Positions 1-49,275 of a stretch of DNA of 49,275 nt are shown here, one piece after another. Positions within the stretch are counted from its first letter, which is position 1; each line of letters begins with the position of its first letter. Made by a program: the position numbers and the translations under genes. The stretch spans positions 6,961 to 56,235 of the forward strand of contig PAJQ01000021.1 in assembly GCA_002710215.1 (NCBI GenBank), given 5' to 3'. Source of the stretch: Chloroflexota bacterium. Lineage in GTDB: Bacteria; Chloroflexota; Dehalococcoidia; Lucifugimonadales; UBA3495. The notes beneath the pieces are model-generated. The model was not told the origin of the DNA. It saw only the letters and a program-made list of their open reading frames with translations, and did not search any database.

Positions 1-28
1 ATCAATGGCCGACAGCCATGCCTGGCGC

Positions 29-69
29 AAAAACCAACCCCTACCCATGTGTCGTAGAGTAGGGGTTGG
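29..69 (-). terminator. Rho-independent terminator downstream of the SIMPL lipoprotein gene
   Basis: An 11-bp perfect inverted repeat (34-44 with 59-69, 14-nt loop) is followed on the minus strand by a run of five T (29-33). It lies 37 bases past the stop of the minus-strand gene ending at 106. The arm core GTAGGGG also occurs in the palindrome at 19521, so it may double as a dispersed palindrome. Confidence 0.7.
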
Positions 70-105
70 CGCCGAGTGATTCACTCAACGAACGGCGGAA
101 GATAG

Positions 106-1140
106 TTAATTGATGGCGTACAGCGCTTGCACTGTGACCGTTACCTCTAGTTCTCCCCCCATGATCTGTGTCGGAGCGCTCTTGGCAGAGGCAGCGAAAG
201 CTACTCGCTCAAGACTCTCGAAGGCGACGCGGGGCTGGCCCCCGGTTTCGCTGATGTTGATGAGCTTGCCTAGTTCTACTCCGGTCAGGCTGGCGACTTG
301 ATTGGCTTTGTCCATCATGTCGCCGATGGCCGCCGCCCGGGCCTGGTCTTGCAGGGCGTCGGTGTCGTCGATGGTGAAGTTGATTCCGTTAAATCTGATG
401 AGGTCCCCTCCGGCGGCAGTGACTTCGTCGATGACACTGCCGGCTTCGTCCAAGTCCCGCAATTTGACCGTTAGCTGGTTGCTAACTTCGTAGCCGATAA
501 TAACCCGTTCCCGCTCTTTGAAGCACTCGGGCTTTTCCTGGGACCGGGCAATTGCGACGCCCGGTTCCAGGGAGATTCCCCGGCCAAATTCAGCGCTGGG
601 CGCCAAGCTCGGTTCCATGGCAGGCGCGATCTGGCGGACGGCGGTGTCCAAGGCGCCCGGGCACCTGGTCACTTCCCGGCTCGTATACCTGGGGTTGATA
701 TTGAAGTGGCTCGTCTGGATGTCCCGGTCCTCAATGTTCTTCGCTTTCAATACGTCGAAAACCCGTCCCATGGCGGCCGCGGCCTGTTCACGGGCTTCGG
801 CCACTGTATCGGCCAGGGTTTGCACTCCCAAGTTCAAGATCGCCAAGTCGGCGGCGGCAGAAGCCTCGCCCCGGCCGCTCACCGTGATTCCTTGCCGCGC
901 GGCCATCGGTCCATCAAAAGCGGCTGAGGCGCCGAGAGCCCTTACCTGACGCTCGGCCAACTCCAGCATAGCGTTGTTGGCGGGTGATACTTCGGGGGCT
1001 TGGACCGGCTGGCTGTTGTTTTGCTGGACGGCGCCGGTCACCTGGCCCTCCCCAGATGTACATGCCAGCAACAGCATCAAGATTAGTCCCAGCCCAAATA
1101 AAATTAAGATTCCTTTCTTGATTCCTGCTTGTCTTTCCAT
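106..1140 (-). CDS. SIMPL (DUF541) domain lipoprotein
   Basis: 344 residues. The N-terminus has a lipoprotein signal: a basic start, a Leu-rich core and a LLAC lipobox with the acylated cysteine at residue 27, so the protein should be anchored outside the membrane. From about residue 85 ('GITVSGRGEA') to the end it matches the SIMPL/DUF541 family, in which E. coli YggE is a periplasmic protein linked to oxidative stress. The domain carries an insert of about 50 residues (roughly 155-210) flanked by two cysteines, one in 'TRCPG' and one in 'PECFK', which could form a disulphide. The start is supported by AGGAGG six bases upstream of the ATG. It is a single-gene unit with its own terminator. 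The family call is confident; the cellular role is unknown. Confidence 0.85.
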   Translation of the reverse strand: MERQAGIKKGILILFGLGLILMLLLACTSGEGQVTGAVQQNNSQPVQAPEVSPANNAMLELAERQVRALGASAAFDGPMAARQGITVSGRGEASAAADLAILNLGVQTLADTVAEAREQAAAAMGRVFDVLKAKNIEDRDIQTSHFNINPRYTSREVTRCPGALDTAVRQIAPAMEPSLAPSAEFGRGISLEPGVAIARSQEKPECFKERERVIIGYEVSNQLTVKLRDLDEAGSVIDEVTAAGGDLIRFNGINFTIDDTDALQDQARAAAIGDMMDKANQVASLTGVELGKLINISETGGQPRVAFESLERVAFAASAKSAPTQIMGGELEVTVTVQALYAIN

Positions 1141-1470
1141 GGTTTCCTCCTGTATTTGCTTGCCGGGGGATATCCCCCCAGTAATTCCTGGCCGGTTTCC
1201 CCCGATTGGGAATTGTTTATGGCCTACAGTATTTATGACGGGCCGCCGGCCAAAAAAGTTCCTGGCGGATAGACCATGAATTCAGAATAGACCGAAGGGC
1301 TGCTGGAGTAATCAATGAGATGGCCGATATACAGTAGGTAATACGGCTGACCAAAGTGGTGACGATTGGGATAAAGATCGGCGGGCATGGGAACTGATGG
1401 GCGGTGGCCGGAATGACGGCGGTCCTAACGACGACGATTCCGGGCGAGGCGGTCCAACCATGCGGCTGTT
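1141..1470. other. Intergenic region without a supported gene
   Basis: 330 bases between two minus-strand genes. It should hold the promoter of the SIMPL gene and the 3' end of the sigma/anti-sigma transcript. The only long frame crossing it (1217-1555) overlaps the anti-sigma gene, is low-complexity and resembles no family, so it was not called. I see no clear terminator hairpin. Confidence 0.6.
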
Positions 1471-2544
1471 TTACCGTTCGGCACGCCGTCGCAGTATCCA
1501 AATTACTAAAAAGCCCACTGCCGCCACCGCCGCCAATCCTTCCAGAACCCGCCAAGTATTAATCGGGTTATAGGGTGGCGGGATACCTCTCGGCAAATCT
1601 TGGGCCACCGTCGTAGGCTCCGGAGGTCGCTGCGCGGTATTAAGGGCTGCTACCGGCGGTGGTGGGGTTGATCCGGTTGCCGCTGATTCATCGACTGCGG
1701 CGATAGCCATGGCGGCTTCCGCAGGTGTTGAAGAGGCCGCGGCTTCAGCCATCACTTCGACCGCGGCGGTGGCCGTGGCAGCTATCGGAACCGGTGGAGT
1801 TGAGGCTACCTTTTCGGCCTCAGCGGCGGCGAGGGCGGCTATGGGAGGTGGAGGAGCTGACTTCAATCCCACTGCTTTTTCCACCTCGGGGGCGGCCATG
1901 GCGGCCACCGGAGCCGAAGCATCCTCTTGGGCTTCCACCTTGGGGGCGGTTCGAGGTGGGACCGCCGCTTGCCGTAGGGCTGGGGCTACCGCGTCGGCCT
2001 CGGCTACCTCAGTCTCTTGAGTCACAGCGACACTGAGGCCCTTTTCCGCTGAAACTGCCTCGTTTACAACCGGCGCCTGGGGCGCGGCCATCTCGATGGC
2101 TCCCGCCGCACCACCCCCATCATCTTGTTGGAAGCTTTCGGGCGCCACCCGAAGTGTCTGGGCCGTTACTTCCGGCTGAGCGGTGAGCTCGGGGGCCAGC
2201 AATCCGGTGGCGTCGGCGGAAACCAGAATCGCGAAAACCAATGCGGCTGTGGCTGCTGCGCCGGAGTATACCCACTGGGGCATTCTCAGAGGAGCCGGTG
2301 ACCTTACGGCTACCGGGGCCGGCGGTGGTCCCGGCATAACGAAACTACGGGGCAGCGTCAATTCGGGCATCTGCTGGAGCACCGAAACGGTGGAACGCAG
2401 GGCGTCCAGCTCTTGACGGCAGGTGGCGCACTCGGTCAGCCGCCGGTCTATCCTGGCGGCGGCGGTACCGGAAAGCCGGCCATCCAGGTACTCCGACAGA
2501 TCGTCCTGGCTTATATGAGTGTGGCCTCGGTTAAAGATCAGCAT
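1471..2544 (-). CDS. Membrane anti-sigma factor with zf-HC2-like N-terminus
   Basis: 357 residues from the ATG at 2544, eight bases after the stop of the ECF sigma gene. The frame extends 40 codons further upstream inside the sigma gene, but this start leaves the GAGG of the sigma 3' end as its ribosome site. Residues 8-50 look like the zinc-binding anti-sigma fold ('HISQDDLSEYLDG', then 'CATC' at 39-42). The His expected four residues before the first Cys is Arg35, so the classical HxxxCxxC motif is incomplete. A membrane segment spans about 91-111, then about 200 Ala/Pro/Val/Glu-rich residues, then a second hydrophobic stretch near the C-terminus with a basic tail. The coupled gene order makes an anti-sigma role very likely. 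The stimulus is unknown. Confidence 0.75.
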   Translation of the reverse strand: MLIFNRGHTHISQDDLSEYLDGRLSGTAAARIDRRLTECATCRQELDALRSTVSVLQQMPELTLPRSFVMPGPPPAPVAVRSPAPLRMPQWVYSGAAATAALVFAILVSADATGLLAPELTAQPEVTAQTLRVAPESFQQDDGGGAAGAIEMAAPQAPVVNEAVSAEKGLSVAVTQETEVAEADAVAPALRQAAVPPRTAPKVEAQEDASAPVAAMAAPEVEKAVGLKSAPPPPIAALAAAEAEKVASTPPVPIAATATAAVEVMAEAAASSTPAEAAMAIAAVDESAATGSTPPPPVAALNTAQRPPEPTTVAQDLPRGIPPPYNPINTWRVLEGLAAVAAVGFLVIWILRRRAER

Positions 2545-2552
2545 AATAGGCC

Positions 2553-3188
2553 CTATACCTCTTGACGGAAAAGGTCGGGCAATAGTTCCCCGGTGTTTCG
2601 CAGGAAGTCCTTCATGCGGCCCCGGCCACGGCTCAAGCGGGATTTTACCGTGCCCAGAGAGCAATGCATCGTTGCGGCTGCCTCTTCGTAATCCATCCCC
2701 TGCACATCCACGAGCAGGATTGCCAGCCGTTGTTCTTCAGGCAGTGAAGCCAGGCCTGCTTGGATGGTCCGGGCCAACTCCTCCCTTTCGGCGTAGGCTT
2801 CCGGTGACTCTTCAGTAGACGGTAGGTCCGCCGCCGAAGGGGGCGCTGTGGGGTCGTCCGGGTCTGATGATATGGGGTCTAAGGGAACGGTGGGACGGGC
2901 CCGGCGTGAGCGAAGCATGTCTTTGCAAATATTGGCGACGATGCGCATCACCCAGGCCTTGAGGTTGTCGCCCCGGAATTGGTGGAAAGCCCGGTAACCG
3001 GAAACAAAACTCTCTTGCACCGCGTCCTCGGCCAGGGACCAATCTTCCAGCATCCGCCGGGCCAGGTTATAAGCCTGGGTCTGCATCGACTCAATGATGC
3101 AGTTGTAGCAGTGAGTGGCGCCCGAACGGTCCAGTACCGGTAGTGGCTCATGGGTGGTGCAGTTTAAAGCTTCGGCAGTGCTTACCAT
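2553..3188 (-). CDS. ECF-type RNA polymerase sigma factor
   Basis: 211 residues. Sigma region 2 lies at about 38-100 ('LARRMLEDWSLAEDAVQESF', then 'AWVMRIVANICKDMLRSR'). An acidic, Pro-rich linker follows. Region 4 lies at about 150-200 with the helix-turn-helix 'DYEEAAATMHCSLGTVKSRL'. This is the two-domain layout of extracytoplasmic-function sigma factors, which redirect RNA polymerase in response to envelope signals. It is immediately followed by, and translationally close to, its membrane anti-sigma partner. The first 30 residues, with three Cys and two His, are not conserved family sequence, so a start nearer the 'ESMQTQAYNLA' segment is possible. The ribosome site for the annotated ATG is weak (AGG about 13 bases upstream). 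Confidence 0.88.
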   Translation of the reverse strand: MVSTAEALNCTTHEPLPVLDRSGATHCYNCIIESMQTQAYNLARRMLEDWSLAEDAVQESFVSGYRAFHQFRGDNLKAWVMRIVANICKDMLRSRRARPTVPLDPISSDPDDPTAPPSAADLPSTEESPEAYAEREELARTIQAGLASLPEEQRLAILLVDVQGMDYEEAAATMHCSLGTVKSRLSRGRGRMKDFLRNTGELLPDLFRQEV

Positions 3189-3302
3189 TAGGGTTAACCT
3201 GGCGCCGAATTCACAGAGAGCAAGCCGGATCCACTGGCGATGTTCCGGTCTCCAGAAAAGGCTACTCGGATGCCTTTTGGTGATCTGCCGGGCCTGGAGC
3301 GT

Positions 3303-4532
3303 CTACCCTTGATATGAAACACTTCCGTTAAGCAGGGCCCGGGCCATGACGAACTTATGAATCTCCGATGTGCCCCCACCGATGCGGGCGTGACGTAGCA
3401 GGAGATACCAGTGGGCGATGGGCATGTCCAGGGTTTCGCCCATTCCGCCGAATATCTGCATGATTTTGTCGATGCTCCGCCAACCCCACTCCCCGGCGCA
3501 ATACTTAATCATGGATGACTCGACGCGAACGTCCTCGCCGTTGTCCGCCCGGGCGGCGGTTTCCCGGGTGAAGGACCTTAGGGTCATGATATCGGTGTAG
3601 ACGTCGGTGAGCATCCATTGGATGGCCTGCCGGTCGGCGATGGGACGGCCGTAAGTCACCCGTTGTTTCGACCATTCGATGGCCATATCCAGGGCCCGGC
3701 TGAGTATCCCCGTGGCCATAGACCCCCGAAGCAACCTGTCGTGATGCACCAGCCATTTCTGCCCCAAGGTGAATCCCTGGCCCACTTCGCCCAGGACCTG
3801 GGTCTGGGGCACCCGGACGTTGTCCAGGTGGATGAAATGCTGCTGGGACCGCGTCGGACTGGTCCAGATGCGGATGGGATCGAAGGTCATGCCCGGAGTG
3901 GGATTGTCGATGATGAACATGGTGATGCCGCCTCGCTGACGCCGTTCCGGGTCGGTGACGGCCTGCAGGAGGATAAAGTCGGCGGTCGCCGCCCCGGAGA
4001 TGAACATCTTGGAGCCGTTAATCACCCAGTCGTCCCCGTCCTTTACCGCCCGGGTCTGCATCATTCCGCCAGGGTCTGACCCCGCCTCGGGTTCGGTTTG
4101 ACCGAAAGCGTATTGCAAGTCCCCTTGGATCGCCGGGTGCAGGTAACGCTGCTCCTGATCCGGGGTGCAGGCCCCGAACATCATCATCGGCACGGGTGAG
4201 GTCGGGAGTTGGACGATGCTCTTGTGAACTTCCTCGTCCAAGACTACGTGGCCCAACGCCCCCATACCGCCGCCGCCGTATTCTTCCGGCACGAATGACG
4301 TATAGATGCCGGTCTGCTTGGATATATTATTTAGCCGGCCCCACTTCTCTTTATCCAGGGTACCCACGATGCCCAGCACGGCCTGAGCGATGCCCCTGGG
4401 CCCGCCGTCGTCCTGGCCTTCCATGGGCGGGTTAGCCAGGTAGTGGGCTTCCAACGGCACGCACTCGTCCTTGACTACCTGACGAATGGTGTTCTTCAGC
4501 GCGTCCAGCTCCGGCGGAAGCCCAGTTTGCAT
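3303..4532 (-). CDS. Acyl-CoA dehydrogenase family protein
   Basis: 409 residues with the full three-part acyl-CoA dehydrogenase layout: an alpha-helical N-terminal domain, a beta middle domain with the flavin/substrate signature 'FGQTEPEAGSDPGG', and a C-terminal helical domain ending in 'GGGTSEIHKFVMAR'. These FAD enzymes introduce a 2,3 double bond into acyl-CoAs and pass electrons to ETF. At the position of the catalytic Glu of medium-chain enzymes (the E of 'YEGTS') this protein has Gly. Relatives with 'GGGT' often use a Glu elsewhere, so activity cannot be excluded, but substrate chain length cannot be read. CAGGAGC eight bases before the ATG supports the start. It is divergent from selA across 261 bases, with no obvious functional link. 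Confidence 0.88.
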   Translation of the reverse strand: MQTGLPPELDALKNTIRQVVKDECVPLEAHYLANPPMEGQDDGGPRGIAQAVLGIVGTLDKEKWGRLNNISKQTGIYTSFVPEEYGGGGMGALGHVVLDEEVHKSIVQLPTSPVPMMMFGACTPDQEQRYLHPAIQGDLQYAFGQTEPEAGSDPGGMMQTRAVKDGDDWVINGSKMFISGAATADFILLQAVTDPERRQRGGITMFIIDNPTPGMTFDPIRIWTSPTRSQQHFIHLDNVRVPQTQVLGEVGQGFTLGQKWLVHHDRLLRGSMATGILSRALDMAIEWSKQRVTYGRPIADRQAIQWMLTDVYTDIMTLRSFTRETAARADNGEDVRVESSMIKYCAGEWGWRSIDKIMQIFGGMGETLDMPIAHWYLLLRHARIGGGTSEIHKFVMARALLNGSVSYQG

Positions 4533-4743
4533 AGTGGTTGCTCCTGAATGTGATTGGCGTTAGCGTGCGATCAGCTTCGAGGCGCCGGCGCATTTGGTGC
4601 CTGGCCTACGATGCATGTATGTTCTTACTATAAACCTTGAGCCCGGACTATTTTATGATTCTGGGAAATGCAAAACTACCGGCTCATCTCACGAAGAGCT
4701 TAACATAACAGCTTTCTAGGCGGGCCGGATTCGATGGGCCTCA

Positions 4744-4752
4744 TGTTAAAAT
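4744..4752 (+). promoter_or_regulatory. Possible extended -10 promoter of selA
   Basis: TGTTAAAAT fits an extended -10 (TGnTAnnnT) 42 bases before the selA start. There is no clear -35 element. A small GC hairpin (GCCCGG/CCGGGT) follows in the leader, and AAGGAG sits ten bases before the selA ATG. Confidence 0.3.
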
Positions 4753-4793
4753 AAAGCCCGGTTGCCGGGTGGCGCCGCAAGGAGTTTGCACAG

Positions 4794-6158
4794 ATGCAGT
4801 TTCGCGATCTGCCCAGCGTGGACCGGGTGATGGCCAGTGACGGTATGGCCGCGCTGACCGAAGCCTATCCCCGCGACTGGGTAGTAGACCTGGTGCGGCG
4901 GGAGTTGGACCGCGCCCGGCAGAAGATACGGGACGGTGGCAAAGCGCCCTCCGCCGGGGATGTGGTGGACGGGGTCGGCGGGGAACTTCGGTCCATCAAC
5001 GAAGTGGCCCCTCGCCAGGTGATTAACGCCACCGGGGTAATCGTCCACACAAACCTGGGCCGGGCCCCTTTGAGCCAGTCGGCCATCGATGCCATGACTC
5101 AGGCCGCCAGGGGCTACACCGATCTGGAAATGGACTTGAGCACGGGCCGCCGTGGCTCCCGGCAGGCTCACCTCCAATCGTTGTTGCAGCAAGTAACCGG
5201 AGCCGAAGCGGCCCTGGCGGTGAACAACAATGCGTCCGCCCTGCTTTTGGGGTTATCGGCTCTGTCGGTGGGCAAAGAGGTTATCGTCTCCCGGGGGGAG
5301 GCCGTGGAGATTGGAGGGGGCTTCCGAATCCCGGACGTCCTCAAACAAAGCGGAGCGACCTTGGTGGACGTGGGCACTACCAACCGGACCTATATCCGGG
5401 ATTACCAAGACGCGATCACCGAAAATACCGCTGCCATGCTGAAAGTCCACTCCAGCAATTTCCGGGTGGAAGGGTTCACCGCCGAGGTTGAGCCAAGCGA
5501 ACTGGTGGAGCTGTCCAAGGAAAGGGGCATTCCCGTGCTGCACGATGTGGGCAGCGGCGCTCTTTTACCCACCGAAGCCTACGGACTGGCCCACGAGCCA
5601 ACTCCCCAACAGAGCATCGCCGCCGGTGTTGGACTGGTCTTTTTCTCCGGAGATAAGCTTCTGGGCGGGCCCCAATCGGGCATCGTCGTCGGTCAGACTG
5701 AATTGGTCCGGCGCTTGGAAAGACATCCCCTGGCCCGCGCCGTCAGGATAGATAAAATGAACCTGGCTGGCTTAACGGCCACGGTGTTGCACTATCTCAA
5801 ACAGGAAGCCGAGGCTGAAGTCCCCATCTGGAGGATGATTTCCGCCAGCGAGGAGGGCATCAAAGACCGGGCTGCCCGGTGGAAGACCCAGCTTTCCCTT
5901 CCCGGAGAGGTGATTTCCGGTAGATCGGCCGTCGGTGGCGGCAGCCTTCCCGGAGAGACCCTGCCGACTTGGGTGCTGGCCCTATCCTGCGAGGGAGATG
6001 CCGGAGGGCCGGAGCGGGTGATGCGAAGACTGCGAGAAGCGAATCCACCGGTGGTAGCCCGTATCGAAGACGACCGGGTGATCTTGGACCCCCGCACCGT
6101 GATGCCGGAAGAGGAAGAATCCCTCCTAACGGCGTTGCGGGACGCGCTTTCGCGCTAG
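4794..6158 (+). CDS. selA: L-seryl-tRNA(Sec) selenium transferase
   Basis: 454 residues, close to the usual 460. SelA is a cytoplasmic PLP enzyme that converts seryl-tRNA(Sec) to selenocysteyl-tRNA(Sec) with selenophosphate. The N-terminal SelA domain ('LPSVDRVM...') leads into the fold-type-I core with 'VINATGVIVHTNLGRAPLS', 'HDVGSGALLPTEAYGL' and the PLP-lysine motif 'SGDKLLGGPQSGIVVG' (Lys near 287). The tRNA substrate gene lies at the other end of this window (49172-49268). The usual partners selB and selD are not adjacent; upstream is a divergent acyl-CoA dehydrogenase and downstream a hydrolase-fold gene. AAGGAG supports the start. Identification is secure because of the lysine motif and the presence of a UCA-anticodon tRNA. 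Confidence 0.95.
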   Translation: MQFRDLPSVDRVMASDGMAALTEAYPRDWVVDLVRRELDRARQKIRDGGKAPSAGDVVDGVGGELRSINEVAPRQVINATGVIVHTNLGRAPLSQSAIDAMTQAARGYTDLEMDLSTGRRGSRQAHLQSLLQQVTGAEAALAVNNNASALLLGLSALSVGKEVIVSRGEAVEIGGGFRIPDVLKQSGATLVDVGTTNRTYIRDYQDAITENTAAMLKVHSSNFRVEGFTAEVEPSELVELSKERGIPVLHDVGSGALLPTEAYGLAHEPTPQQSIAAGVGLVFFSGDKLLGGPQSGIVVGQTELVRRLERHPLARAVRIDKMNLAGLTATVLHYLKQEAEAEVPIWRMISASEEGIKDRAARWKTQLSLPGEVISGRSAVGGGSLPGETLPTWVLALSCEGDAGGPERVMRRLREANPPVVARIEDDRVILDPRTVMPEEEESLLTALRDALSR

Positions 6159-6211
6159 GAAGTGGGGCGGATGAAACATCTGATGATTTGGCTGCCGGGG
6201 GAAAACCCCGG

Positions 6212-6217
6212 TAAGAT
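6212..6217 (+). promoter_or_regulatory. Leaderless-type -10 element
   Basis: TAAGAT ends six bases before the ATG at 6224, and no Shine-Dalgarno sequence is present. Transcription would start at or next to the A of the ATG. A six-bp GC hairpin with a GAAAA loop (about 6195-6211) lies just upstream and may end selA mRNA. Confidence 0.4.
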
Positions 6218-6223
6218 GGGAAT

Positions 6224-6982
6224 ATGACAGACTTTCTTTTGGTCCATGGCGCGGGGCAAGGGGCCTGGACTTGGGGCCAGGTTTGGGGTTACCTGACCGC
6301 GCCGGTGGAGCATCCGCCCCGGCTCTACTCCCCACGCGTGGCCAACCGGGTGTTCACGCTGGACCTGCCGGGGCATGGCGCGGACGCCAACGGAGACACC
6401 ACCGACGTCAGGTTGGAAGAGTGCGTTCACGCCATCACCCGGTTGGTGGAGCGCCACGAATTGAAGGATCTGGTGCTGGTGGGACACGGCTTTGCCGGCA
6501 GCATGGTGCTTCAAGCTGCCGGGCAGTTGGAACAGCCCCCCAAGCGCATCGTTTTGGTGGCCGGCATGGTCCCTCTTTACCAGCGTAGCATGCTCAGCGT
6601 GCTCCCTCAGAAGACCAGGGTCACCTTTCGTATCTTGTCGGTCTTGAGCGCTTTTTCCGGCAAAGGATTGAGACTGCCCCGCTCGGTGATCTACAACTAC
6701 CTTTGCAACGGCATGGACCATATGGAAGTGGTTCACTCCGTGGGCCGCTTTGGGCCGGTGCCCAGGCGGGTGCTGACCACCAAGGTGGCATTGGATCAAC
6801 CGGAGCCGACCAGTCCGGTGACCTACGTGGTACTGAATCAGGACAAGATACTACCCCCGGAGTCACAACACCGAATGGCGCAGCGGGTGCCGGGAGTCGA
6901 AATAGTTGAGCTAGATTCCTGCCATCAGGTGATGCTGCAGCAACCTCGAGAGTTGGCGGATATCCTGTTGGATTACGTCTGA
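6224..6982 (+). CDS. Alpha/beta-hydrolase-fold protein lacking the nucleophile serine
   Basis: 252 residues. The N-terminal 'DFLLVHGAGQGAWTW' is the oxyanion-hole strand of the plant-esterase/hydroxynitrile-lyase-like alpha/beta hydrolases. The nucleophile elbow reads 'VLVGHGFAG': residue 89 is Gly (codon GGC at 6488-6490) where the family has Ser. The other triad members are recognisable, Asp207 in 'LNQDKILPP' and His234 in 'DSCHQVML'. Without the Ser, ordinary esterase chemistry is not expected. Either the protein has another role (lyase-like or binding), or a single AGC-to-GGC change has inactivated it. No ribosome site is visible, and a -10 hexamer sits six bases before the ATG, suggesting a leaderless mRNA. 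Fold confidence is high; function is unknown. Confidence 0.8.
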   Translation: MTDFLLVHGAGQGAWTWGQVWGYLTAPVEHPPRLYSPRVANRVFTLDLPGHGADANGDTTDVRLEECVHAITRLVERHELKDLVLVGHGFAGSMVLQAAGQLEQPPKRIVLVAGMVPLYQRSMLSVLPQKTRVTFRILSVLSAFSGKGLRLPRSVIYNYLCNGMDHMEVVHSVGRFGPVPRRVLTTKVALDQPEPTSPVTYVVLNQDKILPPESQHRMAQRVPGVEIVELDSCHQVMLQQPRELADILLDYV

Positions 6983-7016
6983 GCGGAGCCCCAGGCATTC
7001 CAGATTGGGGCGGAGT

Positions 7017-7059
7017 AAAATCAGGCCCCGGCAATTTCCTGCCGGGGCCTGAAGCTTTT
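7017..7059. terminator. Bidirectional rho-independent terminator
   Basis: A perfect 13-bp GC-rich stem (7021-7033 with 7040-7052, 6-nt loop) lies between the convergent hydrolase gene and groEL. A CTTTT tail follows on the plus side, and TTTTA on the minus side. It should stop transcripts from both directions. Confidence 0.85.
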
Positions 7060-7082
7060 CCTGACCTTGCTAGATTGGCTGG

Positions 7083-8714
7083 CTAGAACATACCGCCGCC
7101 GTGGTCGTGGCCATGGTCGTGACCGGCATGCGCGTCTCCCGCTTCCTCTTCGGTGATGAGGGATTGGGTGGTCAATATCATGCTGGCTACACTGGCCGCG
7201 TTTTCCAGCGCGATGCGGGCCACCTTGGCCGGGTCGATGATGCCCTTGTCCACCAGATCCCCGTATTCGATATTGGAGGCGTCGAAGCCGTAGTTCTGGG
7301 ACTGGTTGTGGCGGATAGCGTCGAGAACGACGGCGCCCTCTTGGCCGGAGTTGGAGGCGATTATCCGGATGGGTTCCTCCAGAGCCCGTTTAAGAACGCT
7401 TACCGCATTAGCCTCATCCCTTTCCAGACCCAGGTTGTCCAGAACGTGCATTGCCCGGATGTAGGCCACGCCACCGCCGGGCACGATGCCTTCGTCCACG
7501 GCCGCCCTGGTTGCGGAAAGAGCGTCCTCAACCCTTTGTTTGCGTTCTTTGAGCTCGGGCTCAGTGGCCCCGCCCACTTTGATAACTGCCACGCCGCCTG
7601 CAAGCTTGGCCATGCGTTCTTGCAGTTTCTCTTTGTCATATTCGGATGTTGTATCTTCCATCTGAATCTGGATCTGGTCCACCCGGGCGGTAATCATATC
7701 CTTGTCGCCCTTGCCCTCGATGATGGTTGTCTTGTCTTTGGTGGCAATCACCCTCCGGGCCTGGCCAAGATCTTCGATATTAGTAAGGTCCAATTTCCGC
7801 CCTTGTTCTTCGGAGATGACTGTGCCACCGGTAAGAATCGCGATATCCTCCAGCATTGCCTTGCGGCGGTCTCCGAATCCGGGCGCTTTCAATGCCAAAC
7901 AGTTGATGGTGCCGCGCATCTTGTTTACGACCAGCACGGCCAGAGCTTCACTGTCCACGTCCTCGCCGATGATCACCAGGTTCTTGGATACCTGGAGGTG
8001 CTTCTCCAAGATTGGCACCAGGTCGGCGACAGACGAGATTTTCTTATCCGTGAGCAGGATGTAGGGGTCTTCAATCACGGTTTCCATGCGCTCCGGATTA
8101 GTCACGAAATAGGGGCTGATGTAGCCGCGGTCGAAGTTCATCCCATCGACGTACTCGGTCTCAGATTCTATTCCTTTGCTCTCTTCCACGGTTATGACAC
8201 CGTCACGGCCCACGTGGTCCATAACAGCGGCCATCATCTCGCCGATCTGGGCATCGTTGGCGGAAATGGTGGCGACTTGGGCGGTCTGTTCCCGGGTGTC
8301 CACCGGAGTGGACAGATTGTCCAACTCGGCGACGATGGCCTTTACGCCTTTGTCAATGCCCCTCTTTAGCGCCATGGGGTCGACGCCGGCGGCTACAAGC
8401 CTCATCCCTTCCCGGACCATTAAATGGGCCAAGATGGTGGCCGTGGTGGTGCCGTCGCCGGCCGATTCATTGGTTTTGGTGGCGGCTTCTTTGACGAGTT
8501 GAGCGCCCATATTCTCGAAAGATTCCGGCAGGTCTATCTCTTTGGCGATGGCCACCCCGTCGTTGGTGATGACCGGCGCCCCCCACTTCTTCTCCAGAAT
8601 CACGTTCTGTCCCCTGGGTCCCAGGGTCAGGCTGACAGCATTGGCTATCGCCTCGATTCCACTCAATAAAGCCTTCTGCGCCTCTTCGTCACGGATTATA
8701 TGTTTCGGGGGCAT
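7083..8714 (-). CDS. groEL: 60 kDa chaperonin GroEL
   Basis: 543 residues, the normal length. GroEL forms the double-ring ATP-driven folding chamber. All landmarks are present: '[15 protein letters not shown]' and '[10 protein letters not shown]' near the start, the ATP-binding '[13 protein letters not shown]', '[20 protein letters not shown]' in the intermediate domain and '[14 protein letters not shown]' towards the end. The tail ends in a His/Gly-rich segment (four His-containing repeats, then GGGMF) in place of the usual plain GGM repeats. groES is not next to it, so this is an orphan or secondary copy; groES must be elsewhere. AGGAGGT nine bases before the ATG fixes the start. A promoter overlapped by a CIRCE-like repeat lies upstream, suggesting HrcA control. 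Confidence 0.97.
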
Positions 8715-8830
8715 GCTGTTAAGACCTCCTACCGTTTGGCAGTATTAATTTGCGAATCTTCGCGGATTGGCGGGCCCCGGTTTCCTCTCGGTATTTATTG
8801 AGGGGCGACCGACTTTTTCACAATGCTATG

Positions 8831-8858
8831 TTAGCACTTTCACCGGTCAGAATGATAA
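8831..8858 (-). promoter_or_regulatory. CIRCE-like operator (candidate HrcA site) upstream of groEL
   Basis: The plus strand reads TTAGCACTT, ten bases, then GAATGATAA. CIRCE is TTAGCACTC-N9-GAGTGCTAA, so the half-sites match 8/9 and 7/9 with a spacer one base longer than normal. The element overlaps the -10 and start region of the best groEL promoter, the right place for a heat-shock repressor. The longer spacer is a real weakness. Confidence 0.45.
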
Positions 8859-8880
8859 GTCAGGCAGTCCCACCGGTCAA
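8852..8880 (-). promoter_or_regulatory. Sigma-70-type promoter for groEL
   Basis: On the minus strand, TTGACC (8880-8875), a 17-base spacer and TATCAT (8857-8852) form a near-consensus housekeeping promoter about 140 bases before the groEL start. The CIRCE-like repeat overlaps its -10. CACCGGTCA occurs twice here (8841-8849 and 8871-8879), 30 bases apart. Confidence 0.55.
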
Positions 8881-8941
8881 GATACGGCCTGACCAACGGG
8901 TGGAAGGGGAACAACTTAACATAATGCCATGCCTGAGGCTG

Positions 8942-8950
8942 TGCTAGACT
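8942..8950 (+). promoter_or_regulatory. Extended -10, leaderless promoter of the EndoQ-like gene
   Basis: TGCTAGACT is an extended -10 (TGnTAnnnT) ending six bases before the ATG at 8957. No ribosome binding site is present, so the transcript is predicted to begin at the start codon. Confidence 0.45.
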
Positions 8951-8956
8951 GGGCCC

Positions 8957-10171
8957 ATGACCTACGCCGCGGACCTTCACCTACACTCTCGCTACGCCTA
9001 CGCCACCAGTAAGAACCTAACCCTGGAGAGTCTGGCTGCATGGGCTCGGGTAAAGGGTATCGACTTGCTTTCCAGCGCCGATTTCACTCACCCCGTTTGG
9101 CGCCGGGAGTTGGAGAGGAAATTGGTTCCGGTTTCGGACGGATTGTACCGGTTCGGCGGCGTTAGCTTTGTCCTAGGTACCGAACTCAGCTGCGTGTATA
9201 AACAGGGAGGAAGAAGCCGGCGAGTTCACATGTTGCTGTTCGCTCCGGATTTCGCCACGGTGGCCGAACTTTGCACGGCTTTCTCCAGGGTGGGTGCCAA
9301 ACTGGAGTCGGACGGCCGGCCAACTTTGCCCATGTCCGCCAGGGACCTGACCGCTCTGGCATTGGACGTAAACCCCCGATGCATGGTCATACCGGCCCAC
9401 GTTTGGACACCCTGGTTCGGACTATTCGGTTCCAAATCTGGCTTCGGCCACTTGGAAGAGTGCTTCCTGGACATGGCGCCACACATCCACGCCATCGAGA
9501 CCGGGCTGTCCAGCGACCCGGCGATGAACTGGAACATTCGAGAGGTGGCCGGCCGAGCCATAGTTTCCTTCTCCGACGCCCACTCCGCGCCAAAGCTGGG
9601 GCGGGAGCTTACGGTATTTGAAGGTGAATTGGGCTACGACGAGTTGGCTCAAGCCCTGAAACATCGCCAGGTAGCCTACTCGGTGGAATTTTACCCCGAG
9701 GAGGGCAAGTATCACTACACCGGGCACCGAAAATGCGGGATAAGACACTCTCCCGAAGATACCCAGCGTATCGGCCAGCGTTGCCCCACATGCAATCGGC
9801 CGCTCACTCTGGGGGTGTTGCATCGAATCAATGGGCTTTCCGATGGCGAACAAGCATCGCACAGAGACCCCGCTGGCTTCGTGCAGAACCAAGAAGGCTT
9901 CCCGCCTTTCATCCGGTTGGTCCCATTGCTGGAGATCATCTCGGAAACTCTGGCCCTCGGCCCGTCCAGCAAGCGGGTCCAAAAAGAATACAGCTGCATC
10001 ATTGGGGAGTTGGGCAACGAGCTCAACATTCTGGCGTGGGCGGAGGAGGCCGACCTAGTAGCTGCTGCCGGAGAGACCTTGGCCCGAAACATCCTGAAGG
10101 CCCGCGTTGGCGAGGTGAGTATTGAGCCAGGCTATGACGGTCTGTATGGAAAGGTTACCGTTGCTGGTTAG
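8957..10171 (+). CDS. Endonuclease Q-type PHP-domain protein (TIGR00375 family)
   Basis: 404 residues, near the ~420 of archaeal EndoQ. The N-terminal PHP metal site starts with 'DLHLHSRY' (His8, His10), continues with 'GTELSC' and 'PAHVWTPWFGLFG', and ends with 'SFSDAHSAPKLGRELTVFEG' (about 200-222). A zinc-ribbon-like segment follows (Cys259; Cys276 and Cys279 in 'CPTC') and then 'PLTLGVLHRI'. This architecture is that of endonuclease Q, which nicks DNA 5' of deaminated bases (uracil, hypoxanthine, xanthine) and was first described in Thermococcales with some bacterial homologues. Activity here is inferred from family membership. It stands alone, divergent from groEL, and appears leaderless. 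Confidence 0.82.
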   Translation: MTYAADLHLHSRYAYATSKNLTLESLAAWARVKGIDLLSSADFTHPVWRRELERKLVPVSDGLYRFGGVSFVLGTELSCVYKQGGRSRRVHMLLFAPDFATVAELCTAFSRVGAKLESDGRPTLPMSARDLTALALDVNPRCMVIPAHVWTPWFGLFGSKSGFGHLEECFLDMAPHIHAIETGLSSDPAMNWNIREVAGRAIVSFSDAHSAPKLGRELTVFEGELGYDELAQALKHRQVAYSVEFYPEEGKYHYTGHRKCGIRHSPEDTQRIGQRCPTCNRPLTLGVLHRINGLSDGEQASHRDPAGFVQNQEGFPPFIRLVPLLEIISETLALGPSSKRVQKEYSCIIGELGNELNILAWAEEADLVAAAGETLARNILKARVGEVSIEPGYDGLYGKVTVAG

Positions 10172-10250
10172 CGGGAACTGGCCCGTTGCGGTCTGTCCTC
10201 TTCCCCTTACGAAAGAGGAGAGCTAGAGTGCGGGCCTTCCCTCCCCAGTG

Positions 10251-12308
10251 CTAGTAATCCAGATCGGGGTCCGGAGCCAGCACCAGCCGGAGCGCCCGGT
10301 TGGTGGCAGGGTCGTAAAAGGCGGCGCGCACCCGGTCTCCGGTCTTCAGGTCGCTGAATTTTAGGCCGCGTTTGTTTTTACGTGAGATGGCGGGGGGATC
10401 TGCCTTTGGGAACAGCAGTATCACCGGATCGCCCCGGCGAGGCTGAATGGTTACGGCCGACAAGTACTCTTCGACCAGAGTGATTTCACCGCTTATTCGG
10501 GCAGTGCGAGCCGGTTGGACGGTCAATCGGTCCGTCTTTCCGGTTATAGGATGGTAGGCGCCGTTCACCACGCGCTGGCCCAAGGACAGGCCGCCGGCCC
10601 CTATCGATTTCCCTCTTTGAACCACCTGAGTTTCGGCGTTCACCAGAATCACCACCATATCCAACTTGTTGGTAGTAATTGTCACTCGAATGGATCCTTG
10701 GTCTGCGCTTGTGATTCCTGCGATAACCCCTTTTATCGACGCCGGTGGCGGTGAGCTGAGGCTGAGAACCTCCAACACCGGCGCGGCGTTTCCTGTCGCG
10801 CCGGCCGCCTCCAGGATACGGGTATTAGCCCGGACCAAGTCGCCCAACCTGACTTCATTGATGGATACGCGGCGGCCGTCCCGCCGAACCACCGTCTCGC
10901 CGGTTCGGGTGAACGACCGGATCTTTCCATCCTTCGTCATGATCGACAGGTTGCCGGGCAGGGCTTTGGCAACGAACCGGTGTATCACTCCACGAACCGG
11001 CGGGCTGTCCCCAACGCCAGCTTGGGAATCCAACTCGATCAGCTCCAGGGAGTCAGGTTGGAAAATCGCCGTCACCTTGGTGTCCAATAACTCTTTGTCC
11101 AGACTGGTTGGGGAACCGTCCACTAGAAGAACACTTTGCGGCAATACATTAAGGGTCACCGTGGCTTGGCTGGCCGAGTCCCGAATGGTGATCCTTGGCA
11201 GTGCGTCGTAGCTCGTATCAAAGTCGAGTTGGATGATGGGCCCGTTGACGGCCCCTGGGTCCACCGTCGTTAACAACTCTTGGGCGGCTGTTTTGTCCAG
11301 GGTTGCTCCGGCGGATACCAAAACCCGGCTGGCGGTCCGGGATTCCAGATTGTAGCGGGCTTGAACCCGGTTGGCCAAGTCCAAACGGCTGAAGGGGATG
11401 TCCGTTCCTTGGAATCTGATGGCGGTTGCGCCATCGATGATTACCTGCAACGCCGGAAGTCTGGAAGGCTGCACCGTCAACAACTTGCGCTCTAGGTCTA
11501 TGGAGGTGACGATGCCGGAAACAGTGGCTGAGGGTTTTCCAGCCCCGAAACGTGACATTCCTCGGGCATAGGCGTTTTGGGCTCCAGTCAATCGCTCTTG
11601 ATACTGGCTGTGCCGTGAGGAATCGGTTCCCGCGAGCACGTCTTGGGCCAGCGTTAAGTGGTGATTGGCGTTTTCATTCAACCTTTGCCGCAAGACCGAC
11701 AATTTGCCTGCTGCCTGGGTCTTCTCGGCCCGCTCAAGGGCCGCCTCGATTCGCTTCAGGTTATCTAAGGCCCGGTCTAGCCCGGTGATCAAAAGAGAAC
11801 CAGTGCTTAGGTCTTGCTCCAGAACCGCGGTGACCAAGTCACCTGGCTTTAGGATGGACGGGTCACTGGCCGAGGGGGATGAAATCTTCCGTCCATTAGC
11901 GTCTTGGATGTCTACGACTCCGTCTTCTCCTACGCCGGTCACGATCCCGGTGAAGTGTCGGGACCGCACCGGTTGGACCGGTTTAACGAGGATTGAAACA
12001 GCTTGGCCGTTGGCCGCCAAAACCGCCACGGCGCTGCCCAACGGGATGTCGTCCACCGTGGGCTGCTCCAGTCCCGGAACCCGGATCGCCGTGCCGGGGT
12101 TCGCGGTAATCTCCAACGGGCCGTTGCGAGTGTCTAGAGTGATGTCGATCTCACCGGCCGACGCCCTAGGATGGTCCCCGGTGATACCCACGACTTCTCC
12201 GAAGATGCCGGTCTGGGGCGACTGACGGGGTACGGCGGCGCCGGCGATTCCGGTGGGCGCGATTAAGGCCAAACCGAGGATGAGGGCGATGAATCCCAGT
12301 CTTAGCAT
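10251..12308 (-). CDS. Exported multidomain beta-rich protein (DUF5666-like repeats)
   Basis: 685 residues. A clear Sec signal peptide (hydrophobic 'LGFIALILGLALIAPTGIAGA') precedes a series of about six modules of 70-90 residues. Each pairs a 'G.V..I......I.I....G' strand pattern with a following 'L..GD.V.A.....' strand, for example around 'ILKPGDLVTAVL', 'EVRLGDLVRANT', 'LSLGQRVVNGAY' and 'DLKTGDRVRAAFYDP'. These resemble the OB-like repeats of DUF5666 proteins. A helical insert (about 185-245) interrupts them. No catalytic motif is seen; a cell-surface or periplasmic binding role is possible. GGAGG nine bases before the ATG fixes the start. It lies 53 bases after the lipoprotein gene at 12362-12991, probably in one transcript. 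Confidence 0.72.
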   Translation of the reverse strand: MLRLGFIALILGLALIAPTGIAGAAVPRQSPQTGIFGEVVGITGDHPRASAGEIDITLDTRNGPLEITANPGTAIRVPGLEQPTVDDIPLGSAVAVLAANGQAVSILVKPVQPVRSRHFTGIVTGVGEDGVVDIQDANGRKISSPSASDPSILKPGDLVTAVLEQDLSTGSLLITGLDRALDNLKRIEAALERAEKTQAAGKLSVLRQRLNENANHHLTLAQDVLAGTDSSRHSQYQERLTGAQNAYARGMSRFGAGKPSATVSGIVTSIDLERKLLTVQPSRLPALQVIIDGATAIRFQGTDIPFSRLDLANRVQARYNLESRTASRVLVSAGATLDKTAAQELLTTVDPGAVNGPIIQLDFDTSYDALPRITIRDSASQATVTLNVLPQSVLLVDGSPTSLDKELLDTKVTAIFQPDSLELIELDSQAGVGDSPPVRGVIHRFVAKALPGNLSIMTKDGKIRSFTRTGETVVRRDGRRVSINEVRLGDLVRANTRILEAAGATGNAAPVLEVLSLSSPPPASIKGVIAGITSADQGSIRVTITTNKLDMVVILVNAETQVVQRGKSIGAGGLSLGQRVVNGAYHPITGKTDRLTVQPARTARISGEITLVEEYLSAVTIQPRRGDPVILLFPKADPPAISRKNKRGLKFSDLKTGDRVRAAFYDPATNRALRLVLAPDPDLDY

Positions 12309-12361
12309 TTCTAGGGCCTCCGTAAGTTCGGCGCTGTTTGCTAGCAGGTTGGTGTTTGGGC

Positions 12362-12991
12362 TTAAGGGACGAAAATCACCGTGCGTACCAGGGACAGTTC
12401 CTCCCCGGCAACCGAAGTAGCAATTACCTCGATCGCCAGGGGGTTGTCGTCGGGAAAAATGGTCAATTCCAATGAAAAATGGCCCTCTGCGTTGGGAATG
12501 GCCAGCGTCCCGTTGATGCTTACCGTGGCGTCGGGCGACGAGAAACCGGTAACCGTGATGCTATCGGTGTCCACCACCATGTCTTCCGGTGGGAAAGTCA
12601 CATCCAATCGCAAAGCGGCGGATTGAGGCACGGGCGATGGTCCCGGCGTACCCGCCGGTACCGGCGCTGAAGTGGGGGTCGGTCGCAAGGTCGGTGGGAT
12701 TGTCGCCGTGGGAGGAGGCAGCGGTGTTGCCACAACCGCCGGAATTACGGTTGGCATAACCGAAGGAACCGGCGTGGCGGCCGGCGTGGGGTTCTTTTTT
12801 GGCGGTTGGGCGGGGGGTTGGACCGTAGAGGACGGGAGGGCAACAGTCGGGACGGTGGAGGCCGGTTGCTCAGCCGTTGTTCCCGCCGGAGTGGCTTCAT
12901 CGCCCCCGCACGCGGCGGTCACCGCAGTCAACAAGAGAATTATCAATGCCGCCGCCGGCACCAACTTAGCCGGGAAGGTTCGAACCCGCAT
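12362..12991 (-). CDS. Lipoprotein with Thr/Pro-rich linker and Ig-like domain
   Basis: 209 residues. The signal peptide ends in a VTAAC lipobox (Cys28). Residues about 30-120 form a low-complexity Thr/Pro/Val/Ala linker, the sort that carries a domain away from the membrane and is common in Chloroflexota. The last 85 residues ('VTFPPEDMVVDTDSITVTGF', then 'PDATVSINGT', then 'NPLAIEVIATSVAGE') match bacterial Ig-like/Glucodextranase B-type beta-sandwich domains. GGGAG eight bases before the ATG supports the start. It is the first gene of a two-gene unit with the 685-residue exported protein downstream, so the two may act together at the cell surface. The ligand is unknown. Confidence 0.75.
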   Translation of the reverse strand: MRVRTFPAKLVPAAALIILLLTAVTAACGGDEATPAGTTAEQPASTVPTVALPSSTVQPPAQPPKKNPTPAATPVPSVMPTVIPAVVATPLPPPTATIPPTLRPTPTSAPVPAGTPGPSPVPQSAALRLDVTFPPEDMVVDTDSITVTGFSSPDATVSINGTLAIPNAEGHFSLELTIFPDDNPLAIEVIATSVAGEELSLVRTVIFVP

Positions 12992-13124
12992 CCCTACACT
13001 CCCATAGCCGCGGCTATCCCCCAGTTCGCGCCCAGCCGATTCCTTGTTCAGTACTAGAATTTGGTATCGCTCCCTCCAAGTATAAATGATTGAAGCATTT
13101 GTCAGTAACTGGCTGACAACCCAG

Positions 13125-13155
13125 TTACATTAAAAAGATGACTCTATGCTAGAAT
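13125..13155 (+). promoter_or_regulatory. Possible promoter upstream of rimI
   Basis: TTACAT, a 19-base spacer, then TGC-TAGAAT (extended -10). It lies about 75 bases before the rimI start in the 237-base divergent region. The spacer is longer than ideal. Confidence 0.35.
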
Positions 13156-13228
13156 GGGGCCAATTTCCGGACCACGTACACTGGCTGACATGCTCCAGTT
13201 GAATCTTGCAGTCCGGTCGTAGAAATCG

Positions 13229-13897
13229 ATGGACGTTTTACTGCGGCGTCTCCAAACTGGAGACATTGACCAGGTGATTGAGATTGAGCGGGAGGCGTTT
13301 TCTCCCCTCTGGATCACCACCCCTTTTAAGCGCGAGTTGAACAACCGCTACGCCTGCTACTTAGTGGCTTGTGAGGCGGCGGAGGACGAAGGTCCTCCTA
13401 CGGACGCTGACCCGGAGGGGCCCCGGTCTTTGTGGTCCCGGGTATTGACGAGTGCCCAACGTTTAGTGCCGAGTAGCCAAGAAGACAGCGCTTCATCTAC
13501 ACCCATCGCCGGTTACGTCAGCGTCTGGTATCAGGGGGACGAGGCCCACATCACCGAGATTGCGGTGCGGGAAGGTCTGCGAGGAAACGGCATAGGCGAA
13601 CTGCTTCTCATAGGTTCGTTGCGGGAAGCCGTCGAATACGGCTCTAAAGTAATGACTTTGGAGGCCCGGATTTCCAACTTCATCGCCCAGCGGCTTTACG
13701 AAAAATATGGGTTCAAGAATGTGGGCACCCGCAAGGCATACTACTCGGACAACCGGGAAGACGCGGTGATCATGACCACGAATCCCATACAAAGTGAAGA
13801 GTACCAGAGCATGTTTCGAGATTTGCAGGAAACCTATCTCACAAAATGGGGTGAGATTCGGTTTAAGTCTAATACCACTGGCTCATCTCAGTCTTAA
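13229..13897 (+). CDS. rimI: GNAT N-acetyltransferase, RimI-like
   Basis: 222 residues, against about 150 for RimI. The GNAT core is clear: 'RLQTGDIDQVIEIEREAFSP' at the start, the acetyl-CoA loop 'ITEIAVREGLRGNGIGELLL' with the R-G-x-G-x-G/A pattern, and 'LEARISNFIAQRLYEKYGF' typical of RimI. RimI acetylates the N-terminal amine of ribosomal protein S18. Two features differ from E. coli RimI: a polar insert of about 45 residues after 'CYLVACEAAE', and a C-terminal tail of about 40 residues after 'MTTNPI'. Both leave the core intact. The substrate could therefore be other than S18. No strong ribosome site is seen before the ATG. The next gene, coaE, has its own promoter. Confidence 0.78.
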   Translation: MDVLLRRLQTGDIDQVIEIEREAFSPLWITTPFKRELNNRYACYLVACEAAEDEGPPTDADPEGPRSLWSRVLTSAQRLVPSSQEDSASSTPIAGYVSVWYQGDEAHITEIAVREGLRGNGIGELLLIGSLREAVEYGSKVMTLEARISNFIAQRLYEKYGFKNVGTRKAYYSDNREDAVIMTTNPIQSEEYQSMFRDLQETYLTKWGEIRFKSNTTGSSQS

Positions 13898-14027
13898 CCA
13901 GGCCAGAGAACGGCAAATCTCTTCGCCATACCTGCCACGGTATACCTACCGCCAGCGTCAACTGCCCATACCGGTTCAAGCCATGCACGGCCTTAGATTC
14001 CGAGTTCTGTCGCTCCCGTTACCGATG

Positions 14028-14056
14028 TTGACCATCTAAGGCTGCGTTGGTAGAAT
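14028..14056 (+). promoter_or_regulatory. Sigma-70 promoter of the coaE operon
   Basis: TTGACC (14028-14033), a 17-base spacer, then TAGAAT (14051-14056), about 90 bases before the coaE ATG. This is one of the best housekeeping promoters in the window and should drive coaE and the three coupled genes after it. Confidence 0.65.
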
Positions 14057-14146
14057 GACTCAGTCGTTAAAACCCTCAAAGGCCGGTCAAGGTCAAACTA
14101 GACGATCCATGACCGGCAAAGTTAGTGGGCCGGAGGCCGGTAACTC

Positions 14147-14758
14147 ATGTTGGTCATCGGACTCACCGGGGGTATAGGGACGGGTAAGAGCGAGGTTGCA
14201 CGCCTGTTGCAGTCACTGGGAGCGGCCGTCATCAGCGCCGACGAGGTCGGTCACGAGGCATACGCTCCCAATTCCGAAAGCTGGCACGAGGTAGTGGATA
14301 CCTTCGGTAAGGAAATATTGCAGCCCAGCGGCGAGATTGACCGGCAAAAACTGGGCGCCGTAGTGTTTTCGGACCCCCAGCAACTGGAAAAATTGAACGC
14401 TATAATGCATCCTCGCATGGCTGGGATGGTGGCGGACAGGATACAGGTTTTGCGGGATCAAGGTGTCTCGACGGTGGTCGTCGAGGCTGCGCTTTTATTC
14501 GAAGCCGGATGGGACTCTCTGGTTGATGAGGTTTGGACCACCGATTCGTCTGTTGAATCGGTAGTAGAAAGACTTCAAGCCCGTAACGGCATGGATGAAA
14601 AGGAAGCGCGCCGGCGCATCGGCTCGCAGATGGACCGTGCCGAACGGATAGAGCGGTCAGATCTTGTGGTGGATAACTCCGGCGATGTATCCGCTTTGGA
14701 ACAAACGGTTAGCGCCCTGTGGGACAATAGAGTAAACGTGAGGACAGAGAGAGGCTAA
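14147..14758 (+). CDS. coaE: Dephospho-CoA kinase
   Basis: 203 residues, the normal size. CoaE phosphorylates the 3'-hydroxyl of dephospho-CoA, the last step of CoA synthesis. The P-loop '[17 protein letters not shown]' is at residues 5-21, followed by '[11 protein letters not shown]' and 'MHPRMAG'; the lid/base region carries '[20 protein letters not shown]'. GGAGG lies 12 bases upstream of the ATG. The stop codon overlaps the ATG of the next gene by one base (TAATG), so translation of the AAA+ ATPase is coupled to it. This makes coaE the head of a four-gene operon. Confidence 0.95.
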
Positions 14759-15651
14759 TGGTACAGACAGATCAGCCGAGTTATAAAGAATACGCCATTG
14801 AGGAATTCTTGGTACGCGACGAGCCTTACTACCGGGTCGTTGGCGACGAATTAGATCTTTTCACTGCGGCTTACCATCAGCATATTCCGGTGCTGCTCAA
14901 AGGACCCACCGGTTGCGGCAAAACGAGATTCGTGGAATATATGGCCTGGAAGCTCGGCCGCCCCCTCAGCGTTATGAAAGAAGACGGCGCTCAGGAACTC
15001 AAGGAAGGAGAGGTCCGAGTGCCTCTGGTCACCATCGCGTGTCATGAGGACCTTACGGCCAGCGACTTGGTGGGCAGGTATCTTTTAGACGCCAACGGGA
15101 CGCGTTGGATCGACGGCCCCATGACCCGGGCGGTAAAGAACGGCGCTATCCTCTACCTGGATGAGGTTGTCGAAGCCCGTAAGGACACCACGGTGCTGAT
15201 TCATCCGTTAACCGACCACCGGCGTATATTACCTATAGAGAAAACAGGGTCCATCGTCGAAGCGGACGACCGGTTTTTGCTGTGCATCTCCTACAACCCC
15301 GGTTACCAGAGCGCTCTGAAGGACTTGAAGCACAGCACTAGGCAGCGGTTCATCTCCATAGAATTTGACTATCCCCCAAGAGACATAGAGGCTGAGATTA
15401 TTGCCCGGGAGAGCGGATGTACCGCCGAAATAGCAGACTCTCTAGCCAAGCTGGGGGAAAAGATACGCAACTTGAAAGAGCATGGCCTCCAGGAAGGCGC
15501 CAGCACCCGCTTGTTGATCTACGCCGGGCGCTTGATTTCCGAGGGCATTGAAATCCGCCGGGCTTGCCAGGTGGCAATCGTGTGGACCCTGACCGACGAA
15601 CCGGAACTGCAGCGCAGCATTGAAGAGGTGGTGTCCTCTATATTCGAGTAG
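14758..15651 (+). CDS. MoxR-type AAA+ ATPase of the CbbQ/NirQ/NorQ subfamily
   Basis: 297 residues. Walker A 'GPTGCGKT' is at 49-56 and Walker B 'ILYLDEV' at about 131-137, followed by '[28 protein letters not shown]', which is characteristic of CbbQ/NorQ. The C-terminal 80 residues fit the CbbQ_C domain. These hexameric ATPases work with a VWA-domain partner (CbbO, NorD) to remodel or activate a metalloenzyme such as Rubisco or NO reductase. The partner is two genes downstream (16248-19490), but neither Rubisco nor nor/nir genes are in the window, so the client is unknown. The start overlaps the coaE stop. The usual two-gene order is interrupted here by a NUDIX gene. Confidence 0.9.
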
Positions 15652-15658
15652 AGGTTTG

Positions 15659-16246
15659 ATGGCCTTATCTCCTCCGGACATAGTCAGCCAAGTTCTAGCC
15701 CACCGTCCTAAGCAGACGGTGGGCGAACCGTCTCTAACGCCCGCCTCGGTCCTCCTGCTGCTCTACCCCAAAGACGGCGAATACTGTATTCTGTTGAACA
15801 AGCGGTCCCAACAGGTAGAGCACCATAAAGGGGAGATTTCCCTACCTGGGGGAGCCCGAGACCCCGAGGACCGTGACCCGTTGGATACGGCGTTGCGGGA
15901 GACCGAAGAGGAAATGGGTATCAATCGGTCCGACGTAACCATCCTGGGAGAACTGGACGAAGTCGTCACCAGGAGCCATTTCAAAGTAAACGTGTACGTG
16001 GGAACCATCCCTTATCCCTACCCCTTCAATCCCAGCGCGGATGAGATCGCCGAGGTCCTGGAAATCCCCGTGGCCGATCTCAATGAACCGTTGAACCACC
16101 GGGTTGAGACCCGTTTGGAAGATGGCGTGCCGGTCACAAGCCGGTCCTACGCTTATAATGAGCATCTAGTTTTCGGCGCTACGGCAAAGATCCTCCAACA
16201 GTTTTTGGAACTTCTGGAGGACGGGACGGCAAAGGAGGAACACTGA
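15659..16246 (+). CDS. NUDIX hydrolase of the CoA-pyrophosphatase type
   Basis: 195 residues from the ATG at 15659, chosen because AGAGG sits five bases upstream; an earlier ATG at 15620 lies inside the ATPase gene and lacks a site. The NUDIX box is complete at about 64-86 ('GGARDPEDRDPLDTALRETE', then 'EEMGI'). The preceding 'LLNKRSQQVEHHKGEISLPGG' matches the signature of CoA diphosphatases (NudL, NUDT7/8: 'H.G..sfPGG'), which split CoA to phosphopantetheine and 3',5'-ADP. The assignment to CoA is by signature, not proof. It shares an operon with coaE, which makes CoA, and sits between the two halves of an AAA+/VWA pair. Only one base separates its stop from the next start. Confidence 0.85.
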   Translation: MALSPPDIVSQVLAHRPKQTVGEPSLTPASVLLLLYPKDGEYCILLNKRSQQVEHHKGEISLPGGARDPEDRDPLDTALRETEEEMGINRSDVTILGELDEVVTRSHFKVNVYVGTIPYPYPFNPSADEIAEVLEIPVADLNEPLNHRVETRLEDGVPVTSRSYAYNEHLVFGATAKILQQFLELLEDGTAKEEH

Positions 16247-16247
16247 G

Positions 16248-19200
16248 TTGAGTACGTCTCCTCTGGCAGGAATAGAAGTTGAGCTTGCCAAGTTACCCCC
16301 GGCGGTTCTGGAAGCCTACAAAGAAGCCGTGGAAACGATAGAGGCTGCTTTCGGCGAAGAGGAACTTGTCCTCTGGGCGAAAGAAGGCCTGGCCATCGGG
16401 ACCCAGACAGTTAGATCCTGGGAATCGGCGGTGGAGTACTACCGGGTAGGACCGCAAGTCTCCCGGTTCCTGTCCTTCCCTTCATTCATGCAATGGGCGC
16501 GGTGTGGTACTTACCTGGCTCAAGATTCCCCCACGCTGGCGGTGGCATTCTTCAAAGCTAGTTCGTCCATCGTGCCCAACCTCAGGCCCCAATACATACC
16601 CCGTTGGGCCGGCCTGGGCCGCAGTTTGTACAAGGGCACTTGGAAATCCAGTACCCTGGCGGCCAAGTTCTTTGAAGTCAGTCCGGACTTGGTCCGTAAT
16701 CTGCCATTCTGGGACGTGGAGGTATTCGCTTCCCTGATTGAGGCAATGTCCTACAAATCCTACGACGTCGCGGGCGAATGTCTGGTGTTGGGCCGGGACG
16801 TTTTGCCGGCGATGGGCCGGGAGCGCGAAGCCTTTCTCTCCATGGCCCGTGCGTTGATCGATGGTAGCTGGCGTGAGATTAAAACCTGTTTAGAGTTGGT
16901 GCCCAGGGCATTACAACAGGTGGACGAGAATCAGACCGGCCGTTTCCTCAAGCTGGGAGAGCGGTTGGCCAAAGTTGGCCTCCGAGATACATCCCGTTTC
17001 TTGGCCGACGGCACCCTATCCTTGAGCAAGGTTCCCGCTGGCTCCCAGGGATATATTCTGGACCTTTGCGAGACTTTGCTGGCGACTTCTCCCGAAGCTG
17101 TCCCGCCTTTCCTCAAAAGCCTTAGCGGCGTGCTGGACCGTATCACCATCAGCCAATTGGACTCCTGGTTCCACCGCGGCGTGGACCTGCTCAAGGACAA
17201 CCCGGAAAGCGGCATTGCGTTCTTTAAAGTCGAGTCCAACACTTCCGTCGCCATGCTGGAAACCCTATCATCAAGCCTGGAACTGGACCGGGTGAAGGGT
17301 ATTATCCGGCTGTATTGCAGTGCATTGTCCGGCTCGTCCATAGACATTCTGGACACCCAGGAATTGGTTCGGAAGAACATCGGTTGGGTTGATGAGGATT
17401 CTGCCGCCACCGATGGCACAAAAGTATTCCTACCCACGATCGTGGACCACTATCACGACAAGCAGGACAATTTCTCCTGGTTCAAGGTGGTTTCCACCCA
17501 TCAGGTGGGCCACTTGGAATTCGGCAGTTTCCTATTTGATTTCACCAAGCCCAGCGGACTGTTCGATGACCGCCGATTTCCGCTCGAGGAAGACGTTAAC
17601 GCCGGGAAACAGGCGGCGGAGGAGGAGGGCTTTGAGCCCACCCAATCTCTAACCGACATCGGCCGGTTCCTGTCTCTGTTCCAAGACCGCCAACTGGCGT
17701 TCGACCTCTTCACCGTGCTGGAGGACTGCCGCCTGGACTACCGGATCAAGGTGGAATACCCGGGTATACGCCGCGCCGCGAACAGGGTCCAGGACGAGGC
17801 GTTGGCCAACCGTCCGAATATTCAAGAGATGGGCGTGCAAGAAGCCCTGGTAGAGCTGCTTATCCACATGAGCCTGGAGCAGTTTACCGAACTGCCGGTA
17901 CCCATAGAGTACAAAGACGCGGCAGTCGTCTTGGCCCAGATCTTGCATGAACTGCGCAACGCCCAAGCCGAAGTGGAGGACACTGCGGAAGCCACTCTAA
18001 GGGCTTACGAGATCATTTCCCGGATCACCAAAGAAAACCCGCCGGAAGAAGATTGGGAGCAGGAAGACTTGGAGGAGCCCGGCGACTTTTCGGAAGAAGA
18101 ATATGAATCGCTCATCGATCAGTTGCAAGCCGGTCAGGACGCTTCCGGAGAGTCGGGTGAGGGAGAGTCGCGGGAGTCGCCCGAACCGGTGGACTACCGG
18201 GGAGACTTCAAGCCGGAGATGGTACAGCTATTAACTAGGTTGCAGTCCGACCAGGACCAGCAAGGCGAGGGCGAGCCGATCTCTCAGGAGATGCTGGAGC
18301 AACTCCTTCAGGAAAGCTCGGAGCTGGAGTTGGATGCCGAACAAGGCGACATCAACGACAGTATGAGCGCCTTCGCCCAGAATCTGATGAAAGAGGCGGG
18401 AACGCCGCCGCCCAACTCTCAGCCGGGTCAGGGTTACGGCCCTCTGCTGCATGACGACGACCAGGGAGGAGAGCTTGAGGCCAGGGAACCCAAGACATTT
18501 GCCTACGACGAGTGGGACTTTAGGGCCAACGACTACAAGCCGCGGTGGTGCATCGTCAAAGAGAAAACCGTGGACGAGGGAGATTCGACTTTCTACAACG
18601 ACGCTCTGAAAAACTATCTCTCTCTGTCCACTCACATCAAGCGGCAATTCGAGCTGATCATGCCCGAGAGCATGAAGAAGATCTACCGGCTGACCGATGG
18701 CGAAGACATCGACCTCAACGCCGCGCTGGAAGCATGGGCCGACTTGCGGATGAATGTCCCGCCGGACGAGAAGATCTACTGGCACCGCAACCGTAACCGG
18801 CGGGATGTGGCAGTGGTGTTCCTGCTGGACATGAGCGCATCCACGGCCGAAGCCATCGACGAAGGCCGTCAAGTCGTGGACGACCGGGACGCCCCGGATG
18901 ACCCGGTGGAGTACATGGTGTGGCTGCGCCGCCGCCGGGAAGGCTTGGTGCGCCGAAACTACAAGCGCATCATCGACCTGGAAAAGGAGAGTACCGCGTT
19001 GCTCATCCAAGCCCTGGAAGCTATTGGGGATACTTATGGTATCTACGGCTTCTCAGGCTACGGCAGAGAGAACGTGGAGTTCTACGTAATCAAGGACATC
19101 GACGAAGGATTCGGAGACAAGGTAAAGCGGCGTATCGACAAGGTCACCCCGCTCCATGCCACTCGCATGGGCGCCGCCATACGGCATTCCATCACCAAGC

Positions 19201-19490
19201 TGGAAAAAATCGACGCTACTACGAAGATTCTCTTCCTGATCAGCGACGGCCGGCCCCAAGACCGGGGCTACAGCCGGGAGGGAGTGGAGAAGGAGTACGC
19301 CGTCCACGATACCCACATGGCCCTGATAGAGGCCAAACGCAAGGACATTACCCCCTTCTGCCTCACGGTTGATAAAGCCGGGCACGATTACCTGAAGGGC
19401 ATGTGCGGCGACATGGGATACGAGGTGTTAGGGGACATTTGGGCCCTGCCGGAACGGCTGCCCATGCTGTACCGCCAGCTAACCTTGTAA
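16248..19490 (+). CDS. Large VWA-domain protein, CbbO/NorD-like partner of the AAA+ ATPase
   Basis: 1080 residues, longer than typical CbbO (about 780) or NorD (about 640). The start is TTG with AGGAGG ten bases upstream. Residues about 1-380 are a helical-repeat array ('FLSFPSFMQWARCG', 'FLKLGERLAKVGLRD' and similar segments). A middle domain contains 'LFTVLEDCRLDYRIK', typical of NorD/CbbO. A strongly acidic Glu/Gln linker (about 600-720) follows. The C-terminal VWA domain has the MIDAS motif 'LLDMSAST' at about 858-865, then 'STALLIQALEAIGDTYGIYGFSG' and 'LISDGRPQDRGY'. In CbbQO and NorQD systems this protein carries the client to the ATPase. The client here is not identifiable. It ends the coaE operon. 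Confidence 0.85.
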   Translation: MSTSPLAGIEVELAKLPPAVLEAYKEAVETIEAAFGEEELVLWAKEGLAIGTQTVRSWESAVEYYRVGPQVSRFLSFPSFMQWARCGTYLAQDSPTLAVAFFKASSSIVPNLRPQYIPRWAGLGRSLYKGTWKSSTLAAKFFEVSPDLVRNLPFWDVEVFASLIEAMSYKSYDVAGECLVLGRDVLPAMGREREAFLSMARALIDGSWREIKTCLELVPRALQQVDENQTGRFLKLGERLAKVGLRDTSRFLADGTLSLSKVPAGSQGYILDLCETLLATSPEAVPPFLKSLSGVLDRITISQLDSWFHRGVDLLKDNPESGIAFFKVESNTSVAMLETLSSSLELDRVKGIIRLYCSALSGSSIDILDTQELVRKNIGWVDEDSAATDGTKVFLPTIVDHYHDKQDNFSWFKVVSTHQVGHLEFGSFLFDFTKPSGLFDDRRFPLEEDVNAGKQAAEEEGFEPTQSLTDIGRFLSLFQDRQLAFDLFTVLEDCRLDYRIKVEYPGIRRAANRVQDEALANRPNIQEMGVQEALVELLIHMSLEQFTELPVPIEYKDAAVVLAQILHELRNAQAEVEDTAEATLRAYEIISRITKENPPEEDWEQEDLEEPGDFSEEEYESLIDQLQAGQDASGESGEGESRESPEPVDYRGDFKPEMVQLLTRLQSDQDQQGEGEPISQEMLEQLLQESSELELDAEQGDINDSMSAFAQNLMKEAGTPPPNSQPGQGYGPLLHDDDQGGELEAREPKTFAYDEWDFRANDYKPRWCIVKEKTVDEGDSTFYNDALKNYLSLSTHIKRQFELIMPESMKKIYRLTDGEDIDLNAALEAWADLRMNVPPDEKIYWHRNRNRRDVAVVFLLDMSASTAEAIDEGRQVVDDRDAPDDPVEYMVWLRRRREGLVRRNYKRIIDLEKESTALLIQALEAIGDTYGIYGFSGYGRENVEFYVIKDIDEGFGDKVKRRIDKVTPLHATRMGAAIRHSITKLEKIDATTKILFLISDGRPQDRGYSREGVEKEYAVHDTHMALIEAKRKDITPFCLTVDKAGHDYLKGMCGDMGYEVLGDIWALPERLPMLYRQLTL

Positions 19491-19520
19491 ACCACCGCCA
19501 AACGATTCGCTCATAATCAA

Positions 19521-19550
19521 AGTAGGGGCACGGCCAGCCGTGCCCCTACT
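19521..19550. terminator. Perfect GC-rich palindrome between convergent genes
   Basis: A 13-bp stem with a 4-base loop, without a strong T tract on either side. It lies between the VWA gene and cinA, which converge. It may terminate both transcripts, or be a REP-like dispersed palindrome, since a GTAGGGG core also occurs at 59-65. Confidence 0.5.
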
Positions 19551-19576
19551 GGCGTTTAACGGAGAAATTTGCTAGG

Positions 19577-20815
19577 CTACCGGCCGCCTTCCGACGAGAT
19601 TAATTTGCTTAATTCAATGAGGGCGTTGTTGGACATGCGCCTCTTCACGGTAACCCGGCGTGGTGGCACCCGCAACTCCATCTCTCTTGAACTGTTGGGT
19701 CCAACTATGGATAGGTAGGCTAGCCCGGCCGGCGGTCCATCACCGGGCGACGACCCGTCATCGCCTGCTATCCCGATACCGTAATCGGACCCCAATCCCT
19801 TCCGGACCGCTTGGGCCATGGCGTTGGCCGTCTCTTGGCTAACAGCGCCGTGCCGCTCTATGACTTTCGCCGGCACGCCGTGAGCGATCTTTACGCCGTC
19901 GCCAATGGCCACCACTCCTCCCTTGAAGTAGCTGGCGCTGTCCGGGGAGTCGGTCAGGCTGTTGACCAAATAACCCCCGGTGCATGATTCCATGGTTGCC
20001 AGAGTCAGGCCCCGCTGCCGCAGACGTATGCCTACAGTTTGCTGTGGAGTTTCTTCGTCGTATCCCCAGATGTAGGGGGCCAACCGCTCTTCAATGGCTT
20101 TTTCGACCGGGTCGATCAGAAGACGGGCGGCCGCCTCGTCTCGCGCTCGGGCGATTATCCTCAGGTGATTCCCGTCGGCCTTGGAGTAAATCCCCAGGTA
20201 GGGATTCTCCTTGCCAAAAAATTCGGATATTACTTCGTCCATTTCGGCTTCCGACATACCCATGGTTTTGATGTTCCGGGTGATTGTCACCTCGTCGTCT
20301 ACTAACTTAAGTAGCCGGGGCGCCACCTCTTCGTCCCAGATCGCGTGCATCTCCGCCGGAGGGCCGGGCATTGACACGATGATGCCACCGTCGCGTTCCG
20401 CCCACCAACCGGGGGCGGTGCCGTTGCGGTTGGTGATGAATTGGGCCGAGGGAATCAGTTGGGCTTGCTTGACGTTGCGGGAAGGCATGTCGGTTCCCCG
20501 GTCCCGGAATTGCTGTTCCAGGTGCCGAACCGCTTCTTCCTGGACTGTGGGTGTCTCCCCAAGCGCTGCCGCCACGCCTTCCCTCGTCAGGTCGTCCTGA
20601 GTCGGCCCCAGGCCACCGGTGGTGAAGATAATGTCAGAGCGTTCCAGCCCCCGGGAGAAGGCTTCAGATAGCATGTCCAGGTTGTCTCCGACGATGGACA
20701 CCCACCGTAGTTGGATCCCCAGGGCGGGCAACCTGGTGGCGATCCATGCGGCATTGGTATCCGTCAGTTCGCCCATCAAAAGCTCGGTCCCAATGGAAAA
20801 TATTTCAGCTTTCAA
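19577..20815 (-). CDS. cinA: CinA-family protein (competence/damage-inducible; NMN amidase-type)
   Basis: 412 residues from a TTG at 20815, preceded by GAGGAG six bases upstream; translation then begins 'KAEIFSIGTELLMGELTDTN', exactly where CinA proteins start. An ATG 19 codons earlier gives non-family sequence. The N-terminal MoCF-like domain has 'TGGLGPTQDDLTRE' and 'MPGPPAEMHAIW'; in CinA it hydrolyses ADP-ribose-type pyrophosphates. The C-terminal PncC-like domain has 'ATMESCTGGYLVNSLTDSPD' and 'GIAGDDG', and in active relatives deamidates nicotinamide mononucleotide to salvage NAD. Both domains look intact. It stands alone, after the terminator of the upstream ABC operon and convergent with the VWA gene. 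Confidence 0.93.
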   Translation of the reverse strand: MKAEIFSIGTELLMGELTDTNAAWIATRLPALGIQLRWVSIVGDNLDMLSEAFSRGLERSDIIFTTGGLGPTQDDLTREGVAAALGETPTVQEEAVRHLEQQFRDRGTDMPSRNVKQAQLIPSAQFITNRNGTAPGWWAERDGGIIVSMPGPPAEMHAIWDEEVAPRLLKLVDDEVTITRNIKTMGMSEAEMDEVISEFFGKENPYLGIYSKADGNHLRIIARARDEAAARLLIDPVEKAIEERLAPYIWGYDEETPQQTVGIRLRQRGLTLATMESCTGGYLVNSLTDSPDSASYFKGGVVAIGDGVKIAHGVPAKVIERHGAVSQETANAMAQAVRKGLGSDYGIGIAGDDGSSPGDGPPAGLAYLSIVGPNSSREMELRVPPRRVTVKRRMSNNALIELSKLISSEGGR

Positions 20816-20834
20816 ATAAATCTCCTCGACGAAT

Positions 20835-20865
20835 AAGGGCGCCTCGATTACGTCGAGGCGCCCTT
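20835..20865 (-). terminator. Terminator of the GldA/F/G-DUF4340 operon
   Basis: A perfect 13-bp stem (20835-20847 with 20853-20865, 5-base loop) lies 51 bases past the stop of the DUF4340 gene. The T tract on the minus strand is short (TTATT). Confidence 0.65.
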
Positions 20866-20915
20866 GCGTCATGTCTCTTCAGCCCTTAGGTTGTGACATA
20901 GATGAGCTTAGTCTG

Positions 20916-21902
20916 TCAACCCGAACCAGGGTTTGGCTTGTCCTCCGGCCGAACCGGTGGGTCCGTGACTAATGCGCTTATTCGTTTCGCCCGTTCGATC
21001 GGCATCGAGAATACTTGATAGCCACCCAGCAGGCTGGCGTAGCGGTGTTCTCCGTCGGGCGTTGTGTCACCCAGGTAAAACTCTACGTCCGCCCCTGCGG
21101 CAAGTCCCAATCGTATTTTGGTCTTGGGTGGGTCCAGACCATATTCAGCGAAGTTATCAATATCTTCCGCCAGAATATCGTCGGCTCTTGGGCCGCTGAG
21201 CATCTCAGGAGTGTTGCCCCACTTGTCCGCCAAAACCGGCTCCTCGCTTGGCTCCAGTTCTACAGGGTCCAAGATCGCCCACTGCGAGTCGGTGTCGCCG
21301 ACCTTACCGTAGGCCACGGTTTGGTCTTTCTCGGTTATCTGGATAAATACCAGTGGGTTGTCTTGCAACTGGAATAGGCGTAAGTAGGGCGGGTCGGTCG
21401 CCAGACGGTTTATCACTTGGGCCCAAATGGCGGGCACGGTGAAAAGCGTGGGATGCCCAACCAACCTAGCGTACTGGTTATTATCGTCCGGGGTATTGCC
21501 ACCCAAATGAAACTCGAAACTCTGACCGCTTGAGTCGATGACTTTAATGATCGATAAAGGAGGGTCCAGCCCGTAGGACGCTGGATTTTCGATTGTTTCG
21601 GCCAGGTCCCGGTTGACCCGAGGACCGCTAAGCAACAAAGGTGTGCCGCTCCACTTGTCCTGGAAAACTGGAATCTCAGGGTCACCTTGAATGTACCATC
21701 GATGGCCTCCCGGCAATCGGTTATAGATCGCTGTCTGACCTTCGTTAGTAACCTCGATGCGTTTAATGCTGTCTTCGTCGATGCGGTACAGCCAGGGCTC
21801 ATCCGGTTCCCGGTCGGTGGGTCCAAAGTACCGCACCACCAAGAATGTGCCACCAAACAGCACCAAGACGGCAACCAATAAGATCGATAGACGTAGGTTC
21901 AT
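20916..21902 (-). CDS. DUF4340 domain membrane-anchored protein
   Basis: 328 residues. A single N-terminal membrane anchor (about 5-25) precedes two similar halves, each with a 'W.ILDPVELE / WYIQGDPEIPVF' opening, a 'NFAEYGLDPPKTKIRL / NPASYGLDPPLSIIKV' centre and a 'FYLGDTTPDGEHRYA / FHLGGNTPDDNNQYA' end. This internal duplication is characteristic of DUF4340. The family is regularly encoded beside GldG-type proteins and ABC-2 transporters, as here: it is the last gene of a four-gene minus-strand operon. It is likely an extracytoplasmic accessory part of that transporter. Molecular function is not known. GGGAG lies 13 bases before the ATG. Confidence 0.82.
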   Translation of the reverse strand: MNLRLSILLVAVLVLFGGTFLVVRYFGPTDREPDEPWLYRIDEDSIKRIEVTNEGQTAIYNRLPGGHRWYIQGDPEIPVFQDKWSGTPLLLSGPRVNRDLAETIENPASYGLDPPLSIIKVIDSSGQSFEFHLGGNTPDDNNQYARLVGHPTLFTVPAIWAQVINRLATDPPYLRLFQLQDNPLVFIQITEKDQTVAYGKVGDTDSQWAILDPVELEPSEEPVLADKWGNTPEMLSGPRADDILAEDIDNFAEYGLDPPKTKIRLGLAAGADVEFYLGDTTPDGEHRYASLLGGYQVFSMPIERAKRISALVTDPPVRPEDKPNPGSG

Positions 21903-21987
21903 GCTAGTTCGACGTGCTCCCGCCGGGGATTAGAATCTTCCCTGTGATCAAGAAAACTATTTATCAATAGACCTATTTTTAACCAGC

Positions 21988-23838
21988 TTACCGGCGTACC
22001 CACCAGACCAGGGCTGCCATCAATCCCATTATTCCGGGCAGGAACAACCATGATGTCCAGCGTACGAAATTAAACTCGTTCTTGTTCAGGTTGAACTCCC
22101 GGAAAGTAAAAGCTTTGTCGCGGATGGATACCAGAGAGAAATCTCCAAGAAGGTAGTTGGCGGAGTTCAGGAAAAGGTCCGCACCGCCGCCTCTGCCGAA
22201 GAAGCTATTTGCTACGAAGTCGGAGTCACCGAACACCACCAGCCAGGATAACTCTGAATCCGGCGGCTGAGATGTGGGGACCGGGCTGCCTACTGGGCCT
22301 ATTCCTTGAACGAATACAGCAGGCGAGAATGGACCCCGCGGGTCGGAATCATTTCCAGCATCCGTTATTGGGTCAGCCCGCTCTAGATCAGTGATTAGGT
22401 AGCTGTTGGGCGAAGTCATGGCCAAAGGTACGGGTCTCCTAAGGCCATCGTCGATCACGATCATTGGGGATGTGGAGGGCATGAAGCTGGGTTGCAAGGG
22501 CACGCCTCTGGGAAAGACGATCTCCAGGGGCGCCTCAGGGTTGTATCCGCTAACTCTAAGGATCTGCGGATTCCCCGGCACGGATTGGCTCAAGTCCCGG
22601 ATGTATCCTTTCCCAACGACGACTCCCCAAATGGCCAAGAACTGGCGGAAAGTGTCAACAACCTCCGTGTCAGCCAAGAATATCATCCGGCCGCCTTCTC
22701 TCCGGTCGGACACGGTTCCATCGTTGTTTAAGATCTTGCCTTGCATATAACGGTTCAAAGCGGCGGCATGAGTATCGGGAAGTTCGCCGGTGGGACGGCT
22801 TATCACCAGCAACGCGGCGTCTTCCGGCACCGACACATCTGTGTCATCCGCACTCCAAGTAAGGGGCTCGACGCGATAATTGTCTTGTTCCAGGCCGGCG
22901 CGTAGCTCACTATAGCCGTCGGGACCGGAACTGTTGATGCTGCGTTCCCCGTGACCGGTCAGGAAGTAGATCGCTTTTTGCTCTTCACCGGTAGCCACCA
23001 GCATGCCGGTAACCAGATCCTGCTCCAATTGGCTGTAGGATGGATCAGTGGGCTGCACCACGTCTATCTTGTCCGAATCCAGGGACTCCACCACCACCGA
23101 CTCCGCAACGAAAGCCAGAGGCCGGGCGCCGAAGTAGGCGTTGGCGATGTCGGGCTTATAGTCCGGGTCTACCACGCGGAAAGTGAATTTTCCGGAGCGG
23201 GCCGCAAACTCTTTCAGGGTGTCCTCGACCTTTGCCCGCCTGCTGGCTTGGCCGGGGTCCGCGGTTAACGCCAAGTCTTTGTAAAACGCCGTGGCCCGTA
23301 ACGGTTCGTCCAGATCGCTGAGGATTTGCTTGGTGCGTTCAGCCAAGCTGAATTGGTTGGTGGCTGTTACATCAATCCTTTTGTTGTTCTCGAAAGTGAC
23401 TATGCCTATTAGCAATGTGATGCCGATGAACGCCGCCATCATTATTATAGAATTGACGCCGTAACGGCCGGTCCGGCTGAGAAAGGCCGCCGTCACCGAG
23501 CTCAAGAAGATTAAGCCCACCGTGCCGATGAGGACCAGGCCGACGATGATGTCGGCGATGCCGTATATGCGCATGGAGCTGACGAACGCCACGACAATTA
23601 TTCCGGAGACCAGGGCAATTACGCCGGCGATGACCATAGGAAAGCGGTAGGAGCCTATGATATCCAAAGTCGGCTCCAAGAAGCTGAAGAGGGTGCGGGA
23701 CAGTTCCGCATCTCCGGCGCCGCCTTCCGTGGGTTCCTCCGAATCAATGAGTTGTTCCGGTGAAGCCGCCTCCGATACTTCGTCCTGCCGTCCGGAGCCG
23801 CCCCGCCGCCGGCGCCAATCTCTAGGCTGTTCGCTCAT
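21988..23838 (-). CDS. GldG-family ABC transporter accessory membrane protein
   Basis: 616 residues. After a charged cytoplasmic N-terminus of about 50 residues come three closely spaced membrane segments (about 60-150), then a long extracytoplasmic region with the 'YFLTGHGERSINSSGPDGYS' and 'LLVISRPTGELPDTHAAALNRY' motifs of GldG/ABC_transp_aux proteins, and a final membrane helix near the C-terminus ('WLFLPGIMGLMAALVWWV'). In Bacteroidetes, GldA-GldF-GldG form a transporter needed for gliding, but in other phyla the family has no known substrate. GGAGGT precedes the ATG, and only one base separates it from the permease stop, so it is coupled. Gliding should not be assumed from this cluster alone. 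Confidence 0.85.
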   Translation of the reverse strand: MSEQPRDWRRRRGGSGRQDEVSEAASPEQLIDSEEPTEGGAGDAELSRTLFSFLEPTLDIIGSYRFPMVIAGVIALVSGIIVVAFVSSMRIYGIADIIVGLVLIGTVGLIFLSSVTAAFLSRTGRYGVNSIIMMAAFIGITLLIGIVTFENNKRIDVTATNQFSLAERTKQILSDLDEPLRATAFYKDLALTADPGQASRRAKVEDTLKEFAARSGKFTFRVVDPDYKPDIANAYFGARPLAFVAESVVVESLDSDKIDVVQPTDPSYSQLEQDLVTGMLVATGEEQKAIYFLTGHGERSINSSGPDGYSELRAGLEQDNYRVEPLTWSADDTDVSVPEDAALLVISRPTGELPDTHAAALNRYMQGKILNNDGTVSDRREGGRMIFLADTEVVDTFRQFLAIWGVVVGKGYIRDLSQSVPGNPQILRVSGYNPEAPLEIVFPRGVPLQPSFMPSTSPMIVIDDGLRRPVPLAMTSPNSYLITDLERADPITDAGNDSDPRGPFSPAVFVQGIGPVGSPVPTSQPPDSELSWLVVFGDSDFVANSFFGRGGGADLFLNSANYLLGDFSLVSIRDKAFTFREFNLNKNEFNFVRWTSWLFLPGIMGLMAALVWWVRR

Positions 23839-23839
23839 G

Positions 23840-24553
23840 CTACCTCCACCGCCGCGACTCTAAGGCCCTTATTGTGAGGAAAACGAAGAAGGAGGTGAGC
23901 AGCAGATAGTAAGCTATGTGTTTGGTATCGATCACACCCCTGTCGAAATCGTCGAAGTGGCTTTTCAAGCCGATCTCGTTGACGATGGTGGCCGGCAATC
24001 CGGTCAGGGTCCCGGCCGCAAAGTCGGCGAAGTAGAGCACCAACAGTATGCCCATCGCTACGACGGCGGCTACTATCTGATTGCTGGTCAGCGTGGAGGT
24101 TAGCAAACCTATGGAAAGAGCTGCCGCGCCGTACAGAATCAATCCCAAATAGCCAGACCAGATTGGACCGAAGTCCGGGTCGGCAAAGATGACCAGTAAA
24201 ATCACAAAATATACCGTCAACAATATTGTGCCCAGGAGGAAGACCAGGCTGGCTATATATTTGCCCAATACAACCTCCCAGTCCCGGACCGGTGAGGTTA
24301 GCAAAAGCTCGATGGTCCCTAATTTCTGCTCTTCGGCCAATAGCCGCATGGTGAGCGTTGGGGCCAACAAGATCAGTATGATGGTAGCCCCTTGAAAAAA
24401 GCTGCTCATCGACGCTTGCGGGAAGGGGTTGCTCAGGTCCCTCACAAAAAAGAAACTGGCTAGAGCCAGGAAAATCATAGCTACGATATAGGCGGTGGGG
24501 CTGGAGAAGTAGATCTGAATCTCTTTCCAAGCCACTGCTTGGACAGTGCGCAT
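23840..24553 (-). CDS. ABC-2 type transporter permease (GldF-like)
   Basis: 237 residues with six hydrophobic segments and the ABC-2 permease pattern: a short cytoplasmic 'VAWKEIQIYFSSPTAYIV' start, then 'LAEEQKLGTIELLLTSPVRDWEVVLGKY', the cytoplasmic signature of Nod/ABC-2 permeases, and a final membrane helix with a basic tail. It should form the membrane channel for the ATPase encoded just upstream. GAGGAG eight bases before the ATG fixes the start, and it follows the ATPase stop by two bases. Substrate unknown. Confidence 0.9.
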   Translation of the reverse strand: MRTVQAVAWKEIQIYFSSPTAYIVAMIFLALASFFFVRDLSNPFPQASMSSFFQGATIILILLAPTLTMRLLAEEQKLGTIELLLTSPVRDWEVVLGKYIASLVFLLGTILLTVYFVILLVIFADPDFGPIWSGYLGLILYGAAALSIGLLTSTLTSNQIVAAVVAMGILLVLYFADFAAGTLTGLPATIVNEIGLKSHFDDFDRGVIDTKHIAYYLLLTSFFVFLTIRALESRRWR

Positions 24554-24555
24554 CG

Positions 24556-25518
24556 CTAGAGCTCCTCGTGGGTTGTAAGTTTAAGGAAGATCTCTTCCAG
24601 GCTCATCCCCATCGTATTCATGCTAAGCAGGCTCCATCCGGCGCCGATCACCGTTCTGGAGATATCGTCCCTAAGGTCCTCCCCCTCATTTGCTTGAATG
24701 GTGTAGATCTCCTTGCCCTGGATCGACCGGTGAGACGCGCTGGCCACTCCGTTCAAGGCCCGCAACGCTGGCAACACCTGGGACACCGGACCACCGATCT
24801 CTACTTCCATCTGCTCGGATCCCTTCAACCTCTCGGCCAGGTTGTCTGGGGTGTCCTCAGCCACGATTTTACCTTCGCTTATAATCAGAACACGATCGCA
24901 AATCATGCTAACTTCGGGCAAGATGTGGGTGCTTAGCACCACGGTCTGTTCCCGGCCCAGCTCTTGGATCAGCCGCCTGGTTTCCACAACTTGTATCGGA
25001 TCTATGCCAATGGTGGGTTCGTCCAGTACCAGAACTTCCGGCTCGTGGAGGATCGCTTGGGCGATGCCGACCCGCTGACGGAACCCCTTGGATAACTTTC
25101 CTATCAAGGTTGACCGATAGTCGCCCAACCGGCATACATCGATTACCTCTGATATGCGGCGTTTGATGTCCTTTGGCGGCATCTGGCGCAGCGTTCCCAT
25201 GTATTTGAGGTAGCCGTTCACCGGCATGTCGGTATAAAGGGGGACGGTTTCCGGCAAGTAGCCCACCTTCCGCCTAACCTCCAGCGACTGCTCCACGATG
25301 TCGAAGTCGTCAAGGGTAACTTTACCCCTGGTTGGGGGCATGTACCCGGTTAAGATGCGCATGGTGGTGGTCTTGCCCGCGCCGTTGGGTCCCAAGAATC
25401 CCAGGACCTCACCTCTTTCCACGCCAAAATTGACATCCTCTATGGCCGCGTATGGGCCATAGTAGTGGGTTAGGCCGGTGGCGTGAATCATGAGTGATTT
25501 AGAGTCTTGCGTTACCAT
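24556..25518 (-). CDS. ABC transporter ATP-binding protein (GldA/CcmA-like)
   Basis: 320 residues. Walker A 'GPNGAGKT' at 43-50, Q-loop 'GYLPETVPLYTDMPVNGYL', signature 'LSKGFRQRVGIAQAIL' near 139, Walker B 'VLVLDEPTIGID' near 159, and the H-loop 'VLSTHILPE'. The last 90 residues form the C-terminal domain seen in ATPases that pair with ABC-2 permeases. It is the first gene of the operon ATPase, permease, GldG-like, DUF4340, each 1-85 bases apart. The start is uncertain: neither the annotated ATG nor a later one at codon 10 has a good ribosome site. The divergent neighbour is speD, with 157 bases between. Confidence 0.93.
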   Translation of the reverse strand: MVTQDSKSLMIHATGLTHYYGPYAAIEDVNFGVERGEVLGFLGPNGAGKTTTMRILTGYMPPTRGKVTLDDFDIVEQSLEVRRKVGYLPETVPLYTDMPVNGYLKYMGTLRQMPPKDIKRRISEVIDVCRLGDYRSTLIGKLSKGFRQRVGIAQAILHEPEVLVLDEPTIGIDPIQVVETRRLIQELGREQTVVLSTHILPEVSMICDRVLIISEGKIVAEDTPDNLAERLKGSEQMEVEIGGPVSQVLPALRALNGVASASHRSIQGKEIYTIQANEGEDLRDDISRTVIGAGWSLLSMNTMGMSLEEIFLKLTTHEEL

Positions 25519-25612
25519 AGGGTTGCATCCCGTCGTCTATTGAGTGAAAATTACTCTTGGCTAGATGGCATTAATTCGTAATCGAAAGTGATGATATTCC
25601 ATACGAATGGAT

Positions 25613-25640
25613 TTGCCAAGGCGTAGGGTAGCCCTATAAT
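25613..25640 (+). promoter_or_regulatory. Sigma-70 promoter of speD
   Basis: TTGCCA (25613-25618), a 16-base spacer and consensus TATAAT (25635-25640), about 35 bases before the speD ATG at 25676. It should drive speD and the overlapping agmatinase-family gene. Confidence 0.7.
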
Positions 25641-25675
25641 TCGCGATATGGCGTAAATTGGCCGAGGGAGGTAGG

Positions 25676-26107
25676 ATGCACCTGGTGATCGACGGATACC
25701 GTGGAGATCTCGATAGGATGTGGGACGTTGAATTGGTACGGTCCTTTTTGACCGACTGTCCCGCAACCCTGGGCATGACCCGAATTACCGAGCCCGAAGT
25801 TTTGAAGTACGATGCTCCTAAGGGGCAGGATTCGGGTGTATCCGGATTCGTGATTATAGCGGAGAGCCACATTAGCATACACACATTCCCTAATCGCGAT
25901 TACGTAAACATCGATATATTTTCGTGCCAGCCATTCGATCACGACCAGGCTTTGTCGGAAGTGAAAAGTCTGTTTCAACTTCAGGACGCGAAAACATGGC
26001 TCCTAGACCGGGGGTTGGAGTGGCTGGACACCGAGCAGGGCCGAATCGAGGTGCGGGAGCAACGCACTGCTTTGGATGCCAATTCGCCGGATCGCCCCCG
26101 TGTCTGA
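25676..26107 (+). CDS. speD: S-adenosylmethionine decarboxylase proenzyme
   Basis: 143 residues from the ATG at 25676, chosen because GGAGGT sits four bases upstream; an upstream ATG at 25658 has none. The class 1B bacterial/archaeal AdoMetDC signature '[20 protein letters not shown]' is present. Self-cleavage before Ser64 in this motif makes the pyruvoyl cofactor. The enzyme provides decarboxylated AdoMet, the aminopropyl donor for spermidine. The C-terminal 25 residues past 'LEWLDTEQG' are not family sequence and overlap the next gene. The neighbouring agmatinase-family gene would supply putrescine; spermidine synthase (speE) is not in the window. Confidence 0.92.
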
Positions 26108-26990
26108 AACGGAACACCTGCCCTGGATACCTCCAAACTTCTTGGCGCTTCCCGCGGAAAATAGCGGCCTTGATGACGCCAAGGCCGTGCTTATTCCGGT
26201 ACCGTACGACAGCACGACTTCACTGCGAGGCGGGGCGAGGAACGGACCGGGCGCCCTCATTGAAGCCTCATATGGCCTTGAAGACTACGACCTCGAACTT
26301 GATTTGGATGTCTCATTGGTCGGGATCCATACCACCCAGGCCCTCGAGGCCCATATGGGGGGGCCGGCCGAAATGGTTAAACGGGTGCGGGTGGCTGTCG
26401 GTAGCTACGCTCGCTCCGGAAGGCTGGTCGGCGTGTTGGGGGGCGAACACTCAGTATGTATCGGCTCCGTCCAAGCTAATCTAGAGGTTTATCCCGATAT
26501 TTCGGTGCTCTACATCGACGCCCATGCAGATCTGCGGAACGAGTACATGGGCACGCCTTGGGGCCATGCATCGGGGGCCAGGAGAATCCACGAGATGTGC
26601 CCGCTCGTACTAGTAGGGGTGCGCAGTCTTTGCCCGGAAGAGCGGGACTATATCAAATCAGCCTCCATACCCACGTTTTACTGGCCGCCAATTTGCGACG
26701 ACCGGGAGTTGATCAGCGGTATAGTTGAGCATCTTGGACCGGCGGTATACGTTAGCATTGATCTGGACGCTTTAGACCCGGCCTTGATGCCTGCGGTGGG
26801 GACACCGGAACCGGGGGGGCTGAGTTGGTACCAGTTGGTTTCGTTGTTGCGATGCGTTGCTGAGACAAGGCTCATAGTTGGGTTTGATATCACCGAATTA
26901 TGCCCGGCCGAGGGTCCGGCGGCCTGCTCCTATACGGCGGCCAAGCTGGTCTACAAATTGGTTGCATACGCCACCTCTCTTGGAAAATGA
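26076..26990 (+). CDS. speB: Agmatinase/arginase (ureohydrolase) family protein
   Basis: 304 residues. All manganese-site motifs are intact: 'GGEHS' at 122-126, 'DAHADLR' at 148-154 and 'SIDLDALDP' at 227-235. The form GGEHS, in place of arginase GGDHS, favours agmatinase, which converts agmatine to putrescine and urea. It overlaps speD; a GTG start at 26100 would cut the overlap from 32 to 8 bases and is equally credible, since neither start has a clear ribosome site. Linkage to AdoMet decarboxylase supports a polyamine role. Formiminoglutamase or guanidinobutyrase activity cannot be excluded from sequence. Confidence 0.88.
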
Positions 26991-27130
26991 CGAAGATTGC
27001 CTACGGGCAAATCGTTGCTACCGGGCATATACGGAGGAGCCGGACCGGCCACGGCGCCGGCTCACGAATTGATCTTCGACTGGCCGCTCCGCTGAGATAG
27101 AGGATTCTGGAGACCGGTTTTACATAATCG

Positions 27131-28306
27131 ATGGGACGTTCCATCCGAGTGGGCAAAATCTTCGGTATTCCCATTGAGATCCACTTCAGTTGGGTCTTCA
27201 TCTTCCTGCTGGTCACCTTTCTCCTGGGAAATCAGTTCGCCGGTCATCGCACCTGGACAGTCTTAGGAAGTTGGACCTTGGCGTTGGCGATCGCGGTACT
27301 GTTCTTCGCATCGGTCCTGGCCCATGAGCTTTCCCACAGCTTGGTGGCAGTGCGTAAGGGCATCCCCGTACAGGGGATAACTCTGTTCTTCTTCGGGGGC
27401 GTTTCTCAACTGGCCCACGAGGCGCGCCGTCCCTACACTGAATTTCTTATTACGGTGGTGGGGCCGCTTAGCAGCATCTTACTGGCGGTAGGTTTCGGTG
27501 CGCTTGCGTGGCAATTTCGGGACACGGGTTCATCCCAAGACGTTGCGATTTGGAATCTGGCGTGGCTTTTAATGGATAGCAATTCGCCCCTGGAAGTCGC
27601 CTTCCGGCTTCTGATGAGCATAAACCTGATGCTGGGCGTCTTTAACATGCTACCGGGCTTTCCTCTGGACGGAGGGCGCGTGTTGCGGTCCGTCATCTGG
27701 GGCCTATCTGGGAGCTACTGGCGAGCCACACAAGTAGCGGTAAGATCAGGGCAAGCCATCGGTGGTTCGATCGCTTTGGGTGGCGGCTACCTCGCTCTTA
27801 ATTATTTTCAATATTACGGCATATCCGGGATCTGGATGATCTTGATCGGTGGCTTCCTCTTCTCCGCGGCCACAGCAACCTATCGGCAGGAACGGGCCAA
27901 AGAGCGTTTAAAAACCTACCGGGTTTCGGACGTAATGAACGAAGAGTGGTGGACACTGCCTGGGGAGATGTTGATGAATTCTCCCTTGGTTGCCCGGGGC
28001 TTGGCCGAACATGACAATCTGTTAGCTGTTTCATTGAACGGACATGTCGAAGGCATGATTACTCGGCGGTCGATGGACCGTATCCCCAGAAGAGCGTGGG
28101 GTTCTACTCTATTGTCTCAAGCTATGTTGCCCCTGCGGTCACTGCCCATACTGACCCCCGCGGATACTGCGTCAGAAGCGATGGACCAGATGGAGACCGG
28201 CAGGCTAAGTAGCCTGGCGGTGATGAGAGACGGTGAATTGTTGGGCTTCGTAAGCCGGGACGGAATCATAAGGCTCGCCAGGCGCCGGAACAGGAACCGT
28301 GATTAA
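27131..28306 (+). CDS. Site-2 protease family membrane metalloprotease with CBS-like domain
   Basis: 391 residues. The N-terminal region has several membrane segments with the zinc motif 'LAHELSHSLVA' (HELSH at about 65-69) and the second active-site motif 'MLPGFPLDGGRVLRS' near 173, as in SpoIVFB/Rip-type M50B proteases that cleave substrates within the membrane. The C-terminal 120 residues fit a weakly conserved pair of CBS repeats ('RVSDVMNEEWWTLPGEM' and 'LRSLPILTPADTASEAMDQM'), which often bind adenine nucleotides. No substrate such as an anti-sigma factor is adjacent. No close ribosome site is visible (GGAG is over 20 bases upstream). It stands alone between speB and the cysteine desulfurase. 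Confidence 0.88.
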   Translation: MGRSIRVGKIFGIPIEIHFSWVFIFLLVTFLLGNQFAGHRTWTVLGSWTLALAIAVLFFASVLAHELSHSLVAVRKGIPVQGITLFFFGGVSQLAHEARRPYTEFLITVVGPLSSILLAVGFGALAWQFRDTGSSQDVAIWNLAWLLMDSNSPLEVAFRLLMSINLMLGVFNMLPGFPLDGGRVLRSVIWGLSGSYWRATQVAVRSGQAIGGSIALGGGYLALNYFQYYGISGIWMILIGGFLFSAATATYRQERAKERLKTYRVSDVMNEEWWTLPGEMLMNSPLVARGLAEHDNLLAVSLNGHVEGMITRRSMDRIPRRAWGSTLLSQAMLPLRSLPILTPADTASEAMDQMETGRLSSLAVMRDGELLGFVSRDGIIRLARRRNRNRD

Positions 28307-28327
28307 CAGTCTCGGTTCAGCGGCCTG

Positions 28328-28336
28328 TGCTACAAT
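28328..28336 (+). promoter_or_regulatory. Extended -10 promoter of the cysteine desulfurase gene
   Basis: TGCTACAAT fits an extended -10 and lies 69 bases before the ATG at 28406. No clear -35 element at the normal spacing. Confidence 0.45.
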
Positions 28337-28405
28337 AGATTCCGCCGCCCGGTAGTCAGGATTGCCGCCGGGAACGGGCCGCTGAAAGAGTAACAGAGGA
28401 CACAG

Positions 28406-29599
28406 ATGCCGCCTCAGGAAATCGTTTATTTGGACCATGCGGGAACCACCCCGACCGACCCCCGGGTGCTGGAAGCCATGCTCCCCTATTTCACCGGATT
28501 GTACGGGAATCCATCCAGCATGCACACGGTTGGTCAGGAAGCCCGTTACGCGCTGGACGGCGCCCGGGAGAGGGTGGCGAAGGTGCTGCATTGCCGCGCC
28601 GGAGAAATAGTGTTCACCGGCAGCGGTACTGAATCCGACAACGCCGCCATCAGCGGAGTAGCCACGGCGTTGGAGGAGACCGGCAATCACATCATTACCT
28701 CCACGGTGGAGCACCACGCCGTATTGCACACTTGCCAGTACCTGGAGAACATTGGATTTGACGTGACCTATCTGCCGGTGGATCCATTCGGAATGGTCCA
28801 TCCGGAGCAGGTCTACGACGCCATCACCGACCGGACCACGATGGTGACGGTGATGTACGCCAACAACGAGATTGGGACCATCAATCCCATCTCCGAGATC
28901 TCCAAGGCTGTTGCACGCCGAGCCTCGGAATTGGAGCGAACGATCGTCATGCATACCGATGGAGTGCAGGCGGCCGGGTTTTTAGATTTGAACCTGCGAA
29001 ATTTGGGCGTCGATATGATGAGCCTGTCCGGCCATAAATTCTACGGTCCCAAGGGCACCGGGGCATTGTACATCCGGCGGGGCACCCCGCTGCTGCCATT
29101 GATCCAGGGCGGAGGGCAAGAGCGGGAGCGGCGGTCCGGAACCGAGAACATTCCCGGCATCATCGGGTTTTCGGCGGCGCTGGAAGCGGCCGACGCTCAA
29201 CGGGATGAGGTCAGCGTCCACTGCACCGCGCTTCGGGACCGTATCATCCGACACATCGCCGAGAATATACCGGATTGTCACTTAAACGGCCATGAAACCC
29301 AAAGATTGCCGAATAACGTGAACTTCTCCTTTCAAGGAATAGAAGGCGAGGCGATCCTCCTGGGATTGGACGTGGCGGGCATTGCCGCTTCCAGTGGCAG
29401 CGCCTGCAGTTCCGGTTCCCTGGAGCCGTCCCACGTGCTCCTGGCTCTGGCCCAATCCGCTGAACTGGCTAGGGGTAGTTTGCGGGTGACTCTGGGCCGG
29501 GAGAACACGGTCGAGGAAGTGGACTATTTTCTCGGCGTGTTAGACCGTTTGGTTCCCCAACTTAGGAAGTTGCCTACTCTTGCGACAAGTGGTTCTTAA
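28406..29599 (+). CDS. Cysteine desulfurase (NifS/IscS family)
   Basis: 397 residues, fold-type-I PLP enzyme. '[18 protein letters not shown]' at the start, the PLP lysine in '[20 protein letters not shown]' (about 207), and the catalytic-cysteine loop '[17 protein letters not shown]' (Cys near 334) identify it. It moves sulphur from cysteine to an acceptor for Fe-S clusters or tRNA thiolation. In a genome that also makes selenocysteine, such an enzyme may also deliver selenium to SelD; that is inference. No IscU, MnmA or other partner lies next to it. AGAGG seven bases before the ATG supports the start. Confidence 0.92.
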
Positions 29600-29606
29600 A
29601 TTCGAT

Positions 29607-30212
29607 ATGAAACAGATCTTGCATATTTCCTTGGTGGGAAAGCGGCAAACTCTATTATTGGCTCTGGTTTCTTTGGCGATCTTGGCGCTGTCAGGATGTT
29701 CGGAGGCTTCCCCAGCGTTCGGCCAATTTTTCTCTGGCAGGACCTTGGTTATCAGCGTAGTTGGCATCGACCGGATGTCTGAATTGCGCTATACGGCTGC
29801 GATCGAAGAAGATGCTCCGACCTACGTCCGAGTGGCGCCATCGCAAGAAGGATTGGAGTTGGTAGTCGTCCACTTGAAGGTGCAGAATCATACTGCTACC
29901 AGCGCCCTTTTGGATGTTGACCGGCAGGCGGCCGAATTGAGAGACATCCTTTCCAACAAATATTTTCCCGTCGACGTGGGTGTGTTGGGACAGCAAGTTG
30001 ATTCGCCACCCATCAGAGGGAGCCGGTCGGAGCAAGTGCTGGAATTGGAACCCGACGGCACATTCGCCGCGACCAAGGGCTTCATCAAGGGACCGGTGGA
30101 ACTCCAGAGAGGAATGGGATTGGATGGTTGGATGGTCTTTGAGGCCCCACCGGATACCAAATTCCGTGAGTTCAAGTGGCGGGCCGGCGACAACTTGACC
30201 ATAACTTTCTAG
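29607..30212 (+). CDS. Lipoprotein, DUF4352-like
   Basis: 201 residues from the ATG at 29607; a TTG at 29580, overlapping the desulfurase gene, is possible because AGGAAG precedes it. The signal peptide ends in a LSGC lipobox (Cys31). The rest is predicted beta-rich, with 'LELVVVHLKVQNHTATSALLDVD' and a final 'GWMVFEAPPDTKFREFKWRAGD', the pattern of DUF4352/telokin-like extracellular beta-sandwich domains. It follows the desulfurase by seven bases and may be transcribed with it. No functional link is apparent. Confidence 0.72.
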   Translation: MKQILHISLVGKRQTLLLALVSLAILALSGCSEASPAFGQFFSGRTLVISVVGIDRMSELRYTAAIEEDAPTYVRVAPSQEGLELVVVHLKVQNHTATSALLDVDRQAAELRDILSNKYFPVDVGVLGQQVDSPPIRGSRSEQVLELEPDGTFAATKGFIKGPVELQRGMGLDGWMVFEAPPDTKFREFKWRAGDNLTITF

Positions 30213-30430
30213 CCGGATTATTCCTCGGGTATCCTGTAACCAGTTCGCCCTTCAGGACCGCCGCAAGAAATTCTAGTTTCGTTCCCTAAATCTGTTACCA
30301 ACGGCCCCAGCCGTTTAGCGTCCTCTACCCCAGCGCAATACGTGTAACTACCCTTGGACCGGGTTTGCCATGATATGGGATCAGTGAAATTTACCCGATT
30401 CTCTTGAGCCGTCTGTGGTGGGATGATGTT

Positions 30431-31048
30431 ATGACCTTACCTTTACGAGGTGGCGGGCGGGAGGCCGGAGGCCAACCGCCGGTCCCGAGAAGGTTTTTCC
30501 ACATCGCTGCCGGGTCAACTATTCCGATTGCGGGAATCTTCTTGCCCGAAAGCGTCATGGTGGCCGGATTGGGGATCGTGTCCGCCGGGGGCTTGGGAAT
30601 GGAAATCGCCCGGTTTAAGGTTGAGTGGCTTAACCAATGCCTGGTCCGGTGGCTTGCGCCTCTATTAAAGGCCGATGAGGATCGCCGGATCACCGGGGCG
30701 ACCTACATGGTAATTGCCGGGTTGATAGCCTTTTTGCTGTTCGACACGGTGGTAGCTGTTTCGGCGATGCTGTTTCTGGCGTTGGGAGATCCGGCCGCGG
30801 CATTGGTGGGCAGGCGAATGCCCGGCCCCAGGCTGTTTGGCAAATCGCCCGTTGGAACAATCGCCTTCTTGGTGGTCTCGCTACTGATCGTCGCAGTGCT
30901 GGTGGGCAGCGGGCGCTTTCCTTACCACTGGGCATTGTTGGTGGGAGGGGCGGTGGCCGCCTTGGTAGAGCTGGCGCCGGTGCCTCCGGACGACAACCTG
31001 ACTATACCTCTCGCTGCCGGGGGAGCGATGCATCTGCTTGGAGCCTAG
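30431..31048 (+). CDS. Dolichol/phytol kinase-like integral membrane protein
   Basis: 205 residues with at least five hydrophobic segments. The motifs 'ALGDPAAALVGRRMPGPRLFGKS' and 'APVPPDDNLTIPLAAG' match the SEC59/phytol kinase/CTP-transferase group, in which the Asp-rich segments bind CTP or other nucleotides and polyprenol is phosphorylated. The substrate is not readable. The ATG at 30431 follows a GGTGGG about ten bases upstream; a TTG at 30404 would add nine residues. It converges with the M20 gene and overlaps its end by four bases. The 190-218 bases upstream hold no gene. Confidence 0.75.
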   Translation: MTLPLRGGGREAGGQPPVPRRFFHIAAGSTIPIAGIFLPESVMVAGLGIVSAGGLGMEIARFKVEWLNQCLVRWLAPLLKADEDRRITGATYMVIAGLIAFLLFDTVVAVSAMLFLALGDPAAALVGRRMPGPRLFGKSPVGTIAFLVVSLLIVAVLVGSGRFPYHWALLVGGAVAALVELAPVPPDDNLTIPLAAGGAMHLLGA

Positions 31049-32391
31049 TCTCCGCCGGAGAACTCCACTATCTCGGCTTGTTCCCTCTGGAATTTAACGT
31101 AGGCGTCTTTATTCATCGCCGGGCGGTGGCGGTTTAGGACTTCTTTGCCCGTGGCGCCACCGTCCGCCAGCAGGTCGATGACCGTCATCGCCATGATTTT
31201 CGCCGGATTGACCACCGCGGTTTGATAGTCGGTTATGACATAGTCTTTGCTGTGACCGGCCCCAACCGCTCCGCTGGTGTAAGGATGGCAGGCTGGGATG
31301 ACGTGGCTGAGGTCGCCCATGTCAGTGGAACCGCCCCGGTTGCGGCGGGGGGACATAACCAGGATGGAAGACTCCCCCAACAAGGCCGTGGCGTTCTTCC
31401 GGAACAACTCTTGAAGAGTGTTGTCGTGGCGCATGGGAAGATAACCAGGGATGTTGGTGATCTTAACCGAGGCCCCAACGGCCATGGCGCCTGCTTTGAA
31501 GCAGCGGTCAACTATCGCTGAGTTGCGCACAACTGCGTCGGGGGTACCAGAGCGGACACGCCACTCCAGCTTCACCTCAGCGGGTACGGCGCTGACCGCC
31601 TCTCCCCCTTTGGTCATTATTCCGTGGATGCGTACCGTGTCTTCTTCTTGGTAGAGTTCCCGGTTCGCGTTGATGGCTTGCAGGGCGAAGGTCGCGGCGT
31701 TCAAAGCGTTGACGCCACGGTGGGGCGCGCTGCCCGCGTGGGCGCCCCGGCCTAGGAACTGAACGTACTTCACTACGTGGCCGTTGCTGGTTCCGCCCAT
31801 GGCGAATTTACGCTCGCCCATGTCGCTGGCGGTGTGGCACATCACGGCCATGTCCACGTCGTCGAATTCGCCCAGCCGAATCAACTCCTGCTTGCCTCCT
31901 AGGAACTCCAGCTTGCCTTCGGTCCGCATCTGCAGCCTTCGCTCAACTTCGATGAACTCCTCGGCGGGCACGGCGAAGGGGACAACTTCCCCGTTCAACT
32001 GCTCACGGACTTGGGGAGTTAACAAACCCATGGTGGTGCCCAGCATCATCCCGATCTGGCAATGGTGGCCGCAGGCATGGGCGGCGCTAGTTTCCGAGTC
32101 GGCGTGGGGATGCTCGCCAACCAGCAGGGAATCCAACTCTCCAATAATCGCTACCTTAGGGCCGGGTCCGGCTCCTCCGGCAAACCGTCCTTTGACCCCG
32201 GTAATGGCCAGTCCCTGTTCGTGCTCTATACCAAGTTCGGTGAACTTCTTTGCAACTACGCGCGACGTACGGACCTCCGAGAATCCCGGCTCAGGGTGGG
32301 CCAGGATATCCTGGGCGATGCCGATGATCTCTCCGGCTTTTTCATCGATGGCGGCGCAGGCCAATTCTTTCAGTCGATCAGTGCTTAACAT
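31045..32391 (-). CDS. M20 family metallopeptidase/amidohydrolase (copy 2 of a tandem pair)
   Basis: 448 residues. The M20D-type metal motifs are present: 'AAHACGHHCQIGM' (residues about 110-122), 'VPAEEFIEVE' with the catalytic/metal Glu pair, and 'GRGAHAGSAPHRGVNALNA' of the dimerisation lid domain. These zinc enzymes remove an acyl or amino acid group from amides; relatives include AbgB, N-acyl amino acid hydrolases and IAA-amino-acid hydrolases. It starts four bases after the stop of a clearly related M20 gene (32396-33727), so the pair arose by tandem duplication and is co-transcribed. Substrates unknown; the two copies may differ in specificity. Confidence 0.88.
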   Translation of the reverse strand: MLSTDRLKELACAAIDEKAGEIIGIAQDILAHPEPGFSEVRTSRVVAKKFTELGIEHEQGLAITGVKGRFAGGAGPGPKVAIIGELDSLLVGEHPHADSETSAAHACGHHCQIGMMLGTTMGLLTPQVREQLNGEVVPFAVPAEEFIEVERRLQMRTEGKLEFLGGKQELIRLGEFDDVDMAVMCHTASDMGERKFAMGGTSNGHVVKYVQFLGRGAHAGSAPHRGVNALNAATFALQAINANRELYQEEDTVRIHGIMTKGGEAVSAVPAEVKLEWRVRSGTPDAVVRNSAIVDRCFKAGAMAVGASVKITNIPGYLPMRHDNTLQELFRKNATALLGESSILVMSPRRNRGGSTDMGDLSHVIPACHPYTSGAVGAGHSKDYVITDYQTAVVNPAKIMAMTVIDLLADGGATGKEVLNRHRPAMNKDAYVKFQREQAEIVEFSGGD

Positions 32392-32395
32392 AATG

Positions 32396-33727
32396 CTAAT
32401 TGCTCTCGAAAGTTTCTTCCGACGCCAGTTGGCGCATAAATTTCAAGTATTCGTCCTTGGTCATTTCGGGCCGGTGACCGGCGATGATATTTCCCGCGTT
32501 TGCGGCCCCGTCGCCCAGCAGGTCTACTGCAGTCGCCGTGAGCGCTTTGGCTGCGGTGATTACCGCCAGCTTGTAATCCTCTATCACGTAGTCCGCGCCG
32601 TGGCCCAGACCGGATGCCCCTCCGACGTATGGATGGATCACGGGCATCAGTTGGCTAACGTCTCCCATGTCGGTTGAGCCTGTTCGGTGAGCCACGTGGC
32701 CAACGTTCTCTTTTCCGACTAGATCAACGGAGTTGGCTTCAAAGATGTCGGCCATGGCCTGGTTCTGGTTCAGAGGCATGTAGCCCGGTATGGTTTGGAT
32801 CTTCACGTTTGCGCCCACTGCCATCGCACCGGCCTTAAGCGCCCGGTCTACCTTCATGTTGGCGTCCATTATCGCTTCGTTGGTGCGGCCTCGAACAAAG
32901 GTCTCCATGCGAACGTCGGCGGGCACTGCGCTAACCGCTTCGCCACCCTTGGTTATGATGGGGTGCACCCGCACCGTATCGGCGTCTTGGAAGGTCTCCC
33001 GGTTGAAGTGAATGGCGGTTAATGCCAGCGTCGCCGCGTTCAGCGCGTTGATTCCCAGGTGAGGGGTGCCCCCGGCGTGGGCGCCACGGCCGATGAACTG
33101 GATCTTCTTCGCCACGGTGCCGTTATTGGTCCCGCTGAGACATAACTGCTTCTCCGCCGGGGTACTGGTGGTGTGCAGCATCATCGCCAGGTTTACGTCG
33201 TCGAATTCGCCCAGCTTGATCAGTTCCGGCTTGCCGCCGAGGAACTCGATCTTGCCCTCCCGGCGCAGGGAGTCCCGGTACTCGATCTCGATGTACTCTT
33301 CGGCAGGCACTGCCATAAACACCAGCCGGCCGCTAAGTTCCGGCAAAACGCCCGACTGCATCAGGCCCAGCGCCGCGCCGTAAAGCATGCCGATCTGGCA
33401 ATGATGGCCGCAGGCGTGGGCGGCCCCGGTGGCGGCGTCCGCGTGGGGATGCTCACTGACGATCAATGAGTCCAACTCGCCTAGGATTGCCAGGGTCGGA
33501 CCGGCGGCGCCGCCGGTCAATTCACCCCGGACCCCGGTCATGGCCATGCCGGCCCGGAAGGGTATGCTCAACTCGGCAAACTTGCTAGATACGAGATGGG
33601 AAGTCTTGGTTTCCCGGAACCCCGGTTCCGGGTTTTTTAGGATGGCCTGGGCCAGGCCCACAATTTCATCGGCCCGGTCGTCGATCGCCTGAAAGGCCAA
33701 CCGCTTCAGATCTTCTTTAGATGGCAT
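32396..33727 (-). CDS. M20 family metallopeptidase/amidohydrolase (copy 1 of a tandem pair)
   Basis: 443 residues from the ATG at 33727, which has AAGGAG six bases upstream; an ATG 36 codons earlier would run into the divergent glycerate kinase promoter and has no family sequence. Key motifs parallel those of its downstream paralogue: 'AAHACGHHCQIGM', 'VPAEEYIEIE' and 'GRGAHAGGTPHLGINALNA'. It is the first gene of the two-gene unit. The divergent arrangement with glycerate kinase shares a 78-base control region, but a metabolic link is not evident. Confidence 0.9.
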   Translation of the reverse strand: MPSKEDLKRLAFQAIDDRADEIVGLAQAILKNPEPGFRETKTSHLVSSKFAELSIPFRAGMAMTGVRGELTGGAAGPTLAILGELDSLIVSEHPHADAATGAAHACGHHCQIGMLYGAALGLMQSGVLPELSGRLVFMAVPAEEYIEIEYRDSLRREGKIEFLGGKPELIKLGEFDDVNLAMMLHTTSTPAEKQLCLSGTNNGTVAKKIQFIGRGAHAGGTPHLGINALNAATLALTAIHFNRETFQDADTVRVHPIITKGGEAVSAVPADVRMETFVRGRTNEAIMDANMKVDRALKAGAMAVGANVKIQTIPGYMPLNQNQAMADIFEANSVDLVGKENVGHVAHRTGSTDMGDVSQLMPVIHPYVGGASGLGHGADYVIEDYKLAVITAAKALTATAVDLLGDGAANAGNIIAGHRPEMTKDEYLKFMRQLASEETFESN

Positions 33728-33790
33728 CCGAACTCCTTCCCCAATTGCTGCCAGGATTTTAGCAGAGGGCGGTAAGAATGGGTATACCTG

Positions 33791-33796
33791 TATAAT
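33791..33796 (+). promoter_or_regulatory. Consensus -10 immediately before the glycerate kinase gene
   Basis: TATAAT ends nine bases before the ATG at 33806, and there is no ribosome binding site. The mRNA should be leaderless or have a leader of about three bases. Confidence 0.5.
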
Positions 33797-33805
33797 GGGC
33801 GCGCC

Positions 33806-34957
33806 ATGACCCTGAAAATAGTGATCGCGCCACAAAGTTTTAAGGGGAATATCTCTGCTTTAGAGGCGGCCCGGGCGATTGAACGGGGCGTGCTGACTGC
33901 GGAGCCCGATGCGCAAACCGTATTGGCCCCGGTGGCCGATGGCGGCGACGGTACCCTGGACGCCTTGGTAGAGGGGACCGGCGGGCAGTATATCCGCAGC
34001 ATCGTAACCGGGCCGTTAGGCCAGCCCGTGGAAGCTATTTGGGGTGTGATGGGGGATGGCCGGACTGCGGTGGTTGAGATGGCCCAAGCATCCGGCTTGG
34101 CCATGGTGCCGCCCCGCCGCCGCAACCCTCGCGTTACCACCACCAGGGGGACCGGGGAGATCATCAAAGAGGCGCTGGACAAGGGTTTCGATCACATAAT
34201 CGTTGGTTTAGGCGGGAGCGCCACCAACGACGGTGGCGCCGCCATGGCGGCGGCCTTGGGCGCCCGGTTTCTGGACAGCAAGGGCCGGTCCCTTCCCGAC
34301 GGCGGGGCCGCTCTGGCTCGCTTGGACCGCATCGACGTTTCCAGGCTGGATCCCAGGTTGGCTGATACCACTTTCGTCGCGGCTACGGATGTGACTAATC
34401 CCTTGTGCGGTCCCACGGGTGCGTCGGCGATCTACGGTCCGCAGAAAGGAGCATCGGCAGAGGTGGTGGCCGAACTGGATGCCGCGCTGCTGAATTTCGG
34501 CAATCTGATTCTACGGGACGTCGCGAAAGATGTATCCAGCCACCCTGGAGCAGGAGCGGCTGGAGGGATGGGCGCAGGGTTGATGGCGTTTGCCGGCGCC
34601 CAGATCCAGCCGGGCATCGACATGGTCTGCGATGTGCTGGGCTTTGATACTCACTTGGACGGCGCTAGTCTGGTGATTACCGGAGAGGGCGGGGCTGACC
34701 GGTCGACTATTTTCAACAAAGCCCCGGTGGGGGTGGCCAGGCGGGCGTTGGCCAAGGGGGTTCCCACTATATTGCTGGCCGGGACCCTGGGGCAAGGCCA
34801 TGAGGAACTTTACAATCACGGCATCGCCGGCATAGTTTGCATCGCCGACCGGCCCATGAACTTCGACCAGAGCCTGCGCCGTACCGGTGAACTATTGGAA
34901 GCGGCTGCCCACCGGGCGATGCGGCTGATTGGGGTTGGTAGGGGGATGGGGGGCTGA
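33806..34957 (+). CDS. glxK: Glycerate kinase (GckA/GlxK type I family)
   Basis: 383 residues, the usual length for this family. 'IAPQSFKGNISALEAARAIERGV' at the N-terminus, 'PVADGGDGTLDALVEG', 'IIVGLGGSATNDGGAAMAAALGARF' and 'ITGEGGADRSTIFNKAPVGVARRA' are the signature segments. The enzyme phosphorylates D-glycerate with ATP, usually to 2-phosphoglycerate, feeding glycolysis from glyoxylate or glycerate. It is monocistronic here, with a -10 hexamer nine bases before the ATG and no Shine-Dalgarno, and it ends five bases before the convergent RelE pseudogene. Confidence 0.93.
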   Translation: MTLKIVIAPQSFKGNISALEAARAIERGVLTAEPDAQTVLAPVADGGDGTLDALVEGTGGQYIRSIVTGPLGQPVEAIWGVMGDGRTAVVEMAQASGLAMVPPRRRNPRVTTTRGTGEIIKEALDKGFDHIIVGLGGSATNDGGAAMAAALGARFLDSKGRSLPDGGAALARLDRIDVSRLDPRLADTTFVAATDVTNPLCGPTGASAIYGPQKGASAEVVAELDAALLNFGNLILRDVAKDVSSHPGAGAAGGMGAGLMAFAGAQIQPGIDMVCDVLGFDTHLDGASLVITGEGGADRSTIFNKAPVGVARRALAKGVPTILLAGTLGQGHEELYNHGIAGIVCIADRPMNFDQSLRRTGELLEAAAHRAMRLIGVGRGMGG

Positions 34958-34962
34958 AGTTA

Positions 34963-35220
34963 TTACCGGTAAGCCCGGCCTCGAGGCAGGACCCGGAGAA
35001 CCACGATAATACGGCTTGTCCGGTCGAGTTCGAAGAGTACGCGCCAAATCCCCACCCGCAACCGCCACTCATTCTCCCTGCCCCTTAACTAGCTGAAGTC
35101 TCCCTGTGTCGGAAATGCAGTCAGTGAATCCAGGCCTGTTCTGATGCGACCTTGGTCCCGCGCCGGTACGCCCTTCAAATCGCGCTCGGCACGAGGCGTG
35201 ACGACAATCCTCCACCGCAT
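34963..35220 (-). pseudogene. RelE/ParE-family toxin gene interrupted by one in-frame amber codon
   Basis: Reading from the ATG at 35220, the frame gives 43 residues beginning 'MRWRIVVTPRAERDLKGV' and ending 'GDFS', then TAG at 35091-35089, then without frame change 41 residues including 'LRGRENEWRLRVGIWRVLFE' and ending 'VLPRGRAYR' before TAA. Joined, this is a complete RelE-type toxin of about 85 residues; a Q (CAG) at the stop would restore it by one base. RelE toxins are ribosome-dependent mRNA endonucleases; the basic second half with the active-site Arg residues lies past the stop. It follows its antitoxin by six bases. It is most simply a recent nonsense-mutated pseudogene. Confidence 0.8.
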
Positions 35221-35226
35221 AGTCTG

Positions 35227-35478
35227 CTACTCGCTGGCCAGTTCTTCCCGTACCTCTTCCCAAGGGCGGGCCTCGCCACGGAGGTATTCCTGCCGGGCCT
35301 CCTCAATCATTGCCGTCTCCTCTTCCGTCTCCTCTTCGTCGTCCTCTGGCGCTTCCATGAATGACCGTAGGACGGGATCTCCCATGTTGCGCAGATATTC
35401 CAGATAGTGCTTGGCTACGGGTAGCTCTTTTTTCGGTAGCTCGTCGACCAGCCGGTGGAGGTCTTCTTTGATAGTCAT
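35227..35478 (-). CDS. Antitoxin-like protein paired with the broken RelE
   Basis: 83 residues. An N-terminal helical part ('IKEDLHRLVDELPKKELPVA') resembles the short antitoxins found before RelE/ParE genes. A strongly acidic centre ('EAPEDDEEETEEETAMIEEA') and a final 'EEVREEL' helix would wrap a basic toxin. The stop is six bases from the toxin ATG. No standard DNA-binding motif is obvious, so the antitoxin call rests on size, charge and position. A possible extended -10 (TGCTAACAT, minus strand, 35531-35523) lies about 45 bases upstream. The frame is intact although the toxin is not. Confidence 0.7.
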   Translation of the reverse strand: MTIKEDLHRLVDELPKKELPVAKHYLEYLRNMGDPVLRSFMEAPEDDEEETEEETAMIEEARQEYLRGEARPWEEVREELASE

Positions 35479-35534
35479 GTTCCGTTGCCCCTTATCTGTC
35501 GGCCTTCATAAGCCCGTTAACCATGTTAGCATCT

Positions 35535-35936
35535 CTACCCCAACCTTTCCCCGACGAAGTCAACTACGCCCTGGGCCAACTCAATCGACCGGTCCGCGTC
35601 TATCCTGTCGAAGGCCTCAGACGGGATGCCGCTAGGCAGATAGCTGGGGTAGCGAGTGATCTCGTAGTATTTGTCCAGTTGCCTCGCCTCGCCTTTTATC
35701 GTGTCGAAGAACATCTCGAATAGCTTGGCGTCCTCGCAAAGGTCGATCAGGGAGTGGCCCCAAACGTCCTCGACGCCCCGGTGGTATAGGTACGCTTTGA
35801 CGGCCTTCTCCGCCGCCTGCTGGCCCATGAAACAGGCCATGTTGAACCGGCTGCCTTCCCGGAGAAAAGCGGCGTCGCTCATGTCCTGTCTTGCTTGTCG
35901 TAGCCAGCGAGCGCCTTCAGCCAAGTGATCAGGCAT
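35535..35936 (-). CDS. HEPN domain protein
   Basis: 133 residues matching the HEPN (PF05168) all-helical fold: '[19 protein letters not shown]', '[20 protein letters not shown]', '[11 protein letters not shown]' and '[14 protein letters not shown]'. The invariant-type polar residues are Arg53 and His61, seven residues apart, slightly longer than the RX4-6H spacing of proven HEPN RNases. It overlaps the upstream nucleotidyltransferase-like gene by eight bases, the arrangement of MNT-HEPN toxin-antitoxin pairs, in which HEPN is the RNase toxin. Toxicity cannot be judged from sequence. It is the last gene of the lut transcript. Confidence 0.82.
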
Positions 35937-36270
35937 TAAAAATCACCCTTCCATTGTCGCAAGCCAGTTTCAGCGCGGGCAGCGACTCACGGTAAATCTC
36001 GAATTCCTCGGGGGTATAAACCTGGGTATCAACCGCCACCCCGCTGTTGAGATGCCAGGAGAAAAAATCGGCCCGGCGTCCGAAGCACAGATCAGTTTTA
36101 TGGACGATGATGAGGTCGATCCGGCTATCGGGGGAGTAGTCCCCGGAAACCATATCACCCGTTAGGATGACTTGATCAACTCCCAGATTAGGCAGCATCG
36201 CTTCGATTCCTTCCAGTTCTTGTTCTAGCATCTGCTGCCTAAACTTGGTGAATCCCACTCGAACTGACAT
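35929..36270 (-). CDS. MNT-like nucleotidyltransferase-fold protein with altered active site
   Basis: 113 residues. It aligns with minimal nucleotidyltransferases (pattern GS...G.....SD.D), but the motif reads '[20 protein letters not shown]': the Ser after Gly38 is Asp39, and the first catalytic Asp is Arg50, leaving only Asp52. MntA antitoxins use these residues to AMPylate the HEPN partner, so this copy is predicted not to be catalytic and could neutralise HEPN only by binding. AGGGAG seven bases before the ATG fixes the start. It begins 11 bases after lutC on the same strand, so the pair is probably transcribed from the lut operon. Confidence 0.75.
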
Positions 36271-36281
36271 TAATTCTCCCT

Positions 36282-37025
36282 TTATCCCAACAACACCAGA
36301 TGGACTTCTTTGGGGCCGTGGACGCCTACCACCAAGGTCTGCTCGATGTCGGCGGTTCGGCTGGGTCCGGTGATGAAGTTCAAATAGCTTCCCATCTCGC
36401 CGCCCTTCTCGTGGTATTCCAACCGGCGCAGTAAGAACAGATCGTCCAAACTTTCTACCAGATCTTCCGGCCGAACCAAGGCCAGGTGCACCGGAGGCAC
36501 CACGGAAACCAGACGGCTCAGTCCTTTGCGGGGTATAACGATCACCGAGCCGGTCTCGGCCACGGCGTAATCCGCGCCGGTGAGTCCAATATCGGCGGCG
36601 ATTATCGAGGAACGCAAGGACTCCCTGGATTTGTCCGGGCCATGGGAAACGGTCGTCACGCTGATCCCGGTGGATTCTAGAGGCGCGTCCACCAGAATCT
36701 GGCCAAAAACCTCTTGGTCAGATCGAACCGCGTTCTTTACCCCTAGGGAATCAGCCAAGGACTGGATGTGGGCCATGGCGTTTTCTGGGTCCGAAGTACG
36801 GTGCACGTTCCATCCCCGGACCTCAGCCACCTCGGCGAAGCGGTCCATAAGAGCCGGCCGGGTTTCGGTAAGGCGTGCCCGTATCCGCCGTGCTTCTTCT
36901 TGCAAAGCGGGCACGTCATCCAACAACCGCGGGTAAGCCGGGTCGGGGGCGGCCGGTTTCCTATCAAGAGACCTTCGCACCGAATCCAGAAACTCGGCCT
37001 TAGGAATGCCCAGCGACTGGTCCAT
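36282..37025 (-). CDS. lutC: Lactate utilization protein C (LUD domain)
   Basis: 247 residues. The LUD-domain segments 'GLTGADYAVAETGSVIVIPR', 'SVVPPVHLALVRPEDLV' and 'FITGPSRTADIEQTLVVGVHGP' identify LutC (YkgG). With LutA and LutB it forms the iron-sulphur L-lactate-oxidising complex. LutC starts one base after the lutB stop. Downstream, 11 bases away, begins the MNT/HEPN pair, an unusual tail for this operon. Confidence 0.92.
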   Translation of the reverse strand: MDQSLGIPKAEFLDSVRRSLDRKPAAPDPAYPRLLDDVPALQEEARRIRARLTETRPALMDRFAEVAEVRGWNVHRTSDPENAMAHIQSLADSLGVKNAVRSDQEVFGQILVDAPLESTGISVTTVSHGPDKSRESLRSSIIAADIGLTGADYAVAETGSVIVIPRKGLSRLVSVVPPVHLALVRPEDLVESLDDLFLLRRLEYHEKGGEMGSYLNFITGPSRTADIEQTLVVGVHGPKEVHLVLLG

Positions 37026-37026
37026 G

Positions 37027-38505
37027 TCAGGGGCCTTCCTTGGTTTTGGACAGGTCTTTTTTCCAGATGTCCCGAAATGTCTCCTTGGGCAACTCCGGCA
37101 GGTCCCGCGTCCGGGTCCAACGGGACAACAGGGGCAACGAAGCCTTGCGAATCATCCCGCCCTTTTTGGAAAATGGGAAGAAAGGCATGGCGGCCCAAAC
37201 GTTCTGCTTCCACCGGCCCAACTTGTGGGATGCTGATAGCAGAGCCGGACTCCGCATCACCCGGGTGTAACCCCCGGCCAGGAGGTTGGGAACCAACCCA
37301 GCGGATCTCTCGCTGGGGTCGGGACTTTCGGCGCTTTTCTGTCTCAGGTGCAATAGCATGCGGGGAATATTGATGTTTACCGGGCAGACCTCCCGGCACG
37401 CCCCGCAAAGACTGGACGCCTGGGGCAGATCTTTCGCTTCCTTCAGCCCCACCAGAGACGGCGTGACGATCGCCCCGATCGGTCCTGGATAAACCCATCC
37501 GTAGGCGTGGCCACCAACCTTCTGGTACACCGGGCAGATGTTTAGGCAAGCGCCACAGCGGATGCAGTAGAGAGCTTCCCTCAGGTCGGGGTCGGCCAGC
37601 ATCTTGGACCGGCCGTTATCCACGATAATCAGGTGGAACTCCTCCGGTCCGTCTTCGTCACCGGCGCGCCGGGGGCCGGTGACCATACTCACGTAGCTGG
37701 TGATGCCCTGGCCGGTGGCCGACCGGGGCAGCAACCGGAGAAAGACGGCTAGGTCCTGCATGGAGGGAATCACTTTTTCCATGCCGGTGATACCGACGTG
37801 TATGCGCGGAGCCGAGGTGGATAACCGGCCGTTGCCTTCGTTGGTGATTATGACCAAAGTGCCGGTTTCGGCCACCAGGAAGTTAGCCCCGCTGATACCC
37901 AGGTCGGCTTGAAGGAACTTTTCTCGCAGCGCTTGTCTCGCTGCCGCCGCCAGGGCGTTGATGTCCTCGTTATAAGGTATACCCAGTTTGTCGGTAAAGA
38001 GGCGAGCAACCTGCTCTTTGGTTTTGTGCAGTGCAGGGGCGACCAGGTGGAAGGGAGTTTCTTCCGCCAACTGGATGATGTATTCGCCCAGGTCGGTTTC
38101 GTAGACGTCGACCCCTTGGGCCTCCAGTGCCGGGTTGAGACTCAGTTCCTCGGATACCATGGACTTGCTTTTGGTTGCTACCCGGATGTTGCGGGTCCGC
38201 ACCAGTTCCGCCATGATTTCGTTGGCTTGAGCGGCGTCTTTGGCGAAGTGGACGAGCCCGCCGGCTTTGGTGACGTTCTGTTCCAGAAGGTCTAGGTAAT
38301 AGTCAAGATGCTCCAGGGCATGAATCTTGATCCGGCGGGCCTCTTCCCGCCATTCGTCCCACAGCTCCGGAGAGACTTCGTCGATGGCTGCTCGCCGGGC
38401 GGCGTCAAATCCGGTCCCTACCTGTCGTAACGCCCGGCGCAGTTGGGGATCGAGGATGGAAACTGCCGAAGCTTTAGAGAAATCCCTGGTTTTGACGTCG
38501 GCCAC
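37027..38505 (-). CDS. lutB: Lactate utilization iron-sulphur protein B
   Basis: 492 residues. The start is GTG at 38505 with GAGG ten bases upstream. The N-terminal LUD domain ('LDYYLDLLEQNVTKAGG', 'GISGANFLVAETGTLVIITN', 'MVTGPRRAGDEDGPEEFHLI') is followed by a ferredoxin-like region with two 4Fe-4S motifs, 'CIRCGACLNICPVY' and 'CGACREVCPVNINIPRM', and a C-terminal LutB-type tail. It transfers electrons during oxidation of L-lactate to pyruvate. It sits between lutA and lutC in the standard order. Some LutB-like operons serve glycolate or other 2-hydroxy acids. Confidence 0.94.
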   Translation of the reverse strand: MADVKTRDFSKASAVSILDPQLRRALRQVGTGFDAARRAAIDEVSPELWDEWREEARRIKIHALEHLDYYLDLLEQNVTKAGGLVHFAKDAAQANEIMAELVRTRNIRVATKSKSMVSEELSLNPALEAQGVDVYETDLGEYIIQLAEETPFHLVAPALHKTKEQVARLFTDKLGIPYNEDINALAAAARQALREKFLQADLGISGANFLVAETGTLVIITNEGNGRLSTSAPRIHVGITGMEKVIPSMQDLAVFLRLLPRSATGQGITSYVSMVTGPRRAGDEDGPEEFHLIIVDNGRSKMLADPDLREALYCIRCGACLNICPVYQKVGGHAYGWVYPGPIGAIVTPSLVGLKEAKDLPQASSLCGACREVCPVNINIPRMLLHLRQKSAESPDPSERSAGLVPNLLAGGYTRVMRSPALLSASHKLGRWKQNVWAAMPFFPFSKKGGMIRKASLPLLSRWTRTRDLPELPKETFRDIWKKDLSKTKEGP

Positions 38506-38566
38506 TGGTTAATTCCTCTTCGGGATGTTGGCTAATGACTTCCTGGACTGCCTTTGTCCCATCGAT

Positions 38567-39415
38567 CTAGTTGTTGGAAGACGGGTCCTTGTCAAGCACC
38601 TGGGCTAGATGCCGGACCTTTATCTCCGAATCTTGCCGGCTTAGGCCCCCGCCGATCTGCATCAAACAGCCCATGTCGCAGGACACCAGGGTATCAGCGC
38701 CGGTGCTAACTACGTTCTCGACTTTATCGGCCAGCATCCCCTCGGAAATATGGGGAAACTTTATCGAGAACGCCCCACCGAAGCCGCAGCAAGTTTCCGC
38801 GCCGGGCAGATCCGTTAGTTCAAGGCCGGACACCGAGCGAAGCAGGGTTTGAGGTTCGTCGCGTACCTCCATCTCCCGCAGCAGATGGCAACTGGGATGG
38901 TAGGTAGCCGTGCCCGAATAGTTGGAGCCCGTATCTTCAACACCTAATACGGATGTTAAAAACTGGGAGAACTCGTACACTTTCGAGGAAAACAACTCGG
39001 CCTGCTTGAGCGTCGCCGGGTCGTCACGGAACAGGTCTAGATAAAATACGCGCATCATGGCGGCGCAAGATCCGGAGGGCACCACCACATATTCGCTGTC
39101 TTCGAAGGTGTCCAGCACGCGGCGGGCCAAGGTCTGGGCTTTCTTGGTGTATCCAGCATTGTATAGGGGCTGGCCGCAGCAGGTCTGGTCTTCTTGAAAT
39201 GATAGGTCCACACCCAACCGCCTCAAAACCCGGACAACACTGACCCCCACCTGGGGATAGAGTTGGTCGATGATGCAAGTGACGAACAGGTCCGCTTTTG
39301 GCGGCCCGTCCGGAGACAATCTGGGAGAGGACAATCGTTCACCCGACTGCGCTGGATCGGCAGGGGTAAGGTTAGCAGAGAGGCAGGATCGGGGCAACCG
39401 GGGCGATCTCGTCAT
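38567..39415 (-). CDS. lutA: Lactate utilization protein A (CCG-domain Fe-S oxidoreductase)
   Basis: Up to 282 residues. Two cysteine-rich CCG domains are present: 'ADLFVTCIIDQLYPQVG' with 'DQTCCGQPLYNAGYTK' in the first, and 'TYHPSCHLLRE' with 'AETCCGFGGAFSIKFP' and 'VSCDMGCLMQIGG' in the second. This is the YkgE/LutA component of the lactate oxidation complex. The start is uncertain: the family begins about ten residues before 'ADLFVTC', whereas the ATG at 39415 adds about 35 residues that are not family-like and run into REP-like palindromes. TTG codons at 39334 or 39319 are likelier. It is the first gene of lutA-lutB-lutC. Confidence 0.88.
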   Translation of the reverse strand: MTRSPRLPRSCLSANLTPADPAQSGERLSSPRLSPDGPPKADLFVTCIIDQLYPQVGVSVVRVLRRLGVDLSFQEDQTCCGQPLYNAGYTKKAQTLARRVLDTFEDSEYVVVPSGSCAAMMRVFYLDLFRDDPATLKQAELFSSKVYEFSQFLTSVLGVEDTGSNYSGTATYHPSCHLLREMEVRDEPQTLLRSVSGLELTDLPGAETCCGFGGAFSIKFPHISEGMLADKVENVVSTGADTLVSCDMGCLMQIGGGLSRQDSEIKVRHLAQVLDKDPSSNN

Positions 39416-39530
39416 TCCGGCGAAATCCGGAATCTAGAAACGTTGCATCCCCTACTTCTTTGCTGATTTGGCGAAATGTCCGCTGGGTTCCCCTTCCGCG
39501 GAAGGGCCGGAACGACGTATGGGAGGTCAT
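39412..39530. repeat. REP-like palindromic sequences in the lutA/aldolase intergenic region
   Basis: Two imperfect palindromes, CCGGCGAAATCCGG (39419-39432) and CCTTCCGCGGAAGG (about 39491-39504), sit in sequence ending in 'GAATGACG'- and 'GAACGACG'-type tails, the look of dispersed intergenic repeats. The rest of the region to 39727 holds no supported gene; GTGAGGT before 39728 is the aldolase ribosome site. Confidence 0.45.
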
Positions 39531-39727
39531 CCTCGCGGTATTCCTTGTCCCCAAAGCAAAGAATCAGACGTGGTTGCCCTGGCAAAAGCGGCGCTTGGGT
39601 TGTGTTGGATGCCGCCACCGGAGATAATATCTGGGGCCATGAACTCGCTCGGATACAAGCTGGCATTCTTGGTGCCGGCGCTCTGGCCGATAGATTTAGG
39701 CCAGGAAACTATTTGTGAGGTAAGGAT

Positions 39728-40543
39728 ATGGATTGGGGAATGGCGAACCGGATGTCGCAACTGATTCAACCCGACGGCCATTGTGTGTTTATGCCCATCG
39801 ATCACGGGTATTTCCTTGGGCCCACCAGTAAATTGGAGCAACCAGGCAAGACGGTTGAGCCGCTTTTGCCTTACGCCGACGCTTTGTTCGTTACCAGGGG
39901 AGTGCTGCGCTCGGCCATCGACCCGGCCAACACCAAGCCCATCGTCCTACGGGTGTCGGGGGGCACCAGCACGGTGGGGGCCGACCTGGCCAATGAAGGA
40001 ATCACCACCTCCATAGAAGAGGCTATCCGGCTGAACGCCTCCGCTTTGGGGCTCTCCCTGTTCATCGGCACCGAGTTCGAAAAGCAAAGCCTGCTGAACC
40101 TGGGCAAGCTGGTCGATGAGGGAGAAAAATACGGTATACCGATCATGGCGGTTACCGCGGTGGGAAAAGAGCTGGAGAAACGGGATGCCCGTTACCTGGC
40201 CCTGTGCTGCCGCATCGCCGCCGAGCTGGGGGCTAGGGTGGTGAAGACCTACTGGTGCGAGGATTTCGACCGGGTGGTCAACGGTTGCCCGGTGCCGGTC
40301 ATCATGGCAGGCGGCCCGCAAGCGGACACTGAGCGCGAGGGGATGGAGTTCGTCCACGACGGAATGCAGAACGGGGCTATAGGCATCAACCTGGGCCGCA
40401 ACGTTTGGCAGAGCGACCATCCAGTGCCCATGATCCGGGCCTTACGCCACATCGTCCACGAAAACGCGTCGGTGAAAGAGGCTCAAGAGATATTCGATAG
40501 CGCCAAGGCGGGGAATGGCCGGGTGGCCTCCGTTCCGGCGTAA
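39728..40543 (+). CDS. Class I aldolase of the LsrF/FbaB-DhnA family
   Basis: 271 residues. A TIM-barrel DeoC/LacD-type aldolase with 'VFMPIDHGYFLGPTSKLEQP', 'VLRVSGGTS', and the Schiff-base lysine in 'LGARVVKTYWCEDF' (near 173), ending with 'VPVIMAGGP' and 'NGAIGINLGRNVWQSDHP'. Closest relatives by motif are LsrF (thiolase/aldolase for phosphorylated autoinducer-2) and archaeal-type fructose-bisphosphate aldolases. The rest of an lsr operon is absent. A zinc dehydrogenase follows after a terminator. The true substrate is uncertain, perhaps a sugar phosphate. The ribosome site (GTGAGGT) supports the start. Confidence 0.85.
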   Translation: MDWGMANRMSQLIQPDGHCVFMPIDHGYFLGPTSKLEQPGKTVEPLLPYADALFVTRGVLRSAIDPANTKPIVLRVSGGTSTVGADLANEGITTSIEEAIRLNASALGLSLFIGTEFEKQSLLNLGKLVDEGEKYGIPIMAVTAVGKELEKRDARYLALCCRIAAELGARVVKTYWCEDFDRVVNGCPVPVIMAGGPQADTEREGMEFVHDGMQNGAIGINLGRNVWQSDHPVPMIRALRHIVHENASVKEAQEIFDSAKAGNGRVASVPA

Positions 40544-40595
40544 GGGCCGAGGCTGCCAGTAGCAGTTCAATTCAATCATATGCCCTGTGTGGACG

Positions 40596-40645
40596 AAATC
40601 CCCCCAACCCCCCTTTATTAAAGTGGGGCGAAGGGGGGATTTTTT
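40596..40645 (+). terminator. Rho-independent terminator after the aldolase gene
   Basis: Outer arms AAATCCCCCC (40596 onward) and GGGGGGATTT with a run of T at 40640-40645 enclose an inner CCCC/GGGG stem. It lies about 50 bases after the stop codon. A similar C-rich/G-rich inverted repeat is a common dispersed element in some bacteria. Confidence 0.75.
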
Positions 40646-40719
40646 CGCCACCTACGACGCTGATTTAATGGATCAAAACCAGGCATTGCCGGCGAGATTG
40701 TCTAGAGAGGTAACGTTCG

Positions 40720-41748
40720 ATGCGCGTGGCCATGTACTACAACAACCATGACGTTCGCTTGGAAGAGATGCCGGTCCCGGAGATTGGACCCGGAGAGTTG
40801 CTGCTCAAGGTTGAGGCCAGTGGCCTGTGCGGCAGCGACGTGATGGAGTGGTACCGGATCCAGCGAGCTCCCATGGTGTTGGGCCATGAAGTTTCAGGTG
40901 AGGTCGTCCAGGTTGGGGCGGGCGTGGATCGATACAAAGAAGGTGACCGGATGGTGGTGACCCACCACGTGCCCTGCAATGCCTGTCACTGGTGTTTGAA
41001 TAACCGCCACACTGCCTGCGACACATTACACCAAACGAATTTTGACCCCGGCGGTTTTTCTGAGTATCTTCGTATCCCTCAGATCAACGTGGACCGGGGC
41101 GTATTTCCCATTCCAGACCATGTTCCGTATGAGGAAGCCTCCATCACCGAGCCGCTGGCCTGTGTGTACCGAGGCCAAAAAAGGGCTAATCTTCAACCGG
41201 GACAGAACGTATTGGTACTTGGCAGCGGATTGGCGGGACTGCTTCACATAAACCTGGCCCGGGCTCTCGGCGCGGGGCGAATAATCGCTACAGATATGGT
41301 CGATTACCGGCTACAGGCCGCCCGGAGGCTTGGGGCCGATACCGCGTTCCCGGCTACAGAAGACGTGCCCGCCCGGTTACGGGAGGCCAACGATGGCCGT
41401 CTGGCGGACCTGGTGATAGTTTGCACCGGAGCGCTCCCTGCGTTGAACCAGGCGCTCCAATCGGTGGAGCGGGGCGGCACCGTCCTATTCTTTGCGCCCA
41501 CCGAGCCGGGCGTGTCCCTTCCGGTCTCGATAAACGACGTCTTTTTCCGGAACGACGTGACCCTCACCACCACCTACGCCGGCGCTCCCGCAGACCTGGC
41601 CACGGCCCTGGAGATGATTGGGTCTGGCAGAGTGCAGGTCGGCCAAATGATCAGCCACCGCTTGGGGCTGGCCGAAGCCGGACTGGGCTTCAAGCTCACC
41701 GCGGAGGCCGGGGATTCCTTGAAGGTGATCATTCAACCCCAGAAGTAA
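40720..41748 (+). CDS. Zinc-dependent medium-chain alcohol/polyol dehydrogenase
   Basis: 342 residues. The catalytic-zinc Cys is in 'ASGLCGSDVMEW', 'LGHEVSGEV' supplies the His/Glu pair, and the structural-zinc loop is 'CNACHWCLNNRHTAC' (four Cys). The NAD(P)-binding Rossmann motif is 'VLVLGSGLAGLLHINLARALG'. This is the sorbitol/threonine dehydrogenase branch of the MDR superfamily; the substrate is likely a polyol or sugar alcohol. AGAGGT eight bases before the ATG fixes the start. It lies after the LsrF-like aldolase but is separated by a terminator, so it is probably expressed on its own. Confidence 0.9.
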   Translation: MRVAMYYNNHDVRLEEMPVPEIGPGELLLKVEASGLCGSDVMEWYRIQRAPMVLGHEVSGEVVQVGAGVDRYKEGDRMVVTHHVPCNACHWCLNNRHTACDTLHQTNFDPGGFSEYLRIPQINVDRGVFPIPDHVPYEEASITEPLACVYRGQKRANLQPGQNVLVLGSGLAGLLHINLARALGAGRIIATDMVDYRLQAARRLGADTAFPATEDVPARLREANDGRLADLVIVCTGALPALNQALQSVERGGTVLFFAPTEPGVSLPVSINDVFFRNDVTLTTTYAGAPADLATALEMIGSGRVQVGQMISHRLGLAEAGLGFKLTAEAGDSLKVIIQPQK

Positions 41749-41934
41749 GGGTCCAATTTCCGGACCGGTCCTGCCATGATTAAGATCGTCTCGAAATGCG
41801 CTCCTTAAGTCGAAAGAGGAGGACCGTTATCATTCGGGTTAGACGACCCATGGTGGTAAGATTTCCCCTCGCGGCACTTAGAGGCTGAGAATCCTAAGCC
41901 GAGGATTCGCCGTATTTAACGTTGGGAGACCTCG

Positions 41935-42141
41935 ATGTTCCGCCCCGTGGCCTGCCCATTGAGAGCATTAATATTCACGATCTTTGCTCTTTTGACTCTT
42001 GGCGTAGCTGCTAGCGTCGCTGAGCCGACCCAGGTCCCTACCGCCGTTCCTCAGGTCGAACCTACGCCTATTGATACTCCTGACATAAGCGCGACCGTCA
42101 TCGCCGCGATAGCAGCGACGGCCGAAGCCCAGAACGAGTAA
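41935..42141 (+). CDS. Small secreted Thr/Pro-rich protein
   Basis: 68 residues: a signal peptide (about 1-29, hydrophobic core 'ALIFTIFALLTLGVAASVA'), a short Pro/Thr linker ('PTQVPTAVPQVEPTPIDTP'), then 'DISATVIAAIAATAEAQNE'. The Ala/Thr-rich 'D-I-x-A-T-V' helix recurs in exported proteins of Chloroflexota. Only this short tail remains here, so it may be a stand-alone peptide or the truncated start of a larger exported protein. GGGAG lies about ten bases before the ATG. A seven-bp hairpin (GGCGTTG/CAACGCC, about 42153-42171) follows and may be a weak terminator. Confidence 0.6.
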   Translation: MFRPVACPLRALIFTIFALLTLGVAASVAEPTQVPTAVPQVEPTPIDTPDISATVIAAIAATAEAQNE

Positions 42142-42380
42142 GATGCCTGACCTGGCGTTGTAACCCAACGCCGCAGACCCCCCAAAGAAAGCCTCTGTAG
42201 TCATTCATTGTGACGCATCTAAGGAGCAATCTCCACTATCCGATGGCGGATCACCTTTAAGCTCTTTGGCGGGATATTGTTGAGGAAAGGCTGCATCCGG
42301 GGTGGCGGTTTTGCGGCAAGAGAGGGGCCGGATCGCCTATTTTCGTGGCGATGACCAGCCATTTGGCGGGCGTCAAAGGG

Positions 42381-43829
42381 CTACTTGCGGAACTTGTCCA
42401 GGGGCAGTTTGTCCACGGGAATCTTATCCAAAGGCAACTTGTCCAATGGAAGCTTACCCACAGGCAGCTTGTCGACGGAGAAATCACTCAAGAGGTCGTC
42501 CAAAGGGGTATCTTCCAACTCGAGCTTGTCCACAAGACTGGCCAAAGGGATTTCATCTATGGGAACGTTATCGACGAAAATCTTGCGCACTGGGGCCATC
42601 TTGGTCCAAGGGGGCATCTTCAAGTCCGGAAATTCCGTGGGGAGTTTATCCACGGGTATCTTCTCTATGGTGACCTGGTCCAGGGGAATGTTTTCCCATG
42701 GGATGCTGTCCTTTGGAACCACCTGCCACGCTTTTCTGGACGACTCTCTCTCGGCGTCGGCAGCGGTAACCAACCACCCAACGTTCAAGCAGGAATCGCT
42801 GTCGAAGGAATTGGACGAATCGCAACTGGATTGTAGCTCTCTCAAGGAGGCGTAATAGGATTTGAGGACGTGCTTAGGAAAGTCCAATAGCTGGAATAGG
42901 GCGCTGGACTGGATGTCGGCTGGGGCCAACTGAACGCCTTCCCCGTCGAACTGCAGTAGTTTGCCCACGTGCTCGTAGTCGATGAGCATCCCCGGGACGC
43001 GCGGAATAGGGTCGCCGTCCACGACCACCCGGTAGTTGTCCGGCACCAACTCTTCATAGGCCTGGCGGAACTTTTTCCCGCCGACCCTGGGCTGGCCGAA
43101 GGTGTAAACCGTGACCGGCCTCTGGGTGTGAGCCGCGATATCGAAGCTGCTCAAAACGGCCAGGGCGCCGCCCAGGCTGTGTCCTGTCACGTATATGTCC
43201 TTATCCGGGTGTTGGCCCACGTACTCAAGGATACGGTTCCGGTAGCGCAGATATTCGTTGTGGAAACCGGCATGAACGTTGATTTTCCGGTATTCCTTGG
43301 CGTTGGGCACAGAATCGTCGATGAAGTCGATTTTGTTGGGGTAGGATCTGATGTCGGTCAAGACGTTCAAGGTCAGCTCCCAGCCGTCGTCGGAATCCGT
43401 GGAGCGAAAGGCAACCACCAGGTTATCGCCGGTGGTGGCGACGTAGGCCTGTCCACCGCTCATGGGAGGCGACTCGACTCCCCAAATGTTTATCCCACTT
43501 CCCGCTTGATCGGTACCTCGGATTACTTCTCCCACCAACTCATACCGATTGTCGACCAACTTGTCCTTGATCGTGTCTTCGTCGGCCAAAACCCAGATGG
43601 TGTGTCGAAACATCCGCACTGCGTTTGTGGCGACATCCAGGCCGAATTCCTTTACGGCCTCATCGATGCTTTCTTCCAGTGCGGCCAAGTTTTCATGGAC
43701 GGACAGCTGGGTAACCGAGGGAGGGTTCTCCGCGACCGCCACGGTCGGCGTGGTCGGCGCTGACCCTCCGCAGGCCATCAAAAGCATTGTCATCAAGCCG
43801 GACATGCCGGCGAAGGTCATCCGCAACAT
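42381..43829 (-). CDS. Class 3 lipase-fold lipoprotein with C-terminal pentad repeats
   Basis: 482 residues. The lipobox LMAC (Cys20) predicts a surface lipoprotein. A lipase class 3 domain spans about 40-300: 'NLVVAFRSTDSDDGWELTL' (oxyanion-hole strand), 'INVHAGFHNEYLRYRNRILE', the nucleophile elbow 'YVTGHSLGGALAVL' (Ser near 216), 'YTFGQPRVGGKKF' and 'VVDGDPIPRVP' with the triad Asp. The catalytic His is probably in 'DYEHVGKLL'. From about residue 370 the chain becomes five-residue repeats, ideal at the very end ('VDKLPVGKLPLDKLPLDKIP'). Such a regular tail suggests an extended solenoid or a wall- or surface-binding stalk, and I know of no named family for it. Isolated gene. Confidence 0.85.
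   Translation of the reverse strand: MLRMTFAGMSGLMTMLLMACGGSAPTTPTVAVAENPPSVTQLSVHENLAALEESIDEAVKEFGLDVATNAVRMFRHTIWVLADEDTIKDKLVDNRYELVGEVIRGTDQAGSGINIWGVESPPMSGGQAYVATTGDNLVVAFRSTDSDDGWELTLNVLTDIRSYPNKIDFIDDSVPNAKEYRKINVHAGFHNEYLRYRNRILEYVGQHPDKDIYVTGHSLGGALAVLSSFDIAAHTQRPVTVYTFGQPRVGGKKFRQAYEELVPDNYRVVVDGDPIPRVPGMLIDYEHVGKLLQFDGEGVQLAPADIQSSALFQLLDFPKHVLKSYYASLRELQSSCDSSNSFDSDSCLNVGWLVTAADAERESSRKAWQVVPKDSIPWENIPLDQVTIEKIPVDKLPTEFPDLKMPPWTKMAPVRKIFVDNVPIDEIPLASLVDKLELEDTPLDDLLSDFSVDKLPVGKLPLDKLPLDKIPVDKLPLDKFRK
42384..42480. repeat. 15-bp tandem repeat encoding a five-residue repeat
   Basis: Within the 3' end of the lipase gene, a 15-bp unit recurs about six times in near-perfect register, encoding (L/V)(D/G)K(L/I)P on the minus strand. 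More divergent units continue to about 42713. Confidence 0.8.
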
Positions 43830-43950
43830 AGCCCTTCCCGAAAAACCAAAGAATTCAGGGCTTTATCATCCGCTATTTGCCACCTCCGACGCAAGCTGTT
43901 TGGAGGTAACCTGCTCTTACTATTGTTATCCAGCTGCCTTCCCCAGATGA

Positions 43951-44035
43951 GTTGACAGCGTCATCCCGATGCTTTACCAACCTCATCCCGATGTCCCCCC
44001 AATGTCATCCCGAGCGCAGCGAAAGATCTGGCGCG
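43951..44035. repeat. Intergenic repeat array (TCATCCCGA units)
   Basis: TCATCCCGA occurs three times in about 50 bases (near 43960, 43981 and 44003). The last copy continues as GAGCGCAGCGAAAGATCT, a type of sequence commonly dispersed between genes. No coding signal. Confidence 0.45.
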
Positions 44036-44102
44036 GCCCCTCTCCCCGGCTTGATTATCCTTTCCGCGAGGGTGTTATCATGGGGCCGAAAAGGGGGATG
44101 TT

Positions 44103-44297
44103 ATGAATTCATTTATGGACCGGGCCAAACGTAGCGGACTGCCGATCTGGGCCGCCCTGTTCGCCACTCTGATTATATTGGTGGCCATCCTGGGCTTCAT
44201 CATGGGAATGACCACCGTGGTCCTGGGCATCGCCATCGTAGGAGCAGTGATTATTGGGGTCAGTGGGCTGGTGGTGCTGAGGAAGTTTTTTGCGTGA
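44103..44297 (+). CDS. Small two-helix membrane protein
   Basis: 64 residues: a short basic N-terminus ('MNSFMDRAKRSGLP') followed by two membrane helices (about 15-36 and 38-58) separated by 'MGMT', ending 'VLRKFFA'. GGGGGAT just before the ATG is a good ribosome site. The strong hydrophobic pattern, proper start signal and clean stop support a real gene. Function unknown. Confidence 0.6.
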   Translation: MNSFMDRAKRSGLPIWAALFATLIILVAILGFIMGMTTVVLGIAIVGAVIIGVSGLVVLRKFFA

Positions 44298-44376
44298 TTG
44301 GAGGTGTCAGAAGTAACTCCGAGACAAGCACCATCACAATGTCCGTCTAGAGCTACTACGGCCCGATGGCGCTAGT

Positions 44377-44922
44377 TTAGGGTAAGACTGCATCGGTGCC
44401 GGGAGGGAGGTCCCAATTCTGGTTCTGGAGGCCGTGGATGTAGGTCACCTGACCGTGGTGATTGTTCATGTGTCTGATTAAATGCCGCAAGTTTCCGGCC
44501 ACACTCTGCTCAGGCCGGGACCGGCAGATGGGCTGATCAAGGTTGTCGGCCGTCAAATCGCCCAGCGTCTTGAGTTCGCTCGCCGACAGCTTGAGAGTAA
44601 CCCAATAAAACGGTCAGGTCTGGTATAGCCAACACCCGGAGGCTCATCCGATCAACTGGATCCGGCGCATCTACGGGCTGGCCAAACTTCTCATGCCAAC
44701 CGCCCAGAACGCAGACCCGTTTTCCAGTCGGGGTACCAGATTGTCCTCGGCCCGTGTCACATGCCACAGGATGACCCCGACATTGTTGGCGTAGCGCGAG
44801 CCGCCAAGGACTTCTTCTTGGGTTAGATCCTCGCAGGTCCCTATAAGCCTGATCTGTGCCTGCTCCAAGCAGTACGAGATAAAACTGACCGAGTCCACAG
44901 CGCCCCCACACTTGCCTACCAA
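44377..44922 (-). pseudogene. DinB-family protein, broken by frameshifts
   Basis: Three consecutive reading-frame segments together make a DinB-fold (DUF664-like) protein. Segment 1 (from 44922) has 'CLEQAQIRLIGTCEDLTQEE' and 'VGVILWHVTRAEDNLVPRL'. Segment 2, in another frame, has 'GGWHEKFGQPVDAPDPVDR' and 'LTVLLGY'. Segment 3 has 'LGDLTADNLDQPICRSRPEQ', 'NLRHLIRHMNNHHGQVTYIH' and ends in TAA at 44377. The metal-binding His of 'LWHVTRAED' and 'HMNNHHGQ' are kept, so the gene was once functional. Frame changes lie near 44700-44720 and 44565-44590. DinB proteins are metal-dependent thiol transferases or related enzymes. Confidence 0.78.
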
Positions 44923-45465
44923 GGCGTTTATGGTTCCGCAGGTTAGGAATTATACCCAGCCAAAGCAATCCCAGGAAACTTGGCAAGCTGGCGCGCTTTG
45001 TCAAATGCACCTGAGGGGCCATGCTCCAAGGCCTACCCTTCCCACTTGAGATCTGAGGGCTGCCAAGCTACACGCGGTTTAAAATGCCGAATGAGCCCAA
45101 AGTTAGCTAGATTCTATTCTTTCGACTTGATATTCTTTGTTTACCAGTAAGAATATCGACTGGTTCTACCGGATCACGAGATGAAGTAGAGTCGGTGAGG
45201 GTTGACAGCCAATATTAGGCATTGGCCGACCGGAGGGCACGACCAGAACCCTTGGTGCTACACCGGTGGTCTCAGTTGACACTCTGCCATTGTCACCAAA
45301 TCCTCCTGTCCCGGCGCAGTCAGGCTTTAAACTTCACCTGCTTCATTCCGGCGTGCTCCCGGAGATTTGCTGGGTCACGTTATGGATTAGAGTGTTAGGT
45401 AGACTGTAAAAGGCGACCTTAATCGGTGTCCTCTTTAGTTCATTGTGAACCCAAATTAAAATAAA
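44923..45465. other. Non-coding stretch left of the tRNA-Sec remnant
   Basis: About 540 bases with no supported gene. It appears more AT-rich than the rest of the window and adjoins the broken DinB gene, so it looks like decayed sequence. No tRNA, rRNA or integrase motif was seen. Confidence 0.55.
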
Positions 45466-45535
45466 TGGCGGGAGTGCGAGGGGATGAACCCACCTGCCCC
45501 GTTCGTCACGAGGTATGACGGATTTGGAGTTCGCT
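45466..45535 (-). pseudogene. Remnant of the 3' part of tRNA-Sec
   Basis: About 70 bases match the 3' portion of the intact tRNA-Sec at 49172-49240 in the same orientation, from the encoded CCA through acceptor 3' strand, T arm and variable arm to the anticodon arm. Similarity stops at the 5' side of the anticodon stem. There is one base deleted in the T loop and about ten substitutions, nearly all transitions (A/G, C/T). The anticodon position reads CCA instead of UCA. The D arm and acceptor 5' strand are missing, so it cannot fold as a tRNA. Confidence 0.85.
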
Positions 45536-46030
45536 CATAGGGGTACCGATAGGTTTTTCTAGCGCTGTACGGTTCGTCTTTCGTGCCTAAGATGGGCTGA
45601 CTCGTTAATATGGTCATGTTCGTTGGTGGGAAGTTCTTGCACATTTTTTCGTCGCCGGAAGTGGGGTGATCAGCTAATCCGATTAGATGTCGTTCCGAGG
45701 ATGATTCTCATAAAGAGTCAATGGCTCGAGCGGATATTCTTAATCTATCAAAATATTGATCTTCCTGAAATTTTTATCGGCATCGAGCATCTCTAATTCC
45801 TTGATCTAAAAACCCCCTTCCGGCGGCTACCGTATACGCGATTTCCTCCGATTTGCTAGCATGAAGTTCCAGCAATGATAAGAGTTCACTGTCAGGCTTA
45901 GACGTAGGACTAGGCAATGTCAATTTGGCTAGCATATAATCGGTATTGATTCTTATGGCCTGGACGATAGTTAAACATCTCTTGCCAACTTGTAGCACCA
46001 CGTGAAACTTAATTATCAAAGGAGAGGAAC
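45536..46030. other. AT-rich leader region before icd
   Basis: About 495 bases with no convincing gene. An 81-codon minus-strand frame (45774-46019) has no ribosome site or family resemblance. The region should contain the icd promoter; GGAGAGG precedes the icd ATG. Confidence 0.5.
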
Positions 46031-48259
46031 ATGCCAGAAGCGTCCCAGATCATTTACACCAAGATCGATGAGGCCCCGGCCCTGGCATCGCACTCGTTGC
46101 TGCCTATCCTCCGGGCCTTTACCAAGGGGTCCAGGATTGAACTGGAGGCCTGGGATATCTCGTTGACCGGCCGCATCATCGCCAATTTCCCAGATAATCT
46201 GACCGAGGAGCAAAAGCTCCCCGATTATCTGTCTATGTCGAGTGTACTGTGCGACGACCCTTCGGCGAACATAATCAAGCTGCCCAATATCAGCGCTTCT
46301 ATTCCCCAGTTGAAAGGCGCGCTCAAGGAATTGCAGGAGAAGGGATACGATATCCCCGACTACCCCGATGAGCCTGTGACTGACGAACAACACAAATTGT
46401 TCGAGCGGTTTTCCAGGGTGTTGGGAAGCGCGGTAAACCCGGTGCTGCGGGAAGGGAACTCCGATCGCCGGTCGGCCACCGCAGTCAAGGAGCACGGTAA
46501 GCGCAATCCGCATCGGATGATGCGGGACTGGCCGGAAGTGTCTAAATCCCGCGTTGCCCACATGACCAGTGGAGATTTCTACGGCAGTGAACAGGCCGTG
46601 ACGATTTCGGCGGCGGGTTCGGCCAAGATTGAGTTTGTGGACCTCAATGGGCGTGCGACCGTACTGAAATCCGATATTCCCTTGACCGCCGGCGAAATCA
46701 TCGATTGCGCCGTGATGGATATCCGGGAGCTGCGCACGTTTTACGCTGAGGAGATGGAAAAGGCTAAAGCCGATGGCGTGCTGCTTTCTTTGCATCTGAA
46801 ATCGACCATGATGCGCGTATCCGACCCAATCATCTTCGGCCATTGTGTGTCGGTTTTCTACGAGGACGTGTTTAATAAACACGCGGCTGAGATGGATGAG
46901 ATCACCGTGAACCCCGACAATGGAATCGCTGAACTCTACACCAAGCTTCAGGATCTGACCGATGAAAAACGAGAGGAGATCGAGGCAGATATCCAGGAGG
47001 TTTATCGCGTCCGTCCTGAGTTGATGATGGTGGACTCCAACCGGGGTATCACCAATCTGCACGTACCGAGCGATGTGATTATCGACGCCACCATGCCAGT
47101 GATGGTCCGTGACGGCGGGAAAACGTGGGGTCCCGATAACGAGTTGCACGACACGGTCGCGATGATTCCCGATCGCTCTTATGCGACCCTATATCAGGCG
47201 GTTATCGAAGATTGCCAGGAGAATGGGGCGTACGATCCGGCCACCATCGGCAGTGTCGCGAATGTTGGCCTGATGGCCCAAAGGGCCGAAGAATATGGGT
47301 CTCATGACAAGACCTTTCAATCTCCCGGTAACGGGACGATCCGGGTGGTGGACGCCTCAGGCACGACTCTGATGGAACAGCGCGCCCAGGAAGGCGATAT
47401 CTTCCGGATGTGCCAGACCAAAGACGAGCCGATCCAGGACTGGGTCAAGCTTGGAGTCAATCGAGCTAGGTTGACCGGCACGCCGGCCATCTTTTGGTTG
47501 GACCCGAAGCGGGCTCACGACGCCGAGCTGATCAAGAAGGTGGAGCAATATCTGCCCACGCACGACACGTCCGGGTTGGAAATTCGCACTATGTCTACTA
47601 TCGATGCGATGGCATTTACCATGGCGCGCAGCCGAGCCGGCCAGGACACGATCTCCGTGACCGGTAACGTGCTGCGTGATTACCTGACCGACCTCTTCCC
47701 CATCCTGGAATTGGGCACCAGCGCCAAGATGCTTTCCGTGGTCCCTCTGCTTAAAGGCGGTGGGATGTTTGAGACGGGCGCCGGCGGTTCGGCCCCCCGG
47801 CACGTACAGCAGTTCCTGCAGGAAGGTCATCTGCGCTGGGACTCTCTGGGTGAATTCTGCGCCCTGGTCGCATCCTTCGAGCATCTGGGTCAGGTCTTTA
47901 ACAACGACAAGGCGAAGCTCTTAGCTGAGACCCTAGACCAAGCGGTTGGGCAGCATCTGGAACACAATCGGGCGCCATCGCGCCGGGTGAACGAACTGGA
48001 CACCCGAGGCAGTCATTTCTACCTGGCCCTATACTGGGCGGAAGCGTTGGCCAAGCAGAACCAAGACGCCGAGCTGCAAGCTCGCTTTACCGCAGCGGCC
48101 CACCAGTTGGCCGCCAACGAAGACAAAATCGTCCAGGAGCTAATCGACGCTCAAGGACAGCCGGTGGATATCGGCGGTTATTACCTTCCCAATGATGATA
48201 TGACCGCCAAAGCCATGCGCCCCAGCGCCACCCTGAACGCAATCATAGACGCGTTCTAG
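46031..48259 (+). CDS. icd: Monomeric NADP-dependent isocitrate dehydrogenase
   Basis: 742 residues, the typical size of the monomeric enzyme (about 740), unlike the 400-residue homodimeric type. Recognisable segments include '[20 protein letters not shown]', '[20 protein letters not shown]' near 80, '[18 protein letters not shown]' near 140 (isocitrate binding), '[18 protein letters not shown]' near 255 and '[20 protein letters not shown]' near 520. It decarboxylates isocitrate to 2-oxoglutarate, producing NADPH. GGAGAGG before the ATG fixes the start. The gene lies between a decayed tRNA-Sec 3' copy and the intact tRNA-Sec, so it could be acquired cargo, though its codon use does not look foreign by eye. 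Confidence 0.96.
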
Positions 48260-48337
48260 CTGTACCCCAGGCGCGATATCTCGAAGGGCCTTCGGCCCGA
48301 CATCCCAGGAACAGTAAATTGGAGGAGTCATCCCGCA

Positions 48338-48823
48338 ATGCCATCATTCGATGTAGTCTCCCGGACCGATCTTATGGAAGTCGATAACGCCATCCACGGC
48401 GTCGAACGCGAGATTAAGCAGCGGTTCGACCTGGTCAACACCAAGTGTTCCCTGTCCCGCTCGGACAATACGATGACGTTGATCGCCGACAACAACATGA
48501 AGATGGAACAGGTGGTAGAGCTCCTGCGCTTGTACCTGGCCAAGCGCAAAGTAGAGTTGGGGGCCTTGGATTTCGGTACACCCCAAAACGCTGCGGGCGG
48601 CGCTTTGAGGGAGACGGTGTCTATCAAGCAGGGGATCGACGGTGACCTGGGCAGGATGATCAGCAAAGAAGTGAAGCGCGCCAAGATGAAAGTCCAGGTG
48701 ACAATCCAGGGCCAGGAACTCCGTGTCTCGGGCAAGAAGAGGGACGACCTACAGGCTACAATCTCACTGATCAAAGCGATGGAGACTCAACAACCCGTAC
48801 AGTTCGTGAATTATCGGGAGTGA
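48338..48823 (+). CDS. yajQ: YajQ-family nucleotide/RNA-binding protein (UPF0234)
   Basis: 161 residues, the normal length. Begins 'MPSFDVVSRTDLMEVDNAIH', with 'EIKQRFDLVNTKCSL', 'AAGGALRETVSIKQGIDGDL' and a 'GQELRVSGKKRDDLQATISL' end, all hallmarks of YajQ. Family members bind nucleic acids or cyclic di-GMP and can act as transcription effectors in Xanthomonas. GGAGG lies 12 bases before the ATG. It follows icd by 78 bases on the same strand and may share its transcript; a short GGGCC-TTC-GGCCC hairpin lies between them. Confidence 0.95.
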   Translation: MPSFDVVSRTDLMEVDNAIHGVEREIKQRFDLVNTKCSLSRSDNTMTLIADNNMKMEQVVELLRLYLAKRKVELGALDFGTPQNAAGGALRETVSIKQGIDGDLGRMISKEVKRAKMKVQVTIQGQELRVSGKKRDDLQATISLIKAMETQQPVQFVNYRE

Positions 48824-49131
48824 CCGCGTAGATGTTGGACGGCCACATGCCAAGAGACGCAGGCTGCTTTTGCTAACTCCGTTCCGCCGAACCAATGCGG
48901 GTTAGTTTGCATTCCCTGCAGCCCTCGCTCTTTGTGAGCCACAATCGCCTGGTTTGCTTGAGCTTCGGTCCTTGCTGTACCCCAAGAACCACATTGACAC
49001 TCCCAAGTGAATCTGACCGCGAACGACGGGTTGGAATTCTGCATTTCAATAAACCCCGCTAGATAATCTAGCGGGGTCCCGAAAATAGGCGCCCAAATTA
49101 CGGGTCGTCGTCGGGCAAGAGAAAAGGCCAC
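48811..49131 (-). CDS. Small hypothetical protein (uncertain)
   Basis: A 106-codon minus-strand frame. The part from about residue 30 looks protein-like: 'FTWECQCGSWGTARTEAQAN', then 'AIVAHKERGLQGMQTNPHW', with a C-x-C pair. A second ATG at codon 30 gives a 77-residue product. No ribosome site is seen at either start, the reading frame overlaps the yajQ end by 13 bases, and a strong hairpin (49053-49077) lies within its 5' part, which argues against the longer form. It may be a remnant. Confidence 0.3.
   Translation of the reverse strand: MAFSLARRRPVIWAPIFGTPLDYLAGFIEMQNSNPSFAVRFTWECQCGSWGTARTEAQANQAIVAHKERGLQGMQTNPHWFGGTELAKAACVSWHVAVQHLRGHSR
49053..49077. repeat. Perfect 12-bp inverted repeat
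   Basis: ACCCCGCTAGAT, one base, then ATCTAGCGGGGT. It forms a strong hairpin of about 11 bp with a 3-base loop, without a T tract on either side. It lies between the tRNA-Sec terminator and yajQ, and could be a secondary terminator for yajQ or a recombination or regulatory site. Confidence 0.6.
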
Positions 49132-49151
49132 GGGGGATGTCCCGTAGCCTT
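49118..49151 (-). terminator. Terminator of the tRNA-Sec gene
   Basis: An 11-bp stem with one mismatch (49124-49134 with 49141-49151, 6-base loop) begins 20 bases past the tRNA 3' end and is followed on the minus strand by TTTTCTCTT. A standard rho-independent stop for the tRNA transcript. Confidence 0.75.
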
Positions 49152-49171
49152 ATTTTGAGGCTAAAAAGTGA

Positions 49172-49268
49172 TGGCGGGAGTGCGAGGGAGTCGAACCCAC
49201 CTACCCCGCTCGTCACGAGGCACAACGGATTTGAAGTCCGCAAGAGCCACCGGGCCCCTTCCACTCCC
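49172..49268 (-). tRNA. selC: tRNA-Sec (selenocysteine), anticodon UCA
   Basis: 97 bases including an encoded CCA (49172-49174) after discriminator G. It has a long D stem closing a four-base CGGT loop, an anticodon arm with loop CTTCAAA (anticodon UCA, reading UGA), a long variable arm with a CTCG/CGAG stem, and a T loop TTCGACT. The size, variable arm and extended D stem are those of bacterial tRNA-Sec. Two positions in the acceptor/T-arm stack look mismatched: the eighth acceptor pair (G-G) and one T-stem pair (U-U). It is the substrate of SelA encoded at 4794-6158. A terminator lies downstream. The promoter is cut off by the window end. Confidence 0.93.
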
Positions 49269-49275
49269 CCGATAG

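What the first reader, a model, noticed from the sequence alone, without database searches (positions are those of the whole stretch)
34963..35478. RelE toxin gene with a single in-frame amber codon beside an intact antitoxin
Across TAG at 35089-35091 the reading frame continues without a shift through a textbook RelE C-terminal half ('LRGRENEWRLRVG'). Everything else is intact. One C-to-T change (CAG to TAG) explains it. Either this is a very recent inactivation, or a sequencing/population variant, or, less likely, the stop is suppressed to keep toxin levels low. Annotation pipelines would report only a 43-residue stub or nothing.
Basis: seen in the sequence. Interest (0 to 1): 0.55.

Follow-up and report, generated by a model that had tools for sequence, protein, structure and literature searches.

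The report
Dead RelE toxin beside intact antitoxin
A bacterial growth-halting (RelE-type) toxin gene is cut short by one internal stop codon while its antidote gene still reads intact; this is an ordinary stage in the decay of such gene pairs, although comparison with a sister species shows that the toxin and half of the antidote have also been swapped as a block at this site.

Summary
On the minus strand a RelE/ParE-superfamily frame (35220-34963) is cut at codon 44 by TAG (35091-35089) and continues in frame to TAA. Read through, it matches Pfam ParE_toxin (40 bits) and its model resembles RelE (Z 13.9 to Thermus RelE). An 83-residue antitoxin lies just upstream, intact.

Most likely it is a toxin pseudogene. 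TAG acts as a stop here: it is the commonest stop in the window (17 of 40 long frames), RF1 is present, no CTA-anticodon tRNA or PylS was found (assembly 85.8% complete), and the antitoxin itself ends in TAG in the toxin's frame. At the same site a congener has a toxin broken by a different stop, and a third genome only a trace of one: 3 of 3. Broken toxins recur in this family (13 of 58 units), and precedents are published.

Beyond the finding: between the two congeners flanks (94%) and antitoxin N-half (86%) match, but antitoxin C-half plus toxin are only 43-51% identical in DNA: a block replacement with a breakpoint inside the antitoxin gene. Units in four other genomes show the same discord.

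The parts
35089..35220 (-). 43-codon 5' part of the RelE-type toxin frame, ATG to the in-frame TAG
   Evidence: no Pfam match on its own at E 0.1
35089..35091 (-). in-frame TAG (codon 44) that interrupts the toxin
   Evidence: none of the 11 in-frame stops seen in relatives lies at this codon
34963..35088 (-). 3' part of the toxin frame, 41 codons plus TAA, with the RLRVG...VLPRGRAYR core
   Evidence: 25.9 bits to PF05016 alone; all 9 invariant and 6 of 7 nearly invariant columns lie here
35227..35478 (-). intact 83-aa antitoxin; ends in TAG, in the toxin's frame, 6 bases before the toxin's ATG
   Evidence: homologous antitoxins upstream of homologous toxins
34963..35367 (-). replaced segment (approximate limits): antitoxin C-part plus toxin, unlike the congener G001 inside matching flanks
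   Evidence: identity profile; alignment; no blastn match between 35002 and 35311
33806..34957 (+). glycerate kinase gene, convergent neighbour that marks the site in relatives
   Evidence: PF02595 477.3 bits; used for synteny
35535..35936 (-). HEPN-domain gene, the other side of the site
   Evidence: PF05168 94.4 bits; found beside the kinase in 41 of 43 loci examined (28 of 30, 13 of 13)
35929..36270 (-). MNT-like (nucleotidyltransferase) gene next to the HEPN gene, below the Pfam cut-off
   Evidence: PF01909 19.3 bits, cut-off 21; found in 23 of 30 kinase loci

Best explanation
This is a type II toxin-antitoxin pair of the RelE kind whose toxin gene has become a pseudogene. Translation of the toxin ends after 43 residues (first strand and two helices of the model), before the sheet and the C-terminal basic and aromatic residues conserved in the family, so no active toxin is made; the intact antitoxin is left solitary and may still repress its promoter or neutralise related toxins. 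Shown: the stop, the family, the predicted fold of the read-through frame, the open antitoxin, different breakage at the same site in two other genomes. Inferred: loss of activity, and any remaining role of the antitoxin. At this site the antitoxin C-part plus toxin have also been replaced as a block in one of two congeners (replacement shown by the sequence; that it came before the loss of both toxins is inferred).
For: Family and fold: PF05016 40.2 bits; profile hits in the PDB are five chains of RelE-type toxins (entry titles); model pLDDT 87.9, best match Thermus RelE Z 13.9, rmsd 1.6, 84 aligned. TAG is a stop: 17 of 40 greedy, nearly non-overlapping frames of 100 aa or more in the window end in TAG, 13 in TAA, 10 in TGA (frames, not proven genes); prfA 472.5 bits, cut-off 423.25; no CTA anticodon in 33 ARAGORN tRNAs at 34 Rfam places or in the window's one tRNA, tRNA-Sec; PylS best 28.8 bits, cut-off 178.15. 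Same site: G001, same genus, flanks 93.4 and 93.75% identical, has TAA at toxin codon 64 and TAG at antitoxin codon 25; G021 has, by eye, a frameshifted antitoxin and only a trace of toxin (profile 3.4 bits, not significant). So 3 of 3 occupied sites are broken, among 43 kinase flanks examined of the 44 genomes with the kinase, against 11 of 56 other units; Fisher p 0.011, chosen after seeing the data. Broken copies are usual: 8 of 83 non-own matches in a search of 147 genomes, own included, contain an in-frame stop. Precedents: a parE pseudogene beside ParD in Caulobacter and a non-functional YacB in Shigella (passage of PMC7354431).
Against: No reads: the base is unverified in an 85.8% complete, 76-contig assembly. 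The frame after the stop is still recognisable, which would also fit a very recent variant or an error. The tRNA set is incomplete (no alanine tRNA was called), so a suppressor tRNA outside the assembly is possible. G021's frameshift may be an assembly error.
Confidence: 0.88

Rival explanations
1. Sequencing or assembly error, or a minority population variant; the toxin is intact in most cells.
For: Assembly of 76 contigs, 85.8% complete; the frame after the stop still matches the family.
Against: The same site carries differently broken toxins in G001 and G021, and broken toxins recur in the family (13 of 58 units). The window's frame departs from the family at 5 of 29 conserved columns, more than 23 of 27 relatives, which fits some decay, or only distance.
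Confidence: 0.09
2. The stop is read through (amber suppression or recoding), which keeps the toxin at a low level.
For: The frame continues without a shift; antitoxin and toxin share one frame.
Against: No CTA tRNA found, no PylS, RF1 present, TAG the commonest stop in the window; suppression would also read through the antitoxin's own TAG and fuse the two proteins; the congener's toxin is stopped by TAA at another codon and none of the 11 in-frame stops seen in relatives lies at codon 44, so there is no conserved recoding site.
Confidence: 0.02
3. The 43-residue stub is a kept regulatory peptide (for instance one that binds the antitoxin) rather than debris.
For: The stub spans strand 1 and both helices of the model; the antitoxin is open.
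Against: No relative seen has a stop at this codon; the stub matches no family alone; G001's toxin breaks at codon 64 instead.
Confidence: 0.02

Closest known systems
RelE toxins of type II RelBE systems (Thermus thermophilus RelE 2khe, archaeal RelE 1wmi, M. tuberculosis RelE1 9g12 and RelE2 3g5o)
   Same: sequence profile and predicted fold over the whole read-through frame; antitoxin gene directly upstream
   Different: interrupted at codon 44; the antitoxin has no Pfam match and NCBIfam RelB-like matches are weak and in 4 of 12 family members, not in the window's own
Degraded type II pairs and orphan antitoxins (Caulobacter parE pseudogene with ParD; Shigella YacB with a premature stop), as reviewed in PMC7354431 (passages seen)
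   Same: toxin broken, antitoxin gene retained
   Different: other families and hosts; here the toxin is lost in three ways at one chromosomal site, and the pair has been partly replaced
HEPN/MNT pair next door (35535-36270)
   Same: borders the same site
   Different: separate genes, HEPN beside the kinase in 41 of 43 loci; not part of the RelE pair

Membership tests
RelE/ParE superfamily toxin | profile match over the length of the protein | tested here: met
   PF05016 40.2 bits, residues 5-84, read with X at the stop; 28 of 28 rows of A3 match
RelE/ParE superfamily toxin | RelE/ParE fold | tested here: met
   model of the read-through frame pLDDT 87.9; RelE 2khe Z 13.9, rmsd 1.6, 84 aligned
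RelE proper, as against YoeB, YafQ or ParE | closer to RelE than to the sister families | tested here: inconclusive
   the five PDB chains found by profile are RelE-type, and the first three fold rows are RelE (13.9, 12.8, 12.6), but YoeB/ParE 6n90 (12.1) and YafQ (11.9) follow within about 1 to 2 Z, ParE rows at 10.6-10.7
RelE/ParE superfamily toxin | conserved basic and aromatic residues of the C-terminal half | tested here: met
   R53, R55, R60, R80 invariant, R82 and Y84 nearly invariant in A3; that they are the catalytic residues of known RelE toxins is recalled, not tested
RelE/ParE superfamily toxin | uninterrupted gene giving a full-length product | tested here: not met
   TAG at codon 44
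RelE/ParE superfamily toxin | ribosome-dependent mRNA cleavage | not testable with these tools
   needs a bench assay
Type II toxin-antitoxin operon | small antitoxin gene directly upstream, pairing conserved in relatives | tested here: met
   homologous antitoxin within 650 bases upstream in 33 of 37 genome contigs toxin loci; none in L138-L141
RelB-type antitoxin | match to a RelB family model | tested here: not met
   window antitoxin: no NCBIfam match at E 0.1 and no Pfam RelB match; 4 of 12 relatives touch NF048017 weakly, best E 0.0011
Amber suppression / pyrrolysine recoding | tRNA with anticodon CTA | tested here: not met
   none in 33 ARAGORN tRNAs at 34 Rfam places of an 85.8% complete genome; one place gave no ARAGORN call
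Amber suppression / pyrrolysine recoding | PylS | tested here: not met
   best 28.8 bits, cut-off 178.15; one of 14 control genomes over the cut-off

The most novel reading that the evidence does not exclude
In this RelE-type family the antitoxin gene is a two-part platform: a conserved N-half that stays in place and serves as a recombination anchor, and an exchangeable cassette made of the antitoxin C-half plus its cognate toxin. Toxin specificity is swapped by recombination inside the antitoxin gene, toxins then die while the antitoxin is kept longer, and the site can be refilled: a swap-decay cycle at fixed chromosomal sites and in tandem arrays.
Probability: 0.4. Interest if true: 0.55.

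Novelty: new member of a known kind. Interest (0 to 1): 0.3.

Why it matters
The toxin itself is an ordinary casualty. What could matter is the comparison it opened: two congeners with about 94% identical flanks carry toxins only about 40% identical behind the same antitoxin N-half, and another genome carries a tandem array of such units. That would make the question of how toxin-antitoxin pairs change specificity without killing the cell directly testable, because toxin and the antitoxin half thought to bind it appear to move together.

Tried and rejected
Amber suppression, pyrrolysine and general TAG reassignment: tested, no support. Independent restart after the stop: the first in-frame start codon gives only 32 residues; judged unlikely, not tested further. 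Fast divergence instead of replacement for the window/G001 difference: rejected, since neutral decay cannot take a toxin to 43-51% DNA identity while the adjoining genes stay at 94%. Against a clean picture: the antitoxin N-half (95 of 111 bases, 85.6%) and the spacer before it (49 of 56, 87.5%) are less alike than the flanking genes (94%), so the left breakpoint may be blurred or mosaic.

PADLOC gave nothing for toxin, antitoxin or HEPN, only weak PDC-S09 matches for the MNT-like gene. The antitoxin profile found no significant PDB relative (a RelB chain at E 0.34). Paper searches were made, seen as listings (searches had 2 and 0 papers). None of the listed titles or abstract openings described exchange of an antitoxin C-half together with its toxin; this is a capped listing of an open-licence library, not evidence that it is unpublished. 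I saw passages of two papers, PMC2701414 and PMC7354431. Metagenome scans were capped at 0. The organism was not determined; the named relatives of the toxin are mostly Chloroflexi, Solirubrobacterales and other Actinomycetota assemblies (37 loci), and that call may leave out the window's own genome.

Limits of the counts. One search used loci L007-L035, L082-L147 and the window (L081, which repeats the window, was left out beforehand, and L082, which repeats L026, at the count). A unit needed an antitoxin profile match in one frame reaching position 70, so frameshifted antitoxins such as G021's are left out and antitoxin breakage is undercounted; relatives with other antitoxin types do not enter. 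Frameshifts in these assemblies may be errors. The 2 'partial' toxins were counted as not broken. In one search I gave 15 of the 29 loci L007-L035 (picked by eye for this antitoxin type) and all 37. The kinase genome G039 was not examined at the site; L083 has only about 100 bases beyond the kinase, and L091 showed no HEPN gene in the flank held.

Full report
What is there. The window lies in a 3.07 Mb, 76-contig assembly, 85.8% complete. On the minus strand an antitoxin frame (35478-35227, 83 aa) ends in TAG; six bases later, in the same frame, an ATG at 35220 opens the toxin. The toxin frame runs 43 codons, meets TAG at 35091-35089, and continues 41 codons to TAA at 34965-34963. Read with X at the stop it matches Pfam ParE_toxin (40.2 bits, cut-off 23); the downstream half alone still matches (25.9 bits), the stub alone does not. 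No NCBIfam model matches. By profile, five PDB chains match: 1wmi, 2khe, 3bpq, 3g5o and 9g12, which the entry titles give as RelE toxins. A model of the read-through frame (pLDDT 87.9) matches Thermus RelE at Z 13.9, rmsd 1.6, 84 residues aligned; M. tuberculosis RelE toxins follow at 12.8 and 12.6, then a YoeB/ParE toxin at 12.1 and YafQ at 11.9, so the fold alone does not set RelE apart.

Is the stop a stop? TAG ends 17 of 40 greedy, nearly non-overlapping frames of 100 aa or more in the window, more than TAA (13) or TGA (10). RF1 is present over its cut-off. At 34 Rfam tRNA places ARAGORN tRNAs, none with anticodon CTA; one place gave no call. The window adds a tRNA-Sec. PylS is not found over its cut-off. 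The set is incomplete (no alanine tRNA was called, for instance), so absence is not proof. The antitoxin's own stop is TAG in the toxin's frame, so efficient suppression would fuse the two proteins.

The same site elsewhere. The glycerate kinase neighbour was sought in 50 genomes of the family, own included: 44 have it. Flanks of 43 of these were examined with profiles of antitoxin and toxin (30 loci, 13); a few reach little beyond the kinase. Three carry this pair between the kinase and the HEPN gene: the window, G001 (same genus) and G021 (another genus of the family). In G001 the toxin has TAA at codon 64 and the antitoxin TAG at codon 25. In G021, by eye, the antitoxin is frameshifted and only a trace of toxin is left (toxin profile 3.4 bits, not significant). 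So 3 of 3 toxins at this site are broken, in three different ways, against 11 of 56 other units; Fisher p 0.011, chosen after seeing the data.

Background of decay. A search of 147 genomes, own included, gave 84 matches to the toxin, 83 besides its own; 8 of 83 hold an in-frame stop (4 TAG, 3 TGA, 1 TAA; G001's is one of them) (labels recounted). In a set of 58 antitoxin-bearing units, 43 toxins are intact, 5 have in-frame stops (window and G001 included), 8 are frameshifted and 2 partial; 57 of 58 antitoxins have no in-frame stop. The set is biased against broken antitoxins, as told under Tried and rejected. A review describes a parE pseudogene beside ParD in Caulobacter, a YacB toxin lost by a frameshift and premature stop in Shigella, and 2253 predicted orphan antitoxins in Klebsiella genomes, a high percentage of them probably degraded pairs (passages of PMC7354431). 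The finding is therefore a new example of a known state.

Age and selection. Between the window and G001, antitoxin codons 1-38 differ by 13 synonymous codons, one missense and one nonsense codon, which suggests that the N-half was under selection for most of the divergence. The toxin frame departs from the family at 5 of 29 conserved columns; relatives depart at 0 to 7, and 23 of 27 at fewer than 5. This fits a rather recent loss, or simple distance from the set.

A block replacement. DNA identity between the window and G001 is 94.5% in the HEPN gene, 94.1% in the last kilobase of the kinase gene, 87.5% in the spacer before the antitoxin, 85.6% in antitoxin codons 1-37, 72.2% in codons 38-55, 44.6% in codons 56-83, 42.9% and 50.9% in two toxin parts (codons 1-43 and 45-80), and 72.2% in the last five toxin codons plus stop. 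blastn finds no match between 35002 and 35311. The toxins are 39-40% identical in protein. Such a difference inside 94% flanks needs replacement, not mutation. The left breakpoint lies in the antitoxin gene, though it may be blurred; the right one lies at the toxin's end.

The same discord elsewhere. G107 has four tandem units on one contig (L009). Units 1 and 2 match over 682 bp at 85.9%, whereas unit 4 matches unit 2 only over the first 183 bp of the antitoxin (86.9%). For the 21 pairs among seven units from four genomes (G107, G133, G061, G078), fourfold-degenerate sites agree at 241 of 395 in the antitoxin N-half but 132 of 433 in the toxin. The pairs are not independent, they include two pairs of near-duplicate toxins, the units were chosen because their N-halves looked alike, and an eighth unit with a frameshifted toxin was left out. 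For the window and G001 the figures are 11 of 17 and 8 of 20, too few to tell alone. Shown: N-half and toxin of these units have different histories at silent sites. Inferred: recombination anchored in the N-half, and co-movement of the toxin with the antitoxin half that binds it (that the C-half binds the toxin is the usual rule for type II antitoxins, as PMC7354431 also says; not tested here).

Antitoxin family. This antitoxin type occurs upstream in 33 of 37 toxin loci of named assemblies. None of its 12 aligned members reaches a plausible Pfam family (best E 0.0029, DUF6058, in 2 of 12), and NCBIfam RelB-like matches are weak and in 4 of 12. It looks like a widespread, poorly annotated partner of RelE toxins, found here mostly in Chloroflexi and Actinomycetota assemblies.

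Verdict. A dead RelE toxin beside an intact antitoxin; the stop most likely functions as a stop. Ordinary in itself, interest 0.3; the block replacement deserves a separate look.

Noticed in passing
L009:633-2919 (G107, contig C131): Four tandem RelE-type toxin-antitoxin units with similar antitoxin N-halves; C-halves and toxins of units 1 and 2 are alike, the others differ; the third toxin is frameshifted, its antitoxin open.
   Followed up: partly
window 35535-36270: HEPN/MNT-like pair next to glycerate kinase: HEPN in 41 of 43 kinase loci examined, MNT-like in 23 of 30; a conserved neighbour rather than a patchy mobile pair.
   Followed up: partly
window 49172-49268: tRNA-Sec (TCA anticodon) at the window's end; selenoprotein genes with in-frame TGA may exist in this genome.
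   Followed up: no
L087, L106-L110; L092, L095, L096, L104; between kinase and HEPN genes: The junction holds other genes in other genomes: a protein of 148-149 aa in the first six loci, a 413-414-aa protein that looks like a CoA-transferase (name from recall) in the other four; in L084, L085 and L094 almost no spacer.
   Followed up: no
L115, L127, L133: Further toxins of the same family with in-frame stops (TAG, TAA, TAG) beside antitoxins with open frames, in named assemblies.
   Followed up: partly
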